DNA from: Actinobaculum massiliense
Lineage (GTDB): Bacteria > Actinomycetota > Actinomycetes > Actinomycetales > Actinomycetaceae
Direction of reading: 5' to 3'
DNA length: 64,000 nt
Assembly: GCF_001457435.1 (NCBI RefSeq)
Contig: NZ_LN881717.1
Coordinates: 1,187,339 to 1,251,338 of the forward strand
This document shows positions 1 through 64,000 of the stretch, one piece after another (positions within the stretch are counted from its first letter, which is position 1; every line of letters starts with the position of its first letter). A program made the translations under genes and the position numbers. The notes under the pieces are model-generated. The model was given only the letters and a program-made list of their open reading frames with translations. It searched no databases and had not been told where the DNA came from.

Positions 1-1
1 A

Positions 2-64
2 ACTAGTAATGCACAGGTCACGCCGGCCACACAGCTGGTGCGTGACATTTTCAATAAGGAGTAA
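2..64 (+). pseudogene. 3' end of a phage structural gene (cut by window start)
   Basis: An open frame enters from the left edge and ends in TAA at 62-64, with the tail TPATQLVRDIFNKE. It stops 2 bases before a capsid-like start codon and its last codons hold the AAGGAG ribosome site for that start. Tight spacing ahead of a capsid gene is typical of the gene before the major capsid in tailed phages (scaffold or protease), but too little is present to say which. More phage genes may lie to the left of this window. Confidence 0.4.
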
Positions 65-66
65 TC

Positions 67-162
67 ATGGCAGTAGTAAACAGCCAGTCCCTCACAGCGG
101 TCCTTCCTGAACAGTTCGCGGGAAAGATCATTGAAAAGGCGAAGCCCACGTCAACGGTGGCT
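67..162 (+). pseudogene. Phage major capsid protein, N-terminal fragment
   Basis: ATG at 67 follows AAGGAG at good spacing. The first 30 residues (MAVVNSQSLTAVLPEQFAGK, then IIEKAKPTSTVA) resemble the N-terminus of HK97-fold major capsid proteins of actinophages, which open with a short 'LP..F...II..A...S.V' segment. From about 148-162 the sequence becomes the antisense of an integrase gene, so the capsid frame is lost after about 32 residues. It is a dead fragment. The family call is from pattern memory only. Confidence 0.5.
148..162. other. Deletion junction between capsid and integrase fragments
   Basis: The 15 bases ACGTCAACGGTGGCT fit both partners: read forward they continue the capsid N-terminus (TSTVA), read in reverse they continue the integrase (SRATVD). 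A micro-homology deletion that removed everything between the two genes would leave this scar. That both parents shared the bases is inference; only the fused product is visible. Confidence 0.45.
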
Positions 163-720
163 CGTGATCGCTTCTCGCTAAGCGTGGTGAGCATGGTTGC
201 GATTTTCTCCGGGGTCACGTCGGCGAGGGGTGTTGCGGGGCCGAGGAGCGGCAGGACGTGTGTTTTCCAGTTGGAAATGTAGGTGCGTTCGGTGTCGGGC
301 GAGTATCGGCCTTCTTTGACGCCTTTTTCGATGAGCGCAAACCACTGGTCTGCCCATAGGACGAGAGTGACGTGGGTGGCTTTGGCGGCTGGTTTGGTGG
401 GGTCTTCCCAGGTGCCGTTGAGGATGGCGGCGTGGATTTTGGCGAGGTCGTTGCGGACGCCTGTTTTCGTGGGGTGTGTGGGCGTGTAGTACTCGCGGCC
501 GTTTTTCCTGTAGCGGCCGCAGTAGTTTTTGCCGCGGGTGAGAACGGTCCCGAAAATGGATTTAGCCACGCGTACCCCTTTGCGACTTTTTACCCCTTTG
601 GTTTTGCCCCCTAAGTACCCCTACGAAACCATAACCGGGCATACTTGAGATAGTTAGCGATAGTCGGGAGGGGCGGCTAAACCCCGACTGTTCCCAAGCG
701 CCGCAACACAAAACCGCATG

Positions 721-751
721 AAAAAGTCGCTCCCGGAATTCCGAGAGCGAC
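721..751 (-). terminator. Terminator of tRNA-Ser(GCT)
   Basis: GTCGCTC (726-732) pairs with GAGCGAC (745-751), with the inner palindrome CGGAATTCCG. On the minus strand the hairpin is followed by TTTTT (721-725). It lies 7 bases past the tRNA 3' end. Confidence 0.75.
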
Positions 752-757
752 TTAGCG

Positions 758-844
758 CGGAGACGGAGGGATTCGAACCCTCGAGCCGCGATTGCGACTA
801 CTTCCTTAGCAGGGAAGCGGTTTCGGCCTCTCACCCACGTCTCC
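758..844 (-). tRNA. tRNA-Ser (anticodon GCT)
   Basis: Acceptor arms GGAGACG (838-844, minus) and CGTCTCC (759-765) pair perfectly, with G as discriminator at 758. The anticodon stem-loop CTTCC-CTGCTAA-GGAAG gives anticodon GCT, reading AGC/AGU. A long class II variable arm and the T-loop GTTCGAATC are present. CCA is not encoded. Integrase remnant and tRNA are 190 bases apart, which suggests this tRNA was the phage attachment site. Confidence 0.95.
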
Positions 845-898
845 GGCACCTGGCTTTGTATGCTAGGCCTTTCGAGTTTACAGGTTTTTGAGGGTGTG

Positions 899-2119
899 AT
901 GCTATTGAAAAGCGGTGAGGCAGAGCACGAAACTCCCCATTCGAAGATTCCGCCGGATTCGCACGGGATAATTCCGCCAGACTTGCAACCGAAGATTCCG
1001 AGCTTTTTGTCGGGCACCTCGAGGCTGGACGACTCGCGTCAGAGACCAACCGCGGATCTGCCCAAACGCGGCTTCGAGGAGCCAATCGCGCAGGAGGTCC
1101 CTGAAAGCGAAGCGGTATCCGTGCCGCCCAGTCTGGCCGCTTGGATCCGTGCACAGAGAGGCGAAATTATCGCGGATCTATCGGGTGAGCTGTGCGAGTG
1201 CTTCGTCTTGCGGATTCGCACCGAGGCGAGCGGCGACGTCGTCGCGAAGATTCCGGGAAAGTTTCGCTATCCGGTCGAGCGGGAACTTCGCGCGCGACCT
1301 TATCTGGAAGGCCTTATCAACGAGAGGCTCGCGCCGCGCGAAGTTTTCGCGGATTCATCGCAGGCGGTGATTGTCTACGACTTTGTGCCGGGCGAGGCAG
1401 CGAGTAAGGCTACGGCGCACCTATCCGCCGAGAAGATTCCGCGAATTTTTCGCCAGGCCGGATACGCGCTCGCGAGATTGCATCAGGCGGCCACGCGTCC
1501 GAGCAATGGATACGAGAAAGCACAGGTGTGCCGAACCCTCGCGCGCATCGCCGAGATCGAAGATTCCGCGTTTTCTACCCTCCGTCGCGAACATTCCGAG
1601 CTTTTGTCGCAAGCCCGCGAGGAGCTCGGCGCATACCAGCCACGCGATCTTCCCTTGGTTCCCAGTCACGGCGATTATCGGGCGGATAACTGGATTGTCG
1701 GCGAGGGCGGGGAGTTGCGAGTGATCGACTTCGGCCGCTTCGGTTTCCGCCCGGCATTAGCTGACTTTATGCCACTCGCACGCTCCGAGTGGCCAAAGAA
1801 CTCCCTGCTCAGGGACGTATTTTTAGAGGGTTACGCGAGTGGTGGTGCTGGCCATGGCACAATTGGCGGAATTATCGCTGAGGGCCGCGGCGGCTGGTGG
1901 AGGGTGTCCAATATCTGCGATGTTCTAGGGAATCTGTGGTTCGAGGTTCGCGGAGCCAGCGCGCGGCTACAAGCCGAAGACTCCGATAAAAGAACCGCGG
2001 AAAGATCGAGCGAAGCCACCAGGCAAGCCCACCCGCACGCGCAAGCCGATCTGCAGTTAGACGCGCAAGCCGAGCTACAGGCCGGATTTACCGCACTCGC
2101 CCGAGCGCTAGGATTTTAG
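899..2119 (+). CDS. Aminoglycoside phosphotransferase-family kinase
   Basis: A 406-residue protein with a degenerate, low-complexity first 90 residues and then a kinase-like fold. HGDYRADNW (about 260-268) is the catalytic loop of the APH/choline kinase family and VIDFGR (about 277-282) the metal-binding segment. The substrate is unknown; actinobacterial relatives act on small molecules or sugars and resistance should not be assumed. The start is placed at ATG 899 after GAGGG rather than at ATG 860, which overlaps the tRNA promoter area. The gene holds the densest run of the dispersed repeat (about ten degenerate copies), including a 24-base array at 943-1014. The Cof gene follows 26 bases downstream, probably in one operon. 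Confidence 0.75.
   Translation: MLLKSGEAEHETPHSKIPPDSHGIIPPDLQPKIPSFLSGTSRLDDSRQRPTADLPKRGFEEPIAQEVPESEAVSVPPSLAAWIRAQRGEIIADLSGELCECFVLRIRTEASGDVVAKIPGKFRYPVERELRARPYLEGLINERLAPREVFADSSQAVIVYDFVPGEAASKATAHLSAEKIPRIFRQAGYALARLHQAATRPSNGYEKAQVCRTLARIAEIEDSAFSTLRREHSELLSQAREELGAYQPRDLPLVPSHGDYRADNWIVGEGGELRVIDFGRFGFRPALADFMPLARSEWPKNSLLRDVFLEGYASGGAGHGTIGGIIAEGRGGWWRVSNICDVLGNLWFEVRGASARLQAEDSDKRTAERSSEATRQAHPHAQADLQLDAQAELQAGFTALARALGF
943..1014 (+). repeat. 24-bp tandem array of the dispersed repeat, x3, inside a CDS
   Basis: Units begin at 943 (GAAGATTCCGCC), 967 (GATAATTCCGCC) and 991 (GAAGATTCCGAG), exactly 24 bases apart. In the phosphotransferase frame they encode KIPPDSHG, IIPPDLQP and KIPSFLSG. 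The frame differs from that used by the same unit in the sialidase at 15279, where it reads DNSA.VA. Further degenerate copies in this gene start near 1246, 1432, 1559 and 1589 (forward) and 1341, 1865 and 1993 (reverse). Confidence 0.7.
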
Positions 2120-2145
2120 AAAACCCGCCGCCGAGGAAGGACACC

Positions 2146-3075
2146 ATGCCGGACGTCTCGCAAAAAATTCGCGGAATTATCGATCGCCGGGGGCTGCCCG
2201 AGGTGGGGCCGGAGCTTATGATCCTCCTGGATCTCGACGGCACGGTCCTCCCGCCCGACGGCTACATTCGCCCGCGCGTGGCAGATGCAATTCACGCGCA
2301 TATCCGCGCCGGTAGCCGGGTAGTGATCGCCACCGGCCGCGGGCGGGTATCTGCGCTCAACGTCGTCGAGATGTTGCGCATACGCAACGCGGTAATGATT
2401 TGCTCGAACGGCAACGAAACCGTGCTGACCGGGCGCGCGAGCATTAACGGGATCACCGGCGTTCCCTACGAGTCGTTGACCGACGACGGACGGCCCGTCA
2501 CCATGCGCATCACGAACGTGTCGACGATCGACGAAGAGGACCTCGCCAATGCGCTTGTCACCATGAAGGCAGCATTTCCGCGCGCGTTCTTCGCCGTCGA
2601 GCCGGTGAGCGGCGAGCGCTACCTGGCCGACGATTTCCCCACCGGGATCCTCCATCCCCAGCGCGGAGAGTACGTAGAATTCGCGGATTTATTCGTCGAT
2701 GACTGCGTGCGCCTCATTATGGTCCAGCCTGGCTTGCCCGCCACCGAGCTGCAGCGGCGCCTCGAGCCGCTCAACTTGCCCGGAATTGAGTGGGCGGCGT
2801 CGTCGTCTTCGAATTCCGGGTGGGTCGACGCCGGACGAGCGGGCGTGACAAAAGCGGTGACGGCGGATCTGGTTCGCCGCGAGTTCGATATTTCCGCGAA
2901 TTCGACGGTTGCGATCGGCGACGGGCATAACGACATCGGCATGATCCGGTGGGCTCACCTCGGGATTGCGATGGGTCAGGCAAATCCGTACGTCCAGCAG
3001 CAGGCCGATGCCACAACCGATTCGGTCTGGGATGACGGACTGGCCACCGTGCTTGAGGCATTGCTGGATCGATAG
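2146..3075 (+). CDS. Cof-type HAD-superfamily phosphatase
   Basis: A 309-residue soluble enzyme with all four HAD motifs: DLDGTVL (about 28-34; nucleophile and acid/base Asp), ATGRG (about 65), a conserved Lys in the VTKAV segment (about 230) and GDGHNDIGMI (about 258-267). The large C2 cap is typical of the Cof/YidA group, which dephosphorylates sugar phosphates and other small metabolites; the substrate cannot be told from sequence. ATG 2146 has a strong AGGAAGG site. Codons about 8-12 (RGII) coincide with an exact copy of the dispersed repeat core in reverse orientation (2171-2182), and its stop codon lies inside a repeat palindrome. Confidence 0.85.
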   Translation: MPDVSQKIRGIIDRRGLPEVGPELMILLDLDGTVLPPDGYIRPRVADAIHAHIRAGSRVVIATGRGRVSALNVVEMLRIRNAVMICSNGNETVLTGRASINGITGVPYESLTDDGRPVTMRITNVSTIDEEDLANALVTMKAAFPRAFFAVEPVSGERYLADDFPTGILHPQRGEYVEFADLFVDDCVRLIMVQPGLPATELQRRLEPLNLPGIEWAASSSSNSGWVDAGRAGVTKAVTADLVRREFDISANSTVAIGDGHNDIGMIRWAHLGIAMGQANPYVQQQADATTDSVWDDGLATVLEALLDR

Positions 3076-3166
3076 TTCCGCGCAACTTTCGCGGAACTAT
3101 CGGAACTGCCGAAAACGCGGAATTATCGAAACAGCGGAATTATCGAAACCGCGGAACTATCGAGAA
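3070..3166. repeat. Repeat palindrome plus 17-bp tandem array
   Basis: CGATAGTTCCGCG (3070-3082) and CGCGGAACTATCG (3090-3102) form a perfect 13-base inverted repeat with a 7-base loop, overlapping the Cof stop codon. Then three direct 17-base units follow at 3111, 3128 and 3145 (GAAAACGCGGAATTATC, GAAACAGCGGAATTATC, GAAACCGCGGAACTATC). The palindrome could act as a weak terminator for the Cof operon, but no T-run follows. Confidence 0.85.
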
Positions 3167-3204
3167 GGCTGTGGGTGGTGAGGCGGGCCACCCCTTCGGA
3201 AAAT

Positions 3205-3235
3205 TTGTCACAGCCCGGCTTCTTGCCGCTAGGAT
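3205..3235 (+). promoter_or_regulatory. Probable promoter of tRNA-Ser(TGA)
   Basis: TTGTCA (3205-3210) and TAGGAT (3230-3235) are separated by 19 bases and end 11 bases before the mature tRNA start. The spacing is longer than the 17-base optimum, so this is tentative. Confidence 0.4.
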
Positions 3236-3246
3236 AAGTGGGCACT

Positions 3247-3336
3247 GGAGGGTTGTCAGAGCGGCCGAATGAGACGGTCTTGAAAACCGTTATGTGGGTA
3301 ACTGCATCGGGGGTTCGAATCCCCCACCCTCCGCCA
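3247..3336 (+). tRNA. tRNA-Ser (anticodon TGA), CCA encoded
   Basis: GGAGGGT (3247-3253) pairs with ACCCTCC (3326-3332); discriminator G at 3333 and encoded CCA at 3334-3336. The anticodon stem-loop ACGGT-CTTGAAA-ACCGT gives TGA, reading UCA. A long variable arm and GGTTCGAATCC T-arm are present. TTTCTTTT follows directly and may help termination. Confidence 0.96.
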
Positions 3337-3416
3337 TTTCTTTTAAACGGCGTGATAGCAACGATTTAGCGTACATGTTTGCGCCGATCGACTGACGAGT
3401 GACTTACCATAGGCGT

Positions 3417-4304
3417 ATGACTCAGCTTCCCGTCTCCGCGATCCATCCGGCGGCTCAAGATCACCTGGCATTCACCGCGGTATTCTCCGCGCCCATCGAC
3501 GTTGCCGCGGTGATCGACCGTCTGGCCGACAAATCCGGAGCCCCGGTTGCGTTCGGCATCTCCAGTCCGAATCCGGACGGGACAATGCGTGAAATCGACC
3601 CCGGCCGGGCAGAAAACGCGAACGGACCGCTGATTTTCCATTACGTATGCGACGGAATTACCGTCCTCATCACGCCGGTTCCACTACCTCTACAGGGCGA
3701 TATGCATTTGCCCGAACACAGCTTCCACCTGCAAATCACGATGCTGACGTCCGGAAGTCACGAGCGCAGGGCGGCTGGAGCCAGAAGGTTCGCCGCCGGA
3801 GCAGGAGGCCCGGCCGACCCGAACGGTACTGCCTCAGTGCCCGCCACTAACGAAGAGGCACTGGAGTGGCGCGCGGAAATGCGTGAATTGTTCGGCGTCT
3901 ACACCTCGCTCGTCAGAGCCCTAATGGCCGAAGACGCCGCGCTCGCGGTGGTGCGCCAAGAAATCGGCATCGCCTTCCCTGCCCACGTGATCACCGGTTT
4001 CGAGCTCGCCAGCCCGGTTCCCTACCTCTTGTGGATTTACGTTCCCGTGGTCGACGGCGATCTGCGCTATGGCCGGACTCGGGGTCTGCCCCTTTTCGGG
4101 CACCTCGATGTGCAAATTTCGGGATCGGCCAAATCCGCAGAACAGGTTTACGACTTGCTGGTCAACACCGCCGGTTACGTTATTGAGAATGGCGGAACCC
4201 TGATGCCGGGCCAAACTCTGGAGGCGCCCGGTGTCGGCGCTGTCGTCATCTCGCAAGCCAAAGATCCCGAGACGGGCGAAGATCTACTGGAGCTGAAGTT
4301 CTAA
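3417..4304 (+). CDS. DUF4261-like protein of unknown function
   Basis: A 295-residue soluble protein without a signal peptide or membrane segment. The C-terminal third (LFGHLDVQIS..., then 'VYDLLVNTAGYVIENGGTLMPGQTL') resembles the DUF4261 domain, recalled from memory. The middle (about 120-145) is a low-complexity Ala/Gly/Pro stretch. ATG 3417 is preferred to GTG 3399. There is no clear ribosome site, but TACCAT (3405-3410) lies 6 bases before ATG, so the mRNA could be leaderless. It stands alone between a tRNA and the queuosine pair. Confidence 0.55.
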   Translation: MTQLPVSAIHPAAQDHLAFTAVFSAPIDVAAVIDRLADKSGAPVAFGISSPNPDGTMREIDPGRAENANGPLIFHYVCDGITVLITPVPLPLQGDMHLPEHSFHLQITMLTSGSHERRAAGARRFAAGAGGPADPNGTASVPATNEEALEWRAEMRELFGVYTSLVRALMAEDAALAVVRQEIGIAFPAHVITGFELASPVPYLLWIYVPVVDGDLRYGRTRGLPLFGHLDVQISGSAKSAEQVYDLLVNTAGYVIENGGTLMPGQTLEAPGVGAVVISQAKDPETGEDLLELKF

Positions 4305-4473
4305 GCGCCCGCCGCGTCGGTACCGCGCATGTGTTAGCTCATAACCCGTTCATTTTTCGGAACTTTCGCCTCTAAACTAGAGCCGTCCGCGCGGTGGCAG
4401 AGCCGGACAGTCAGATGCACGATGCGTCAAACGCAACTCGATGCGATGTAGTGGTTTTCCGGAAAGGTATGGC

Positions 4474-5256
4474 ATGGATATGCAGTCCACCGCGGGTCGA
4501 CCGGCGTCGTCGAACACCGCCGCAAACGATCTCACGAACAGCTCCACCCCGCGCGATAAATCCGCGAATTTTTACGTGGAGGACAAGGCGACTTTCGCGC
4601 GCATTGGCGCCGCAAAACTCTACAGCTACGTGGCGGTTTTCTTCGTCTCGTTCCTGCTGATTTCCAATATCGGCGCCACGAAGCTGATTGAAATTGAGGT
4701 GGGGAACTTCCCGCTGGTTTTCGACGGCGGCGCGATTCTCTTCCCGCTGACCTACATTATGGGCGACCTCCTCTCCGAGGTCTACGGCTTCAAAATCGCC
4801 GCCCGCACCATCGTTCTCGCCTTCATTGTGCAGATCATCGCCAGTTTCTGTTTCTGGCTTGTGCAAATCGCGCCGCCCGCCGCGGATTACGCGAATCAGG
4901 AAGCCTTCGAGGCAGTGCTCGGCGTGGTGCCGCGCTTCGTGGCGGCCTCGGTGTGCGGCTTCCTCTTTGGCCAGCTCATGAACTCATACGTGCTGGTGTG
5001 GATCAAGCGTCGCTTCGGTGAAGGTCAGATGTGGGTGCGCCTCATCTCGTCCACTGTCGTCGGCGAACTGGTCGACACGATTATCTTCTGCGCGGTGGCC
5101 TGGGGCGCGGAAATCGTGGCCGGCAACCTCTCCTTCGCCACCATCCTCAACCTCACCGTCACCGGTTGGGTCTACAAAGTGCTGGTTGAAGTGGTGCTTT
5201 TGCCCATCACCTACGCGGTGGTAGGCGCTGTGAAGCGCGTGGAAGGTATTGCGTAA
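4474..5256 (+). CDS. Queuosine precursor transporter, YhhQ/VUT family
   Basis: A 260-residue protein with about six membrane helices and a hydrophilic Ser/Thr-rich first 45 residues. 'VFFVSFLLISNIGATKLIEI', GGAILFPLTYIMGDLLSEVYGF and the late 'VVGELVDTIIF' are hallmarks of the VUT/YhhQ family, which imports preQ0, preQ1 or queuine. It sits 88 bases upstream of tgt in the same direction, which strongly supports a salvage role. ATG 4474 has GGAAAGG upstream. The N-terminal DKSANF segment (about 4554-4575) is a degenerate repeat copy. No preQ1 riboswitch could be recognised in 4305-4473. Confidence 0.85.
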   Translation: MDMQSTAGRPASSNTAANDLTNSSTPRDKSANFYVEDKATFARIGAAKLYSYVAVFFVSFLLISNIGATKLIEIEVGNFPLVFDGGAILFPLTYIMGDLLSEVYGFKIAARTIVLAFIVQIIASFCFWLVQIAPPAADYANQEAFEAVLGVVPRFVAASVCGFLFGQLMNSYVLVWIKRRFGEGQMWVRLISSTVVGELVDTIIFCAVAWGAEIVAGNLSFATILNLTVTGWVYKVLVEVVLLPITYAVVGAVKRVEGIA

Positions 5257-5338
5257 ATTTCGTGGATTCTTCGCGGTGGAGGTTTTTTCGACGACGTCGC
5301 CGCTGGGCTCGAATCTGGAAAAGCATTGGTGAAAGTAG

Positions 5339-6640
<1,302 letters not shown>

Positions 6641-7027
6641 GTTCGCGCTCGAGAAGAGACGCGATAACGCGGAATCTTCGTGGTGAGGGCGTGGGGGAAG
6701 AAAGGGCGGAATCTTCGGGCGGAGTGGCGCGCGAAATTCGGCACTTCACTCGCGCCCGCCAACTCTTAATAATTCTTAAGATGTGGGGTAAATTGGTCTC
6801 ATGCCTGGTGGCAAAGCGAAAGCAATTCATTCTTTGTTCAGCAATCTGTAACCACTTCTGAGCGTCATTCGGATTTGGGTTCAGCGCATGCGCGAAACCC
6901 ATTGCGATTAACGCGAAAAATCCAGTTTTTTGATGTAAAAGAGACAATGATTCGAATGTGAGTTGCCCGGGAGAGGATCAGGCGCTGAGGATTCCGACAA
7001 CCTTGATGAGACGTTCTGGAGGCTTTT
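6641..7027. other. Intergenic region with two repeat copies
   Basis: Two reverse-orientation degenerate repeats, AACGCGGAATCTTCG (6666-6680) and GGGCGGAATCTTCG (6704-6717), follow tgt. The rest turns AT-rich from about 6765 and probably holds the promoter of the HTH gene at 7028 (for example around TTTTTTGATG and ACAATG at 6925-6950). No RNA gene or open frame with a ribosome site was recognised. Confidence 0.4.
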
Positions 7028-7999
7028 GTGAGCGTAGTAGACGATAGGGAATTTTCCGCCGTTTTGCGGAATGCGATCGACAGCTCCGGAAAAACCTTGG
7101 CCCAAATCGTTGAAGAGCTTGCCTCCAGTGGAGTTCGCTTGACGCAGGCAACCCTTTCGTACTGGCAGTCGGGCCGTTCCCGGCCACGGCGTCGAAACTC
7201 TCTTGAGGCGGTCACGGTCCTCGAACACGTTCTCGGCCTGCCCGATCGGACCTTGCTTATTGCCCTCGGCGCCGAAGAGGAGGGGAAACTGGCAGAGGTG
7301 ATGAGCTATCTGCCGAAAACCAACTTTGGAAACTTGGCCTCGACGGCTTGTTTTGGCGTAAATCTGGAAAACGAGCCGCAGTCGCAGGTCATTTTCGATG
7401 AGTTCACCGTCTATGACCAGGGCCAGACGTTGCAGGTAAAAACCAACCGCGTGGTGAAAATTGTTTCGGATGATTCGCTGAGCGTGCATGTTGCCTACTC
7501 CTGGGATCGCACTTCCCTGCCCCCGAAAATCGTTGATGTTCACGGCGCCATGATGGCCAAGGAGCGCACTTTCCAAGATTCTGGAGATGAGCTGGTGCGA
7601 TTCAGCCTGCCCCAGAATCTGAAGGCGGGCGATCTTTATCGCTTTGGGTTTACCACCGTCTTCCGTCCGGGCGCGCCGTCATCGAACACCGAGTTGCGTT
7701 GGCTCCCTTCGTACTTGGCGCTCTATTCCACCTCCGTTACTTTTGCGGATCGACTTCCGCGTAGCCTTCGATTCGTTTCGATCTTTGGGCAAAATGAGCG
7801 GCAGGTCAGCACTGAAATCGATCAGCAGCTCAGCTCACTTTCGGGAGTTCCCGATGCCTCGCAGGTGGTCCAGGGAGGCGATGAGGAGCTCGAGATGGTG
7901 CGGAGCGAAACCGAGCGGGTGAATCTTCTTGGCCGGAGCGGGCAAATGAACCTCACCGCCCCGCACGCCAGCGCCGGCTACTTTGCCTGGACCTGGTAA
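7028..7999 (+). CDS. HTH-domain protein, first of two tandem paralogues
   Basis: A 323-residue protein. Residues about 5-60 form an XRE-like helix-turn-helix (TLAQIVEELASSGVRLTQAT, then LSYWQSGRSRPRR). The C-terminal 250 residues are predicted beta-rich with no known motif and end in an aromatic GYFAWTW. GTG 7028 has GGAGG six bases upstream. It is a paralogue of the gene at 8546: the HTH 'LTQATLSYWQSGRSRPRRR' block and the ends (SAGYFAWTW versus SAAYFRWRW) are near-identical while the middle is diverged. It is likely a DNA-binding sensor; ligand and targets are unknown. Confidence 0.65.
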   Translation: MSVVDDREFSAVLRNAIDSSGKTLAQIVEELASSGVRLTQATLSYWQSGRSRPRRRNSLEAVTVLEHVLGLPDRTLLIALGAEEEGKLAEVMSYLPKTNFGNLASTACFGVNLENEPQSQVIFDEFTVYDQGQTLQVKTNRVVKIVSDDSLSVHVAYSWDRTSLPPKIVDVHGAMMAKERTFQDSGDELVRFSLPQNLKAGDLYRFGFTTVFRPGAPSSNTELRWLPSYLALYSTSVTFADRLPRSLRFVSIFGQNERQVSTEIDQQLSSLSGVPDASQVVQGGDEELEMVRSETERVNLLGRSGQMNLTAPHASAGYFAWTW

Positions 8000-8545
8000 G
8001 TAGCTCTCTAAGTAGCGCTAGCTTCTAGCCGCGCATGGTGCGCGCGTTGAGTGTGTTAGTGGGTGCCTTCGCATTTCGCGCGCGGCGCTTTCCGCAACCG
8101 CTGGGAGGAGTATCGAGCGCGGGCGTTAGCCGCACTTGCGGGCGGGTGATGTGCGCCCCTTGCCCACCCGGGCGATGCATGCTCCCATGCCATGCCGACG
8201 CCGATTCGGGGCGGTTTTCGTGCACGTCTTAGCATTATCACAATCCGGGAAAACTCGCGGAATCTTCGGTGTGGGGGAGGCGTGTTGCGCGATCCTGAGT
8301 GCCTCTGCGTCCGAGCAGGTTGGAGGGTGAAATGCGGAGGCGTGGCGAGCAGGGGTCGACGAGGATCTGCCTGGGAGGTCCCGTATCGGCCGTTGGCCCT
8401 AGAACCTTAAGTTTATATATTCTTCGAAAATCTGTGCATAATATTATTGATCGTAGGGTAAACGGCAGGCTATTCCGAAATACCCGGTAAAAGTCAAAAG
8501 TCGATTCGCGGGTTTGCGGTCGGCTCGGTGGTGGCGGGAGGCGCG
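8000..8545. other. Intergenic region between HTH paralogues
   Basis: It contains one reverse-orientation repeat copy (AACTCGCGGAATCTTCGG, 8252-8269). A sharply AT-rich stretch at 8408-8460 includes CATAATATTATTG and probably carries the promoter of the second HTH gene. I see no tRNA, no convincing small gene and no terminator. Confidence 0.35.
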
Positions 8546-9619
8546 ATGCAGGATGATCCGCGGCAGGCAAAGCAGGCGGTAAAAGAAAGTGCCTCATCTG
8601 AAGAAAGTGCGGATGGCGCCGGCTCCCCGATTCGCGGAAAGAAAGACCCGCACCTGCCCGATGACGAAGGCACGTTTGGCTCGGTATTTCGCCACGCGGT
8701 AGCTAATTCAGGGCTCACTTTGGCGCAGATTGTGGATGCCCTGGCAGCGCGGAGCGTGCACCTGACGCAGGCAACGCTGTCTTATTGGCAATCCGGCCGT
8801 TCGCGGCCGCGGCGTCGGGAATCCTTGGCAGCTATCTCCGCGGTTGAGGAAGTGCTGGGAGTTCCGCGCGATTATCTGCGCGGCCCGCTTTCGGTCGACC
8901 GCGGCGGGGCGATGCCCAAACTGGAAACGATGCTCCGCAAAGTTGACGCCGGCATCTTCGCCTCCACCGCCGCTTTCGGGGTGGATATCTCGCTCGAACC
9001 GCGCGCCGAAATCATTGTGGACGACACCGAGGTGTTGGCGGATCGCACGCAGATGCGGGTGAAAACCACCAAGCTTTTGCGCATCGTCTCTGCCGATGCG
9101 CTGCTTTCCCACGTGGTGCACAGCTGGTCCGACCACGAGATTATGCAAAACGTCGTGGAGGTAAGAGGCGCGAAGATGGGCGAGCAGGTCTTTGCCAAAG
9201 ACGTGAATATGCGCCTGACGCCTTTCGTGCTTCCCAGCTATTTACGCCAGGGAGACCTGCACCGAATCTCGTTTGTGACCGAGCTACATTCGGACGATGA
9301 GCTGGTGCGAAGCGAAACTCGCTGGATGCCGTCCTATACCCGCTACTACGCGGCGGCGGTGCACTTCGAGAAGGATTCCCCTCGCGCCGTGGATTTCACG
9401 ATGGCCCGCGGTCCGAAAGCTGCGAGGTTTGCACAACGGGACAATCCTTACGCGATGACGGGTGCGGGTTCGCCGATGAATTACGCCGACGCCGGAGAGC
9501 TCTGGAGCCCTGCAAACGCGAAAGAGGAAGTACAAACGCGCGAGGTTGTGGACGGAGTGGCGCAGGTAAGCGTTGAGCACCCGGAGGTTTCGGCCGCGTA
9601 CTTCCGCTGGCGCTGGTAG
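8546..9619 (+). CDS. HTH-domain protein, second of two tandem paralogues
   Basis: A 357-residue protein with the same plan as the gene at 7028: HTH (about 40-100; LTLAQIVDALAARSVHLTQA, LSYWQSGRSRPRRRES) then a beta-rich domain ending SAAYFRWRW. It has an extra charged N-terminal tail of about 40 residues. ATG 8546 after GGGAGG is preferred to GTG 8528. The pair probably arose by tandem duplication; each has its own long upstream region, so they may be regulated separately. Function unknown. Confidence 0.65.
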   Translation: MQDDPRQAKQAVKESASSEESADGAGSPIRGKKDPHLPDDEGTFGSVFRHAVANSGLTLAQIVDALAARSVHLTQATLSYWQSGRSRPRRRESLAAISAVEEVLGVPRDYLRGPLSVDRGGAMPKLETMLRKVDAGIFASTAAFGVDISLEPRAEIIVDDTEVLADRTQMRVKTTKLLRIVSADALLSHVVHSWSDHEIMQNVVEVRGAKMGEQVFAKDVNMRLTPFVLPSYLRQGDLHRISFVTELHSDDELVRSETRWMPSYTRYYAAAVHFEKDSPRAVDFTMARGPKAARFAQRDNPYAMTGAGSPMNYADAGELWSPANAKEEVQTREVVDGVAQVSVEHPEVSAAYFRWRW

Positions 9620-9642
9620 CACCGGCGCCCAATGCCCGCTGC

Positions 9643-10926
9643 TCAGAACTTCCGGTCGGAGGCCTCGTTCAGCACGGCCAGTGTGGCCGCATCCGGGAAA
9701 GTTGCGATTTCGTAGCGCGGCGGCCAAATTCCCTCTAGCGGCTGTAGACCTTCGGGCCAAACGTCGCGAGCAATATTGAGTCGAATGGTGACGGGAGTCG
9801 CGGCGGCGTCGGCGTCGTCGGTAAACGAAATGTAGTCCGCGGTGGCGGGCACGGAACCGCGGCCATACGACCGCAACCAACGGGTGATGCTCACCGCGCG
9901 CCTGCGCACCTGATACTTTTCGTAATCGGCGATAGTGCCGTGGTCGCCGGACCAGCGCTGCATATAGGTCTTCTGATTTTGATAGATCCGCGCTCGGAAA
10001 GTTGCGCGCAGGTCGGCCAGCTCCACAAACGAGGGGTCGTCGGGGAGGGGGATCCACTCCGCCCAGCCGTCTGCGGCGATGGTATGCGGGAGCGGGTAGA
10101 TCACGCCGTCCCCGCCCGCGAAGCGCTTGAGTGAGCGGAAAAACTGGGGCAGATGCGGGTCGTTCGCCATCACGACGGCGAAGATCCCGCGCGCCGCGGG
10201 CACGAAAAGCGGGATGGTGTCCGGGAATTCCTCGTTCAACGAGGCAGCGATGGACTGGATTGTTTCCACGTCCGCGAACCAGGAGCTTTGATAGCTCGGC
10301 GGGGCGGTGAACATGAGCGCCCGGGCCCCGGCGTTAATGGTCATTCCCAGCTCGACGCCCGGTTTGCCGAGGTTCGTATTGAGGGTGCGAAGCTCGCCCA
10401 CCGCGGCGCCGAAATGCTCGCCCAGTTCGGTGGAATAGGGGTCGAGCCGTAGATCGGAAAAATAGAGCGGAATGATGTTTTCGGGGGTGTCGCGCGCCAG
10501 CCCGACGCCGATGAAATCCGTCAGCGGGAGATAAACCAGCGAATCGTTTTCGGCGGTATCGTGCGTGCGCAGAAAATAGTCAGCCGCGCGCACAATCGGG
10601 AGCGTGAGCTGGGAACCTTCGAAGGGATCCTCGTCCGACGTCATCTCGCTCGCCTCGCCGCCGTCAATTCGCACCGCGGGTGCGCTGATGGACTCTTCGA
10701 AAGTGGCCGGCTTGGCGCCCGAGATTCCAATCGAAATGAGGCGGTTGAGCAGGCTTTCGCGGGTTTGTTCAGGGGCATCTTCGCTGATCATCTGGAACGG
10801 ACGGAAGCGGAAGGTGCGCCCATCGGCAAGGAGAATATCCAACCATTCGCCGTCCGCGTTCACGAGCGCATTTTCCAGCTCCGGGTGGCGGGTGGCAACT
10901 TCGATCGCCCAATTCATCAACGACAT
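9643..10926 (-). CDS. Hypothetical protein, possibly DUF1444/YtpQ-related
   Basis: A protein of about 427 residues, soluble, with no signal peptide. The N-terminal 'NWAIEVATRHPELENALV...DGRTFRFRPFQMI' and RESLLNRLISIGI segment recalls the DUF1444 family, but the match is weak. The C-terminal 100 residues (TYMQRWSGDHGTIADYEKYQ...) are not recognised. The start is ATG 10926 or ATG 10917; GGGAG lies too close to the first and better placed for the second. It is divergent from the FHA gene and convergent with the HTH gene (24-base gap). Confidence 0.5.
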   Translation of the reverse strand: MSLMNWAIEVATRHPELENALVNADGEWLDILLADGRTFRFRPFQMISEDAPEQTRESLLNRLISIGISGAKPATFEESISAPAVRIDGGEASEMTSDEDPFEGSQLTLPIVRAADYFLRTHDTAENDSLVYLPLTDFIGVGLARDTPENIIPLYFSDLRLDPYSTELGEHFGAAVGELRTLNTNLGKPGVELGMTINAGARALMFTAPPSYQSSWFADVETIQSIAASLNEEFPDTIPLFVPAARGIFAVVMANDPHLPQFFRSLKRFAGGDGVIYPLPHTIAADGWAEWIPLPDDPSFVELADLRATFRARIYQNQKTYMQRWSGDHGTIADYEKYQVRRRAVSITRWLRSYGRGSVPATADYISFTDDADAAATPVTIRLNIARDVWPEGLQPLEGIWPPRYEIATFPDAATLAVLNEASDRKF

Positions 10927-11012
10927 GCTCCCATTCTTGCAGATCAAGCTGAAAGCTTCGCGGGGATCGTTGTATTCTAGAGCCAAAATTGCACTTTATC
11001 TGGCGAGGAATC

Positions 11013-12137
11013 ATGGTTGTATCACGCGTTTTCCCGTACGCCGGCAGTGGCTACCTCATCTCGAGCCCCAATAGCGTGCTTTTCTTGCGTAGCGCCACGG
11101 CGCCCGTCGCCGCCGAGCTGTGGCAACACCTGCGCGGGTCGGCCGGATTTTCGCGCGTTCTGAGTAGTTTGCTGGAGCGCGCGGAGCTCGACTTCACCTT
11201 CGCGACCGCCGCCGCGGACGCCACCCTCGTTGTTGCCCGCGGTTTTGTGGTGAACGACGCCGATGGTGGACTCTTGGCCGACGGCGTTAGCGCGCTGACC
11301 TGGGCCGAAGCAAAAGCTCCTGCCGATGCCCGGATAATCCTTGGAGAATCGGGGGAGCCGACCGAGCTTCCCCTTCGCGACGGCGTCACCCGTGCCGCGG
11401 GCGCGATGGTGGAATTTGGGCTCGCCGATGAGGAAGTTTCCGGCGCCGATGAGCCGCTGAGCGAGCTCCAGCAGGCGCTCGCTCCGGTGCTCGCGAATGA
11501 TACGCCGTCGCTAAGCGGTGCCACGATTCCCACAGAGCTAGCGGATGAGGCTCCGGCGTTCGCGGAGTCGAGCGGTCTAGGCGGGGCCGCGGAATTTGCT
11601 TTGCCCACGGATATCTCGGAGCAGCCGGAAGAGTTCCTCAATCCATCGACGGATGAGCAAAGTTTTGCGCAGGCGCAGCCCGGGCAAGTGCTCGCGACGC
11701 TGTGTGATGCGGGCCATCCCAATCCGCCAGAGCGCGCAATTTGCGAGCGTTGCGGGGCGGAGCTCAATAATCCGCTCGTTAGTATTGATCAGCCCACCAT
11801 CGGGGAGCTGCTCTTCTCGCACGGGGAGCGGGTTGAGCTGGAAAATGACGTCATTGTCGGCCGTCGCCCGTGCGGCGAAGCCCGGCCGGGCCGCAAAACC
11901 CCATTCTTCGTCAAGGTGCCGAGCCCCAATCAAGAGATTTCCCGAGTGCATTGCGAGGTCCGGGTCGAGGGCTGGAGCGCCGAGGTGGTTGACCGCGACT
12001 CGAATAATGGAACATATGTCTTGCGCGCCGGCGAGGATCCAGTTCGCGTCGCACCGGAGCATCCGCTGAAGCTAGTGCACGGCGACGTAGTTGATCTGGG
12101 CGAAAACGTCACTTTCCAGGTGCGGCTGTATTTCTAA
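11013..12137 (+). CDS. FHA-domain protein with zinc ribbon
   Basis: A 374-residue cytosolic protein. Residues about 1-145 are an unrecognised alpha/beta domain, about 150-220 an acidic Ala/Ser/Glu-rich linker, about 228-252 a zinc ribbon (CDAGHPNPPERAICERCG), and about 260-374 an FHA domain with GRRP, SRVHCEV and the D..SNNGTYV signature that binds phosphothreonine. In actinobacteria such proteins read Ser/Thr kinase signals, often linked to type VII secretion or cell-wall growth; no kinase is in this window. ATG 11013 has GGCGAGGA upstream. Confidence 0.8.
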   Translation: MVVSRVFPYAGSGYLISSPNSVLFLRSATAPVAAELWQHLRGSAGFSRVLSSLLERAELDFTFATAAADATLVVARGFVVNDADGGLLADGVSALTWAEAKAPADARIILGESGEPTELPLRDGVTRAAGAMVEFGLADEEVSGADEPLSELQQALAPVLANDTPSLSGATIPTELADEAPAFAESSGLGGAAEFALPTDISEQPEEFLNPSTDEQSFAQAQPGQVLATLCDAGHPNPPERAICERCGAELNNPLVSIDQPTIGELLFSHGERVELENDVIVGRRPCGEARPGRKTPFFVKVPSPNQEISRVHCEVRVEGWSAEVVDRDSNNGTYVLRAGEDPVRVAPEHPLKLVHGDVVDLGENVTFQVRLYF

Positions 12138-12190
12138 AGCACCCGCCGTTCTGATGCGCCGGTGCTGATTCACAAAAGAGACATGGAAAA

Positions 12191-12232
12191 AACTGCGGCT
12201 GGCGGGGAATCGTTCCCCGCCAGCCGCAGTTT
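12191..12232. terminator. Bidirectional terminator
   Basis: AACTGCGGCTGGCGGGGAA and TTCCCCGCCAGCCGCAGTT form an almost perfect long stem with a tiny loop. AAAAAACT on the left gives a U-run for the minus-strand DUF1846 gene and AGTTTG on the right a shorter one for the FHA gene. Confidence 0.85.
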
Positions 12233-12248
12233 GTGGTCAAGCCGCAAT

Positions 12249-13886
12249 TTAGCTCTTACGGAAAAGCGTCTTGCGCTGGTACTTCGGCTCGCTCGTCACA
12301 TTGACCTGGAGATTCCGGAAGATACCTTCATCCACGGATCCCAAAATCGTCGTCGTGTGAACATCGCATCCGCGCAGATTGCGTAGCTGAGCCAGCGCAT
12401 CCGCCGCGTGCTGGTCGGTGGACGCGGAAACTGCCAGGGCGATCAGTACTTCGTCGGTGTGCAGGCGCGGATTTGCCGAACCCAAGTGCTCGGTCTTCAA
12501 ATTCTGGATCGGCATAATGGCCTCTGGCGAAAGAAGTTTCACGGAATCATCGATGCCCGCTAAAACCTTCAGCGCGTTGAGCAGCATCGCCGACGAGCAT
12601 CCGAGAAGTTCGGAGGTCTTGCCGGTAATGATCTCTCCGCTGGGAAGCTGAATGGCCGCCGCCGGCTGATGAGTTGCCTTCTCCTTCTCGAGCGCTGGCT
12701 CCACCACCGCTCGATCGGTCCGGCTCAGCCCGAGCTTCGTCATAATAATGGCGATCCGCTCCGATGCCTGCGCTTCAGCTTCGGCCTTCTTCTCATCCAC
12801 CAAGGCGCGATAGTAACGGCGGATGATCTCCTGCCGCGCTGCGTCGCGGCAGGCGTCGTCGTCGGAAATGCAGTAACCAACCATATTGACGCCCATATCG
12901 GTGGGTGACTTGTACATCGACTCGCCCGAAACTTCGCGCAGTAGCAGCGAAAGGAGCGGGAAAACTTCGACGTCGCGGTTGTAATTAATCGTCTGCTCGC
13001 CGTAGGCGACGAGGTGGAACGGGTCAATCATATTGACGTCGTCGAGGTCCGCGGTGGCCGCCTCGTAAGCGAGGTTCACCGGGTGGTCGAGCGCGAGGTT
13101 CCATACCGGGAAGGTCTCAAACTTCGCGTAGTAGGAGGAGATTCCGCGCTTGTTGTCGTGGTAAAGCTGGGAAAGGCAGGTGGCAAGCTTTCCGGAACCG
13201 GGGCCGGGCGCCGTGACGACCACGAGGTCGCGCTCGGTTTCCACGTAATCGTTCTTGCCCAAGCCGTCTTCGGAAACAATCCGCTTCGTGTCCGAGGGGT
13301 ATCCCGGAATACGGCGGTGGCGGGCGGCCTTCAGGCCGGCCTTCTGTAGACGACGCCGGAAATCGCGGGCCACGTGATTATCGTCCTCAAACTGGGTGAG
13401 AACCACGTTGTCTACCTTGAATCCCGCTGCCCGGAAAACGTCGACGAGGCGCAGGACCTCATCCTCGTAGGAAATTCCGATATCGGCGCGCTGCTTGGCC
13501 TTCAGGTCGCGGGCGTTGACCGCAACCAGAATCTCCAGGTCATCCTTCAGCTCGGAGAGCATCCGGATCTTCAGATCGGGCGCGAAGCCCGGCAGAACGC
13601 GGGACGCATGATAATCATCGAAAAGCTTTCCGCCCATTTCTAGGTAGAGCTTTCCGCCGATTTTTTGCAGGCGCTCCTTGATGTTCTTGGCTTGGAGCTT
13701 GACGTACTTTTCGGCGTCAAACCCGATTTTGCGTCCGGGTACACCACTGCCCGCAGAGGATTTTTGGGGGTTTCCTAGCGGAGAGGTTTCTCGCGAGGTC
13801 TTCTTTTCCTCTCGCGAGCCGCCCTTTTCGGGAGCGGTGGTGGGGACGGTGTTTTCATTGCTCGAAACGCTTTTCTTTGCGCTCAC
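12249..13886 (-). CDS. DUF1846 (UPF0371) family protein
   Basis: A 545-residue protein. From about residue 51 ([20 protein letters not shown]) it matches the conserved DUF1846 family, with [20 protein letters not shown] (a P-loop-like nucleotide site) near 200 and conserved segments DPFHL and TDMGVNM. The biochemical role is unsettled; structures suggest a nucleotide-binding fold. The first 50 residues are a Ser/Lys/Pro-rich extension that is not part of the family. GTG start at 13886 with a weak upstream site; a later start within the extension is possible. It ends at the bidirectional terminator. Confidence 0.85.
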
Positions 13887-13947
13887 TAAAGTTCACTTTC
13901 ACGCGGTCTCCAGTACTTAGATACCTTACTGCATGCAGGCAAAATGT

Positions 13948-14119
13948 CGATGCTTCCGTCAATGTTGCGCGAAGCACGTGCGAGCGTTTTTGGCGCATCT
14001 GCGCCCCTAGCGATGATTCCGCGTTTTCTAAACCACTCGGGCGCCATGGTCCGAATGCACGTATCCCCGGCGGGCGGACCCGGCCGGGGATACGTGCAGT
14101 TTTCGCGGAATAGTCGCGC
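13948..14119. repeat. Intergenic cluster of repeat copies
   Basis: Three degenerate copies: 13948-13969 (CGATGCTTCCGTC then AATGTTGCG), 14011 onward (CGATGATTCCGCG then TTTTCTAAACC), and 14099-14119 in reverse (AGTTTTCGCGGAATAGTCGCG). This is most of the 285-base gap between the DUF1846 gene and the lipoprotein gene; no other gene was seen here. Confidence 0.6.
14057..14097. terminator. Strong hairpin, probable terminator of lipoprotein gene
   Basis: GCACGTATCCCCGGC (14057-14071) and GCCGGGGATACGTGC (14083-14097) give a perfect 15-base stem with an 11-base loop, 75 bases past the lipoprotein stop. A short T-run (AGTTTT) is present only on the plus side. Confidence 0.55.
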
Positions 14120-14171
14120 TTGGAGCGCGGATTACGCGACGCTCATTGTGATGATCCGATGTTGGTTCGGA

Positions 14172-15092
14172 CTATTCGGTCGGACGCTCCACCGGCGTCG
14201 TCTTTTCGGTCGGCACCGCGGTGGGCATTTCAGAGCGCGGTGAGGGCGCGGCCGTCACCGAAGAATCCGCGGAATTATCGGAGCCAGCGGAACTATCAGA
14301 ACTCGAGGCTCCCGAATCCGGGGAGGTGGCGGCCGGTTGCTCGGGTGCATTACGCGCCTCGTCCGGCAATGAGATCGGATCGGCGGCGTCGGTGACCGCG
14401 GTTTCGGACACCAGGTGGTGCTTGCCGCGCGAACTCGAGCTGAAGGTGATGTCTGAGGTAATGCCGGTAATGTTCTGCTTCTTATCCAGGTGGTAGGTGA
14501 CCGTCCCCTCATAGGATTCGTTCCCGTCCACGGTATACGGCGTCGAAACATCCCAACCGTCGTCGGTCTGCGTGGTCGTATAGGCGGAAGCCTCCGCCGG
14601 GGAAGTATTGCCAAAGGCGGAGTTGTACTGCTCAATCACGGACGCGGGCATCTGCTGCTTGAGCCATTGGTCGTCAAAATTGGCGTAGGCCATGAACGTT
14701 TGGCCATCCTCGGATTCGAAATACATATTCGTCTCCGAACCCCGGCTCGGCGCGGTGAGTTTAATGAGGTTGTTCTTCGGATTGGTCGAAATTTTGATCA
14801 CGGTCTGCTGGGGAGCATTGTTGGTCGGGCTAGCGCCGTCGGACGGCTCGCCGCTCGCGGCGGCGTCGTCGTTCACCGGAGAAATCATGACGGTACTCGT
14901 CACGTCCAGCGCCTTCGCCTTGCGCGCCTCTTCGGTGCCCAGCGCCGCGAGGTTGAAGGCCGGGTTGTGGGTGACCTGATCGATCACCGTTTGTACGACG
15001 TCGTCGCTATTGCCGGCACTCGAATTGCCGGAGCACCCGGTCAGCGCGAGGACGGTCGCCGCGAGCGCGGCGAGGGCATATTTGATTTTCAT
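14172..15092 (-). CDS. Secreted lipoprotein of unknown function
   Basis: A 306-residue lipoprotein: MKIKYALAALAATVLALTGC is a lipobox signal peptide (LALTGC, acylated Cys 20). The body has the plan of actinobacterial LppX/DUF6612-like lipoproteins, beta-strands carrying 'YFESEDGQTFMAYANFDDQW' and 'YEGTVTYHLDKKQNITGI', but I cannot assign a ligand. The C-terminal 50 residues are Ser/Ala/Pro-rich. There SDNSADSS is encoded by an exact repeat core (14269-14280) with a second degenerate unit 18 bases on (14287). ATG 15092 has GGAAAAGAGA upstream. Confidence 0.75.
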   Translation of the reverse strand: MKIKYALAALAATVLALTGCSGNSSAGNSDDVVQTVIDQVTHNPAFNLAALGTEEARKAKALDVTSTVMISPVNDDAAASGEPSDGASPTNNAPQQTVIKISTNPKNNLIKLTAPSRGSETNMYFESEDGQTFMAYANFDDQWLKQQMPASVIEQYNSAFGNTSPAEASAYTTTQTDDGWDVSTPYTVDGNESYEGTVTYHLDKKQNITGITSDITFSSSSRGKHHLVSETAVTDAADPISLPDEARNAPEQPAATSPDSGASSSDSSAGSDNSADSSVTAAPSPRSEMPTAVPTEKTTPVERPTE

Positions 15093-15251
15093 CCGTATAT
15101 CTCTTTTCCGTAATGATGGTGGAGCCACGAGAACAACCCGACGCTCATGCCAAATACGAGCTCAACCCTAACCGGTTTATCCGAACAGTTCCTGATGAAA
15201 GCGCCCCGCGCCGCTTCGCCACGATAATTCCGCGCTTTGTGCGGGTTTACA

Positions 15252-15264
15252 TATACTGCTAACC
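15252..15264 (+). promoter_or_regulatory. -10 element of a leaderless sialidase transcript
   Basis: TATACT (15252-15257) ends 7 bases before the ATG at 15265 and there is no ribosome site, so transcription probably starts at the start codon. A dispersed repeat copy (15223-15234) overlaps the expected -35 zone. Confidence 0.5.
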
Positions 15265-16581
15265 ATGACTGCCTCACCCGATAAGTCCGTCAATGTTGCC
15301 GGCGATAATTCCGCGGAAGTTGCGAGCGATAATTCCGCGGGAGTTGCGCTCGCGGCGAGTGCTTCGCGCGACTACCGCATTCCCGCGCTTTTCGTTGCCG
15401 ACGGCGCCCTGACCTTGCTCGCGGACGAGCGGCCGCACCCAATTCCCGGCGAGGGTTGGTTAGCGAATGGCGGGGCAATGGCGGACGATCTTCCCAACCC
15501 CAATCGCATCGTTTACGCGATCTATCGGGATGGCGCATGGAGCGAGCCGCGCCCGCTTGGCGGTGACCCGGAAGTGCGTTCGGATGCGTGCGTGGGAGCT
15601 GACGCAGACGGGATTACCCTTGCATACGGTTCCTCAACCGAGGTCGGGTACTTCGGATCGCGTTTTTCCGGTCCCCGCATCCACCCCTACATTGCCTACG
15701 GGCGCGACCTCGAAACTCTGGAGCATCGCGGCGTCGATTGCCTCTACGAAGAATTCAAATGTGACGGAATGTTCGCCACCTCCGGTTCTACGGTTGTATT
15801 CGACGGCGTCGCGCTCTTGCCGTATGTCGTCAAAAGCAAAAGGGGCGCCGAGATCCGCGTGGTTCACGCCCGGGCGGGGGAAATCATCGCCGTAAGCGAG
15901 CCGATTCGGATCGAAAACCCCGGCGAAGATTCCGCTTTTTCTACCTCCGATAATTCCGCGAAAGTTGCGAGCGCTAATTCCGCGCAAGTGCAACTCGATG
16001 AAACGACCCTTGCGGTGGCAAACGGGAAGGTCTACGCGAACTTCCGGTTGCAGGGCCGCGGTGGACGCTGGGTCAGTGAGTCCGATGACGGTCTGCACTG
16101 GGCCACCCCGCACCCACTTGATCTTCCAGATCCGGGCTGCAATGCAAAATTGCTTGCTCTCGATGGAGGGCTTTTGCTGATTCACCCGCATACGCGCGGC
16201 CTGCGACCTGCTGAGCCGGAGGCCGCCAGCGTCGGGTTGGATGATTCCGCCGTCGCAGAAGCGAGTGAAGGAAACGCGGAGGGGTCGACCCCGTCTTCCG
16301 CAAGCTTCGACCAAACCGTAACCGGGGGGAGCGCCCTCCTGGAAAACCAGCCGGTCACAAATTCCCCGCTCCTGGGCGCGCGGGAGAGCGGAGCCATCGT
16401 GGATTACGAGGAGAACGTTCGGTACCGCTTCTCCGACGGAGAATTCGGGTACTCGGACGCTGCCGTGTTGGACGACGCTGTCGCCGCGAATCTCGGTTTC
16501 GGCGAGCCAATGATTGCCGTCGCCTACGAGCGGGCACACGGGATAAACGTCGAGTTTCTGCCGCTCTCGGCGCTTAGGTAA
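15265..16581 (+). CDS. Cytosolic exo-sialidase-like protein (BNR/Asp-box fold)
   Basis: A 438-residue protein without signal peptide. YRIPAL (about 37-42) is the RIP motif with the first catalytic Arg; SESDDGLHWATP (about 271-282) is an Asp-box, and further Arg, Glu and Tyr positions fit a six-bladed GH33-type propeller. It would release sialic acid from oligosaccharides taken into the cell and feed the nan genes that follow. Two in-frame repeat arrays interrupt it: residues 6-29 (DKSVNVAG, DNSAEVAS, DNSAGVAL) and about 221-244 (EDSAFSTS, DNSAKVAS, ANSAQVQL). Both look like inserted linkers outside the propeller core. Residues about 325-370 are another low-complexity insert. Confidence 0.75.
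   Translation: MTASPDKSVNVAGDNSAEVASDNSAGVALAASASRDYRIPALFVADGALTLLADERPHPIPGEGWLANGGAMADDLPNPNRIVYAIYRDGAWSEPRPLGGDPEVRSDACVGADADGITLAYGSSTEVGYFGSRFSGPRIHPYIAYGRDLETLEHRGVDCLYEEFKCDGMFATSGSTVVFDGVALLPYVVKSKRGAEIRVVHARAGEIIAVSEPIRIENPGEDSAFSTSDNSAKVASANSAQVQLDETTLAVANGKVYANFRLQGRGGRWVSESDDGLHWATPHPLDLPDPGCNAKLLALDGGLLLIHPHTRGLRPAEPEAASVGLDDSAVAEASEGNAEGSTPSSASFDQTVTGGSALLENQPVTNSPLLGARESGAIVDYEENVRYRFSDGEFGYSDAAVLDDAVAANLGFGEPMIAVAYERAHGINVEFLPLSALR
15279..15350 (+). repeat. 24-bp tandem array x3 at sialidase N-terminus
   Basis: Units start at 15279, 15303 and 15327, exactly 24 bases apart. The last two carry the exact core CGATAATTCCGCG followed by GAAGTTGCG or GAGTTGCG; the first is diverged (CGATAAGTCCGTC, AATGTTGCC). 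Each encodes 8 residues. Confidence 0.9.
15924..15995 (+). repeat. 24-bp tandem array x3 inside sialidase
   Basis: Units start at 15924 (CGAAGATTCCGCT, TTTTCTACC), 15948 (CGATAATTCCGCG, AAAGTTGCG) and 15972 (CGCTAATTCCGCG, CAAGTGCAAC), exactly 24 bases apart. The two tail types of the family occur side by side here. Confidence 0.9.
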
Positions 16582-16592
16582 ATATTGTAAAT

Positions 16593-16636
16593 AAAGTGGT
16601 GGGCTACCGGGAATATCCCTGGTAGCCCACCACTTT
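16593..16636. terminator. Bidirectional terminator between sialidase and nagB
   Basis: AAAGTGGTGGGCTACC (16593-16608) and GGTAGCCCACCACTTT (16621-16636) are a perfect 16-base inverted repeat; TTTTC follows on the plus strand and AAATAAAG gives a U-rich tail on the minus. Confidence 0.9.
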
Positions 16637-16644
16637 TCTATGTT

Positions 16645-16703
16645 CGCAACTTTCGCGGAATGATCGCTTGAGCCGGACGCGCAACTTTCGCGGAATGATC
16701 GCT
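16645..16703 (-). repeat. Two repeat units, 35-bp period, after nagB
   Basis: CGCAACTTTCGCGGAATGATCG occurs at 16645 and again at 16680, each followed by CTTG.GCCG. The two lie between the terminator and the nagB stop codon. Confidence 0.85.
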
Positions 16704-16721
16704 TGGGCCGCGGGCGCGGTC

Positions 16722-17498
16722 TTAGTGTTTCATCTCCCAGCGGGCGCGGTAAAGATCGGTGAGCTCGAGATCGGCAGCGGCCGCTTCGTCCACCAAGATG
16801 GTGGCGTCCGGGTGCATCTGCAGAATCGTACCGGGCCAGTGAGCGGAGATCGGCCCCTCAACCAGTTGCTTGATGGCGTCCTTCTTATTCTCACCGAAGG
16901 CGGTGAGGACCACGCGCCGGGCTTCCATAATCGTGCCCAGGCCCTGGGTGAGCGCCGACTTGGGGACCAGGTCGAGGTTTCCTTCGAAGAATCGAGCGTT
17001 ATCGCGTACGGTCTGCTCGGCCAGCGCCTCGTGATGCGTGCGCGAAACCAGCGAACCACCCGGCTCGTTGAAGGCGATGTGCCCATCGGAGCCAATGCCG
17101 AGGATCTGCAGGTCAATGCCGCCCGCCTCGCGAATAGAAGCATCGTATTCGGCGGCGGCCGCTACCGGTTCCGGATTCTGGCCGTTGGGGGTGTGCAGGC
17201 CTTCTTCGGTGAGGCCGGTCTTATCGTCGCCAACCAGTTGCGCGCGAAGCACATTCCGGTATCCCTCCGGGTGATCGGGGGCGATGCCCACGTATTCGTC
17301 GAGGGCAAAAGCCTTCGAGTCCGCCAGCGAGAAACGTCCCTCGGCGTGCGCGGCGCGAAGCACTTCGTAAATGCCGAGCGGCGAGCTACCGGTTGCGACG
17401 CCCAGAGTCGCGCCCGGGTTGGCGGCGAAGTGCTCAATGATGATCTCAGCGGCGGCCTTGGAGGCCTCGGCTTCGGTTGAAAAAATTCCGATTTCCAC
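16722..17498 (-). CDS. nagB: Glucosamine-6-phosphate deaminase
   Basis: A 258-residue enzyme converting glucosamine-6-phosphate to fructose-6-phosphate and ammonia, the last step of sialic acid and GlcNAc breakdown. VATGSSPLGIYEVL (about 34-47) is the phosphate-binding loop, ALDEY (about 64-68) contains the catalytic Asp, and GIGSDGHIAFNEPGGS (about 132-147) carries the active-site Asp-His-Glu. It lacks the E. coli C-terminal allosteric extension, as in most Gram-positive bacteria. GTG 17498 has AAAGAAAGG upstream. It is third in a minus-strand operon after the ROK kinase and nanE. Confidence 0.95.
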   Translation of the reverse strand: MEIGIFSTEAEASKAAAEIIIEHFAANPGATLGVATGSSPLGIYEVLRAAHAEGRFSLADSKAFALDEYVGIAPDHPEGYRNVLRAQLVGDDKTGLTEEGLHTPNGQNPEPVAAAAEYDASIREAGGIDLQILGIGSDGHIAFNEPGGSLVSRTHHEALAEQTVRDNARFFEGNLDLVPKSALTQGLGTIMEARRVVLTAFGENKKDAIKQLVEGPISAHWPGTILQMHPDATILVDEAAAADLELTDLYRARWEMKH

Positions 17499-17602
17499 GG
17501 TGTGTGCCTTTCTTTGACTTATCCTTCGATGAATCGATTTGCCCAGAATCCTCTGGGCTCAAAAGTTCTTGGTACTTGTATCCCTGCCTTGGCTGGCGGG
17601 GG

Positions 17603-18280
17603 CTATTTTCCTTCGACTGCCTCGCGGAACCAGCTGGTGATGGTGGTGGGGTGGGTGATCGCGGTGCCGACGACGGCGGCCCAAGCTCCGGTTTCCATTA
17701 CCTTCCGGGCTTGCTCGGGCGTGTGGATGCGACCCTCGCAGATCACGGGAGTATCGGGAAGGGCCTCCACAATTTGCGCGAGCAACTCAAAATCGGGGCC
17801 ATCGGTCTTCGGCCGAGCCGGGGTGTAGCCGGCCAGGGTGGTACCCACCAAATCCGCGCCGGCATCGCGGGCGCGCAGGGCATCCTCAAGCGAGCCGCAG
17901 TCGGCCATTACCAGTGCGCCCAGATCGTGCACCGGGGCTACCGAATCGGCGAAATCGGTTCCGTCAAAACGCGTGGCCGCGGTGGCGTCAATGGCAACCA
18001 CATCCGCTCCGGCGTGCACGCAAGCGCGAGCGTGGCGAATGGAGGGGGTGATATAGACGTCGCCGTGGCCTTCCTTCCACAGTCCAATAACGGGCACTTC
18101 TACTTGACCCTTAATCGCGGCAATATCGGCGATGCCTTGGCAGCGAATAGCCGCCGCTCCCGCGCGCTCGGCGGCGAGTGCCATTTGTGCCATGGTTTCC
18201 GGGTGGCGCAGCGGCTCGCCCGGGTAGGCCTGGCAGGAAACAATTAGCCGGCCCTTGATGGCCTCAATAATCGGGTTCAT
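17603..18280 (-). CDS. nanE: N-acetylmannosamine-6-phosphate 2-epimerase
   Basis: A 225-residue TIM barrel turning ManNAc-6-P into GlcNAc-6-P. LIVSCQAYPGEPL at the N-terminus, 'PVIGLWKEGHGDVYITP' with the catalytic Lys, and VICEGRIHTPEQA with the acidic residue are diagnostic. ATG 18280 has AAGGAG at ideal spacing. It sits 110 bases after the ROK kinase and 105 before nagB. Confidence 0.96.
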   Translation of the reverse strand: MNPIIEAIKGRLIVSCQAYPGEPLRHPETMAQMALAAERAGAAAIRCQGIADIAAIKGQVEVPVIGLWKEGHGDVYITPSIRHARACVHAGADVVAIDATAATRFDGTDFADSVAPVHDLGALVMADCGSLEDALRARDAGADLVGTTLAGYTPARPKTDGPDFELLAQIVEALPDTPVICEGRIHTPEQARKVMETGAWAAVVGTAITHPTTITSWFREAVEGK

Positions 18281-18389
18281 AGTTCTCCTTCATTGGATTC
18301 CGTTGATGTTTCGTTGAAATTACTTGGTGATCGAAAATCGCCTATCAGTCTAGGGATGTTGAGCGGAGCCAAGGAATACATAGGCGCGC

Positions 18390-19571
18390 CTAGGGCTGGC
18401 CCAAGGACGCTTCGGAGCATGCGTCCGTCCCGCCCTGAGCAGACGCATCCGCCCCGCCCTGAGTAGAAAGGGAGTGGAGGAGGTGCACGCCGGCACCGAT
18501 CAGCGGAGCGTTACCTCCGAGGCTTCCCTCTACCAGCGGGGTGGAGGCGATGGGCGTCATTGCGGTTTCCGCGAATCCGGCTTCGAGCCCCTGCCGCCAC
18601 GCCGGCCCGGCCCCCACCACGGAGCCGGAAAGAACCACGACGTCGGGGTCCAGGCAGTTCGCCAAACTCGCTACCACTTCGCCTAAAGCGACGCCGGAAT
18701 CGTGAATAACTGCGGTTGCGAAACTCGAGCCCGCGGCAGCGCGCTGGGCTACCTCTCCGCCTCCGCTGACCTGGGTGGGAAGGGTTTCTGCGGCCGCACC
18801 GCCCGCGGACTGATAGACAAAGGTCTCGCTGACGGGCTCAAGCGCGCCGGTGTAGGTTGCCGCGCGCCAGGGCGCTCCGATGCTCGCGCTCTCGGGGGCC
18901 AGCGCCGCCGCCCGCTTTGCCCACAGCCGGGCCAGCCCGGATCCGGAGGCGACCGATTCAATATGCGATTCGCGCCCGCATGAGCAAATCAGGCCGGCGG
19001 CAAGCGGATGGAAAAGGTGGCCGAAATGCCCCGATACCCCGCGAGCACCGTGATGGACCGTGCCATTAATAACGGCCGCGCCTCCCATTCCGGTGCCGAC
19101 GGCGAAGACCAGGGCGGTGCTCGCCCCCGTCGCCGCCCCGTAGCTCACCTCGCCCAGGGCGTGGCCGTGCACATCATTGAGTACTGCCACCGGTAACCCG
19201 GAGGCCTGGCGAAGTGCCTCGCCCAGAGGCTGGCTGGCCCAGCCGGGCATGGTATCGGTCGCCGAAGCAATTGAGCCGTCCTCGGCGCGGATCACACCCG
19301 CCGAAGAAACCCCGATCCCGGCCGGAGTAACCCCCGCCCGGGCGGCGTCGTGGAGAAGTGAACCCGCGAAATCGACGATGGTGGCGAGGACCTGGGCCCC
19401 GCCACGGTCGGCGCGCGTGGGTGTGGAAGAAGCGAGGGAAATGGTCGGTTTGTTTCCTCCGAAGGTTACGATTGCTCCGGCAATTTTGGTCCCGCCAATG
19501 TCGAGGGTGAGGACGGGGACGGGGTCCATGCCCCGGGTGGCTTCTCCGTGTGCGCCGGTGTCAAGCGCCAT
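18390..19571 (-). CDS. nanK: ROK-family kinase, probable N-acetylmannosamine kinase
   Basis: A 393-residue ROK protein (usual length about 300). LDIGGTKIAGAIV is the ATP phosphate-1 loop; VLNDVHGHALGE has the catalytic Asp; GHFGHLF..., then CSCGRESHIES, is the zinc site, with the third Cys of the usual CxCGxxGCxE replaced so that it reads CSCGRESH. A 50-residue low-complexity insert (about 235-290) and a C-terminal tail with duplicated AQGGTDA-type units explain the extra length. Placement before nanE and nagB implies ManNAc as substrate. ATG 19571 follows GGGAGCAG. Confidence 0.85.
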   Translation of the reverse strand: MALDTGAHGEATRGMDPVPVLTLDIGGTKIAGAIVTFGGNKPTISLASSTPTRADRGGAQVLATIVDFAGSLLHDAARAGVTPAGIGVSSAGVIRAEDGSIASATDTMPGWASQPLGEALRQASGLPVAVLNDVHGHALGEVSYGAATGASTALVFAVGTGMGGAAVINGTVHHGARGVSGHFGHLFHPLAAGLICSCGRESHIESVASGSGLARLWAKRAAALAPESASIGAPWRAATYTGALEPVSETFVYQSAGGAAAETLPTQVSGGGEVAQRAAAGSSFATAVIHDSGVALGEVVASLANCLDPDVVVLSGSVVGAGPAWRQGLEAGFAETAMTPIASTPLVEGSLGGNAPLIGAGVHLLHSLSTQGGADASAQGGTDACSEASLGQP

Positions 19572-19715
19572 AGCTTTCTGCTCCCATTATTATTGTGCGG
19601 AATGTGACGTGATGCGCCGCGCCGCAGACCTGTACGTACCCTGCCAACGTTGGTAGGGCGGTATTTTGGATGCGGATTCGTCTTCCCCGGTCGCTTTGGT
19701 AGCGAGCCGTGTGAA

Positions 19716-19728
19716 AGGTCAGACAAAA
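19716..19728. promoter_or_regulatory. Candidate operator 1 of the sialic acid regulon
   Basis: AGGTCAGACAAAA reads TTTTGTCTGACCT on the minus strand, an imperfect TGTC-T-GACA dyad. On the minus strand it follows a TATAGT -10 candidate, where a repressor would block the nanK-nanE-nagB promoter. It is shared with 19876 and 26884. Confidence 0.45.
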
Positions 19729-19866
19729 ACTATAGGGATAGTCTACCTGGAATGCGGGCCGGTGAGGAAACGACTAAAAGCCCTAAAATCTGGCGGATAT
19801 ATCCCAAAGGCTCGCCGCCGGAAACTTCTCGTTAGCGCCCTGTTACCAAATTGTTGTAAACCCCGG

Positions 19867-19895
19867 TTGCGTTCATTTGTCTGATGACATAGATT
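19867..19895 (+). promoter_or_regulatory. siaE promoter with candidate operator 2
   Basis: TTGCGT (19867-19872) and TAGATT (19890-19895) are 17 bases apart. The spacer contains TTTGTCTGATGACA, a TGTC-TGAT-GACA dyad. An operator in the -35/-10 spacer is a classic repressor position. Confidence 0.5.
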
Positions 19896-20056
19896 CTTCA
19901 CAGGGAGTTATTGGAGAACTCTCGGTCAGCGATCTCATTGCCGAGATCATGCGGGGCTACAAAGGCGAACAGTTCCCCGGATATCTCAGCCGCTGGTGCG
20001 GTTTCTCCGCGCGGCGCTTTACGAGATCGAAAAACTCAACGAAGAGGACACGATCG
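19896..20056 (+). other. Long siaE leader with coding-like sequence
   Basis: The 160 bases between the predicted start of transcription and siaE read like codons of a real protein in one frame (LSVSDLIAEIMRGYKGEQF) and, after a shift near 19995, in another (LRAALYEIEKLNEEDTID). No good start codon with a ribosome site precedes it. It could be a decayed gene, a leader peptide, or chance. Confidence 0.3.
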
Positions 20057-21640
20057 ATGCGAAAGAGCATTTATTCCAAGAAGTTCGCCGCGGTCCTCGC
20101 CGCGGCGGCGCTAGCGCTGACCGCTTGCGGCGGTGGCGGCGGTACGAAAGGTGGTGCCTCGGATGCAACGTCCGGCGGCGCCAGCGATTCCCAGACGGGA
20201 ACCATTACCGCGGGTGCGGCGTACGAAACCTCCAACTACGATCCGTCGTCGACGTCGTCGGCGCTGGCTATGGGCACCAACTGGCACGTAGTTGAGGCAC
20301 TGTACTCCTTCGATCCCGATTTCAACGTGCGTAAGGAACTCGCGGCAGACAACGAGCCGACCAAGGTGACCGATACGCAGTACGAAGTGAAGATCCGTAA
20401 GGGTGCCGCCTTCTCCGACGGCAACGCCGTGACCGCCGACGACGTCGTTTCGTCGTTCGAGCGCTCCATGGATCCGGAAAACCTCTACGCCTCGATGCTC
20501 ACCTCCATCCAGAGCGTAGAAAAGAAGGACGATTCCACCGTTACGATCAACCTGAAGCAGCCCTTCTCGCTGCTCAAGCAGCGCCTCACCGTTGTCAAGA
20601 TCGTTCCGAAGGCTTCGACCGTTGACGAGATGAAGGTCAAGCCGATTGGTTCGGGCCCGTGGAAGTACGACACGATTACGGATACCGCGATCGAAATGTC
20701 GCCCAACGAGCACTACAACGGCGATATGCCCGCCAAGGGCGCGGCCATGCACTGGGACGTCATCAAGGATGACAACGCCCGCACCACCGCCGCTCAGGAT
20801 GCAACCATTGGCGTGATGGAAGCCGTTCCGGCTGACCGCGTTGAGCTCCTCGAGTCGGCCGGTCTGAAGGTGGAGGAAAAGCAGGGCTTCAACCTTCCGT
20901 TCCTCCTCTTCAACACCAACAAGGCTCCGTTCAACGATGCCCGCGTGCGCCAGGCGTTCCACTACGCCATTGATACTCAGAAGCTCATCGACAACGCGAT
21001 GGACGGTAAGGCCGCCGAGGCCACCGGCTTCCTGCCCGAGACTTCCGAGTACTACCACAAGGCCGCGAACCAGTACACCTACAACCCGGAGAAGGCCAAG
21101 GAACTGCTCGCTGAGGCCGGCGCTTCGAACCTCTCCATCACCCTCAACAGCACCGATCACCCGTGGATCGAGGCTCTTGGCCCGCAGATCAAGAACGATC
21201 TCGAAGCCGTTGGCGTGAAGGTGGAGATCAACTCGCAGGCTTCCGCATCGCTTTACTCGAACGTCCTGGACATTGACGGCGCGACCTTCGACGTCGCCCT
21301 CGCCCCCGGTGACCCCTCGGTCTTCGGTAACGATCCGGACATGCTCCTGCGCTGGTGGTACGGAGACAATATCTGGATGAGCAAGCGTTCTGGCTGGAAG
21401 ATTTCCGACCCGGAGAACTTCGCTAAGCTACAGGGCCTGCTCGATGAGGCGGTTCAGCTTGATGGCCAGGAGCGCCAGGACAAGTGGAACGAAGCCATGG
21501 ATATGGTCGCTGAGCAGCTGCCGATCTACCCGCTGTTCCACCGCACGGTGATCACCGCCTACAACCCCTCGATTGTTGAGGACGTTACGCCGATCACCAC
21601 CACGGGTCTGAACTTGCTGACGGCAAACCCGCTGGAGTAA
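20057..21640 (+). CDS. siaE: Sialic acid ABC importer, substrate-binding lipoprotein
   Basis: A 527-residue family 5 (DppA/OppA-type) binding lipoprotein. The signal peptide ends in the lipobox LTAC (Cys 24), followed by a Gly/Ser-rich tether; YEVKIRKGAAFSDGNAVTADDV and VRQAFHYAIDTQKLI are family signatures. The family mostly binds peptides, but the order binding protein, permease, fused permease-ATPase, ATPase, beside nanA, nanK, nanE and nagB is that of the Corynebacterium glutamicum siaEFGI sialic acid importer, so Neu5Ac is the likely ligand. ATG 20057 has GAGGA 9 bases upstream. A stem-loop separates it from the permease gene. Confidence 0.85.
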   Translation: MRKSIYSKKFAAVLAAAALALTACGGGGGTKGGASDATSGGASDSQTGTITAGAAYETSNYDPSSTSSALAMGTNWHVVEALYSFDPDFNVRKELAADNEPTKVTDTQYEVKIRKGAAFSDGNAVTADDVVSSFERSMDPENLYASMLTSIQSVEKKDDSTVTINLKQPFSLLKQRLTVVKIVPKASTVDEMKVKPIGSGPWKYDTITDTAIEMSPNEHYNGDMPAKGAAMHWDVIKDDNARTTAAQDATIGVMEAVPADRVELLESAGLKVEEKQGFNLPFLLFNTNKAPFNDARVRQAFHYAIDTQKLIDNAMDGKAAEATGFLPETSEYYHKAANQYTYNPEKAKELLAEAGASNLSITLNSTDHPWIEALGPQIKNDLEAVGVKVEINSQASASLYSNVLDIDGATFDVALAPGDPSVFGNDPDMLLRWWYGDNIWMSKRSGWKISDPENFAKLQGLLDEAVQLDGQERQDKWNEAMDMVAEQLPIYPLFHRTVITAYNPSIVEDVTPITTTGLNLLTANPLE

Positions 21641-21680
21641 GAGCAACCCCTTAGGGTTCTCGTCAATCAGGATCCCAGTA

Positions 21681-21714
21681 GGAGGGGGCGCTCGTTCTAC
21701 ACGGCGTCCCCTCC
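21681..21714 (+). terminator. Stem-loop between siaE and siaF
   Basis: GGAGGGGGCGC (21681-21691) pairs with GCGTCCCCTCC (21704-21714), one G-U pair, 12-base loop, no T-run. It probably protects or over-expresses the binding-protein mRNA relative to the permeases. Confidence 0.6.
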
Positions 21715-21744
21715 TCTATCCGGGGAACTGAGGAGTAAAAATAT

Positions 21745-22704
21745 ATGAACAACCTCATCAGACTTATCGGTCGAAGGCTGGTTGCACTGCCGTTCATGAT
21801 TTTGGGCGTCGTCTTCCTCGTCTTCTTCCTCATGTCATTCTCAAGCAATGATCCGGCGTATTCCGCACTTTCAGAGAATGCCACCGACGCTCAGCGCGAG
21901 GCGTTCCGCGAATCGCAGGGCCTGAATAGGCCGTGGATCGTCCAGTTCGTCGCCTTCATTGGCGGAATGTTCCGGGGGCACCTCGGTGTTTACGGCGTTC
22001 GCCAGGATTCGGTGGCCGAATTGGTCGGAAACGCCTTCCCAATTACCATGCAGCTGACCTTCTTCGGTCTTCTTCTCGCCATTCTCATTGCCTTCCCGCT
22101 CGGCGTTCTCGCGGCTCTCTACCGCGACCGCTGGCCGGATAAGATCATCCGCATTATCTCCATCGCCGGCATCGCAACGCCGTCGTTCTGGTTGGGCATC
22201 ATGCTCATTGTGTGGATGGGGCCCTCGAACCTCAACCTGCTCCCGGTCTCCGGAAAGTTGCCACCAATGCTTGGCGACTTCGGTGGATGGTTCCTGCGAA
22301 TGCTACTTCCCGCTATCGCCCTCGCGGTTCCCGTGATTGGCTCGCTCACCCGAGTTATTCGTACCTCGATGGTGGAAGAACTGGATAGTGATTACGTGCG
22401 TACCGCGCTCGGTGCGGGACTTCCGAAGACGGTTGTTATCTCGCGCAACGTTTTGCGTAACGCTCTTATCACCCCGGTTACGGTGCTCGGCTTGCGCGTT
22501 GGCTACCTCATGGGCGGCGCGGTCGTTATCGAAGTTATTTTCAATCTGCGCGGCATGGGGCGCGTGATTGTGGACGGTATTACAAACGGCTGGACCACCG
22601 TTGTCCAGGGCGTTGTGCTGGTGGTTGCGATTGCGTTCATCGTGGTGAACATTATCGTCGACCTCCTCTATATCGCCATCAACCCGAGGATTAGGTCGGT
22701 GTAA
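21745..22704 (+). CDS. siaF: Sialic acid ABC importer, permease (DppB type)
   Basis: A 319-residue inner-membrane permease with about six helices and the BPD_transp_1 domain. Typical DppB features: LIGRRLVALPFMILGVVFLV start, the LNRPWIVQF segment, and the EAA loop VRTALGAGLPKTVVISRNVL that contacts the ATPases. Good GAGGAGT site before ATG 21745. The stop is 2 bases before siaG. Confidence 0.92.
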   Translation: MNNLIRLIGRRLVALPFMILGVVFLVFFLMSFSSNDPAYSALSENATDAQREAFRESQGLNRPWIVQFVAFIGGMFRGHLGVYGVRQDSVAELVGNAFPITMQLTFFGLLLAILIAFPLGVLAALYRDRWPDKIIRIISIAGIATPSFWLGIMLIVWMGPSNLNLLPVSGKLPPMLGDFGGWFLRMLLPAIALAVPVIGSLTRVIRTSMVEELDSDYVRTALGAGLPKTVVISRNVLRNALITPVTVLGLRVGYLMGGAVVIEVIFNLRGMGRVIVDGITNGWTTVVQGVVLVVAIAFIVVNIIVDLLYIAINPRIRSV

Positions 22705-22706
22705 CG

Positions 22707-24851
22707 ATGGGACGGAAGAAACTAACAAAGAAGCTGGAAGGTGGCCCGGTGCGCTTCAAGCGTTTCCGCGCCATGAGCCTGGGATCACAGATCTCTCTGC
22801 TGGTGATCCTGGCGCTAATTTTGGTTGCTATTTTCGCCAATTTCATTGCCCCGCATGATCCGCTGGAGATCTTCACCGCGAAGGAAGCGCCTTCTGGCAC
22901 ACACCTTTTCGGTACGGACGATAAGGGCCGCGACGTGCTCTCGCGCGTTATGTACGGTGGCCGTTACTCGCTGGTGGTGGGCTTTGTGGCCCTCTTTATC
23001 GCGTTGCTCTTTGGCTCCATTATTGGTGCCACCGCCGCGGTATCACGCAAGTGGGTTTCGGAACTGATCATGCGCTGCCTCGACGTGATTATGGCTATCC
23101 CCGGCATCGCTCTGGTGGCTGTTTTCGTGGTGGTGTTCAATAACTCGCTCATCACGATTTCCATATCGATTGGTGTGGTCTACATACCCCAGTTAGCCCG
23201 CGTGGTTCGCGCGAATGTGTTGTCCGAATACGGCGAGGATTACGTACGTGCGGTGATCGTCTCCGGTGCTCGTGCACCGTGGATCCTCCTCAAGCACGTG
23301 GTGCGCAACTGCGCCGCTCCGGTCATGGTGTTCGCGACGGTTCTGGTGGCGGATGCGATCGTGCTCGAAGCATCGCTCTCCTTTATCCAGGCCGGTATTC
23401 AAGAGCCGACGCCGACGTGGGGCAATATCTTGTCCGACGCCCAGGGTGGTGTGATGGCCGGACGCTGGTGGCAGGCGCTGTACCCGGGCCTGGCAATTAT
23501 GATCACCGTGCTGTGCTTGAACATCCTTTCTGAGGGCATCACCGACGCCATGGTGGTGGCTCCGAAGGGCCAGAGCTCCGTTGATGAAACGGCTGGCGCG
23601 GAGTCTCGCTCCGAAGCCGATCGCCTCATCTCCGATCCGGTGCTCGCCTACGAAGCCCAGCACAATGCGTTGGTCGCTCGCCTGGATCGCCTGCGCGAGG
23701 TCGAATCCAAGCGCAACGATCGATTCGTGCCGACCTCCACGGAGGAACCGGTTATTCAGGTCAACAACCTATGCATTCGCTTCCCGCGGCACGGGGACAT
23801 CGACGTCGTCGATCACGTCTCCTTTGCCGTACGACCCGGGGAAACCATGGGCCTGGTGGGCGAATCCGGTTGCGGCAAGTCGATTACGGCGTTCTCCATC
23901 ATGGGCCTGCTACCCGCGGAGGCGGAAATTTCCGGCGAAATCCTTTACAACGGCAAGAACCTCCTCGAGATCTCGCCGAAGGAACACAACGATCTACGCG
24001 GCAACGAGATCGCCATGATTTACCAGGATGCTCTCTCCTCGCTCAACCCTTCGATGCTGATCAAGTCTCAGATGAAGCAGCTGACCAGCCGCGGGGGTAC
24101 CCGTAGCGCGGAGGAACTCCTGGAGCTGGTGGAACTGGACCCGAAGCGTACGCTCGAGTCCTACCCGCACGAGCTTTCCGGCGGTCAGCGCCAGCGCGTC
24201 CTCATCGCCATGGCGCTCACCCGTGATCCGAAGCTCCTCATCGCTGACGAACCGACCACCGCTCTGGACGTGACGGTCCAGAAGCAGGTGATTGACCTGC
24301 TCAATCGCCTGCAGGAGAAGCTTGGCTTCGCGATGATCTTCGTCTCGCACGATTTGGCGCTGGTGGCCGAGGTGGCTAACAGCATTACGGTGATGTACGC
24401 CGGCCAGGTTGTGGAGCAGGCTTCCACAAAGGAACTGCTGATGGATCCTCGCCACGAGTACACGCGCGGACTGCTTGGTTCGGTGCTTTCGATCGAGGCC
24501 GGTTCTGGACGCCTGCATCAGGTTCCCGGCACCGTGCCTTCGCCGAAGGACTTCCCGGCGGGCGATCGTTTCGCACCGCGTTCCTCGCACCCGACGGTGG
24601 GTCTGGATACCAAACCTGTACTTATCCGCGTTCCCGATACCTGGCACTTCTACGCCGGGCATCCGGAAGCGCAATCGGGTGCGCACGCGCTGGATGCCGA
24701 GCCGCTCGGTGGCGTGGAAATCGAGGACCGCGAGGCCGGGCGCCGCGCGATCGTCGAGGGTGAAGTCGCCGGGTCTCGGATGACCGATGAAGAAGCGGAC
24801 GCGCAACGCCTCCAGGTTGAGCGCGGGGCCGCGGAAGATGGAGAGGAGTAA
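22707..24851 (+). CDS. siaG: Sialic acid ABC importer, fused permease (DppC) and ATPase (DppD)
   Basis: A 714-residue natural fusion. Residues 1-290 are a DppC-type permease (GTDDKGRDVLSRVMYGGRYS motif, EAA loop VRAVIVSGARAPWILLKHVV). Residues about 345-610 are an ABC ATPase with Walker A GESGCGKS (about 385-392), signature LSGGQRQR, Walker B LLIADEPTTALD and the H-loop His in FVSHDLA. The last 70 residues are charged and unrecognised. The same fusion is known in C. glutamicum SiaG; in most Dpp-type systems these are separate genes. The one frame runs through without a break, so it is not a sequencing artefact of two genes. Confidence 0.92.
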   Translation: MGRKKLTKKLEGGPVRFKRFRAMSLGSQISLLVILALILVAIFANFIAPHDPLEIFTAKEAPSGTHLFGTDDKGRDVLSRVMYGGRYSLVVGFVALFIALLFGSIIGATAAVSRKWVSELIMRCLDVIMAIPGIALVAVFVVVFNNSLITISISIGVVYIPQLARVVRANVLSEYGEDYVRAVIVSGARAPWILLKHVVRNCAAPVMVFATVLVADAIVLEASLSFIQAGIQEPTPTWGNILSDAQGGVMAGRWWQALYPGLAIMITVLCLNILSEGITDAMVVAPKGQSSVDETAGAESRSEADRLISDPVLAYEAQHNALVARLDRLREVESKRNDRFVPTSTEEPVIQVNNLCIRFPRHGDIDVVDHVSFAVRPGETMGLVGESGCGKSITAFSIMGLLPAEAEISGEILYNGKNLLEISPKEHNDLRGNEIAMIYQDALSSLNPSMLIKSQMKQLTSRGGTRSAEELLELVELDPKRTLESYPHELSGGQRQRVLIAMALTRDPKLLIADEPTTALDVTVQKQVIDLLNRLQEKLGFAMIFVSHDLALVAEVANSITVMYAGQVVEQASTKELLMDPRHEYTRGLLGSVLSIEAGSGRLHQVPGTVPSPKDFPAGDRFAPRSSHPTVGLDTKPVLIRVPDTWHFYAGHPEAQSGAHALDAEPLGGVEIEDREAGRRAIVEGEVAGSRMTDEEADAQRLQVERGAAEDGEE

Positions 24852-24854
24852 ACG

Positions 24855-25715
24855 ATGACAACAGATCGTATTGCTTCCCGTGAAGAGCTCCAGCGCATGG
24901 AAAGCGGAGAGCCACTCATCGAGCTGAAGGACGTTGACGTTACCTTCACGACTCGTACCGGCAAGCTTTTCAACCCGAATAAGGTGCACGCTGTCAAGAA
25001 CGTGAATATCGCTCTTTATCCGGGCGAAACGATCGGTATCGTTGGTGAATCCGGTTCGGGTAAATCAACGACGGCGAACGTAATGTGCGGCCTGCAGCAG
25101 GCTACCGGTGGCAAGGTCTACTTCAAGGGTCACGATGTGACCCACCGTAGCGCCAAGGCCCGCAAGGTCATTGGGCGCGTCGTTTCGGTGGTCTTCCAGG
25201 ATCCGGCAACGGCGTTGAATGCTCGTATGAACGTGCATGACCAGCTCCTTGATCCGCTTCTTGTACACAAGATCGGGGATGCGCAGTCGCGCGAAAAGCG
25301 CGTACGCGAGCTGATCTCCTTCGTGGGCCTGCCGGCCTCTGCTCTGGAAGCGCTTCCCGGGCAGCTTTCGGGTGGTCAGCGCCAGCGCGTGGCAATTGCG
25401 CGTGCGCTTTCGCTCGAACCCGATGTGATTATTGCGGACGAACCGACCTCGGCACTCGACGTGTCTGTACGCGCGCAGATCCTCAACTTGCTCTCGGATT
25501 TGAAAACCGAGCTGGGAATGTCAATGGTCTTCATTAGCCACGACATTCAGACAGTTCGTTACGTTTCGGATCGCATCGCGGTAATGAACCGCGGAGAGTT
25601 TGTAGAAGAAGGGCCCGCTGAGCAGGTTCTTCACAGTCCCCGGGACGAGTACACGAGGACCCTCCTCGCGGCCACTCCGTCCCTCCTGCACCCTAATCTG
25701 GGAGGAAAAGAATAA
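24855..25715 (+). CDS. siaI: Sialic acid ABC importer, second ATPase (DppF type)
   Basis: A 286-residue ATPase with Walker A GESGSGKS, signature LSGGQRQR, Walker B VIIADEPTSALD and switch FISHDIQ. It pairs with the ATPase half of SiaG as the DppDF-like heterodimer. It starts 3 bases after siaG and its stop overlaps the nanA start by one base, so translation is coupled. Confidence 0.93.
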   Translation: MTTDRIASREELQRMESGEPLIELKDVDVTFTTRTGKLFNPNKVHAVKNVNIALYPGETIGIVGESGSGKSTTANVMCGLQQATGGKVYFKGHDVTHRSAKARKVIGRVVSVVFQDPATALNARMNVHDQLLDPLLVHKIGDAQSREKRVRELISFVGLPASALEALPGQLSGGQRQRVAIARALSLEPDVIIADEPTSALDVSVRAQILNLLSDLKTELGMSMVFISHDIQTVRYVSDRIAVMNRGEFVEEGPAEQVLHSPRDEYTRTLLAATPSLLHPNLGGKE

Positions 25716-26635
25716 TGGCAGATTCACGTTTCAGGGGTGTCATTCCCCCGGTCGTGACGCCGCTGACGGCCGACCGTCAGTTCGACGAGAAATCGTTCGA
25801 GAATAACGTCAATCGAATGATCGAGGCAGGGGTCGATGGCCTCTTCTTCCTCGGTTCCACCGGAGAAGTAGCGTTTTCGACGCCGTCGCGCCGGCGCGAG
25901 ATCATCGAAGCCGCGGTGCGCGTGGTCAACGGACGGGTTCCGGTTCTGGCCGGCGTCGTTGATATGCAAACCGAGCAGATGATTGAGCACGGCCTGCAGG
26001 CCAAGGAGCTGGGCGTTGACGCCATTGTGGCAACTGCTCCGTTCTACGCGCTGTCATCTGTCAAGGAAGACGAAGCTTCCTTCCGCGCGCTGCACGAGGC
26101 GGTGGATCTGCCGCTGTTCGCCTACGACCTTCCGGTTTGTGTGCACAAGAAGCTCGGCGTGGACATGCTGATGCGCTTGGCCAACGACGGCGTGCTCGCC
26201 GGCGTGAAGGATTCTTCCGGCGACGACGTCAACTTCCGCTACCTGGTGCGCGCCAACAAGGCCGCGGGCTCACCGCTCTCGGTTCTGACCGGGCACGAGG
26301 TCGTGGTCGACGGCGCCTATATGTCTGGCGCGGACGGATCCGTTCCCGGCCTGGGCAATGTTGACGCTCGTAGCTACGTTGAGCAGTGGCAGGCCGCGCA
26401 GGCCGGCGACTGGGATAAGGTCCGCGAGATTCAGGACCGCCTGGCCGGCCTGATGCGCATCGCCATGGTCGCCAAGGCCACCGCCGGATTCGGCGTGGGC
26501 GTGGGCGGATTCAAGACGGCGCTCATGCTCCTCGGTGTAATCGAAACCAACCAGATGCCTCGCCCGGTCGAGGCGCTCGAAGGGGCGGATGTTGAGGCTG
26601 TTCGCCAGATTTTGGTCGAATCGGGTTTGCTCTAA
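25715..26635 (+). CDS. nanA: N-acetylneuraminate lyase
   Basis: A 306-residue TIM barrel of the DHDPS/NAL family, splitting Neu5Ac to ManNAc and pyruvate. GSTGEVAFST is the carboxylate-binding motif, YDLPV holds the catalytic Tyr, and GVKDSSGD carries the Schiff-base Lys. Family members with other substrates exist, but its place at the end of the sialic acid importer operon settles the call. ATG overlaps the siaI stop (TAATG). A strong terminator follows. Confidence 0.93.
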   Translation: MADSRFRGVIPPVVTPLTADRQFDEKSFENNVNRMIEAGVDGLFFLGSTGEVAFSTPSRRREIIEAAVRVVNGRVPVLAGVVDMQTEQMIEHGLQAKELGVDAIVATAPFYALSSVKEDEASFRALHEAVDLPLFAYDLPVCVHKKLGVDMLMRLANDGVLAGVKDSSGDDVNFRYLVRANKAAGSPLSVLTGHEVVVDGAYMSGADGSVPGLGNVDARSYVEQWQAAQAGDWDKVREIQDRLAGLMRIAMVAKATAGFGVGVGGFKTALMLLGVIETNQMPRPVEALEGADVEAVRQILVESGLL

Positions 26636-26713
26636 ACAGCTGATCTGAACGGCTAACTGAGCCGGGCGAGTTCAGCCGCCACGCTGCGCCCGGTGCCTCG
26701 CTCCCGTTTCGGG

Positions 26714-26752
26714 ATCGGGCCCTGGATCGAAAAGATCCGGGGCCCGATTTTT
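26714..26752 (+). terminator. Rho-independent terminator of the sia-nanA operon
   Basis: ATCGGGCCC (26714-26722) pairs with GGGCCCGAT (26740-26748), with inner GGATC/GATCC, then TTTTT. Confidence 0.92.
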
Positions 26753-26767
26753 GTTCCTCCGCCCTCC

Positions 26768-26825
26768 CGATGATTCCGCGAATGTTGCGGGGCGGGTGCG
26801 GGGCGATTTTTCCGCGAATGTTGCG
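26768..26825 (+). repeat. Two repeat units, 36-bp period, intergenic
   Basis: CGATGATTCCGCG plus AATGTTGCG at 26768 and CGATTTTTCCGCG plus AATGTTGCG at 26804. These are among the few copies in the glycan island, placed between the terminator and the next promoter. Confidence 0.8.
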
Positions 26826-26874
26826 TGCGGAGGTTTGGTGCGGGTGCGCGGCGATAAGGAATCGCGATCGCACC

Positions 26875-26903
26875 TAGGTAATTTGTCTGACATTAGGTAC
26901 AAT
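26875..26903 (+). promoter_or_regulatory. Promoter with candidate operator 3
   Basis: TAGGTA (26875-26880) and TACAAT (26898-26903) are 17 bases apart and the spacer contains the perfect dyad TGTC-T-GACA (26884-26892). It drives the hydrolase-regulator pair, so the regulator would control itself. Confidence 0.55.
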
Positions 26904-27002
26904 TCAGTTAGATCGGCAGTGGTGACCACGCAATGGTGCGCGGGTTTTGCTCTTGCTGTGGTCTTTATGTTTCTGTGGCATTTCAAGGCACTGAGAGGAA
27001 AC

Positions 27003-27857
27003 GTGTTAAGCATTATCCTCAGCGGGAATGAAACGAGCTCCCCGCTGATCGCGCTCACCCACGGCGTTACCGACAACGCCGCCTCTCTTGCCGCGCTCGT
27101 GAGCGAGCTCAATCCCCGCTTCCGCGTGGCCGCAATCGACTTGCTGGGCCACGGCCTTTCGCCTCGCCTCACGCCCGAACAGCTCGAACATCCCTTTGCT
27201 GCCCAAGCGCAGGCGTTAGAAGAGACCTACGCGCAGCTCGCGCGGTGGAGCGGCCGTCCCGTTATCGCGATTGCGCACTCCATGGGAGCCGCGCTAACAA
27301 GTTACGTGGCTGCCCGCTGCCCCGAGCTTTTTGCCGGCCTAGTTTTGGAAGAGCCGGCCTGGCTCGATTCCGCCGGGCGCGCCCGCTACCGGGCAGCTGG
27401 ACCGCAGGCGGCGAAAAGAGCGGAATGGATTGCGCGCAATATGGACCAGGCCCTGGCCGAGTTAGCCCGTGAGCATCCGGCCTGGAGCACGGCGGAGCGA
27501 GCCGGATGGGCACAGGCGAAAGTTCAGGTAGACACAGAATTCGTAGGTACCGGGATCGTTACTTTCGACGAGCCTTGGGAGCTCATAGCGCAAAAACTCA
27601 CCATGCCAACTCTGGTTATTAGTTCCGACGGTGCAGATGTGCTCCTCGGCCCGGGCGGGCTGGAGGAAATTCACGCGGCCGCTCCGCACCTGGAGGTGTG
27701 CCTGATTCCCGGTGCCCGCCACGAAGTGAGGCGTGACCAAGGCGCGGCGTACAGCGGCGTCGTCGGGAAATTCCTTCGGGAAACGGTGCGGAAGGGCGCG
27801 AAAAATTTAGCAGAGGCGAAGGGGGCTCGTTGTGGCACGCAAAAAGTCCATGGCTAA
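27003..27857 (+). CDS. Alpha/beta hydrolase, candidate sialate O-acetylesterase
   Basis: A 284-residue alpha/beta hydrolase: AHSMGA carries the nucleophile Ser, an oxyanion segment THGVTDNA lies near the N-terminus, and GARHEV the catalytic His. GTG 27003 after GAGAGGAAAC is chosen; the frame extends upstream to 26751 only through repeat DNA. It overlaps the regulator gene by 26 bases and shares a promoter carrying the sialic acid operator motif. Removal of O-acetyl groups from sialic acid is a reasonable role, but this is inferred from context only. Confidence 0.7.
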   Translation: MLSIILSGNETSSPLIALTHGVTDNAASLAALVSELNPRFRVAAIDLLGHGLSPRLTPEQLEHPFAAQAQALEETYAQLARWSGRPVIAIAHSMGAALTSYVAARCPELFAGLVLEEPAWLDSAGRARYRAAGPQAAKRAEWIARNMDQALAELAREHPAWSTAERAGWAQAKVQVDTEFVGTGIVTFDEPWELIAQKLTMPTLVISSDGADVLLGPGGLEEIHAAAPHLEVCLIPGARHEVRRDQGAAYSGVVGKFLRETVRKGAKNLAEAKGARCGTQKVHG

Positions 27858-28665
27858 AAGCGGGTGGGGAACCCAGCAACACAAGGAGAATTCCGCGATT
27901 CTAGCGGTGGAGACGGTGACGGGTGCGCGCAAAAAGCCGGCGCATCGCGTGGATATCGTGATGACTTCCATCAAGTCCTATATTCTTCAGCATCACCTCG
28001 GGCCCGGAGATCAGCTCCCGACGGAGGCGCAACTCTGCGAGGAGCTGGGGGTTTCGCGTTCCTCGGTGCGCGAGGCGCTTTCGAAGCTTGAGGCTCTCAA
28101 TATTGTGGCTCCCAAGCAGGGGCGCGGCACGGTGATTGGCGATATGTCCTTCACCCCGCTGGTGGAGTCGCTACTCCTGCGCGCCACTTTGGAGGAAGGC
28201 GCCGACGCGCACGGGGTACAAAAAATTGTGGCGCTACGCCGTTACCTCGACTTGGGCATGAGCACAGACGTGGTTGCGGCACTGCGCGGCACCGAGAATC
28301 CGGAGCTGCGCGATATCCTGCGCCGGATGAAGGAGAAGGCGCTACGCGGCGAGAGATTCTGGGAAGAAGACATCCGCTTCCATACCGAAATCGTTGACTC
28401 GCTACACAACGCCGTTGCTTCGCAGGTACTCACCGCCCTGTGGGTGGTGCATGGGCTATCCATGCATGAGATGGGCGGCGAGGAAACCAACCAGCAGATG
28501 TTGGAGACGGCGCGCGCTCACGAGCGGATTCTCGACGCCGCGGAGGCGGGCGATATTTTTGCCTACCGCGGTGCGGTGAACGACCACTACAAGCCGCTCG
28601 AAAGCATTATTGCCGCCTTCGAAGCAAAGGAAGCCCAGGAGGGCAAGGAGGGCGCTGCCTCCTAG
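27832..28665 (+). CDS. FadR-type GntR regulator, probable sialic acid repressor
   Basis: A 277-residue regulator. Residues about 40-105 are a winged helix (QLPTEAQLCEELGVSRSSVR, EALSKLEALNIVAPKQGRGT). Residues about 125-265 are an all-helical FCD domain with the metal-type residues Asp/His in DIRFHTEI, His in ARAHERIL and His in VNDHYKPL. FadR-type NanR proteins bind sialic acid. GTG 27832 follows GAAGGGGG inside the hydrolase gene, so the two are coupled. The TGTC.GACA dyads at 19716, 19877 and 26884 fit the size of a FadR-type site. Its stop codon overlaps that of the convergent GNAT gene. Confidence 0.85.
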   Translation: MARKKSMAKSGWGTQQHKENSAILAVETVTGARKKPAHRVDIVMTSIKSYILQHHLGPGDQLPTEAQLCEELGVSRSSVREALSKLEALNIVAPKQGRGTVIGDMSFTPLVESLLLRATLEEGADAHGVQKIVALRRYLDLGMSTDVVAALRGTENPELRDILRRMKEKALRGERFWEEDIRFHTEIVDSLHNAVASQVLTALWVVHGLSMHEMGGEETNQQMLETARAHERILDAAEAGDIFAYRGAVNDHYKPLESIIAAFEAKEAQEGKEGAAS

Positions 28666-29327
28666 TCCTCCAGCTCGCGGGTTTCCCCGGCGGGGACCTG
28701 GATATCGGCATCCATAAGCGCGTAGGAGAAGGGGGAATCCGGGAACGGCTTGCCGCTGGGGGCGGGCGCGGGCGTATCGCTCAGTTTGCGCGAAATCGTC
28801 AGGCCGAGCACATTGCGGGTAGAGCCGGGTTCTTCGGGAACGGGGCGATAGAGCAGATAGGAAACTTCCGTCTCCGAGGTGTTCCAGGTGTGCCAGAACC
28901 CGGTGCGGATAAATCCGAGTTTTTCGTAGAAGGGGAGCAGGCGCGGAACGCAATCGAGGCGAATTTGCTTCAGCCCGCGCTCGCGCGCCACGTCGATAAG
29001 GATCTCAAAAAGGTCGCGCGCCAAACCGCGCCCGCCATACTCGGGGTTGACCATCAGCGAATGCAGATAGAGAGCTTTTCGGTTATCCGGCCAGAGGAGT
29101 GGATCGGAATCAAGGAGCCGCACGGCGACGGCGATATCATCGCCGTCGCGAATCGCCCACCATTCGCCGTCGCGAATAAGTTGCTCGATTTGCTCGGCGC
29201 CCATCGATCCTACGGGCCACTGCTCAATGCCTTCCGCGGCAAGGGATTCTTCAATCTCTCGCCGAATGCGGGCGAGCTGTTGCACGTCCTCGAGGGTGCA
29301 CTGTGTCAGCACTTTTTCCACCAGCAA
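28662..29327 (-). CDS. GNAT-family N-acetyltransferase
   Basis: A 221-residue protein. LHSLMVNPEYGGRGLARDLF (about 92-111) is the acetyl-CoA loop (Q/R-x-x-G-x-G/A) and LDCVPRLLPFYEKLGFIRTG the C-terminal GNAT signature. The last 60 residues form an extension of unknown role. The substrate is unknown. It is convergent with the regulator, their stop codons sharing bases 28663-28664. Confidence 0.85.
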   Translation of the reverse strand: MLVEKVLTQCTLEDVQQLARIRREIEESLAAEGIEQWPVGSMGAEQIEQLIRDGEWWAIRDGDDIAVAVRLLDSDPLLWPDNRKALYLHSLMVNPEYGGRGLARDLFEILIDVARERGLKQIRLDCVPRLLPFYEKLGFIRTGFWHTWNTSETEVSYLLYRPVPEEPGSTRNVLGLTISRKLSDTPAPAPSGKPFPDSPFSYALMDADIQVPAGETRELED

Positions 29328-29464
29328 AGAGTACAGCCGCGTCCCCCTTTTGCGACACCCCTGCCGAAGGGAAAAATGTGGGATCTGCGGCAGAGAAGTT
29401 AATGCCTACAACAAATTAGCGGGCTAAGTATTTTGTGATCGCTCCTCCGAGCGTGCACAATGGT

Positions 29465-29493
29465 GTGGTTCGGATTTTGGAACCGACTACCAT
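29465..29493 (+). promoter_or_regulatory. Probable beta-galactosidase promoter
   Basis: TACCAT (29488-29493) is a TAnnnT-type -10; GTGGTT lies 17 bases upstream as a weak -35. The dyad GGTTC....GAACC (29467-29484) fills the spacer and could be an operator. Confidence 0.35.
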
Positions 29494-29510
29494 TCTGAGG
29501 AGTAAAGGCA

Positions 29511-32500
29511 ATGATGCAACTGGGTAGCAACGTGTCCGACGAATTCTACGAGCCCTACGCGGGGGCGGTGTTGCCTCCTCGCTCGTGGCCGGGGTCGGAA
29601 GAGCGCTTCCTCGATCTGAACGGCGAATGGAGTTTCTGCTACTACCCAGCCGATCCGGATCCCCTACTCAATCCTTCGCGCCCGGCTCCGCGACCCATTC
29701 CGGAGGGTGAAACGGACTCCATGCGCGTTCCCTCCCACTGGGTGCTTCCTGCCGGAAAATTCGGCGCTCCGGCCTATACGAACGTCAACTTTCCTTTCGC
29801 CATCACCCCGCCGCTTCCTCCCGATTCCAACCCGACCGGCGATTACTGGCGAACCGTTACCGTGCCAGAAGAATGGCTTGTTGCCGGTTCTACCCGCTTG
29901 CGGCTCGACGGCGTTGAGTCGGCGGCGCGAATTTGGATCAACGGGGTGTGGGCCGGGTTTACAACGGGTTCGCGAATGCCTCGCGAATTCGAGATTCGCG
30001 AGTTGCTTCACGCGGGCGAAAACGAGGTCTTCATCCGGGTCAACCAGTTCTCTCGCGGCACCTACGTGGAAGACCAGGACCAATGGTGGTTACCGGGAAT
30101 CTTCCGAGATGTGACGCTGCGTCACCTGGAGCCAGGCGAAATCGAGGATGTGTGGGTCAGTACCGATTTTGACCCGAGCACCGGCGAGGGGAACATCCGT
30201 GTTGAGGCACTGACCCTTCAGACCGGGGAGCTTTCTGTGGGCGCTGCTTCTGCCAGCACGGTTTCTGCTGGGGTGCTTCCAGCCGCGGCCGGTAGCGCCG
30301 ACGAAAACGCGGAATCATCGCCGCGAGGGGAGGAGGAATTCCGGGTGCGAATTCCTGAGCTAGCGTTCACCGCTCCCTTGCGCGTAGCTAGCGAAGATTC
30401 CGCGCAAATTGCGCCCGGCCGGGCGCGGTACGTGTGCGACTGGACGGGCGTGGGAGCGGTGGAGCCGTGGGATTGCGATACGCCTCGACGCTACGAGGTA
30501 ATCGTGGAAAACCGAGATAGTCAGCGCCGCCTCCGCAGCGGCTTCCGGCGCGTCGAAATCATCGACGGGCAACTTCTAGCCAATGGACTTCCCCTCAAGG
30601 TTATTGGTGTCAATAGGCATGAGGTGAGAGTGGACGCCGGCCGGGTTTTCGACGAGGAATTTTCGCGGAATGATCTGCGGGCGATGAAAGCGTTCAATAT
30701 CAACTCCATTCGCACGGCTCACTACCCGCCCCACCCGAAGCTTCTCGATCTCGCGGATGAAATGGGTTTTTGGGTGATGCTCGAATGCGACGTGGAGACC
30801 CACGGGTTCCAGTACTCCGGGTCCTCCGAATGGGCCGGTAATCCCTCGGATGATCCGGCTTGGCGCACTGCTTTCCTCGACCGGGCGCGGCGAACCTTTG
30901 AACGAGACAAGAACCATCCCAGCATCTTTAGCTGGTCGCTCGGAAACGAATCGGGGACCGGGGAGAATCTGGCGGCGATGTCTGCTTGGATCCACGCGCG
31001 TGATCCGCGGGCAATCGTTCATTACGAGTCCGATCACGACCACGCTTACACCGATATTTACGCGCGTATGTACGCCACTTACGAAGAGGTGGAAGCGGTG
31101 TTGGACGGTGCGCCCGAAGATCCGGTGGCGGTGCCTTCCCATTTAGCGGGGAAGGTCGACGCCGATGCGCGGCGCCGACTGCGCGCCGCACCTTATTTGC
31201 TCTGCGAGTACCTGCATGCCATGGGAACCGGGCCGGGAGGAGCCGATGGCTATGCCCGACTCTTCCACCATCGGCGATCCATGGGTGGCTACCTGTGGGA
31301 GTGGCGCGATCACGGACTGTGGAAAGTTGATGAAGATGGGCGGCGAACGATCGCCTACGGCGGAGATTTCGGTGAGAAAATCCACGACGGAAACTTCGTC
31401 ACTGACGGTCTGCTCGGCTCACTCGGCGAGGTAGATTCCGGCCTGATTAACTGGGCGACGGTTATGGCCCCCATTCAAATACGGAGTTCGGGCGCCGATA
31501 ACTCCGGCGTCACCCTCGTCAACCAGTGGTCGCGTAACCGTTGCGAGGGTTTGGCTTTGCGCTGGACCCTCCAGTCGCTTGGCCCACGAGGGAGCGCGGA
31601 GGGTGGCGAGGCAACCGGGGTTGTTTCCATTCCTGCGTTCGACGGCGAAGTTCGACTGGAACTTCCCGAGCTGGCGCAGGCGTGCGAACGAGCAGAAGAG
31701 CGGTGGCCCGGCACGCGCTGGGCGGTGCGTTACTGCGTGGTTGCCAGCGATGGCTACGGGCTGGAATTTGCCAGCAATGGAGAGCGTGAACGCGGCATTT
31801 CCATTCATCCGATCGCCGGTTACCACCCGGTTCCCACTGGCTTTACTGACGGGTGTGGCCAACGCGTGGTGACCCACGCCTTTACCGAGCTGGATCCGGT
31901 AGAAAAGCGTTCCGCGGAAATCCGGGGTGGGGAGGAAAAAAGCTTCCTGGTTGACGAACGTGGCATGCTTCGCAGGGTTGGGAAAATCGATCTGCGGGGA
32001 ATTGATCTGACGGCTTTCCGCGCGCCCACCGATAATGATCGCGGGCACTCGCAAGCTGATTACTGGGGCCTCGACGAGGTCGGAGAAATTGGGGAGGGCC
32101 ACGATACGCGAGGCCCGTCCAACGCCGACCACTGGCAGAGCGCGAATGTTTCTATGCTCACGCGCCAGTTGCGGGCCCTCGAGCGCCAAAGTGACGGGGT
32201 GGTTCGTGTGCGCGAAAGGTGGGGCGCACCGTCCTTCCAGTACGGAGCGGACGTAGAGATTACCTATCGGCCGGTGCGCGAAGGAGTGCTGGTTACCTAC
32301 GCAGTGCGGCTGGATGGACAGTGGCCCGAGGTGCTGGGCCGGCTAGGGATGCGCCTAGAGATTCCGGACCCCGAATGGAAGATCGACTGGGTCGGTTCCG
32401 GGCCCGGACTTGCCTATCCCGATATGGCGCACGCTAGTTGGCCGGGGGTTTTTAGCGCGCAAAGCGTGGAGGCGATGTGGGAGCGCCACGAAAAGCCGCA

Positions 32501-32978
32501 GGAGGGTGGTTTTCGTCCGGGCATGCGAGAGCTGCATCTCAGCAAGCCTGGCGCCGCTACCGATATCACCGCCGCCGCTACCGCTGAGGCCGGGACTCAA
32601 GCCGGCGCGGGGAGCGGAGCGGCCGTGCCGGCCCGGCTGTCCATTATTCCGATGGGCGATGCCGAGTTTGGGGAAGCCTATGGTTCTGCATCGGAAACGG
32701 CGGTTTCTGATAGGAAAAAATCGCGCGTCCAAAAACTCGCCGCGCGAGGGGGAAACGCCGCCGAAGTCGGGTTTTCGATTTGTAATCAAAACGAGATCAA
32801 CATGGATGAAGCCTCCCATTGGGATGACCTACCTACCTCTAGTTCCACCTTTATTTGGCTAGATTTCGGGCAAAACGGGATTGGTACGAGGTCTTGCGGG
32901 CCGGGCGTACGGCCAGAATTCCAGCTCCGGGCGACTTCCAATAGGCAGAACAGTGTTTCGTTTTTGCTGAGATCGTAA
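29511..32978 (+). CDS. lacZ: Beta-galactosidase, glycoside hydrolase family 2
   Basis: A 1155-residue cytosolic LacZ-type enzyme. Order: jelly-roll sugar-binding domain (about 30-220), Ig-like domain, TIM barrel (about 365-660) with NRHEV, SIRTAHYPPHP, acid/base Glu 480 in SWSLGNESG and nucleophile Glu 566 in LLCEYLHAMG, then the beta-sandwich small-chain region to the end. Residues about 242-305 hold an Ala/Ser-rich insert with two dispersed repeat copies (30302-30320 reverse; 30392-30413 forward), and about 1015-1040 a second low-complexity insert. GAGGAGT precedes tandem ATGs (29511, 29514). It likely acts on galactosides from milk or mucin glycans. Confidence 0.92.
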   Translation: MMQLGSNVSDEFYEPYAGAVLPPRSWPGSEERFLDLNGEWSFCYYPADPDPLLNPSRPAPRPIPEGETDSMRVPSHWVLPAGKFGAPAYTNVNFPFAITPPLPPDSNPTGDYWRTVTVPEEWLVAGSTRLRLDGVESAARIWINGVWAGFTTGSRMPREFEIRELLHAGENEVFIRVNQFSRGTYVEDQDQWWLPGIFRDVTLRHLEPGEIEDVWVSTDFDPSTGEGNIRVEALTLQTGELSVGAASASTVSAGVLPAAAGSADENAESSPRGEEEFRVRIPELAFTAPLRVASEDSAQIAPGRARYVCDWTGVGAVEPWDCDTPRRYEVIVENRDSQRRLRSGFRRVEIIDGQLLANGLPLKVIGVNRHEVRVDAGRVFDEEFSRNDLRAMKAFNINSIRTAHYPPHPKLLDLADEMGFWVMLECDVETHGFQYSGSSEWAGNPSDDPAWRTAFLDRARRTFERDKNHPSIFSWSLGNESGTGENLAAMSAWIHARDPRAIVHYESDHDHAYTDIYARMYATYEEVEAVLDGAPEDPVAVPSHLAGKVDADARRRLRAAPYLLCEYLHAMGTGPGGADGYARLFHHRRSMGGYLWEWRDHGLWKVDEDGRRTIAYGGDFGEKIHDGNFVTDGLLGSLGEVDSGLINWATVMAPIQIRSSGADNSGVTLVNQWSRNRCEGLALRWTLQSLGPRGSAEGGEATGVVSIPAFDGEVRLELPELAQACERAEERWPGTRWAVRYCVVASDGYGLEFASNGERERGISIHPIAGYHPVPTGFTDGCGQRVVTHAFTELDPVEKRSAEIRGGEEKSFLVDERGMLRRVGKIDLRGIDLTAFRAPTDNDRGHSQADYWGLDEVGEIGEGHDTRGPSNADHWQSANVSMLTRQLRALERQSDGVVRVRERWGAPSFQYGADVEITYRPVREGVLVTYAVRLDGQWPEVLGRLGMRLEIPDPEWKIDWVGSGPGLAYPDMAHASWPGVFSAQSVEAMWERHEKPQEGGFRPGMRELHLSKPGAATDITAAATAEAGTQAGAGSGAAVPARLSIIPMGDAEFGEAYGSASETAVSDRKKSRVQKLAARGGNAAEVGFSICNQNEINMDEASHWDDLPTSSSTFIWLDFGQNGIGTRSCGPGVRPEFQLRATSNRQNSVSFLLRS

Positions 32979-33060
32979 TACCATTGTTCAAGTCGGATCC
33001 ACGATCGAGACGACTCCGGGCGACGTTGCCCGGTAGTAGAGCGACCAACGGAGGTCTTTA

Positions 33061-34464
33061 ATGAAGTATCGGAAGTTTACGGCGGTGGCCGGTGCGGTCA
33101 TGGCCCTGTCCCTAGGTTTGGCTGGATGTAGCTCAAACGGCTCAGGAGATACGAATAGCGAAAGCGGCATCCCGAAGCCCGCCGTTTCCTGCGATATCCC
33201 CGCACAGAATATTGACGCAAGCAAGATTGACACCTCGAAGGTGGAAGGCGAAATCACTTTCCAGACGCAGGGTCTGCAGGCCGATTTCGCTCCGTTCTTC
33301 AAGCAGAAGATTGCCGAGTTCGAGGCGGCTAACCCCGGCACCAAGATCAACTGGACTGATCAGGGTGGCGGCACCGGCTTCGACCAGGCCATCACCTCGC
33401 AGGCCGCTAACTGCCAGATGGCCGACGTCGTCAACGTGGCTTCGTCGTCGATCCTCGCGCTGTCGACCGCCAATCTGCTGATGGATTTGGACGTCAAGGC
33501 GCCCGGCATTGGCGATAAGTTCATTTCGACTATCTGGGATTCCACCGCGCTGGGAGCCCAGGATCACCACACCGCCTTGCCGTGGTACTTCGGTCCGTAC
33601 GTAACGACCTACAACAAGCAGGTGTTCGAGCGTGCGGGTCTGGATCCGACTACTCCGCCCAAGACGATGGAAGATATGCTCGACCAGGCCGATAAGGTGG
33701 CTGCCGCCAAGACCGGCGATTACGCCATCTACGGTTCGCCGGACTGGTACCTGGTGGCTCAGTTGCACGGCATGGGCATTGAGCTCCTCAACAAGGATCA
33801 CACCGCGTTCGACTTTGCCGATAACGAGACCGCGATTAACTACGTACAGCGCCTCTCAGATCTGTACAAGAACGGCGGAATTCCTCACGACTCGCTGACC
33901 GGCCAGCCCGATCCCGGCCAGGCTTACGCCGATGGCAACCTTGCCTTCGGAACGCCGAACGCCTCCTACCTCAAGGCGGTACGCGATAACAACCGCCAGG
34001 TCTACGAGAACACCGGAATTGGTCAGTTCCCGACGAACCCGGATGTAGCGCCGGTGTTTGAAGGTCAGTACGTGGCGGTTTCCGTCACTACCAAGAACGC
34101 CCCGCTTTCCGTGAAGTTCGCAGAGTTCATTACGAACGCTGAGAACCAGTACGCCTGGGCTCACGACGGTGGCGCCATTGTCTTCCCGTCGGTGGGCGAA
34201 GCCCTCGACAAGATCGTTGCCGAACCGCCGACCTTCGCCGATGATCCGGTTTTCCAGGAAGCCTATGGAGAGGCCGCCAAGGCGGCGAAGAACGCCGAGG
34301 CTTACCTCGATATCTTCTACGTCAACGGTGCGGTACAGAGCGCACTGGTTGAGAACGTCAACGCAGCGATTCGCGGAGAGGTTGCGCCGGCCGACGCGTT
34401 GCAGTCAGCGCAGAAGGAAATGAACCGGCTCTTGGATGAACTGAATGCTGACCGCCAAGGCTAA
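33061..34464 (+). CDS. Sugar ABC importer, family 1 binding lipoprotein
   Basis: A 467-residue lipoprotein: signal peptide with lipobox GLAGC (Cys 23), Ser-rich tether, then a two-lobe family 1 binding fold (YVTTYNKQVFERAGLDPTTP is the typical hinge segment). It is followed by two MalFG-type permeases and a GH29 fucosidase, which suggests a fucosylated or galactosylated oligosaccharide as ligand. The ATPase is not encoded here; an MsmK-type ATPase at 49458 could serve. Strong GGAGG before ATG 33061. Confidence 0.88.
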   Translation: MKYRKFTAVAGAVMALSLGLAGCSSNGSGDTNSESGIPKPAVSCDIPAQNIDASKIDTSKVEGEITFQTQGLQADFAPFFKQKIAEFEAANPGTKINWTDQGGGTGFDQAITSQAANCQMADVVNVASSSILALSTANLLMDLDVKAPGIGDKFISTIWDSTALGAQDHHTALPWYFGPYVTTYNKQVFERAGLDPTTPPKTMEDMLDQADKVAAAKTGDYAIYGSPDWYLVAQLHGMGIELLNKDHTAFDFADNETAINYVQRLSDLYKNGGIPHDSLTGQPDPGQAYADGNLAFGTPNASYLKAVRDNNRQVYENTGIGQFPTNPDVAPVFEGQYVAVSVTTKNAPLSVKFAEFITNAENQYAWAHDGGAIVFPSVGEALDKIVAEPPTFADDPVFQEAYGEAAKAAKNAEAYLDIFYVNGAVQSALVENVNAAIRGEVAPADALQSAQKEMNRLLDELNADRQG

Positions 34465-34486
34465 GCGTCTTCGCGGCTGACACGAG

Positions 34487-34518
34487 GTGGGGCCGGCCAA
34501 ACGGATGGCCGGCCCCAC
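34487..34518 (+). terminator. Stem-loop between binding protein and permease genes
   Basis: GTGGGGCCGGCC and GGCCGGCCCCAC form a perfect 12-base stem with an 8-base loop and no long T-run. It probably gives higher levels of the binding protein than of the permeases. Confidence 0.7.
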
Positions 34519-34564
34519 TCTCAACCGCCCGTCAATTACTAACTTGCCGCTGTAGGAGGCAAAG

Positions 34565-35521
34565 GTGAGCACGGAAATAGAAACAAAATCGGTGGAGGTC
34601 CGCACACCGAAAAAGAAGAAGCGGGTCGAACAACGGTTGAACGGTGCCGCTCGGTTCCGTAAGCCGTGGGTCCCGTGGTTATGGGTAGGGTTGCCGATCG
34701 CGGCGATGTTGCTCTTCTACATCTACCCATTTATCAATACGATCGTCACATCATTTACCCACACCCGGCCGCTGGGTTCGATGGGGCCTTTCAACGGAGT
34801 AAAGAATTACCAGTACATTTTCGGAGATGATGTTTTCTGGCAGGCCGTTGGAAACTCCCTTATCTACGCGCTGGTGGTCGTGCCGCTGATGGTCTTCCTG
34901 CCGCTTCTTCTAGCGCTCCTGGTTCGCACGAACGTTCCCGGTATTGGTTTCTTCCGTGCCATGTTCTACATCCCAGCTGTTTGCTCGCTGGTGGTTATTT
35001 CGATTGCCTGGCGTTTCCTGCTCGATCAGCAGGGCCCCATCAATAACTTCTTGCGAGGCATCGGGCTCCTCGAGAATTCGATCCCGTTCCTCTCCAATCG
35101 TTGGTTGATTCTCTTCTGCGCCATGCTCATCACCCTGTGGCAGGGCCTTCCCTACTACATGATTCTTTACCTCTCGGCCCTCGTGAACATCGACGATTCG
35201 CTTTACGAGGCCGCGGAACTTGACGGCGCCGGTCCCGTGCGGCGCTTCTTCACCGTAACGGTTCCGGGTGTTCGAATCATGATGTATCTGGTAGGCGTGC
35301 TGTGCCTGATCGGATCGCTGAAGATCTTCACTGAGGTCTACCTGCTCGGTGGCGATAATTCACCGACAAAGACGATCACCATGTACATCCGCGATCAGAT
35401 CCAGGATCCGACGTTCGGTTCGCTGGGTCGTGGCACCGCGGCATCGGTATTCCTGTTCCTCATCACGTTTGGATTCATCCTGCTGTCGCAGCGGATCCAG
35501 AGTAAGGCTGAAAACGAATGA
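34565..35521 (+). CDS. Sugar ABC importer permease, MalF/UgpA type
   Basis: A 318-residue permease with a Lys-rich cytoplasmic N-terminus and about six helices. The EAA loop YEAAELDGAGPVRRFFTVTVPG is intact. GTG 34565 follows AGGAGG. It overlaps the next permease by 4 bases (ATGA). Confidence 0.93.
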   Translation: MSTEIETKSVEVRTPKKKKRVEQRLNGAARFRKPWVPWLWVGLPIAAMLLFYIYPFINTIVTSFTHTRPLGSMGPFNGVKNYQYIFGDDVFWQAVGNSLIYALVVVPLMVFLPLLLALLVRTNVPGIGFFRAMFYIPAVCSLVVISIAWRFLLDQQGPINNFLRGIGLLENSIPFLSNRWLILFCAMLITLWQGLPYYMILYLSALVNIDDSLYEAAELDGAGPVRRFFTVTVPGVRIMMYLVGVLCLIGSLKIFTEVYLLGGDNSPTKTITMYIRDQIQDPTFGSLGRGTAASVFLFLITFGFILLSQRIQSKAENE

Positions 35522-36468
35522 CGACTCAAGTAGATACCGTAAAGCTTTCCGAGGCGAAGTCCGACGGCGTCGTTGATCGCCTACGCCAGCGACGTAGGCA
35601 ACGCCGGCTAGCGAACGAAGCCGCTCGCGGCACCTCCCGCACTCTGCGCGGCTGGGCGTTAGTTCGCCGCTATATTGTGCTGACGATCATCCTCATTATT
35701 TTGGTGGGGCCAATCCTTCTGCCGCTTTTCTCCGCTTTCAAGACACCCGGCGAACCCGTTTTCGGCGCCCAGTCCTCCATCATTCCCCAGGAATGGTCAC
35801 TCGAATCCTTCCGCAGGTTGTTTGAGCGCACCGATATCCTCGGGTCGATTCTCAATTCGGCCATCGTCGTGGCGCTGTGCACGGCGTCGAACCTCGTTTT
35901 GTCCACCATGGGCGGCTATATGCTCTCTCGCCGCGGATGGAATGGCCGCACAATCTGCTACTTCATCGTGTTGTGCGCAATGATGTTCCCGTTCGAATCG
36001 ATCATGCTTTCGCTGTTCTCCATGATGGTGGGCTTCGGTCTGTACGATTCGCTCCTCGGCGTGTGGTTGCCGACGATTCTCTACCCGTTCCAGCTCCTCT
36101 TCATGCGCGCTGCGTTCCTCGCCATTCCGGATGAGATTGAAGACGCGGCGCTTATTGACGGGGCGGGCGAGTTCCGCAGATTCATCTCGGTGATGCTCCC
36201 GCAGGTGAAGGGTTCGCTCACGGTGGTTGGTCTTATTACCTTCATCACCGTATGGTCGGATTTCCTCCTCCCGTTGCTCATCTTGCCGAGCCCGGACCAT
36301 CAGACCCTGATGCTCACCCTCAACGCCATCCAGAATTCACCCCAAGGAACGAGTTATCAGCTGGTTCTTGCGGGTGCTGTTATTGCACTTCTGCCGCCCG
36401 TCCTCCTCTTCATGTTCACCCAGAGGTACTTCTTCCGGGGAATTGAAGCGGGCGGTCTGAAGTTCTAG
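35518..36468 (+). CDS. Sugar ABC importer permease, MalG/UgpE type
   Basis: A 316-residue partner permease. The EAA loop IEDAALIDGAGEFRRFISVMLPQ and about six helices are present; the N-terminal 40 residues are Arg-rich and cytoplasmic. Translation is coupled to the upstream permease. Confidence 0.93.
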   Translation: MTTQVDTVKLSEAKSDGVVDRLRQRRRQRRLANEAARGTSRTLRGWALVRRYIVLTIILIILVGPILLPLFSAFKTPGEPVFGAQSSIIPQEWSLESFRRLFERTDILGSILNSAIVVALCTASNLVLSTMGGYMLSRRGWNGRTICYFIVLCAMMFPFESIMLSLFSMMVGFGLYDSLLGVWLPTILYPFQLLFMRAAFLAIPDEIEDAALIDGAGEFRRFISVMLPQVKGSLTVVGLITFITVWSDFLLPLLILPSPDHQTLMLTLNAIQNSPQGTSYQLVLAGAVIALLPPVLLFMFTQRYFFRGIEAGGLKF

Positions 36469-36586
36469 GAGCCAGGCATGATTCGCGCGTGCGGGCACCG
36501 TGAAACCTAGCGGCAGAGCGTGACCCCGCGAGGTGAACCGGTGCGTGTTGAGTCCGCATTGCGTGGACGTATTGAGCCTGGCGCTG

Positions 36587-36620
36587 GCGGCGGCGTCGTC
36601 GTAAAAGATGACGCCGCCGC
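36587..36620 (+). terminator. Terminator-like hairpin before the fucosidase gene
   Basis: GCGGCGGCGTC (36587-36597) pairs with GACGCCGCCGC (36610-36620) over a 12-base loop, followed by ATTCTTT. It may terminate or attenuate the importer operon ahead of the fucosidase. Confidence 0.65.
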
Positions 36621-36680
36621 ATTCTTTACCTACAACCCACGTGAGAAGAAGAACTTCCGGGAAACAAACAAGGAAATATT

Positions 36681-38051
36681 ATGAGCGAAGAGTTCGATTT
36701 CACTCCGGATAAGCTCGAGGCGGCGGGCGCCCTTACCCCCGCGCCCGATCCGGGGTACCAGTGGCCTGCGGATCCGCGTACCGCCAAGGCGCTGGAGCAT
36801 TGGCGAGACCTCAAGGTGGGGGTGATTATCCACTGGGGAATTTACGCCTATATTGGGCAGGCGGGTTCGTGGTCGCTGCATCGCGATTACCTCGGTGATT
36901 TCACGGAACCTCCCGCGCAGTGGGAGGGCGACGACGCCGCCTACCACACCTGGTACTGTGATCAGGCTAGAAACTTCACGGGCGAAGAGTTCGATGCGAA
37001 GGAATGGGCCGAAGCGTGCGCGGAAGCGGGTATGAAATACCTGGTCTTCACCACCAAGCATCATGACGGCTTCGCCATGTACGACACCGATTTCTCTAAC
37101 TTCAAATCGACCTCGGAAGAATCCGGTCTCGGCCGTGATATTTTCCGGGAAGTTGTCGATGCCTTTCGCGGGGAAGGCATCGAAATAGGTGCCTACTTCT
37201 CGAAGGCCGACTGGAATCACCCCGGCTACTGGGACCGCTCGCGAACCCTCACCGATCGCTTCCATAACTACCCGATCGAGGAGCACCCCGCGAAGTGGCA
37301 GAGCTTCATCACCTACACCAAGAACCAGATCCACGAGATACTGAGCCGTTACGGAGACATTAACGTGCTCTGGCTCGATGCCGGGTGGGTGCGCGATCCG
37401 GAAGAACCAATCGACATGGATACGATTGCCGACCACGCCCGCGAACTTCAGCCAGATATTTTGGTGGTCGATCGCGAGGTGCACGGACGCAACGAAAACT
37501 ACCGCACTCCCGAGCAAGAATTGCCCGATGAACTGCTCGAATATCCGTGGGAATCGTGTATAACCATGACGAAATCCTGGTGCTCCATGGAACGTGATGA
37601 TCCGGTGAAGCCCATGCGGGAAATCATTCATAACCTCGTCGCCATTGTGGCGCGCGGCGGTAATTATCTCATTGGGATCGGTCCCGATAAAACCGGCCAC
37701 ATGTCGGTGCACATTCGCGAGGGCCTTCAGCAACTCGGGCAGTGGCTGGAGATCAACGGTGAGGGAATATACGCAACGCGTCCCGCCGCTCCCGATATTT
37801 CCGCGAGTATTTCCGGCGAGCCGGGCTCGGAGTGGTTTGCTACCGAAAAAGATGGGCGGATTTATCTGTTTGGAGTTGGAGAGGGTGATTCGCCCGCTCT
37901 AAGTTCGGTGCGGATAGGCCGAAAGGTGCGAAGCGCACGGGTGCTTGGCGGTGAAGTTGCCGAGGTGGCCGCCGCGGATGATCATTCCGAGATTTCGTTC
38001 AGTTCCGACGGTTCGCGCTGGGCTGTCGGTTTGGAGCTCGTGGTCGACTAA
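36681..38051 (+). CDS. Alpha-L-fucosidase, glycoside hydrolase family 29
   Basis: A 456-residue enzyme without signal peptide. IIHWGIYAYIG, 'YLVFTTKHHDGFAMYDTD' and NVLWLDAGW (Asp nucleophile near residue 234) are GH29 hallmarks; the last 90 residues form the beta-sandwich. The acid/base residue varies in this family and was not placed. Being cytosolic, it would act on fucosylated oligosaccharides brought in by the importer just upstream. Fucose catabolic genes are not in the window, so fucose may be exported or used elsewhere. Confidence 0.9.
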   Translation: MSEEFDFTPDKLEAAGALTPAPDPGYQWPADPRTAKALEHWRDLKVGVIIHWGIYAYIGQAGSWSLHRDYLGDFTEPPAQWEGDDAAYHTWYCDQARNFTGEEFDAKEWAEACAEAGMKYLVFTTKHHDGFAMYDTDFSNFKSTSEESGLGRDIFREVVDAFRGEGIEIGAYFSKADWNHPGYWDRSRTLTDRFHNYPIEEHPAKWQSFITYTKNQIHEILSRYGDINVLWLDAGWVRDPEEPIDMDTIADHARELQPDILVVDREVHGRNENYRTPEQELPDELLEYPWESCITMTKSWCSMERDDPVKPMREIIHNLVAIVARGGNYLIGIGPDKTGHMSVHIREGLQQLGQWLEINGEGIYATRPAAPDISASISGEPGSEWFATEKDGRIYLFGVGEGDSPALSSVRIGRKVRSARVLGGEVAEVAAADDHSEISFSSDGSRWAVGLELVVD

Positions 38052-38133
38052 GCGGAATGGGGCTTTAGTGCTGGCGGGCGTGAAGCTGGCGGACTTATAA
38101 CCGGCCGGCGAAAAAGCATGCGGGCATAAAGCT

Positions 38134-38163
38134 GGCGGGCGTGGCGAATGTGCTACGCCCGCC
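38134..38163. terminator. Hairpin between convergent fucosidase and TauE-type genes
   Basis: GGCGGGCGTGGC (38134-38145) pairs with GCTACGCCCGCC (38152-38163), one mismatch. The 80 bases before it contain several copies of GCTGGCGGGCGTG-like sequence. Confidence 0.6.
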
Positions 38164-38171
38164 GCTCGCGT

Positions 38172-38924
38172 TCAGCCCAGCGCGGTCGTCACGCCGGTGT
38201 AGATAGAGATCGCCAGGAGCAAGGCCGCAAAAATAATCGTGAGTGTACGGGACGAAACACGGCTGGTTAGTGGCCCACCCACCAGGCCGCCGGCCATAGA
38301 GGCGAGGGCGAAAAGGAGAATGCCGCTCCAGTCCAAACTAATTCCCGCGGGGATTCTCGCTAGCAACCCGGTGGCGGACGTAATCGTCATGACCAAAAGC
38401 GAGGTGCCCGAGGCCTGGCGAATTGGGAGATTGAGGGTAAAGAGGAGCGCCGGAACAATCATGAATCCGCCTCCTACCCCAAAAAGTCCGGTGAGGATTC
38501 CGGTGCCAATGGCGCTCAGGACAACCTCCGACGCGCCGGACTGTTTCGCGGATTCTTCGCGAGGCGGTTGTAGAGCCTGCCAGAGCATCGCAATTCCTAC
38601 GACGGCGAGGAGAATCGCGAAGGAAAACATAAGCGCGCGTCCGTCGATGCGATAGCTAATGTGCGTGCCCAGAACGGTTCCTACGCAACTCACGACGCCG
38701 AAGATCGCCCCCGTTTTCCAATTCACCTCGTGGTGGCGGGCGCGGAAGATGAGGGAGACGAGGGCGGTGAGGCCGACGATGATAAGCGATCCGGTCGCGG
38801 CATCGTGGGCCGAGTATCCCAGCAGGAAGAAAAGAGCGGGAACGGAAAGGATGCCGCCGCCGGCTCCGAGCGCGCCCACCACAATTCCAATGACGCAACC
38901 AATAATGAGCGACTGCGCGATCAT
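38172..38924 (-). CDS. TauE/SafE-family membrane transporter
   Basis: A 250-residue membrane protein with seven or eight helices in two repeats, each with a Gly-rich motif (GALGAGGGILSVPALFFLLG and GLFGVGGGFMIVPALLFTL) typical of TauE/SafE/YfcA. Members export or import small organic anions, sulfonates or sulfite; the substrate here is unknown. ATG 38924 has GAAGGGAGAGG upstream. Confidence 0.88.
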   Translation of the reverse strand: MIAQSLIIGCVIGIVVGALGAGGGILSVPALFFLLGYSAHDAATGSLIIVGLTALVSLIFRARHHEVNWKTGAIFGVVSCVGTVLGTHISYRIDGRALMFSFAILLAVVGIAMLWQALQPPREESAKQSGASEVVLSAIGTGILTGLFGVGGGFMIVPALLFTLNLPIRQASGTSLLVMTITSATGLLARIPAGISLDWSGILLFALASMAGGLVGGPLTSRVSSRTLTIIFAALLLAISIYTGVTTALG

Positions 38925-39067
38925 GCCTCTCCCTTCGGTACCTCGGTGGCGGGGCACGGTTTGCCAGGCGTCCCAAAGCGAAGTAATAAAAGTCCTGCGA
39001 ATCCATCGTGGAGTCTAATGCAGGCGGCAAACGGCCGGGTCGGAGAGTAAAAGAATCCGCCTCGCTC

Positions 39068-39126
39068 TTGTAGATAAATGGTGTTACCCGTACCATAAAA
39101 CTGACCCGAATGTGGAACAGTGTTCC
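39068..39126 (+). promoter_or_regulatory. Promoter and palindromic operator of the secreted glycosidase
   Basis: TTGTAG (39068-39073) and TACCAT (39091-39096) have exact 17-base spacing. The perfect dyad GGAACA-G-TGTTCC (39114-39126) lies just downstream of the predicted start of transcription, where a repressor would block elongation. It is unlike the TGTC.GACA motif, so a different regulator is likely. Confidence 0.6.
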
Positions 39127-39209
39127 GCCGGGTAACGCTCAAATGATGAGAAGCGCTACCAATGACGGTCGCGCTATTGGTCTTGCCGAGCTACCAAGGG
39201 AGGTATCCA

Positions 39210-42200
39210 GTGGCAAGAATGAGGAAAATAGTAGGGGGTCTTACCGCGTCGGCCCTAGCTTTAGGGGGACTGGTGACCTCGGTGGTCGCGCCCGCGCGCG
39301 CTGACGACACCGCGCCATTCCACCCGCAGATGCTGTGGGCGACGTCGGAAGAGTTAGAAGGGGAGCCGGGGGACAATGGGCCAATCTCGGCTCTGGTCGA
39401 CGATGATTCGGGCAAACCTCTGAGCCAGGTCACGTACTGGCACACGAAATGGAAGGGTGGGGAAGATCCGTTCCCGCATGCGTTGACTTTCAAGAATCCC
39501 ACGCCGGAGGTTCCGATTTGCGGCGTGCAATTCACCGCTCGGCCGAGCTATGCCGATGTTTTAGGTAATAGCAATGCTCCGAGTAAGTATCAGCTTTTCA
39601 ATACCGAGGAAGATCCCGGAAACCCCGCAGAAGATGCGGATAGCATGCCGGCATGGCGGGAAAAGGTTGCCAGCGGCCAAGGTGCCGAGCTGTACGGTAA
39701 GCCGATTGCCAGTGGCGCGCTGAAGGCCACCAACGATCCGCAGACGATTTCGTTTGACGCCACGAACTCACCCGTTTTTACCCTCATCGGCTTGCAGGCA
39801 ATTGATGCCTCGAAGAAGCCGATGAGCGCATCAGATCTGCGGCTGGTTCCCTGCAAGCCCAAGCCCACCGAGCCACAAGAGGGCTCGGGCGCTAATTTGC
39901 TGGCAGATTTCCATCTCGATGTGCTTCCGTTTGGGGAACCTGGTAAGCCGGTGAGCTTCGATAGCACCACGCACACGTACGCGGCGACGGCCTACTACCA
40001 CGCGGATGAGATCTCCGCCCAGGTGAAGGTTCTGCCGGGTGCGAGTGCCACGATCAACGGGCGAAGCCCTGATCGCAATGGCCGCGTCGCGGGAATAACC
40101 CTTGACGAGGGTCTCAATGTGATTGAGGTTGAGGTCAAGCGTGGCGTTCAGAAGGCGACGTACGTAGCGAACGTAACCAAGGTTTCTAACGATTTCCGCG
40201 GAAACGTCCTCATCGGCGCCACCGCGAAGGCAAACGGTGCAAGTCCGGAACAGAATGCCGCGCTTACTGACGAGGACATGGCGACGTCGTGGACGGCGGA
40301 CCACATTGTTACCTCGAATGAGTGGAACGACCAGGTGACGGGCATTCAACTCAGCTTGGATAACCCGCGCTGGGTGCACCGAATTAGCGCCTGGGGCTGG
40401 CCGACCCTCAACGGCGGTGCCGGATGGCACGCCGGTAATTCCGTTTCTATCGCCGTCCAGTCCGACGACGGAGCTAACTGGACCACCATCGCCGAGCACG
40501 CCTCGTTGACGCGAGATGCTGGCGGCCTGTGGTATTGGGATTTCAACTGGTATCACAAGGCGAAGAACATCCGTATCTGGCTGAATAACAAGACGGACGA
40601 CCCGCAGGTGCCGAGCCAAATCGTCAATTCGGTGGACTTCAACGAGATCGAGGTGTGGGGCCTGGAGGCCGGCCAAGAGCCAAAAACTCCAGAGCCGAAT
40701 CCGCAGGGCGATCGCTTCACGGCATTCAACCCGGGCGAGTCCAAGTGGGGCGTCAACCGCGCGCAAGCTCTGGCGCTCCAGTACGGGATCGTCTTGCCCG
40801 CGTGGATTCCTTCGGAAGGATTCGCGCGCGGCGCGTTCAACGACGTCGAACAGCAACTCACCGGCGGAGCTTTCCCGATGTTCTACGACCAGCCGCTTTT
40901 CAACCGGACGGTAATGAACCAGCTCGGTGAGGGTACGCCGTGGGCGCTCGCGAAGGCACCCTTCGGCCAGAACGGTATGCGTGAAGCGGGTGAACCGCGC
41001 GACTTCATGACGGGAGATATGAAGGCGTATGCCAAGAACCTCATCGATATCCAGTTTGGCGATGAACGTAATTACTCGCCTGATGAGGTGAAGGGATTCA
41101 CTCAGTGGTTCAAGTGGGCGCGGGAGAATGTGCCCGGAGCGATCAACCACGCTAACTGGTTCGATGATCCGACCTGGAAGCGCCTCGATCGGCTCCAGCC
41201 GTTCGTGCAGGACGCGCAACCGGATCTGCTCAGCTGGGATACCTACTACTACGGAATGAACGGCGGTCCCAAGCCTAAGGATGTTGTGAACTCGCTTTAC
41301 GCTAACGGCACCTGGCAGGCACAGAGGCAAGCTGGATTGGCCGGAATTACCGGCGATGGCAAGCAGCCGATCCTCTACGGCCAGTACCTTGATTACAACT
41401 GGGATGCCAACGTTTCTGAGTCTCAGAAGGCGGTTGTTCCCGCGCTGGGATTGGCTTCTGGCCAGAAGTGGTTCGGCCTGTTCCGTATGGAGTACAACGG
41501 CTATGACCGCTCCTCGATCATCGACCAGGACGGCGCCCCGACTCGTTCCTTCTACGAGTTCACGAAGATTTTCCAAGATATTCGTGGAGTTGGTGAGTAC
41601 CTGGTTGCCCTCAATAATCAGTATGTCGCCCTGGTTCCCGGAAACTACTCGGACCGCGGCGTATCTCCCGACCTCTCGATCTATCACAAGATGGGTAACT
41701 TCGGCGTCGGCGATGAAGCTAAGGCGGCTAACGAAAAGGTTGGTCTGCGAAACGTTACCGTCGAAAACAAGGGAACCGTCAATAACGGCATGCCCGGCGA
41801 CGTGGTGATTGGTTACTTCGACACCCTGCCGGGATTGGAGAAGGCAAAGGCCGAGGAAATCTTTGGCAAGTTCGCGGAGGAGAACCCGCGCGGCTTCCTG
41901 GTAACAAACGCCCTGACCGGCGATACGAACTATCCGTCGTATCTGCTCAATCCGCGTACTGATAACGGTTCTTACCGCGAGACGGCGCAGAACGTCACCC
42001 TCGATGTGAAGCGTCCGTTCAAAAATGCCAAGCTCATGATGGTGGATCCGGAGACCTACGAGCCGGTTTCCATTGAGCCCGAGGGTGCCGGAGATGAGTT
42101 CTCCGTGACGCTTCCGAATATCGGAGGCGGCCAGTACCGCCTCGTTTACTGGGTACAGGAAGCGGAAGCGGCGCAACCCGACCCGGAGCCGACGGTTGAC

Positions 42201-43052
42201 CCGACGGTCGACCCGACGGTTGAGCCGACGGTCGACCCGACGGTCGACCCGACGGTTGACCCGACGGTTGACCCGACGACGAAGCCTGCGCCGGATCCCG
42301 AACCCGAGCCTGCCCCTGAACCGCAGCCTGACCCGGCACCCTCGGACGAGGCGAAGAGCTGGCCGGCATCTGATCCGAACGGTATTCACTACTCGGATAA
42401 CTGGGGCCAGGGCGCGGCGGATCGGGTATACAACTACGGCAATAGCGGCGATGAATTCCTCGTTGGTGACTGGGACGGAGATGGACGCGAAACGCCAATG
42501 GTGCGTCGCGGCAACCGCTTCCTCGGCACCAACGACGTCAAGGGTATGGCTCAGTTTGAGTTTGCCTACGGAAACGCAAATGATCAGGTTCTGGTAGGCG
42601 ACTGGGATGGCGACGGGAAAGACGCTATTGCCGTGGTTCGCGCAAACAAGGTTTACGTGAAGAACACCTTGCGCAGCGGTGTGGCCGATCGTGTTGTTGC
42701 TTATGGAAACGCCACCGATACGTTAGTTGCCGGCAACTTCGATGCTGATGCGGCTACCGAACTGGTTGCGGTACGCGGTAACTCCCTCTTTATCCAAACC
42801 GATTTGGGTGATTCGAAGGCGGCCAAGGTTATTGCCTACGGCCAGGCTGGCGACGAACTGCTCGTTGGTGACTGGGATGGAGACGGCGTTGATGGTGTCG
42901 CGGTCCACCGCGGAAACGGCTTCCTGCTCCGCAATGCGCTGAGCTCTGGCGTCGCCGAGCACACCTACACCTACGGAAACGCGGACGACGCGGCGCTGAT
43001 TGGTGACTGGAACGGCGATGGGGTTGATACTCCGGCCGTGGACAGGAGGTAA
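39210..43052 (+). CDS. Large secreted multidomain glycosidase
   Basis: A 1280-residue exported protein. Order: signal peptide (cleaved after APARA, about 30); N-terminal beta domain (to about 225); cadherin-like sandwich (about 240-325); discoidin/F5-8C-type carbohydrate-binding domain (about 330-485; TSWTADHIVTSNEWNDQVTG); a TIM-barrel-like catalytic region (about 495-800) with IDIQFGDERNYSPDEV, HANWFDDPTWKRLDRL and DLLSWDTYYYG; a beta domain; a PTVD linker (about 990-1050); and five FG-GAP-like repeats of VGDWDGDG (about 1085-1280). No LPXTG anchor. I cannot assign the catalytic part to a GH family. GTG 39210 after GGGAGG is preferred to upstream starts. It probably cuts host glycans outside the cell. 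Confidence 0.75.
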   Translation: MARMRKIVGGLTASALALGGLVTSVVAPARADDTAPFHPQMLWATSEELEGEPGDNGPISALVDDDSGKPLSQVTYWHTKWKGGEDPFPHALTFKNPTPEVPICGVQFTARPSYADVLGNSNAPSKYQLFNTEEDPGNPAEDADSMPAWREKVASGQGAELYGKPIASGALKATNDPQTISFDATNSPVFTLIGLQAIDASKKPMSASDLRLVPCKPKPTEPQEGSGANLLADFHLDVLPFGEPGKPVSFDSTTHTYAATAYYHADEISAQVKVLPGASATINGRSPDRNGRVAGITLDEGLNVIEVEVKRGVQKATYVANVTKVSNDFRGNVLIGATAKANGASPEQNAALTDEDMATSWTADHIVTSNEWNDQVTGIQLSLDNPRWVHRISAWGWPTLNGGAGWHAGNSVSIAVQSDDGANWTTIAEHASLTRDAGGLWYWDFNWYHKAKNIRIWLNNKTDDPQVPSQIVNSVDFNEIEVWGLEAGQEPKTPEPNPQGDRFTAFNPGESKWGVNRAQALALQYGIVLPAWIPSEGFARGAFNDVEQQLTGGAFPMFYDQPLFNRTVMNQLGEGTPWALAKAPFGQNGMREAGEPRDFMTGDMKAYAKNLIDIQFGDERNYSPDEVKGFTQWFKWARENVPGAINHANWFDDPTWKRLDRLQPFVQDAQPDLLSWDTYYYGMNGGPKPKDVVNSLYANGTWQAQRQAGLAGITGDGKQPILYGQYLDYNWDANVSESQKAVVPALGLASGQKWFGLFRMEYNGYDRSSIIDQDGAPTRSFYEFTKIFQDIRGVGEYLVALNNQYVALVPGNYSDRGVSPDLSIYHKMGNFGVGDEAKAANEKVGLRNVTVENKGTVNNGMPGDVVIGYFDTLPGLEKAKAEEIFGKFAEENPRGFLVTNALTGDTNYPSYLLNPRTDNGSYRETAQNVTLDVKRPFKNAKLMMVDPETYEPVSIEPEGAGDEFSVTLPNIGGGQYRLVYWVQEAEAAQPDPEPTVDPTVDPTVEPTVDPTVDPTVDPTVDPTTKPAPDPEPEPAPEPQPDPAPSDEAKSWPASDPNGIHYSDNWGQGAADRVYNYGNSGDEFLVGDWDGDGRETPMVRRGNRFLGTNDVKGMAQFEFAYGNANDQVLVGDWDGDGKDAIAVVRANKVYVKNTLRSGVADRVVAYGNATDTLVAGNFDADAATELVAVRGNSLFIQTDLGDSKAAKVIAYGQAGDELLVGDWDGDGVDGVAVHRGNGFLLRNALSSGVAEHTYTYGNADDAALIGDWNGDGVDTPAVDRR
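42189..42272 (+). repeat. 12-bp tandem repeat x7 encoding PTVD linker
   Basis: Seven 12-base units of CCGACGGTTGAC with T/C and C/G variation encode PTVD or PTVE; a partial eighth (CCGACGACGAAG) follows. A flexible spacer that may vary in length between strains. Confidence 0.95.
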
Positions 43053-43120
43053 TCCGCCGCTCCAATGAAATAAGCGAGTCAGATGAGGTAGCGCGAGCTA
43101 TCGATTCCGGCTCGGCAGAA

Positions 43121-43159
43121 AGGGGTGGGCCCGAGGCCGAGCCCGCTGGGCCCACCCCT
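43121..43159 (+). terminator. Terminator after the secreted glycosidase
   Basis: AGGGGTGGGCCC (43121-43132) and GGGCCCACCCCT (43148-43159) pair perfectly over a 15-base loop, followed by CAGAAAATTC. Confidence 0.75.
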
Positions 43160-43275
43160 CAGAAAATTCATCGCGGTAATGTTTTTAGGGCGCTTCGGCC
43201 TGATCGGTTTTGCTTTTATCGAGCCGTCTCCGAACTGCCCAAACGCCGACCGCGGAGTTCTAGAAAGGGATACGA

Positions 43276-44409
43276 GTGGCACGCCACCCTGATGCACAAG
43301 AATTGTTTCGGTCTGTTTTTAATGCCGAGCCGGATGGTGAGTGGTTCGCTCCGGGTCGGGTAAATCTGATTGGGGAGCATCTGGACTATAACGGCGGGAA
43401 GGTTCTGCCCTTCGCGCTTGGCCTTCACGTTCGCGTGGCGCTGCGGAAGCGTGACGATAACGGCGTGCGCCTCGTATCAACCCTTGGCCGCCAGGTCTGG
43501 GAATCCGATCTGGAAGAGATCCGGAGCGGGAAAATCTCTGGGTGGGTGGCGTATGTGGCTGGCGTGGCGTGGGCGCTGGGAAGCGATTTCGGGTTCGACG
43601 CCGCAGTGGACTCCAACGTTCCGCTTGGCGCCGGCCTTTCCTCATCGGCCGCGCTTAGTTGCGCCAGCGCTTTTGCGCTTACCGATCCCGCGGTGACGGG
43701 AAAGCCGCGGCCGGATCTGGAAACACTCGTGGAGGCTTGCATCCGAGCGGAAAACGACGTCGTCGGGGCGGCGACAGGCGGTATGGATCAGAGCGCTTCG
43801 ATTTGGTGCGAAGAGGACCACGCGCTCCTCATTGATTTTGGGGATGCGTCGCGGCGGCAAATTCCGCTCCCGCTGGCCGAAGCAGGCCTCGAGGTTCTCA
43901 TTATCGACACCCGCGCGCATCACTCCCTGGCAGACGGTCAGTACGAGACGCGGCGGCGCGGCTCGGAGAGGGCGGCGCGGCTTTTGGGACACGAATTCCT
44001 TGCGCAAGCCACGGCCGACGAAGTGCGGAACCTTCCCGATGAACTTCAGCCGCTGGCACGTCACGTTGTCTCGGAGGAGGCGAGGGTTGACGACGTCGTC
44101 GAACTGTGTGACGCGGGAGATTTTGAAAAAATCGGGCCGCTTTTGACGCAGTCGCACTATTCGCTACGCGACGACTACCGGGTTTCCTGTGCGGAGCTGG
44201 ACGTTGCCGTGGAGGCTGCGCTGGGCGGAGGCGCTCTGGGCGCGCGGATGACCGGCGGGGGATTTGGAGGTTCCGCTATTGCGCTGTGCCGCGCGGGGGA
44301 GCGCGGAAAGATTGAAGCGGCGGTCGACGCCGCATATCGCGAACACGGATTCGAAGCTCCGGAGTATTACCTCGGGCTTCCGGCACGCGGCGCGCACCGG
44401 GTGAGCTAG
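43276..44409 (+). CDS. galK: Galactokinase
   Basis: A 377-residue GHMP kinase. APGRVNLIGEHLDYNGGKVLP is the galactokinase signature, PLGAGLSSSAALSCA the ATP loop and GARMTGGGFGGSAIAL motif 3. It phosphorylates galactose freed by the beta-galactosidase. GTG 43276 after AGAAAGGGA. The UGP and galE genes follow in the same direction. Confidence 0.95.
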   Translation: MARHPDAQELFRSVFNAEPDGEWFAPGRVNLIGEHLDYNGGKVLPFALGLHVRVALRKRDDNGVRLVSTLGRQVWESDLEEIRSGKISGWVAYVAGVAWALGSDFGFDAAVDSNVPLGAGLSSSAALSCASAFALTDPAVTGKPRPDLETLVEACIRAENDVVGAATGGMDQSASIWCEEDHALLIDFGDASRRQIPLPLAEAGLEVLIIDTRAHHSLADGQYETRRRGSERAARLLGHEFLAQATADEVRNLPDELQPLARHVVSEEARVDDVVELCDAGDFEKIGPLLTQSHYSLRDDYRVSCAELDVAVEAALGGGALGARMTGGGFGGSAIALCRAGERGKIEAAVDAAYREHGFEAPEYYLGLPARGAHRVS

Positions 44410-44452
44410 CCGGCTGAGTTCGGAGGCTGAGCCGGCGGGATCGGCCGGCGGA

Positions 44453-44507
44453 CCGAAGAAGCCGGCCGGCCCCGAAAAAGCCGGCGAGCCGAAGAAGCCG
44501 GCCGGCC
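44453..44507 (+). repeat. GC-rich direct repeats between galK and UGP genes
   Basis: CCGAAGAAGCCGGCCGGCC occurs at 44453-44471 and 44489-44507, with a related CCGAAAAAGCCGGCGAG between. The GGCCGGC cores can pair with each other and with 44434-44450, so an RNA structure here could tune expression of the downstream genes. Confidence 0.75.
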
Positions 44508-44571
44508 TGGACAACAGAAGATTTAGAGACAAAGCGAAGGCGGCGCGTGGCGCGCCAATAAAGGAGAGAAC

Positions 44572-45924
44572 ATGGCATCGAGTGCGGCTCGCGAAAAAAT
44601 GCGGGAAGCGGGAGCATCGGCTCGCGCTATAAGTGTTTTCGAGCGCTATCAAAAGCAACTTGAGGAAGGCGCGACGGGCCTGGTCCCCGAAGATTCAATT
44701 GACCCGCTGGCCGAAGATGAAGTCCCTTCGGTCGCCGAAGTCGAGGTGAGCGAGGCCGCGGCGCGGGAGGCAATTGGGAAAACGGTAGTTCTCAAGCTCA
44801 ACGGCGGCTTGGGAACCTCCATGGGCATGGAAATTGCAAAGTCGCTGTTGCCAGTGCGCGGAGGCCTGAGCTTCCTCGAAATTATCCAGCGGCAACTCCT
44901 CGCCGCGCGCCAGCGCTACGAAGCGAAGATTCCGCTTATTCTGATGAACTCCTTCCGCACTCGCGAAGATTCCCTCGCAGCGATCGATGATTCCGTCAGG
45001 GTTGACGGCGTGCCGATTGATTTTTTGCAGGGCAAGGAGCCGAAGCTACGGGTCGATAATTTCGAGCCAGTTGAGTGGCCGCAAAATCCGGAGCTGGAAT
45101 GGTGCCCGCCTGGGCACGGAGATATTTTCACCACCCTGACCGATTCGGGATTGGTGAAGCAACTGCTCGACCAGGGCTATCGGTATTTAGCGACGTCGAA
45201 CGCGGACAACCTGGGGGCCTACCCGAGCGCGCGACTGGCCGGCTGGTTTGCCGCGAGTGGGGCTCCATACGCACCCGAGGTGTGCGTGCGAACTGCGGCT
45301 GATCGCAAAGGCGGTCACCTGGCTCGCCGCAAGCGCGATGGTCGGGTGATCCTGCGCGATACGGCGCAGACCCCGGCGGAGGATATGCACTACTTTACGG
45401 ACGAGTTCCGGCACCGCTATTTCCACACGAATAATCTGTGGTTCAACCTCGAGGCGCTCGATGAGCTACTTGAAAGAACCGACGGAATTCTCGATTTGCC
45501 GCTGATTCGCAATCGGAAAACGGTTGACCCACGCGATGCGGAATCGACGCAGGTTTATCAGATCGAATGCGCAATTGGCGCGGTTGTTGAGAAGTTCGAC
45601 GGCGCGGCTCCCGTCCTGGTGCCGCGCTCGCGGTTCCTTCCGGTCAAGACCACGAACGATCTTCTCACCGTGCGTTCGGATGCCTATCGGCTCACCGAAG
45701 ATTACCGCTTAGAGCTCCTCACCCAGGCGGCCCCGATCGTTGACCTAGACCCGAAGTTCTTCAAGAAAATCAACGACTTCGAGGCCCGTCTCCAGCAGTT
45801 GCCATCGCTGCGCGACGTCGAACACTTCACCGTGCGCGGAGACTGGAGCTTTGCCGGTGACCTCACGTTCACCGGCGATGTGGAGCTGAGCGGTAGCGGG
45901 CAGGTTCGCGGAGAGAGTTTCTAA
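44572..45924 (+). CDS. UGP2-type UTP--hexose-1-phosphate uridylyltransferase
   Basis: A 450-residue eukaryotic/bifidobacterial-type UDP-glucose pyrophosphorylase. VVLKLNGGLGTSMGMEIAKS is the nucleotide-binding signature with the catalytic Lys later in the fold; PPGHGDIF and YLATSNADNLG are substrate loops; the C-terminus is a left-handed beta-helix. Located between galK and galE with no galT nearby, it may accept galactose-1-phosphate and UTP directly, as the bifidobacterial enzyme does. ATG 44572 after AAGGAGAG. Confidence 0.88.
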   Translation: MASSAAREKMREAGASARAISVFERYQKQLEEGATGLVPEDSIDPLAEDEVPSVAEVEVSEAAAREAIGKTVVLKLNGGLGTSMGMEIAKSLLPVRGGLSFLEIIQRQLLAARQRYEAKIPLILMNSFRTREDSLAAIDDSVRVDGVPIDFLQGKEPKLRVDNFEPVEWPQNPELEWCPPGHGDIFTTLTDSGLVKQLLDQGYRYLATSNADNLGAYPSARLAGWFAASGAPYAPEVCVRTAADRKGGHLARRKRDGRVILRDTAQTPAEDMHYFTDEFRHRYFHTNNLWFNLEALDELLERTDGILDLPLIRNRKTVDPRDAESTQVYQIECAIGAVVEKFDGAAPVLVPRSRFLPVKTTNDLLTVRSDAYRLTEDYRLELLTQAAPIVDLDPKFFKKINDFEARLQQLPSLRDVEHFTVRGDWSFAGDLTFTGDVELSGSGQVRGESF

Positions 45925-45953
45925 GAAGAGTTTCTAAGAAAGGAAGAATGGAT

Positions 45954-46961
45954 ATGCGAGTTCTCGTTACGGGAGGCGCCGGATACATCGGCACCCATAC
46001 CGTTATTCAGCTAGCGCGGGCGGGGCACACCCCGATCATTGCCGATAACTACTCCAACTCGAGCCCCGAAGCGGTGAAGCGAGTGGAGGAGCTCATTGGC
46101 GCCCCGGTAGAAACGTATCGGGTGGATCTGCGCGAAAAAGAAGCGACGGCCGAGGTGGTGCAGCGCGCCAATCCGGATGCCGTAATTCATTTTGCGGCGA
46201 TGAAGGCGGTGGGCGAATCGGTAGAAAAGCCGCTCGCGTACTACGAGAACAATATCGGTAGCCTCATCAATGTGCTTTCGGCGTTGGAAGATCGAGTACT
46301 GTTCGTCTTTTCTTCCTCGGCGACGGTGTACGGGGATATCCCTGCGCCCTATCGGGAGACGGATCCGGCGGTTTCGGCTTCGAGCCCCTATGGATCAACA
46401 AAAATCGTGGCGGAAAGAATCCTTACCGAGGTTTCTGCGGCGCGGGGCACGAAGGTTGCGCTCCTGCGCTACTTCAACCCGATCGGTGCCCATCCCTCGG
46501 GCCGAATTGGCGAAAATCCGCAGGGGGTGCCGAATAATCTCATGCCCTACATCACCCAGGTGGCAACCGGGCAACGCGATCATCTAACGATTTTCGGAGC
46601 CGATTATCCCACCGAAGACGGCACCTGCGAACGCGACTACATCCACGTGATGGATCTGGCCGACGGTCACGTGGCCGCGCTGGACTATTTGGCCGCCGCG
46701 GGCGAGGGCGTACGGGTGTGGAACCTGGGATCGGGCCGTCCGGTTTCGGTGCTGGAGCTCGTCAATACGTTCCAAGAGGTTAACGGCGTGGAGGTTCCCT
46801 ACGTTATTGGTGATCGGCGGGCCGGTGACCTTCCCGCCTACTGGGCGGACGCCACGCGCGCCGCGGAGGAACTCGGTTGGCGCACCCAGCGAAGCGTGGA
46901 AGATATGTGCCGCGACTCCTGGGCCTGGCAGTCCGCAAATCCGCGGGGCTATGAGGGCTGA
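45954..46961 (+). CDS. galE: UDP-glucose 4-epimerase
   Basis: A 335-residue short-chain dehydrogenase fold. VLVTGGAGYIGTH is the NAD-binding motif, SSSATVYG the catalytic Ser/Thr region, and YGSTK the Tyr-x3-Lys pair; TCERDYIHVMDLADGH is a GalE signature. ATG 45954 is preferred to 45948 because AAAGGA lies only 3 bases before the latter. A short duplication of GTTTCTAAGAA spans the end of the UGP gene and this ribosome site. Confidence 0.94.
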   Translation: MRVLVTGGAGYIGTHTVIQLARAGHTPIIADNYSNSSPEAVKRVEELIGAPVETYRVDLREKEATAEVVQRANPDAVIHFAAMKAVGESVEKPLAYYENNIGSLINVLSALEDRVLFVFSSSATVYGDIPAPYRETDPAVSASSPYGSTKIVAERILTEVSAARGTKVALLRYFNPIGAHPSGRIGENPQGVPNNLMPYITQVATGQRDHLTIFGADYPTEDGTCERDYIHVMDLADGHVAALDYLAAAGEGVRVWNLGSGRPVSVLELVNTFQEVNGVEVPYVIGDRRAGDLPAYWADATRAAEELGWRTQRSVEDMCRDSWAWQSANPRGYEG

Positions 46962-47074
46962 CCCGCAAATAGGAGGGGTAGAACAACCCGCAAATAGGTC
47001 GGCGAGCCCCGGTAGAGTAGGGCGCGGTGATCCGCGCCCGCCGCGGAAGGTCCGAGCCTGGCAAGGGAGAAACA

Positions 47075-48349
47075 ATGAAGTACGTAGGTAAGGTTCTAGA
47101 CGGTTACGGGCGCGCGGTCGGCGCGGGCCTTGAGCTCGACGACGCCGGTATCCTCACGGCGATCCTAGGGCAGGAGGGAGAATCTCAGCCGGCGCAGGAA
47201 CCCGCCGCTGGCACGCAATCCATCGAAGGTGCCTATATCGTTCCCGGGATGGTCGATATTCACTGCCACGGTGGTGGTGGGTTCGGGTACTCGGATGATT
47301 ACGAGCCCGAGCAGATCCAGACCGCCATTGACACTCACCGGCGCGGGGGAACGACGGCGATGTTCGCGTCCCTGGTTTCTTTGGCCGATCCGCTTCCGCA
47401 AATCCATGCGCTGGTTCCCTTCTGTGAAGCGGGCGAGCTGGCCGGAATTCACCTTGAGGGCCCCTTCATCTCGGTAGAGAAAAAGGGCGCGCAGAACCCG
47501 GCGGTTATTCGCGGCGCGGATATCGAGGAATTGCGGAGCTGGTTGGAGGCCGGGCGGGGCTGGGTCAAGACCATGACGATTGCCCCGGAAACCGACAATG
47601 CGCGCGAAGCCGCTCGACTTCTGCTCGAGTACGGCGCCATGCCCAGCTGGGGGCACACCAGTGCCGACGGCGAAACCACCCGTGAGCTGATTGCCTACAC
47701 CGCGCGAGTGGCCGAAGAAATTGGTTTCCCTTTCGCCCCGCAGACGGCAACGCACCTCTTCAATGCCATGCCTCCGGTTGCGCACCGCGCCCCGGGCCCG
47801 GTCCGCGAGCTCACCCAGGCGGCTCGCCGCGGTGAGGCCGCCGTCGAGCTTATTGGCGACGGCCACCATCTGGATGCTGGCCTGGTCGAAGATATGTACC
47901 TCTACCTCGAGCATCGCGAACCAAGCGCCGATCGCGAAGCCGCGCCCGCCCCCATCGATATCCCCGAGGCCGAGTTGCCGATCGAACCGGGAGCTTTCTT
48001 CGTCACCGATTCGCTCGCCGCGGCCGGCCTAACCTCCGGCCAGTACAAGCTGGGCGGGCTCGACGTCGAAATTCGCGACGGGGTGTGCTACCTGCTGGGG
48101 CAGAACTCCATCGCGGGCGGAATTTCAGTGCTCGCCCAGCAGTTAGCGCTTTTCGCCCGGCGCGGGCGGCTCAGTTTGAGCCAGGCCGTCCGGGCTTGCG
48201 TGGCGGGACCGGTGCACGCCGCGCACCTCGAAAACGCACGGGGCGTAACGCTCACGTTCGAGTCGGGCGCGAAGCCGAACTTTGTGGTGCTCGATGAGGA
48301 CTTCACCGTCATTCAGGTGGTACGCGAAGGAGAACTTCTGCAGCGATGA
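47075..48349 (+). CDS. nagA: N-acetylglucosamine-6-phosphate deacetylase
   Basis: A 424-residue amidohydrolase, removing acetate from GlcNAc-6-P and so feeding NagB. GMVDIHCHGGGGFGYSDD has the metal-binding His pair; IHLEGPFISVEKKGAQNP the Glu; SWGHTSADGE, ATHLFNAMPP and FVTDSLAAAGL complete the site. ATG 47075 follows AAGGGAGA. It overlaps the ROK kinase by 4 bases. Confidence 0.93.
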   Translation: MKYVGKVLDGYGRAVGAGLELDDAGILTAILGQEGESQPAQEPAAGTQSIEGAYIVPGMVDIHCHGGGGFGYSDDYEPEQIQTAIDTHRRGGTTAMFASLVSLADPLPQIHALVPFCEAGELAGIHLEGPFISVEKKGAQNPAVIRGADIEELRSWLEAGRGWVKTMTIAPETDNAREAARLLLEYGAMPSWGHTSADGETTRELIAYTARVAEEIGFPFAPQTATHLFNAMPPVAHRAPGPVRELTQAARRGEAAVELIGDGHHLDAGLVEDMYLYLEHREPSADREAAPAPIDIPEAELPIEPGAFFVTDSLAAAGLTSGQYKLGGLDVEIRDGVCYLLGQNSIAGGISVLAQQLALFARRGRLSLSQAVRACVAGPVHAAHLENARGVTLTFESGAKPNFVVLDEDFTVIQVVREGELLQR

Positions 48350-49293
48350 TGCCGTCTTACGCAATTGGGGTCGACGTCGGTGGCACCAGCATTAAAGCGG
48401 CGGTGGTGAGCCGCGATGGTCGCCTCGTGCAACTGTGGCGCGTGCCCACTCCGCAGGGGCCCGACGCCGTTAACGAAGCCATCGTGGCGCTAGTGCGCCA
48501 GGTGCACGCGGAGGTAGCCTCCGGCGTCGTCAGTGACGAACCTCCAGTTGGTGAGGGAGGGACGGTGCTCCCAGAGGACGTCGCGGTGCCCGTCGGCGTC
48601 GATATCCCCAGCGTGATTGACCCGCGCGACGGCGTTGCTCGGTACTCAACCAATATTGGCTGGCGTAATACCCCGCTCCGTGAGATCCTCGAAAGCCAAC
48701 TGGAACGGCGAGTGTTCGTTGATCACGACAACCGGACCGGCGCCTACGCGGAAATGCGGTGGGGGACGGCCGAACCGACATCGATTTATCTCGCTGTCGG
48801 TACGGGTATCTCGGCGATTTTTCTGTTTCACGGCGAGGCGGTCGTGGCTGATCCGTGGGCCGGGGAAGTGGGCCAAATGTCCATCCCCGATCCGGACGGC
48901 GGGCCGGGAAATGTTCTTATGGAGCGTGCCGCCTCCGCGGCGGGAATGGTGGCACGATTCCAGCGGCTGCGGCCGGGAGTGCTTCCTTTCCGGGCCGGGG
49001 CAAAAGAGCTTCATGAGCTGGTCGAAGACGGCGATGAGGTGGCAACTGAGGTCTGGGAGTCCGGGATTCGCATTCTGGCGGCCGAGATCGCTCGCCTCAC
49101 CTATTTTGTGGGCCCTATCCCGGTCATTGTCGGAGGTGGATTGGCGCAGGCGGGTAGCGCTTTCTTCACCCCGCTGGGCAAGGCACTCGACGAGCTCAGC
49201 CTGGAGAAAATTCCGCTCCGGGCGGCCAGCCTTGGCTCCCATAGCCAAGTTTTAGGAGCCGCGGCGCGTGCCTTTGATCTAGCCGATGCCTAA
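48346..49293 (+). CDS. ROK-family sugar kinase lacking the zinc motif
   Basis: A 315-residue ROK kinase: GVDVGGTSIKAAVV phosphate-1 loop, FVDHDNRTGAYAEMRWG with the catalytic Asp, LAVGTGISAIF phosphate-2 loop and VGGGLAQAGSAFF adenosine motif. The usual CxCGxxGCxE zinc cluster is absent; AGEVGQMSIPDPDGG, then PGNVLMERAA, stands in its place. It is coupled to nagA, so GlcNAc or ManNAc are likely substrates; glucose is possible. Confidence 0.83.
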   Translation: MMPSYAIGVDVGGTSIKAAVVSRDGRLVQLWRVPTPQGPDAVNEAIVALVRQVHAEVASGVVSDEPPVGEGGTVLPEDVAVPVGVDIPSVIDPRDGVARYSTNIGWRNTPLREILESQLERRVFVDHDNRTGAYAEMRWGTAEPTSIYLAVGTGISAIFLFHGEAVVADPWAGEVGQMSIPDPDGGPGNVLMERAASAAGMVARFQRLRPGVLPFRAGAKELHELVEDGDEVATEVWESGIRILAAEIARLTYFVGPIPVIVGGGLAQAGSAFFTPLGKALDELSLEKIPLRAASLGSHSQVLGAAARAFDLADA

Positions 49294-49457
49294 GGAATGA
49301 ATAGTTCGGCGAAGTCACTGAAAAAAGTTGTAAAAAATCGCCAAGAGTGCGAAAATTGAACGGATCGCGTAAGTGCGCGGTTGTGTCAGAGTCGACACTC
49401 AGGCACCTTTCACTCGGATCGTCCGGCACGTACCTGCCGGTGAAGGGACCATTAATA

Positions 49458-50582
49458 ATGGCAACAGTAACCTTTGATCACGCCAGCCGTATCTACCCCG
49501 GGTCGGAAACCCCCGCGGTCAACGAGCTTAACCTGGAAATTGCGGACGGAGAATTCCTCGTCCTGGTTGGCCCGTCCGGATGCGGAAAGTCCACCAGCTT
49601 GCGTATGCTCGCCGGATTGGAAGATGTAAATTCTGGTCGCATTTTCATTGGTGATCGCGATGTTACCGACGTCGCCCCCAAGGATCGCGATATTGCGATG
49701 GTGTTCCAGAACTACGCGCTGTACCCGCATATGACGGTGGCGGAAAACATGGGATTTGCGCTGAAGATCGCTAAGCGTCCCAAGGAAGAAATTGATGAGC
49801 GGGTCAAGGAAGCCGCCCGCATCCTCGATTTGGAGCCTTACTTAGACCGCAAGCCGAAGGCTCTCTCGGGTGGTCAGCGCCAGCGCGTGGCAATGGGTCG
49901 TGCGATTGTGCGTAAGCCGCACGTCTTCCTCATGGATGAACCGCTCTCGAACCTGGACGCCAAGCTCCGCGTACAGACCCGTACGCAGATCGCTACCCTG
50001 CAGCGTTCGCTGGGAACGACGACGCTGTACGTTACGCACGATCAGACCGAGGCGCTGACGATGGGTGATCGCATCGCCGTCCTCAATTTCGGCGTGCTGC
50101 AACAGGTGGGCACCCCGGAGGAACTCTACTCTCGCCCCGGAAACGCTTTCGTAGCCGGATTCATTGGCTCGCCCGCTATGAACCTGGGAATTTTCAAGGT
50201 CGACGGCGAAGTGGCCAAGAACGGCAACGGGCATATTCGGCTCCCGCGCAACGTTATCGACGCCCTCACGCCGGAGGACAACGGCGAGGTCTTTATCGGT
50301 ATCCGCCCCGAGGCCTTCCGCGGCCTAACCAACGAAGAGTCTGCAGACGCTCTGCCGATCGAGGTGGAGATGGTGGAGAACCTCGGTTCGGATAACTACG
50401 TCTACGGCCACGTGATTGGCGAATCCGAGCATAAGTTCGGTTCGGGCGACGATTCTTCGCAGATGGTGGTGCGCGTTGCTCCGATGATGGCTCCCGAGAT
50501 CGGCTCGACGGTCTGGGCTCTGCCGGATCCGGCGCAGATGCACTTCTTCCACGCCGGTGGAGACCAGAAGCGCATCGACTAA
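49458..50582 (+). CDS. msmK: MsmK/UgpC-type sugar ABC ATPase
   Basis: A 374-residue ATPase: Walker [10 protein letters not shown]-loop [10 protein letters not shown], signature LSGGQRQR, Walker [14 protein letters not shown]-loop VTHDQTEA, then a C-terminal OB/TOBE regulatory domain (FIGIRPEAF). This type serves several carbohydrate importers and probably energises the permease pair at 34565-36468, which lacks its own ATPase. ATG 49458 matches the family start; GAAGGGA is about 11 bases upstream. Confidence 0.92.
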
Positions 50583-50625
50583 CCAAATCCTTCAGAAATG
50601 TGGCAAAAATAATTTCATAACGCAG

Positions 50626-50664
50626 AGCGCCGAAGTTTCCCGGTTCGTGGGCAACTTCGGCGCT
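50626..50664 (+). terminator. Hairpin after msmK
   Basis: AGCGCCGAAGTT (50626-50637) and AACTTCGGCGCT (50653-50664) pair perfectly over a 15-base loop; no T-run follows. Confidence 0.7.
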
Positions 50665-50727
50665 ATCGTAAGTGAAACGACAAGCGGGTGAGAATGCGAA
50701 GTTGAGCTGAACAGGTACCATGGGGGC

Positions 50728-51357
50728 ATGACCGAATGTGCCAATCGGAATACCGAAATTCAACGACGGCTAGAAAGCCGTCCGAGAATTCTTGTGGTTT
50801 GCACAGGGAATATCTGCCGCTCGCCCATGGGCGAGGTGGTTTTGCGTGAGAAACTCGTGCGCGCAGGGGTGGAGATTACCGTGGAAAGCGCGGGGGTTTC
50901 CAATGAAGAGCAGGGAAACGGGGTGTATCCCCCGGCGCAGCGATCGCTCCGGGCGCGCGGATATGTTGTGCCACAGCGCCGCGCACATCGAGTAACCCGC
51001 GAGGAACTTTCTAATTCGGGTCTGATTTTGGCTATGACCTCCGGCCACGCACGCGCCCTGCGCCGCATGATGGACTCCGCCAATCTCGATACCGGCGTGA
51101 TCCACCTCTGGCGTGAGTTCGACGGCTCCGGGCTAGGGCCCTTTGAACACGGAGTCTTCGGCGAAGGTGGCCTCCTCGAGCAGACCGGGGAGAATTCGCG
51201 TAAGCGGCGCAATACCACCTCCGATTTGTACTATTCCTCCGGCGAATGGGATGTACCGGATCCTTGGGGCGGGGATGATTCCGAGTTTGAGCGCACGCTC
51301 GACGTTGTGGAAAAGGGTGCGGACGGGCTCGTCGAGCTCCTCAAAAATAGGCGCTAA
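50728..51357 (+). CDS. Low-molecular-weight protein tyrosine phosphatase family
   Basis: A 209-residue protein with the P-loop VVCTGNICRSPMGE (Cys-x5-Arg-Ser) and the general acid Asp in DVPDPWGGDDSEFERT. It has a short N-terminal extension and a 25-residue insert before the DP loop (EGGLLEQTGENSRKRRN). In actinobacteria such enzymes act on tyrosine kinases, secreted targets or arginine phosphate. ATG 50728 has TACCAT ending 6 bases upstream as a -10 candidate. Its stop overlaps the next start (TAATG). Confidence 0.88.
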   Translation: MTECANRNTEIQRRLESRPRILVVCTGNICRSPMGEVVLREKLVRAGVEITVESAGVSNEEQGNGVYPPAQRSLRARGYVVPQRRAHRVTREELSNSGLILAMTSGHARALRRMMDSANLDTGVIHLWREFDGSGLGPFEHGVFGEGGLLEQTGENSRKRRNTTSDLYYSSGEWDVPDPWGGDDSEFERTLDVVEKGADGLVELLKNRR

Positions 51358-52415
51358 TGGGTAGCACGCTTCCTTTCGAGCCCGCGCCGTCCGCCGCGAA
51401 AAATGCCGGGCGTACCCGATCCACTCTGCGCTTGGTTTTGGCGGCGCTGGTTTTTATGGCTCTGGCGATCGCCGCGCTGGGTGGCAAAGCATATTTTGAT
51501 CGCGAGCACTTCAGCCCGCGCACGGTGGTCGAAAAGTACGCCGCGGCGCTGGTGGAGGGTCGTGCCCGCGATGCCCTAGAGCTTTTTGATCCCTACGCCG
51601 ACGGCGAGGATCGGGCTCTGCTTTCTAACGAGGTTTATCGTGCCGCTCTGCGCCCGGGTTCGATCCGCGTTACCGGCGTGGAGCAATCCGGGACGGCCGC
51701 GCGAGTGAGCGTGCGAGTCGAGCAAAATGGGCACGCCTACGATGTGGATCTCGAGCTCGCCCGAGGCGGGAAAACCGCGCTAATCTTCAATAATTGGCAT
51801 ATCACCTCGGGGTTCCAGGGCTATATCGAGCTGGGAGAGACCGCCGGGGCGCGGCGGGTGGGCGGCGTTGTCGTTGATCTGGAAACTGATACAAAACCCG
51901 CGCGTTTGGCCGCGCTCCCCGGGGTCTACAAATTCACGCCGAGCGAGGACGAGCAGTACACCTCCTGGCAGGGCGAAAATTCCGCCGAAATTCTTCCGGC
52001 CACCTCCGCGGCGCCGGCGCGTGCGCGCATTGATTTCCAGCGCGTGCCAAATCAGGCAGCCGCCCAGCGGGCCATTGAATTAGCGCAGGAAAAGGTGCAA
52101 GCCTGCGTGGAATCGGGGGAGCAGGAGCTGGCTGGCATTTGCCCCGCGGCAATGGACGTGACGCCGATCGGAAACGTGCGCAATCTTCATCGCTCCTGGA
52201 GCGAGAAGCCGGAGTTTTCCGCGGAACTATCGGGCAATGGCGGGAACGTGCAGATTTCGGGCGGCACCATGAAAGCCGACTACGATTTCCGGTTCTTCCC
52301 CTTTGAGGACTGGAGCGCCGATAGCTGGACCTCGAGCAATGTTTTTGGCGCGGGCACGGGCGCTACGCAAATTCGCTTCACGGTGCGCGACGGACAGGTG
52401 CGGCTAGCGGACTGA
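51357..52415 (+). CDS. Membrane-anchored extracytoplasmic protein, unknown
   Basis: A 352-residue protein with an Arg-rich N-terminus and one membrane helix (about 25-45; LVLAALVFMALAIAALGG). The exported part begins 'VVEKYAAALVEGRARDALELF', the pattern of NTF2-like DUF4878 domains, then two beta-rich regions. EFSAELSG near 290 is encoded by a degenerate repeat copy (52215-52232). Coupled to the phosphatase gene. Function unknown. Confidence 0.6.
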   Translation: MGSTLPFEPAPSAAKNAGRTRSTLRLVLAALVFMALAIAALGGKAYFDREHFSPRTVVEKYAAALVEGRARDALELFDPYADGEDRALLSNEVYRAALRPGSIRVTGVEQSGTAARVSVRVEQNGHAYDVDLELARGGKTALIFNNWHITSGFQGYIELGETAGARRVGGVVVDLETDTKPARLAALPGVYKFTPSEDEQYTSWQGENSAEILPATSAAPARARIDFQRVPNQAAAQRAIELAQEKVQACVESGEQELAGICPAAMDVTPIGNVRNLHRSWSEKPEFSAELSGNGGNVQISGGTMKADYDFRFFPFEDWSADSWTSSNVFGAGTGATQIRFTVRDGQVRLAD

Positions 52416-52530
52416 TATACGACGGCCCGATGTGCCCGGCCGGGTGGCCCACGCGGCACGCCGGGCTGGGGTCAGCGCAGGAGCCGGCGCGGGCGGGTTA
52501 TCACCGCAACTTCTACGCCGGCGAGCGCGG

Positions 52531-53025
52531 CTAGGCGGCCGATCCGGGTTTTGTTCGCGCCTCCCACGCCTCGCGCGGATAATACGTCAATAGGTAATGC
52601 GTATTGAAATTCCGGTCGCATCGCCCGCAGGACTGCAAGTGCCGGGAGCGTCTGTGGCGCTCTAAGATATGGCCCTTGGGGCACACCGCAATCCACTTTG
52701 AAGCTGGGCGCGGCGCATCGGGGGCGCGCCGGCGGCCTCGGCGCGGAGTCGCGCCGAGGGAAGTTGCGATTTCTTTCCAGTAAGCGTCGTGATGATGGTG
52801 CGGACCGGCCAGGGCATGAGCAATTTCGTGCAGGATCGTATCCTGTACCTCGTCCGGCAATGCCGTGGCGGTGAGCTGGCGGGAAAGCGAAATTCGCCGC
52901 GTCCGAAAATTGGTCAGGCCGTAGCGGCATTTCGCGCGGTCGAAGGCGAAAGTCCAGCCGCGCTCAACGAGGCCGTGCACGCACATAAGGGACCAGGCGC
53001 GGTCTTCCGCTTCCGCTAAATTCAT
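52531..53025 (-). CDS. SprT-like zinc metallopeptidase
   Basis: A 164-residue protein with HEIAHALAGPHHHHDAYWKE (about 65-84), the HExxH zinc site with a third His, followed by a zinc ribbon (CPKGH...CGRC; about 115-140). This is the SprT/Spartan-like fold; in bacteria the role is unclear, possibly DNA-protein crosslink repair. Isolated gene on the minus strand. Confidence 0.87.
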   Translation of the reverse strand: MNLAEAEDRAWSLMCVHGLVERGWTFAFDRAKCRYGLTNFRTRRISLSRQLTATALPDEVQDTILHEIAHALAGPHHHHDAYWKEIATSLGATPRRGRRRAPDAPRPASKWIAVCPKGHILERHRRSRHLQSCGRCDRNFNTHYLLTYYPREAWEARTKPGSAA

Positions 53026-53297
53026 TTATGTTCCTCCTCGGTGCCCGCCGTGTTTCGCGGCCGGCCTCCAATGTATCCGCTCGCTCCGACGCCGAATCTC
53101 CCTGCCCGGCAATCGATCATTCCGCGTTTTTGTACGCCCCCAAAAATAGCCGCTCAGCAAGGCACCGGCATCCGTCTTTCCACTGCGATAATTCCGCGTT
53201 ATCTATGATGGGTTAGTGGACCGACGATGCGGTGGCAATCACCTTGGTAATCACCGGCGCGGTTCAGAGCATTTTTAGTTCGCGGCGAAGGAGCAAT
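53026..53297. other. Intergenic region with repeat copies
   Basis: It holds CGATCATTCCGCG plus TTTTTGTACG from 53114 and an exact core CGATAATTCCGCG plus TTATC at 53187-53204. The second sits roughly where the promoter of the next gene should be. No gene seen. Confidence 0.5.
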
Positions 53298-54020
53298 ATG
53301 GCGAGGGGAAGCCTCGGAACGAAGGTAGTGGCCGATACTTGGTTGCAGGCGAGCCGGGCGGCCAAGCGGCCCATCGATCACGCGCGCCGCGTTACCACCG
53401 GCATGTTCTGGGGCATGCTCGCCGGCGAGGCCCTCACCCTCATCTGGCTGAACTTTGAGCTGGGCAGCCGGCGCGGGCTCATCTTGCTGGCTGCCACGAT
53501 CGCGCTGACGCTACTGTTCGCCGTCCCGTGGTGGCTTAAACGCGAGGGTAAAGCGAAAGGTGGGGTCGACGTCGTCGCGCGGGTGCTCGGCACCGATGAA
53601 TCCTCCGGCACGCGCACTTACCGCCAGGGCCGCGGGAAAATGGCGGTCTTCTTGCCGGTTGTGGTGCGGCCGGTGGACGCGCTGGACGGAAGCGCGGATT
53701 TTCGCACCGTCGTGGCAGCGCACGGTAAAAACGACGGAACCTTCCACGAGTCCAAACCGGGAACGCTTATGCCATTGCGGCAAATTGAGCGTGGCTACGC
53801 CGAGCTGGAGAACGTTCAGGAAACCAGCCCCGAGCAGGCCAAACTAGTGCAGGCCCTCAGTAAGCGGCCTCGGCTGATGGATAATAATGCGCCGGTGTTG
53901 CCGTTCAAGGTCGGGTCGCTTGATCGGAGTGACGCCGTCGATAACCTCGAATGGTTTGGCGGGATCGCCCTCGGATTCCTGCTCGGCATTGGCCTAGTGG
54001 TGGGAATCGCGCACGTTTAA
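53298..54020 (+). CDS. Predicted membrane protein, unknown
   Basis: A 240-residue protein with two close N-terminal helices (about 30-75; MFWGMLAGEALTLIWL and LILLAATIALTLLFAVPWWL), a soluble middle of about 130 residues, and one C-terminal helix (WFGGIALGFLLGIGLVVGIA). ATG 53298 has GAAGGAG at ideal spacing. Not recognised. Confidence 0.65.
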   Translation: MARGSLGTKVVADTWLQASRAAKRPIDHARRVTTGMFWGMLAGEALTLIWLNFELGSRRGLILLAATIALTLLFAVPWWLKREGKAKGGVDVVARVLGTDESSGTRTYRQGRGKMAVFLPVVVRPVDALDGSADFRTVVAAHGKNDGTFHESKPGTLMPLRQIERGYAELENVQETSPEQAKLVQALSKRPRLMDNNAPVLPFKVGSLDRSDAVDNLEWFGGIALGFLLGIGLVVGIAHV

Positions 54021-54104
54021 GTTGCTGTGAGCGGGTCGACGGCGGCGCCGCGGGTCGACGGCGGTTCCGCCCCGCGAATGGCGCGCCGCCGTCGCAGCCG
54101 GCCG

Positions 54105-57100
54105 CTAGTCCTCCAGCTCTGCCAACTTCTTTTGAATCCGCTTGACGGAAACTTTGCCCTTCGTACCCAGCTGCTGGGCGAAAAGTGAAACCCGGAGCTC
54201 TTCGATCATCCAGCGCGCTTCGGTGAGGATTCGCGCCGCGCGGGGCGAGTAGGTGCCATATTCGGCTTCCGCCCGCGCCTGCTCCACGGCCTCGCTGGCC
54301 CCTTGAATCTGCCAGGCGAGCGAATCGTCCCCGGAGGGATTGATTTTCGCTTTTTCAATTCGAAGCTGGCCGGCTTTCAGGTAGCGCGGCAAATCCCAGA
54401 AACGCTCAGCGGGAGTGGCCCGCACGAAGTCGGCTGGCATTAGGGCATCCACATGCGCGCGCTCGTCGGTGACGGTGGCGAGCATCGAAACCGAGGTATT
54501 CTCGCGAATCGCCAGCTCAAGTTGCGCCCATTCTTCCGCCGCTTTCGCCGTCCCCTGCGCCAAAAGGTAGACCTCATCCTCAAACTCATCGCGTGCCCAT
54601 GCGCGAAGTTGCGCGAAATCTTCGCCCGAACGCAGTTCGGCGGGGGAAGTATCGTTCGAATTCCCCCAGCGCTCGGCGAGGTTCCGCGCCGCCGCCCACT
54701 GCAGATCCGCCACCAGCGCGGCGGTGGATCGCGCGGGCGAGGCGGCCAGCTTGAGCGCCAGATCTCCGTCCCAGCGCGAGGTTATGCGCGCCTCGGGGAG
54801 CGCGAGCGAACGGGTGAGTAGTTGCACGACGCCGGAGCTATGCGCCCGCACTTGTTCACCCGGAGATGCCAAGACGTCCAAAAATACTTCCTCGCCGCGC
54901 ACCACCAAAGCGGGATAGGCGCGAACCACCGAGCCGTGCGGACCAGAGGTCTCCATCACCGCGGGGATCATTCCGTCAGTTAAATCATTCGGCCAATCGT
55001 TTAGCGCCTCGCTGCCGCGGCTAACCAGCCCGGCGGCCACCGCAAAATTCGCGGAATTATCGGTGAGGGAAAAAGCGGCGGAATGATCGGAGCGGGAAGA
55101 ATTTGCGGAGTGATCGGAAGAGGTGGAAACTCGCGGATTCTTCGCATCTCGGGAACGCCCGCCGGCTTCGAGTTTGCGCCGCGCCTCATCGAGCGCCTGC
55201 GCCACCGCGCCGGCCACCACCGACTCCACCGCTTTCTTCGTGGACGGAGCTAGATCGTGCTTGAGGCGCTCAAGCGAATTCGACTCGTCGAGCACCGCCC
55301 CGCGCTCGGAGCGAATGCGGAAATGCATTTGCAAATAATCCGGCAGATCGAGCTCGTCCCAAGCGGCGTCGTTGATCTGGAAACCGCGCAAGCGCTCAAC
55401 CGCGCCGGTGAAAGCCTCGCGGAAGGTCGGGGCGCCGGGGCGCCCGCCGGCCACCTCGCTCCACTCAGGAAGTAACGCGCGTAGCTCACGGGCCACATCG
55501 GGGGCGGGAACCAGTTGCCGGCGCACCCGCTTGGGGAGTGCGCGGATGGTGCCAATTACCAGGTCATCGAGCATTCCGGGCACCAGCCAATCGAAGCCGG
55601 CCTCGGTGACCTGCGGCAGTATCGAGACCGGGATATCGAGGGTAATGCCGTCGCTATGAGAATTCGGCGCGAAACTGTATTCGGCGTCGAATGTGAGTTC
55701 GCCTTGGCGCAACTGGCTGGGGAAGTCCTCCGCGCCGGCGCTACGCCCACCCAGCAGAAACTCCTGGGTGAAATCGAGCAGTTTGCCGTGGCGTTGGCGT
55801 TCGTCTTTCCACCAGGAATTGAAATGCGCCGCGGAAACAATCGAATCGGGAATGCGCTCGTCATAAAACATTGCCAGGGCGCGTTCGTCCGCCACCAGCC
55901 CGCGCACACGCAGCTTTGATTCGGTGTCCGCCGCCTCGGCCAGTGCCTGCCGGTTTCGCTCCATGAATTTCTGATGGCTGTGCCATTCGCCGTTCACCAG
56001 CGCGTGTTCAATGAACATTTCGCGCGCCAGCGCATTCGCACCCGGCGTGCCGGTGGAGGAAAGTAGTACCGGGCGGTCGGCCACCAGGGTGAGGCCATAG
56101 AGCGTCACCTTTTCCTTGCACATGGCGGCGCCGTTTTTAATGCTCCAATACGGATCTGAATACGAGCGTTTCACCAGCGAGCTCGCCAGCGGCTCAATCC
56201 ACTCGGGTTTGATCGCCGCCACGGTACGGGCAAAAAGTCGCGAAGTTTCCACCAGTTCGGCGGCCATCACCCAGGCCGGGGTGCGCCGGTGCAGGCCCGA
56301 GCCGGGCCAAATCACGAAATGCGTGCCGCGGGCGCCCTCGTAATCGCGGGTGCGCTCGCGGTAGTTGCCAATATTCGAGAGCAGACCCACCAGGAGCGAG
56401 CGGTGAATCGCGCCGGCTTCGGGAGTGTCCGTGCTGCGGCCGAACTCGCGGCAAGCCTCCGCCACCGCCGCGGCGTTCGGTTCGCCTCCCGGATGCCCGC
56501 CACCCTTGCGCTCTTCAATCGCGCGGCGCACATCCGCATGCGAGGGAATCGGCAGGCGGCGCACGCGCAAACGTAGCGGCCGCGCCATTTCCTCGAGCTG
56601 GTGCACCACGTCTAACCACTCGCGGAAGCGCAGGTAGTTGAGGAATTCGGCGCGCATAAGCCGCCGGAACGCCGTCCCGGACAGCTCGCGTTGCTGGGTG
56701 CGTAGGTAGCGCCAAATGGTGAGGTAGGTGAGGAAGTCCGACGACGCCGCATTAAACCTGGCATGGTACTGATCGGCCTGCTGGCGCTTCTCGGTAGGCC
56801 GCTCGCGCACATCTTGAACTGAGAGTGCGGCCACCAAAACGAGCACTTCCGAGGCGCAACCGTTTTTATCCGCTTCGATCAGCATGCGGCCCAGGCGTGG
56901 GTCAATAGGAAGCCGGGCGAGTTGGCGGCCGATATGCGTGAGGCGAGGAGCGGGTCCACCGGTGATTGCCCCGATTTCTTCCAGTAGTTGCACTCCGGCC
57001 CGCACCGCGCGCTGTTCGGGCGGGTCAATAAACGGAAACTCTTCGACCGATCCGAGCCCGAGGGAGAGCATTTGCAAAATGACGCTTGCCAAAGACGTGC

Positions 57101-58487
57101 GCTGGATTTCCGGCTGGGTGAACTCCGGGCGCGCCAGGAAATCCTCCTCGGAGTAGAGGCGAATGGTGATGCCGTCTTGCACGCGGCCCGATCGGCCCGA
57201 ACGCTGATTCGCCGAGGCCTGCGAAATTGGTTCAATGGGCAGGCGCTGCACCTTGGTTTTATTCGAGTAACGGGAAATGCGCGCGGTACCCGGATCAATC
57301 ACGTATTTAATTCGCGGCACCGTAATCGATGTTTCCGCGATATTTGTGGCCAGGATAATCCGCGGGAGTTGCCCGGGATGGAAAATGCGGTTCTGCTCCT
57401 GGTTGCTCATGCGGCCAAACAGCGGCAAAACTTCAATTGCGCCGGGCAGCGAGCTCTTCTCACCCGGGCCAACGAATTTTGGCCCGAGCTCGTCTTGGAA
57501 AGCGTGCAGCGTATCGCGAATTTCGCCCTCACCGGAGAGGAAGACGAGGATATCGCCGGCGCCTTCACTCATGAGTTCCTCGGCCGCTTCGATAATTCCG
57601 TCGATTTGATCCTTTGCCGATGCCCGGCCGGGCGTGCGCGGGGAGGGATTGGCCGTCGCCCGCATAACTTTCGCGGAATTATCGCCAGTGCGCGAGGGGG
57701 TGGTAGAAAACGCGGAATTATCGCCAGCGCCGGATGCATCGACGGCGTTGTCGTCCAGGGGACGATAACGAATCTCCACCGGATACGTGCGCCCGGAGAC
57801 CTCGATAATGGGTGCGCTGGCGCCCTTGCGGCCGCGATAGCTGTGCTCGCCAAAATGCTTCGCGAAGCGCTCGGTGTCGATAGTCGCGGAGGTGATGATG
57901 ATCTTCAAATCCGGGCGCTGAGGGAGCAGGCGCGCCAAATATCCGAGGATAAAGTCGATATTCAGCGAGCGCTCGTGCGCTTCGTCAATAATTAGCGTGT
58001 CATAGCGCAAAAGTTGCGGGTCGGACTGGATTTCGTTCAGTAAAATACCGTCGGTCATCAGCTTGACCAGGGTGTTTTGCGAAACGTCCTCGGTGAATCG
58101 CACCTGGAAGCCAATCGTTTCGCCAACCGACTGGCCCAGCTCGTGGGCAATGCGCTCGGCCACCGACCGGGCGGCAATGCGCCGCGGCTGGGTGTGCCCA
58201 ATCAGCTTTTCGATTCCGCGCCCCAGCTCCAGGCAGATTTTCGGTAGCTGCGTGGTTTTTCCGGAGCCGGTCTCGCCGGCCACGATGACCACCTGGTTTT
58301 CCGCAATGGCTTTCTTGATATCCTCCCGCCGCGCGGAAACCGGGAGCTCCTCGGGGTAGGTAATCGCCGGGAGCGAAGCCCGCCGCTGCGCGATCTGCTT
58401 TTCCGAAAACGCGCGTGGCGCGTGACGGCGCGGGCGCCTGCCGCGCTTCTTCGACTGGTGGTGCGAGTTTTCCTTGTTCATACCCAT
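54105..58487 (-). CDS. hrpA: ATP-dependent RNA helicase HrpA
   Basis: A 1460-residue DEAH-box helicase. Walker A GETGSGKTTQ (about 70-79), DEAHERSLNIDF (about 165), SATIDTERF, the motif V-VI block NIAETSITVP and QRSGRSGRV, the HA2/OB domains and the long DUF3418 C-terminal region of HrpA. Two linkers are built from the dispersed repeat: residues about 255-272 (two units, 39-base period) and about 1115-1146 (four units), the second between the helicase part and the DUF3418 region. The first lies inside the second RecA lobe area, so it must be a surface loop. Start ATG 58487 or 58481; no clear ribosome site. Confidence 0.92.
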   Translation of the reverse strand: MGMNKENSHHQSKKRGRRPRRHAPRAFSEKQIAQRRASLPAITYPEELPVSARREDIKKAIAENQVVIVAGETGSGKTTQLPKICLELGRGIEKLIGHTQPRRIAARSVAERIAHELGQSVGETIGFQVRFTEDVSQNTLVKLMTDGILLNEIQSDPQLLRYDTLIIDEAHERSLNIDFILGYLARLLPQRPDLKIIITSATIDTERFAKHFGEHSYRGRKGASAPIIEVSGRTYPVEIRYRPLDDNAVDASGAGDNSAFSTTPSRTGDNSAKVMRATANPSPRTPGRASAKDQIDGIIEAAEELMSEGAGDILVFLSGEGEIRDTLHAFQDELGPKFVGPGEKSSLPGAIEVLPLFGRMSNQEQNRIFHPGQLPRIILATNIAETSITVPRIKYVIDPGTARISRYSNKTKVQRLPIEPISQASANQRSGRSGRVQDGITIRLYSEEDFLARPEFTQPEIQRTSLASVILQMLSLGLGSVEEFPFIDPPEQRAVRAGVQLLEEIGAITGGPAPRLTHIGRQLARLPIDPRLGRMLIEADKNGCASEVLVLVAALSVQDVRERPTEKRQQADQYHARFNAASSDFLTYLTIWRYLRTQQRELSGTAFRRLMRAEFLNYLRFREWLDVVHQLEEMARPLRLRVRRLPIPSHADVRRAIEERKGGGHPGGEPNAAAVAEACREFGRSTDTPEAGAIHRSLLVGLLSNIGNYRERTRDYEGARGTHFVIWPGSGLHRRTPAWVMAAELVETSRLFARTVAAIKPEWIEPLASSLVKRSYSDPYWSIKNGAAMCKEKVTLYGLTLVADRPVLLSSTGTPGANALAREMFIEHALVNGEWHSHQKFMERNRQALAEAADTESKLRVRGLVADERALAMFYDERIPDSIVSAAHFNSWWKDERQRHGKLLDFTQEFLLGGRSAGAEDFPSQLRQGELTFDAEYSFAPNSHSDGITLDIPVSILPQVTEAGFDWLVPGMLDDLVIGTIRALPKRVRRQLVPAPDVARELRALLPEWSEVAGGRPGAPTFREAFTGAVERLRGFQINDAAWDELDLPDYLQMHFRIRSERGAVLDESNSLERLKHDLAPSTKKAVESVVAGAVAQALDEARRKLEAGGRSRDAKNPRVSTSSDHSANSSRSDHSAAFSLTDNSANFAVAAGLVSRGSEALNDWPNDLTDGMIPAVMETSGPHGSVVRAYPALVVRGEEVFLDVLASPGEQVRAHSSGVVQLLTRSLALPEARITSRWDGDLALKLAASPARSTAALVADLQWAAARNLAERWGNSNDTSPAELRSGEDFAQLRAWARDEFEDEVYLLAQGTAKAAEEWAQLELAIRENTSVSMLATVTDERAHVDALMPADFVRATPAERFWDLPRYLKAGQLRIEKAKINPSGDDSLAWQIQGASEAVEQARAEAEYGTYSPRAARILTEARWMIEELRVSLFAQQLGTKGKVSVKRIQKKLAELED
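55051..55144 (-). repeat. 27-bp tandem repeat units inside hrpA
   Basis: Cores at 55051 (GCGGAATTATCG), 55078 (GCGGAATGATCG) and 55105 (GCGGAGTGATCG) are exactly 27 bases apart and encode SDHSA/TDNSA-type 9-residue units on the minus strand. A fourth diverged core (GCGGATTCTTCG, 55133-55144) is 28 bases on and is therefore read in another frame (KNPRVST). Confidence 0.9.
57673..57723 (-). repeat. Two exact repeat cores, 39-bp period, inside hrpA
   Basis: GCGGAATTATCG at 57673-57684 and 57712-57723. On the coding strand they read GDNSAFSTTP and GDNSAKVM, one with each tail type of the family. Confidence 0.9.
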
Positions 58488-58595
58488 ACTGGCGGGAATT
58501 ATCCCACTTTTGAGACGCGCATCCCAGGTTTTTTCGGGTTAGTGAACTAATCTGGCGGAAGCTGGCAAAGACGGATGCCCACATCGGAGGTCGTG

Positions 58596-59648
58596 ATGGT
58601 TCGCAAAGCACTTGGAGGCATACTCGCGCTTGTTCTTGCCTGCGCGGTTGTCTTCACGCTCAACCCGGCCTGGTTCGGGCCGCTCGCCTCAATCGCCCGC
58701 GATTTCCCGGGCGCCTACGTGGTTGCCATGCGCGGCGCCGTCGCAGTCGCCTTTTTGGGCGGCGCGGTCATTTTTGCGCTTATCGGCGCGGTGCGTCGCG
58801 GCTTCTTCGGCCGCGGGGGCCTGTGCGTTTTCCTCGCCCTGGTTCTCCTGGGCGGCGCGTTGGCCCACGCCCTGGTCATTTTCGACCGCGGTTACAGTGC
58901 CGTGCGCTTCGGTTCTGAGGCGGTGCTTGACGCCGCCGCTCCCGGCTCGCTGACCACTTTGCAATACAACACCGAGGGCGGCAAGGTGCCCGTCGAGGCC
59001 ATGGCGAATCTGATTGAAAACAACGGTGTGAGGGCTGTGGCGCTTTCGGAAACGTCGACGAGCTACGGCGTCGAACTAGTGGAAGAACTCTCGCGCCGCG
59101 GCCTGGCCTTCCAGAAGTTCGACCATGATGTTTCGCGATACCAGTCCGATTGGCGTTCGACCGTGCTCCTCGTTTCGGCGGAATTGGGCGAATATAAGCA
59201 GTTCGGGGTGGCCGGCGCAGACGGTGCGGACGTGCCCTATATCGTCGGTGCGGCGCCGGCCGCGGGAGCGAGCGCGGAGGCACCCGAGTTTATCGCGGTG
59301 CATCCGATCGCTCCGGTGCGCGAGTTTATTGACCAGTGGCGGGCAAATACCGCCCTGAGCTATTCGTTATGTGCCTCCCATCCGCACGCGATTGTGCTCG
59401 GTGATTTCAACTCCACTGCCGACCATGAATCGGCGGGTGGTTTCAACGCTTGCAAGGACGCCGGTAGCGAGGCCAGGGTTGCCGGCACCGGCACCTGGCC
59501 CACGAACATTCCCGCGGTTCTTGCTTCGCCAATTGATCGCGTGCTGACGGGTTCAGATAATTGGACGGGAACCGAGGGCGCGATTGTAGACGCCGGCGGT
59601 TCGGATCACCGCGGAATTTTGGTGCGCCTCGCCCCGGTTGCGCGTTAG
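58596..59648 (+). CDS. Membrane-anchored endonuclease/exonuclease/phosphatase-family protein
   Basis: A 350-residue protein with three N-terminal membrane helices (about 5-100), then an EEP domain (about 120-345): LQYNTEGG, ALSETSTSYG (metal Glu), VLGDFNSTADHE and the terminal SDHRGI (catalytic Asp-His). The active site faces outside if the topology is as predicted. Related proteins include secreted nucleases and phosphodiesterases. ATG 58596 with GGAGG; it is divergent from hrpA. Confidence 0.82.
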   Translation: MVRKALGGILALVLACAVVFTLNPAWFGPLASIARDFPGAYVVAMRGAVAVAFLGGAVIFALIGAVRRGFFGRGGLCVFLALVLLGGALAHALVIFDRGYSAVRFGSEAVLDAAAPGSLTTLQYNTEGGKVPVEAMANLIENNGVRAVALSETSTSYGVELVEELSRRGLAFQKFDHDVSRYQSDWRSTVLLVSAELGEYKQFGVAGADGADVPYIVGAAPAAGASAEAPEFIAVHPIAPVREFIDQWRANTALSYSLCASHPHAIVLGDFNSTADHESAGGFNACKDAGSEARVAGTGTWPTNIPAVLASPIDRVLTGSDNWTGTEGAIVDAGGSDHRGILVRLAPVAR

Positions 59649-59673
59649 GCGCCGCGCTTGCACGAAAGCGCGG

Positions 59674-59703
59674 GGGCGGCCAGCCAGGTGAGCGGGGCCG
59701 CCC
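59674..59703 (+). terminator. Hairpin after the EEP gene
   Basis: GGGCGGCC (59674-59681) pairs with GGCCGCCC (59696-59703) over a 14-base loop; no T-run. Confidence 0.5.
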
Positions 59704-59774
59704 AGACTAGGTGTGCGAAGCCGCCCGCCACCCGGTGAGTCCAGAATCAAATAAAAAGCGCCGGCCGTCGGCCC

Positions 59775-59786
59775 TAGAATAAAGCC
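59775..59786 (+). promoter_or_regulatory. -10 element of a leaderless TRIC-gene transcript
   Basis: TAGAAT (59775-59780) ends 6 bases before the GTG at 59787 and there is no ribosome site. Confidence 0.5.
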
Positions 59787-60704
59787 GTGGTTATCGATTT
59801 GGCGGACCTGTACCCCTACGTTTTTAACACTCTCGATATCGGCGGAGTTTTCGTTGCCGCGATCCTGGGTGGCATGGTGGCGCGCGAAAAGAATTTCGAC
59901 GCGGTCGGATTCGTCGTCGTCTCGATTATGACCGCGCTCGCGGGCGGCATGATTCGCGACGTTCTCATTGGCAACGGGCCGAATCTGCAGCAGGCACCGG
60001 TGGCGCTCACCAACCCGTTCTATCTTCCGATGGCCTTTGCCGGCGCCGCGGTGGCCTATCTTTTGCGCCTGCGCGGAAAATGGATCCGCCGTGCCATGAC
60101 GGCGATGGATGCCTTCGTTATTGGCGTCTGGTCCGCCACCGGCGTGATGAAAACGCTCGACGCCGGATTTTCCTATGTTGCGGCCGTGGCCATGGGAGTG
60201 GTGACGGCGGTGGGCGGGGGAATGGTCCGCGATATCGCGGTGGGCCGCACGCCCGGAATCTTCGGCGGCAATCCGCTTTACGCCACGGCGGCGCTTATTG
60301 GCACGATTCCCGCCTCACTCTTCTGGTTCTGGCATATGCCCACTATCGGCATGGTCGTGACCACCCTCCTGACTGGCGGAATTGCCGTGGTCGCGCGTCT
60401 GCGTGGCTGGGTGCTACCGGCCAACCAGGACTATTCCGTCAATGACACCCTGAGCAAGGTTTCCAGTTCCTTGACGGCGCGAATGTCTTTCTTGCGCTCG
60501 GAGGAGCACAAGCAGCAGGTGCGTGAGGAGCGCAAGCGTCACGCCACGCGCCGGCGCAATCAGTCCAAGCTTTCGCTACGCCAGCTGGCCCAGCAGCGCA
60601 AGGGGCGCGTGGATGGCGCAAACGGTAACGAAAGTAATGACGCGAGCCGCGTGAAGAATTTACAGTCCGACGACGCCGCTAGCTCCGCCGGGTCCGGCGA
60701 GTAA
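59787..60704 (+). CDS. TRIC-type cation channel family protein (UPF0126)
   Basis: A 305-residue membrane protein with seven helices in two repeats, each with the GGMIRD or GGMVRD motif (TALAGGMIRDVLIG; TAVGGGMVRDIAVG) of prokaryotic TRIC channels, which pass K+ or other cations. After about 215 there is a charged cytoplasmic tail of 90 residues (SEEHKQQVREERKRHATRRR) not found in most family members. Confidence 0.88.
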   Translation: MVIDLADLYPYVFNTLDIGGVFVAAILGGMVAREKNFDAVGFVVVSIMTALAGGMIRDVLIGNGPNLQQAPVALTNPFYLPMAFAGAAVAYLLRLRGKWIRRAMTAMDAFVIGVWSATGVMKTLDAGFSYVAAVAMGVVTAVGGGMVRDIAVGRTPGIFGGNPLYATAALIGTIPASLFWFWHMPTIGMVVTTLLTGGIAVVARLRGWVLPANQDYSVNDTLSKVSSSLTARMSFLRSEEHKQQVREERKRHATRRRNQSKLSLRQLAQQRKGRVDGANGNESNDASRVKNLQSDDAASSAGSGE

Positions 60705-60726
60705 GTGCCGCCGCGCCGCGGGCGCA

Positions 60727-61548
60727 CTAATAAACGGCCACCAGCCCGCGCGAGGTTTCGATAACGTCGATCTCGGCGTCAAAGATTCGTGAAAGGCGCT
60801 CCGGGTGCATAATTTCTACCGGCGTTCCCATCTCGCACACTTTCCCCTCGCGTAGCGCGATGATTTGATCGGCGTAGCGGGCGGCGAAGTTGATGTCGTG
60901 AAGCACCACCACAATGGTGCGGCCGAGGGTGTCCGCGGCGCGGCGCAAATGCTTCATCATCTGGATTGAGCGGGAAATATCCAGGTTATTGAGCGGCTCA
61001 TCCAAAAGCACAAAGTCAGTTTCCTGCGCGAGCACCATCGCCACATAGGCGCGCTGGCGCTGCCCGCCGGAGAGCTGGTCCAAATAGCGATGCTCCAGAT
61101 CTTCCAGGCCGAGGAAATCAATGTACTTGGAGATAATTCGTTCGTCGTCGGCCGTCAGGCGCCCGTGCGAATACGGGAAGCGCCCGAAACCGACCAGCTG
61201 CCGCACCGTCAGGCGGGTGACGAAGTGGTTTTCCTGGCGCAAAATTGCCACGGTTTTGGCGAGTTTATTGCTCTTGGTATGGCGCACGTCCCTGCCGGCG
61301 ACCGCGATTTTTCCTTCGTCGAAATCTAGCAGGCGGCCGACCATCGTCAGGAGCGTCGACTTCCCGGCGCCGTTGGGGCCCACCAGCGCGGTGATGCCGC
61401 CGCGAGGAATGTTGAGGGTGATGGGGCCGATGACGACGTCGGAGGTGTAGCGCTTGACGGCTTCCCGCACGTCGATTCCTCCGCCCGCAACTTTCGCGGA
61501 ATTATCGCCGGAGACGGCGGGGGTTTCAAAAGCTGGCGAATTAGTCAC
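60727..61548 (-). CDS. Iron-siderophore ABC importer, ATPase
   Basis: A 273-residue ATPase of the FepC/YclP type: Walker A GPNGAGKS, signature LSGGQRQR, Walker B FVLLDEPLNNLD, H-loop VLHDINFAARYAD. The first 25 residues are an extension containing GDNSAKVAGG, encoded by an exact repeat core (61496-61507). The start overlaps the stop of the permease gene by one base. Confidence 0.92.
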   Translation of the reverse strand: MTNSPAFETPAVSGDNSAKVAGGGIDVREAVKRYTSDVVIGPITLNIPRGGITALVGPNGAGKSTLLTMVGRLLDFDEGKIAVAGRDVRHTKSNKLAKTVAILRQENHFVTRLTVRQLVGFGRFPYSHGRLTADDERIISKYIDFLGLEDLEHRYLDQLSGGQRQRAYVAMVLAQETDFVLLDEPLNNLDISRSIQMMKHLRRAADTLGRTIVVVLHDINFAARYADQIIALREGKVCEMGTPVEIMHPERLSRIFDAEIDVIETSRGLVAVY

Positions 61549-62672
61549 TAGAGTCGTCCCCTCTTCAAAACAACAATGAGGAAGACGCTGCCGCCAATGA
61601 GCTCAATAATCACCGACACAACCCCTTCCGCGTAGAAGATATTTTGCATAACAACGTAGGCGCCGCTGAGGGTGGCAAAGCCAATCGCAACCGCCATTGG
61701 GAAGGTGTAGCGGTGATCGTAGGTTTCCGCGGCTTGGTAAGTCAGTGTCACCACCAGGAAGCCGAAGAACGTCATCGGTCCCACCAGCGCCGTCGACACT
61801 GCAATGAGCACCGCGGTGAGGGTGAGCGTCCACATGAGGGCGCGCTTGTGGTTGACGCCGAGGTTGACGGCGACGTCGCGCCCCAGGGCCACGGTATTAA
61901 GCCGGCGCGAGTAGAAGAAAAGCAGGGCGCTGGTGAACACGGTGAGGATAATTGCCACCGGCTCGTCGGTTTTTGCGTTCGCCAGTGAGCCGAACATTCG
62001 CGCCGAGAGCACGTCGAATTCGGAGGGGGAAAGCATTCGCTGCATAAAGGTGGAAAGCGAGCGCATGCCGGTACCAATAATGATGCCCACGAGTAGCATG
62101 ACGTGGAGGTTGCCGAATTTTCCGCTGAGCAACCAGCCGTAGAGGAACACCGCTAGCGCCACCATGAGGCCAACCTGGAGCAGGAAGGCGCCGGTGCCCT
62201 GGAAAGCCACGAAGCCTGCCACGCCGCCCACAAAAATTGTGCCGGTTTGGATCACCGCGTAGAGGGATTCAAATCCCATAATCGACGGCGTCAAAATGCG
62301 ATTCGTCGTTACCGTCTGGAAGGCGAGCGTGGCCATAGCTTGGCACACCGCCACGATCAGCATGGTGATCAGCGTTTTACTGCGCCGCGCGGCAATAATC
62401 TTCCAGGGTTGCGTGCCCGGCTCGGCCATATTGCCAACATTGACGTAAATGTAGGCGAAGGCGAGGCCGAGGATCACCATGAGAATAAGGATCACCCAGT
62501 AGCGCACGCGCGCCCTCCGAGTGGCGAAAGATCCCGATGAACGCCGCTTTCCGGGGCGATTGCCCGCCCGGGTTTCGGAGCGTGTTCCCGGGGTTGCCGT
62601 GTCGGCGTTCCAACCGCGTTCGACTTGGCCCGCGCGCCCGGTTTCCAACGAAGATTCCGTTTCTTGTGTCAC
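61548..62672 (-). CDS. Iron-siderophore ABC importer, permease 2 (FecCD)
   Basis: A 374-residue FecCD permease with a 60-residue hydrophilic, Arg-rich N-terminus and about nine helices. LGRDVAVNLGVNHKRALMWT and GPMTFFGFLVVTLTYQ are family motifs. GTG 62672 with GGAGAAAGG upstream; the start overlaps the upstream permease stop (GTGA). Confidence 0.9.
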   Translation of the reverse strand: MTQETESSLETGRAGQVERGWNADTATPGTRSETRAGNRPGKRRSSGSFATRRARVRYWVILILMVILGLAFAYIYVNVGNMAEPGTQPWKIIAARRSKTLITMLIVAVCQAMATLAFQTVTTNRILTPSIMGFESLYAVIQTGTIFVGGVAGFVAFQGTGAFLLQVGLMVALAVFLYGWLLSGKFGNLHVMLLVGIIIGTGMRSLSTFMQRMLSPSEFDVLSARMFGSLANAKTDEPVAIILTVFTSALLFFYSRRLNTVALGRDVAVNLGVNHKRALMWTLTLTAVLIAVSTALVGPMTFFGFLVVTLTYQAAETYDHRYTFPMAVAIGFATLSGAYVVMQNIFYAEGVVSVIIELIGGSVFLIVVLKRGRL

Positions 62673-63676
62673 TGCAGCACCTTTCTCCGCGAAACGATCA
62701 GTGCCACAAACACCGCGCAACCGAGCACGCCCAAAATCAGCGAGACGGGAATTTCAAACGGCGCGATGAGTGTGCGGGAGAGCAGGTCGCAGGCGGTAGT
62801 CACACCGGCGCCGAGCACGCACACCCACGGCAAATTCGAGCGCAGGTCGTCCCCGCGCGTCAGCGAAATAATGTTGGGAACGATAAGTCCGAGGAAGGGA
62901 AGGTTCCCGACGACGACGGTCACCACGCCGGCGCCGGCTGCCACCGCCCCGGTGCCGATCAGAAGCATGGCGTTGTAATTAATTCCCACGTTGGTGGCAA
63001 CATCCTTGCCCAGGCCGATAACGGTGAGGCGATCGGCGAGCAAGAAAATAAATAAGGTGACCGCGAGGGTAATCCACAGCGGCTCGTAGCGTCCGCGCAC
63101 CATCGGCGCGAAGCTGCCCTGGAACCAGGTGGAGAGGTTCTGCAAAACATTGAAACGCAGGGCCAAGAAGGTCGAGATGGAAGAGACCACCGCGCCGAGC
63201 ATGAGGCCCACGATGGGGACGATGACGGAGCTCTGCAAGGTTACGCGGCGCAAGAACATAAAGAAGCAGAGGGTGCCAATAAAGGCAACGAAGATTGCGC
63301 TGACCATGCGCAGAGTAACGGAACCTTCGGGCACAATAATCATGGCGATAAGCAAGCCCAAGCCGGCCCACTCGGTGGTGCCGGTGGTGGTGGGTTCCAC
63401 GAATTTGTTCTGGGCGAGAAGCTGCATGACGAGCCCGCACAGGCTCATGGCAATGCCGGCCAAAATCAGTGCGGCGGTGCGCGGAACTCGAGTAATCCAA
63501 AACATTTCCCGCCCGTTGGGCTGGGAGAGGTCATAGGCGCCGGTAAACAGGGAAACCACTAGAAGCCCGATAAGAAGAATCACGGCGAGCAAGAATCCCC
63601 AGCCAATGGGTTTGCGGGCAGAGCGGGACTTCGCCCCGGTCTTACCCGGCGATGTAATTGTTTCTGGTGTACTCAC
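62669..63676 (-). CDS. Iron-siderophore ABC importer, permease 1 (FecCD)
   Basis: A 335-residue permease with about nine helices. RVPRTAALILAGIAMSLCGLVMQ, IGLGKDVATNVGINYN and GNLPFLGLIVPNI are FecCD signatures. GTG 63676 after AGGGAAA. It follows the binding-protein gene after a 200-base gap with a stem-loop. Confidence 0.93.
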   Translation of the reverse strand: MSTPETITSPGKTGAKSRSARKPIGWGFLLAVILLIGLLVVSLFTGAYDLSQPNGREMFWITRVPRTAALILAGIAMSLCGLVMQLLAQNKFVEPTTTGTTEWAGLGLLIAMIIVPEGSVTLRMVSAIFVAFIGTLCFFMFLRRVTLQSSVIVPIVGLMLGAVVSSISTFLALRFNVLQNLSTWFQGSFAPMVRGRYEPLWITLAVTLFIFLLADRLTVIGLGKDVATNVGINYNAMLLIGTGAVAAGAGVVTVVVGNLPFLGLIVPNIISLTRGDDLRSNLPWVCVLGAGVTTACDLLSRTLIAPFEIPVSLILGVLGCAVFVALIVSRRKVLQ

Positions 63677-63792
63677 TTACTATTTCCCTGAATGTTGACT
63701 TTTGGCGCGTGCTCGCGGCCTTGCGGCGCCGGTTCTGCCCCGCGCGGATGAGCGGCGCGGAAGGGCCAGCGCGATAGGAGGCTTATGCGGAA

Positions 63793-63824
63793 CGCGGGTG
63801 GCGGGACGAATCCCGCCACCCGCG
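63793..63824 (-). terminator. Stem-loop between siderophore binding protein and permease genes
   Basis: CGCGGGTGGCGGGA (63793-63806) and TCCCGCCACCCGCG (63811-63824) form a perfect 14-base stem with a 4-base loop and no T-run. Confidence 0.8.
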
Positions 63825-63874
63825 ACCCAACTCACGAAGGGTGCTACCGATGGTAGTGGTGAGAGATTGGGGCT

Positions 63875-64000
63875 CTACTTGATCTTCGCGAAATCGTTGA
63901 AGATCTCGGTGAAGGTCTGGATACCTTCATTCGTGTAGGTATCAGCCGGAGCGACGTAGAGCTTGTCATTCTTGACGGCGTTCACCGTCTCCAGGGCCTG
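63875..64000 (-). CDS. Siderophore-binding protein, C-terminal fragment
   Basis: The last 41 codons of a minus-strand gene that runs off the right edge; it ends FNDFAKIK then TAG (63875-63877). LETVNAVKNDKLYVAP and the tail NEGIQTFTEIFNDF match the C-terminus of CeuE/FatB/YclQ-type siderophore-binding lipoproteins. Position upstream of two FecCD permeases and the ATPase supports this. Confidence 0.75.
   Translation of the reverse strand, partial: QALETVNAVKNDKLYVAPADTYTNEGIQTFTEIFNDFAKIK

Follow-up and report, generated by a model that had tools for sequence, protein, structure and literature searches.

A short sequence unit recurs in a stretch of 64 kb of the Actinobaculum massiliense chromosome (C4:1187339-1251338, hereafter the window), where it is translated in different reading frames in different genes. 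The locus raises the question of whether such a unit is maintained through the encoded peptides or through the DNA itself, and how its many copies arose. A preliminary description had proposed that the repeat acts or spreads as DNA and that proteins merely tolerate it.

Results

Motif copies in the window

The window contained 80 non-overlapping copies of the motif scoring at least 14 bits, 58 genic and 22 intergenic; Table 1 presents a selection. The 12-mer CGATAATTCCGC occurred 14 times (both strands), against 0.02 occurrences expected. The genic copies were read in the DNS frame in 27 cases, GII in 13, IIP in 8, AELS in 7 and RNY in 3. The occurrence of one repeat unit in different frames of different genes was thereby confirmed, on a larger scale than first seen.

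Table 1. Selected motif sites in the window, drawn from its 80 copies (window positions).
Position	Strand	Feature	Remark
941..1010	-	three motif copies, 24-bp period, frame IIP, plus-strand APH-domain phosphotransferase gene	reported site
1163..2009	both orientations	eight more copies in the APH-domain gene, frames AELS, IIP, DNS, GII	
2162..2183	+	copy read RGII (QKIRGIID), HAD (Hydrolase_3) phosphatase gene	30.3 bits
3069..3163	.	five intergenic copies: inverted pair 3069-3103, then direct copies 17 bp apart	
5911..5932	+	copy read LLNSRNYQ, TGT gene	22.9 bits
13947..14281	.	three intergenic copies plus a DNS-frame copy close to the neighbouring gene's 3' end	
15278..15347	-	three copies, 24-bp period, DNS frame, sialidase-like gene	
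15923..15992	-	second DNS-frame array, three copies, sialidase-like gene	
16646..16702	+	pair of intergenic copies, spacing 35 bp	
26767..26824	-	pair of intergenic copies, spacing 36 bp	
30300..30677	.	three copies (AELS, DNS, RNY frames), glycosyl hydrolase family 2 gene	
55042..55145	+	four copies spaced by 27-28 bp, DEAH helicase/DUF3418 gene	three in DNS frame, one in IIP
57326..57347	-	copy read TNIAETSI, DEAH helicase/DUF3418 gene	25.0 bits
57664..57724	+	two DNS-frame copies, DEAH helicase/DUF3418 gene	
61487..61508	+	DNS-frame copy, ABC transporter ATPase gene	

In total, the APH-domain gene carried 11 copies in four frames (5 IIP, 3 AELS, 2 DNS and 1 GII). The peptides of its 24-bp array are SKIPPDSH, GIIPPDLQ and PKIPSFLS; the reading IIPP, originally given for this array, applies literally to one of the three copies, and the other two read KIPP and KIPS. 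The pattern DNSA.VA was exact in the sialidase-like gene (GDNSAEVA, SDNSAGVA, SDNSAKVA) and in the ABC ATPase (GDNSAKVA), but in the helicase gene, for which it had also been claimed, only DNSA was retained and the full pattern was not (TDNSANFA, GDNSAKVM, GDNSAFST). The reverse reading RGII in the phosphatase was reproduced as described, the motif lying there in the opposite orientation relative to the gene. The sialidase-like gene is so called from a weak BNR_2 match under the Pfam cut-off (26.7 vs 31.4 bits).

A search of the window with Rfam at gathering thresholds returned only an msiK RNA and two tRNAs. An RNA element was rejected as the nature of the motif, as Rfam gave no match at it and genic copies were about equal on both strands. 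The msiK RNA (49398-49455) lies at the start of an open reading frame for a MalK-type ABC ATPase (49347-50582 as listed), so that the true start is probably located downstream. A 12-bp tandem repeat (CCGACGGTTGAC, 7.5 copies) was observed at 42186-42278 in a long open reading frame with a cadherin-like domain; its match to a PT-repeat was weak and under the cut-off. Words of the GACGACGCC/CGACGTCG type were strongly over-represented in both A. massiliense and the sister species, in the zone described below and outside it, perhaps reflecting codon usage.

Distribution in the genome

The A. massiliense genome (2,065,185 bases in four contigs) contained 47 occurrences of the 13-mer CGCGGAATTATCG and none of its reversed control, and 44 of the 47 lay within C4:1108218-1285450. 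The copies occupy a sharply edged zone of about 180 kb (185 kb as scanned), corresponding to about 9% of the genome, on one side of dnaA. As dnaA, whose 20-kb stretch also contains parS-like TTCACGTGAA words, is located at C4:1087.6-1089.4 kb, the copies span from about 18 to 198 kb on this one side only.

Three counts were compared with controls. The zone itself served to train the weight matrix, so that the exact-word counts are the unbiased ones. In the 185-kb zone, 442 sites of at least 11 bits were found with the matrix, whereas two Markov shuffles yielded 33 and 27 and reversal of the zone yielded 6; the number of motif sites in the zone is roughly 300-440. With one mismatch allowed to the 12-mer, words numbered 209 in the genome (control 3) and 30 in the sister (control 5). 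The core word CGGAATNWTCG occurred 225 times in the genome, 168 of them in the 185-kb zone, and 22 times in the sister, with reversed controls of 1 and 9, respectively. Beyond the zone, its 57 occurrences in 1.88 Mb correspond to approximately three times the rate of the sister (22 in 2.2 Mb).

At a threshold of at least 14 bits, no copies were counted at 1060-1100 kb. From there the number per 10 kb was 10-34 as far as 1210 kb, fell to 5-9 in a dip between 1210 and 1240 kb, rose to 5-22 as far as 1290 kb, and was 0-1 between 1290 and 1400 kb, with a count of 0 immediately beyond either edge of the zone. Values of 0-3 were obtained for native-like DNA beyond about 1400 kb and of 0-6 for other native stretches. 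When copies within 100 bp were merged, 225 separate places remained, and the head-to-tail arrangement at a single locus that defines a tandem repeat (minisatellite) was not observed. Even spacing of the sites was not found either: they were clumped, with a coefficient of variation of 1.32 compared to 0.76-1.11 in shuffles, and the two dense parts taken alone gave about 1.0-1.1. A search for other regional motifs in five 20-kb stretches beyond the zone revealed nothing comparable except the parS-like words by dnaA. Outside the zone, a small cluster was noted at C3:343348-344212, where four copies, each scoring at least 16 bits, share about 0.9 kb.

The zone is native to A. massiliense by its tetranucleotide signature. 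With motif copies masked, the zone scored 0.703 against the rest of the genome, similar to the value within the rest (0.697), and 0.554 against the sister.

A foreign tetranucleotide signature was observed from about 1289.5 to 1389.5 kb, close to the end of the zone. The segment C4:1288882-1395670 carries phage structural genes, two large serine recombinases, ParB-like genes and restriction genes, with a short hsdM-like open reading frame (231 aa) at the left edge of the foreign-signature DNA and a phage tail gene at 1392.8-1395.7 kb. A conjugative element at the zone edge was considered and rejected, as several of the 17 proteins examined from 1288.9 kb on were of phage or restriction type and none was a relaxase.

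Sequence and base profile of the motif

The unit is about 22 bp long, with a consensus of roughly GNAAMWWNCGCGGAATNWTCG. Two AT-rich blocks about 11 bp apart are framed by CG steps, approximately CGNAAAAWN-CG-CGGAATNWT-CG, the first block occupying positions -8 to -3 and being followed by CG-CG, the second block (4 to 9) and a terminal CG. The profile was built from 149 zone copies that differ from GCGGAATTATCG at one position or none; 76 were on the plus and 73 on the minus strand, without strand polarity. In this alignment, the flanks outside the 22 bp carried almost zero information, and the conserved unit is not longer than the motif. Base preferences were nearly alike in genic and intergenic copies.

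Two descriptions fit the symmetry of the motif, an imperfect dyad and a degenerate direct repeat of 11 bp, with mean matches of 5.90 and 6.06 of 11, respectively. The short perfect palindrome characteristic of HIP-type sequences was not present, the mirrored matches amounting only to this imperfect dyad.

Among the 96 one-mismatch variants, positions 7, 0, 6 and 5 accounted for 32, 25, 16 and 8, respectively, compared to just 0-2 per base at the CGs in positions 1-2 and 10-11. Since the variants are piled at few positions and the CGs are spared, a recognition site fits these data better than decaying copies; neutral copy decay would give a more even spread of variants, which a recognition site would not.

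Preference at the DNA or protein level

Genes were called with a simple gene finder written for this analysis, according to which 83.8% of the zone is coding. Of 387 zone copies of at least 13 bits, 254 were genic, 127 intergenic and 6 straddled a gene end, corresponding to 3.7 copies per kb between genes and 1.4 copies per kb in genes. The genic copies were divided into 131 in the same and 123 in the opposite orientation to the gene, and into frames DNS (100), AELS (65), GII (53), IIP (18) and RNY (13), with 5 in the consensus-stop frame.

To separate the two levels, codons were exchanged among synonyms within each of 133 genes, with the proteins fixed, in 40 shuffles. Only 30.8 ± 5.2 copies (maximum 44) were left, compared to 252 observed, so that 88% were removed, and every frame was in excess over the shuffles, from 3.6 to 12.6 fold. 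As the copies are lost although the proteins are unchanged, the preference resides at the DNA level. This points to a motif that is read as DNA, not as protein, by some reader. A protein-level repeat was rejected on the same result, most of the excess being removed by synonymous shuffling.

With both orientations and five open frames in use, the proposal that the repeat acts as DNA and is tolerated by proteins was upheld. A concentration of nearly all genic copies in one frame and orientation, the outcome that would contradict it, was looked for across the whole zone and not found. The accompanying claim that no single frame dominates holds in so far as the frames are mixed, but their use is uneven, with DNS as the largest class. 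Local protein identity to the sister in ungapped windows was 0.573 at motif copies and 0.707 at random positions. The uneven frames and the placement of copies at less conserved positions indicate that proteins filter where copies survive.

Spacing differed between the two settings: neighbours on the same strand within 80 bp were separated by a multiple of three in 33 of 39 genic pairs, compared to 17 of 41 intergenic pairs. No gene-end bias of copies was found in the zone genes. No promoter preference was detected among the intergenic copies, the densities being 4.4 copies per kb in convergent (only 16 such gaps), 3.6 in tandem and 3.0 in divergent gaps; a promoter role was accordingly rejected, density being greatest in the convergent class. 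Copy density showed a weak, non-significant trend with gene conservation (rho -0.20, p 0.08, 82 genes), and zone genes without an orthologue in the sister stretches did not carry copies more frequently (1.18 per kb).

Origin of the copies by comparison with the sister species

The sister stretches compared represent about one third of the sister genome, and "without orthologue" refers to absence from these stretches. Reciprocal-best orthologues in them were available for 82 of 134 zone genes (mean identity 69%), with 126 copies inside. Rickettsia palindromic elements and MITEs are DNA repeats that occur in varying frames inside genes, and they are insertions. The motif differs from them in that its copies are mainly in-place substitutions: 93 of the 126 aligned without gaps, 17 were in insertions of A. 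massiliense, 11 adjoined small gaps and 5 fell in deletions. For randomly chosen positions of these genes, the proportions were 88.9% ungapped, 3.6% in insertions, 5.3% next to small gaps and 2.2% in deletions. Insertions are therefore over-represented among the copies (13.5%), yet they remain a minority, and copies are not, as a rule, insertions relative to relatives as in RPE, MITE or REP elements. The suggestion that the motif spread mainly as an inserted unit was not sustained by this comparison with orthologues.

When 107 ungapped codon-aligned sites were examined (overlapping windows counted), 3 reached the threshold in the sister and 104 fell below it; conversely, 9 sister sites reached the threshold, 3 of them shared. 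A subset of 24 windows differed by one amino acid at most (8 of them by none), and here a single sister site reached the threshold; some of the 24 scored only 14-16 bits. A clear case is the peptide ADDSALFR, identical in both species, with DNA scores of 24.0 bits in A. massiliense and -1.7 bits in the sister. The TNIAETSI copy likewise has the same residues in the sister, where the DNA scores 11.1 bits, and the TGT copy corresponds without gaps to LLNSRAYQ, with a sister DNA score of -1.0 bits. The high proportion of ungapped copies and of sister sites below threshold indicates that the copies arose mainly by substitution.

Similarity between copies hardly depended on distance past 60 bp, and flanks were no more alike than background, which argues, for the most part, against transposition or local copying of the unit. 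Only the arrays of copies within 60 bp of one another look as if they were partly duplicated. A main origin by insertion or transposition was ruled out by the ungapped alignments and the unrelated flanks, and local copying was set aside because similarity barely changes with distance beyond 60 bp.

In the sister, the zone genes are distributed over several separate blocks (C25 on both sides of dnaA, C28, C11 and C17), and each block carries copies in A. massiliense, which is consistent with a pattern following the present chromosome position. Gene order near the origin is strongly rearranged: blocks flanking dnaA on both sides in the sister are on one side in A. massiliense.

Occurrence in other genomes

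The exact 13-mer was present in 19 of 200 family genomes, A. massiliense included; the 18 others carried 1-3 occurrences, 181 carried none, and no genome among the 199 other family members exceeded three. As the genus sample comprised two species only, gain in the A. massiliense lineage is deduced from this rarity rather than from an outgroup tree. The 17-bp pattern AAAACGCGGAATYATCG was compared with 84,980 species genomes, a collection that may omit the A. massiliense genome, and matched 77 stretches with 1-2 matches each, scattered over phyla, which is close to the number estimated by chance (60). No motif-rich genome was found among the 84,980 with this one pattern. No description of the motif was found within the literature library searched; the string CGGAATTATCG occurs in 10 of its papers, and none of five titles among these concerns a repeat.

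Discussion

Mechanisms were considered with reference to excerpts of four articles (PMC3116907, PMC2346458, PMC4390886 and PMC1939737). The most likely reading, to which we assign about an even chance, is that the motif represents recognition sites of a putative DNA-binding protein marking an origin-proximal domain. A candidate sequence-specific protein would decorate this domain in the manner of MatP on matS or of SlmA on its sites. Sites would arise through mutation and be retained by weak selection acting on the total occupancy of the domain rather than on single sites, and short tandem duplications, mostly in frame within genes, would add local arrays. The regional confinement, the native zone, the recognition-like profile, the DNA-level excess, the substitution origin, the strand neutrality and the indifference to promoters support this reading. 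Against it stand the ParB-family and Pfam searches described below, which gave no binding protein, the one-sidedness of the zone, the dip at 1210-1240 kb, the core word still at about three times the sister frequency beyond the zone, a density of one site per 0.4-0.6 kb, far above that of matS, and the scarcity of the exact 13-mer in the 199 other family genomes. More tentatively, and with appreciable doubt, the motif may be a private chromosome-domain code of one lineage: a degenerate 22-bp site, introduced through synonymous and tolerated substitutions about every half kilobase over 180 kb to one side of the origin, and read by an undescribed putative DNA-binding protein.

The motif resembles matS and SlmA sites as short sites strewn over part of a chromosome in both genic and intergenic DNA, and it shares with matS the enrichment in one contiguous chromosome region. 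According to the excerpt of PMC3116907, matS is a 13-bp site with 23 copies in the Ter region, and sites of the matS and SlmA type lie in coding and noncoding DNA with no tie to gene regulation as far as known. The matS consensus given there, GTGACRNYGTCAC, differs from the motif by inspection. Unlike matS, the motif measures about 22 bp, has several hundred degenerate copies, is origin-proximal and one-sided, and was observed in a single species. The one-sided confinement fits none of the motif systems considered.

The main rival, which we regard as unlikely, is a molecular drive linked to uptake or transfer, as for the Haemophilus USS and the Neisseria DUS, in which motif DNA is preferentially taken up or recombined and near-matches are gradually pulled to the motif. 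In USS, a core is accompanied by an AT tract about one turn of the helix away, and the motif likewise has a core and an AT tract at about this distance. Its copies are made by substitution, denser between genes, orientation-neutral and of the order of one per kb, and a ComEC-family protein is present in A. massiliense; ComEC is, however, also present in the sister, which lacks the motif expansion. Iteration in both orientations, under-representation in coding DNA and a comparable density are shared with USS/DUS as far as the excerpt of PMC2346458 describes them. However, the same excerpt gives the USS an apparently random distribution over the H. influenzae genome, whereas three quarters of the motif sites lie in about 9% of the genome and only 57 of 225 core sites, a weak excess, in the other 91%, so that over-representation is not genome-wide; the gene-end bias of the Pasteurellaceae in that excerpt is also absent. 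Such a drive explains the habits of accumulation about as well as domain marking does, but not the confinement. A mutational process driven by repair or methylation, of the kind proposed for HIP1 in cyanobacteria, is quite improbable. Its appeal is that HIP1 is also highly iterated with position-biased one-letter variants (excerpt of PMC4390886), but HIP1 is a fixed 8-bp palindrome associated with methyltransferases, whereas the motif is a degenerate, regional sequence of about 22 bp, and the hsdM-like reading frame near the zone edge is only adjacent.

Import of the zone from an unsampled relative carrying the motif genome-wide has a slim probability. It would account for the sharp edges, the dip and small patches such as that at C3:343-344 kb, and the median identity to the sister, at 64.7 within the zone (n = 136), is slightly but non-significantly below the 67.7 obtained outside it (n = 96; p = 0.23). 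It does not account for the native signature, the masked value equalling that of the rest of the genome, and the 84,980-genome scan with one 17-bp pattern gave no motif-rich source (at most 2 matches in each of 77 stretches); import is thus not supported. Insertion of a small mobile or palindromic element (MITE, RPE or REP-like) into genes is very improbable: the excess of copies in insertions and of same-strand over opposite pairs within 80 bp (80 vs 26) would suit it, but it is contradicted by the ungapped majority, including sites at conserved protein positions, by the unrelated flanks, by a similarity that barely depends on distance past 60 bp, and by a unit not longer than the motif. Selection on the encoded peptide, such as linkers like DNSA or AELS, has a close to negligible chance of being the explanation, since 127 of 387 copies are intergenic and five open frames are in use, even though DNS and AELS together make up 165 of the 254 genic copies and genic same-strand spacings are mostly multiples of three.

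The writer of bacterial iterated motifs, such as uptake sequences and HIP1, is still debated, with selection, drive and mutation all proposed. As the present motif is confined to one zone of one genome and its expansion is absent in a related species, the inside and outside of the zone form a built-in control. The finding of a reader protein would reveal a new way of marking part of a chromosome; failing that, a regional mutational or transfer drive would be equally unexpected.

In the A. massiliense genome, a ParB-family search returned the chromosomal ParB beside dnaA and two members in foreign DNA, and a ParB/Noc-like reader besides these was discounted. No helix-turn-helix or similar DNA-binding domain was found with Pfam in 10 examined of the 49 zone genes without orthologue. 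An ArsR/HTH_20-type regulator, also without orthologue in the sister stretches, is located at C4:1101489-1102076, just outside the left edge of the zone, and is a candidate reader.
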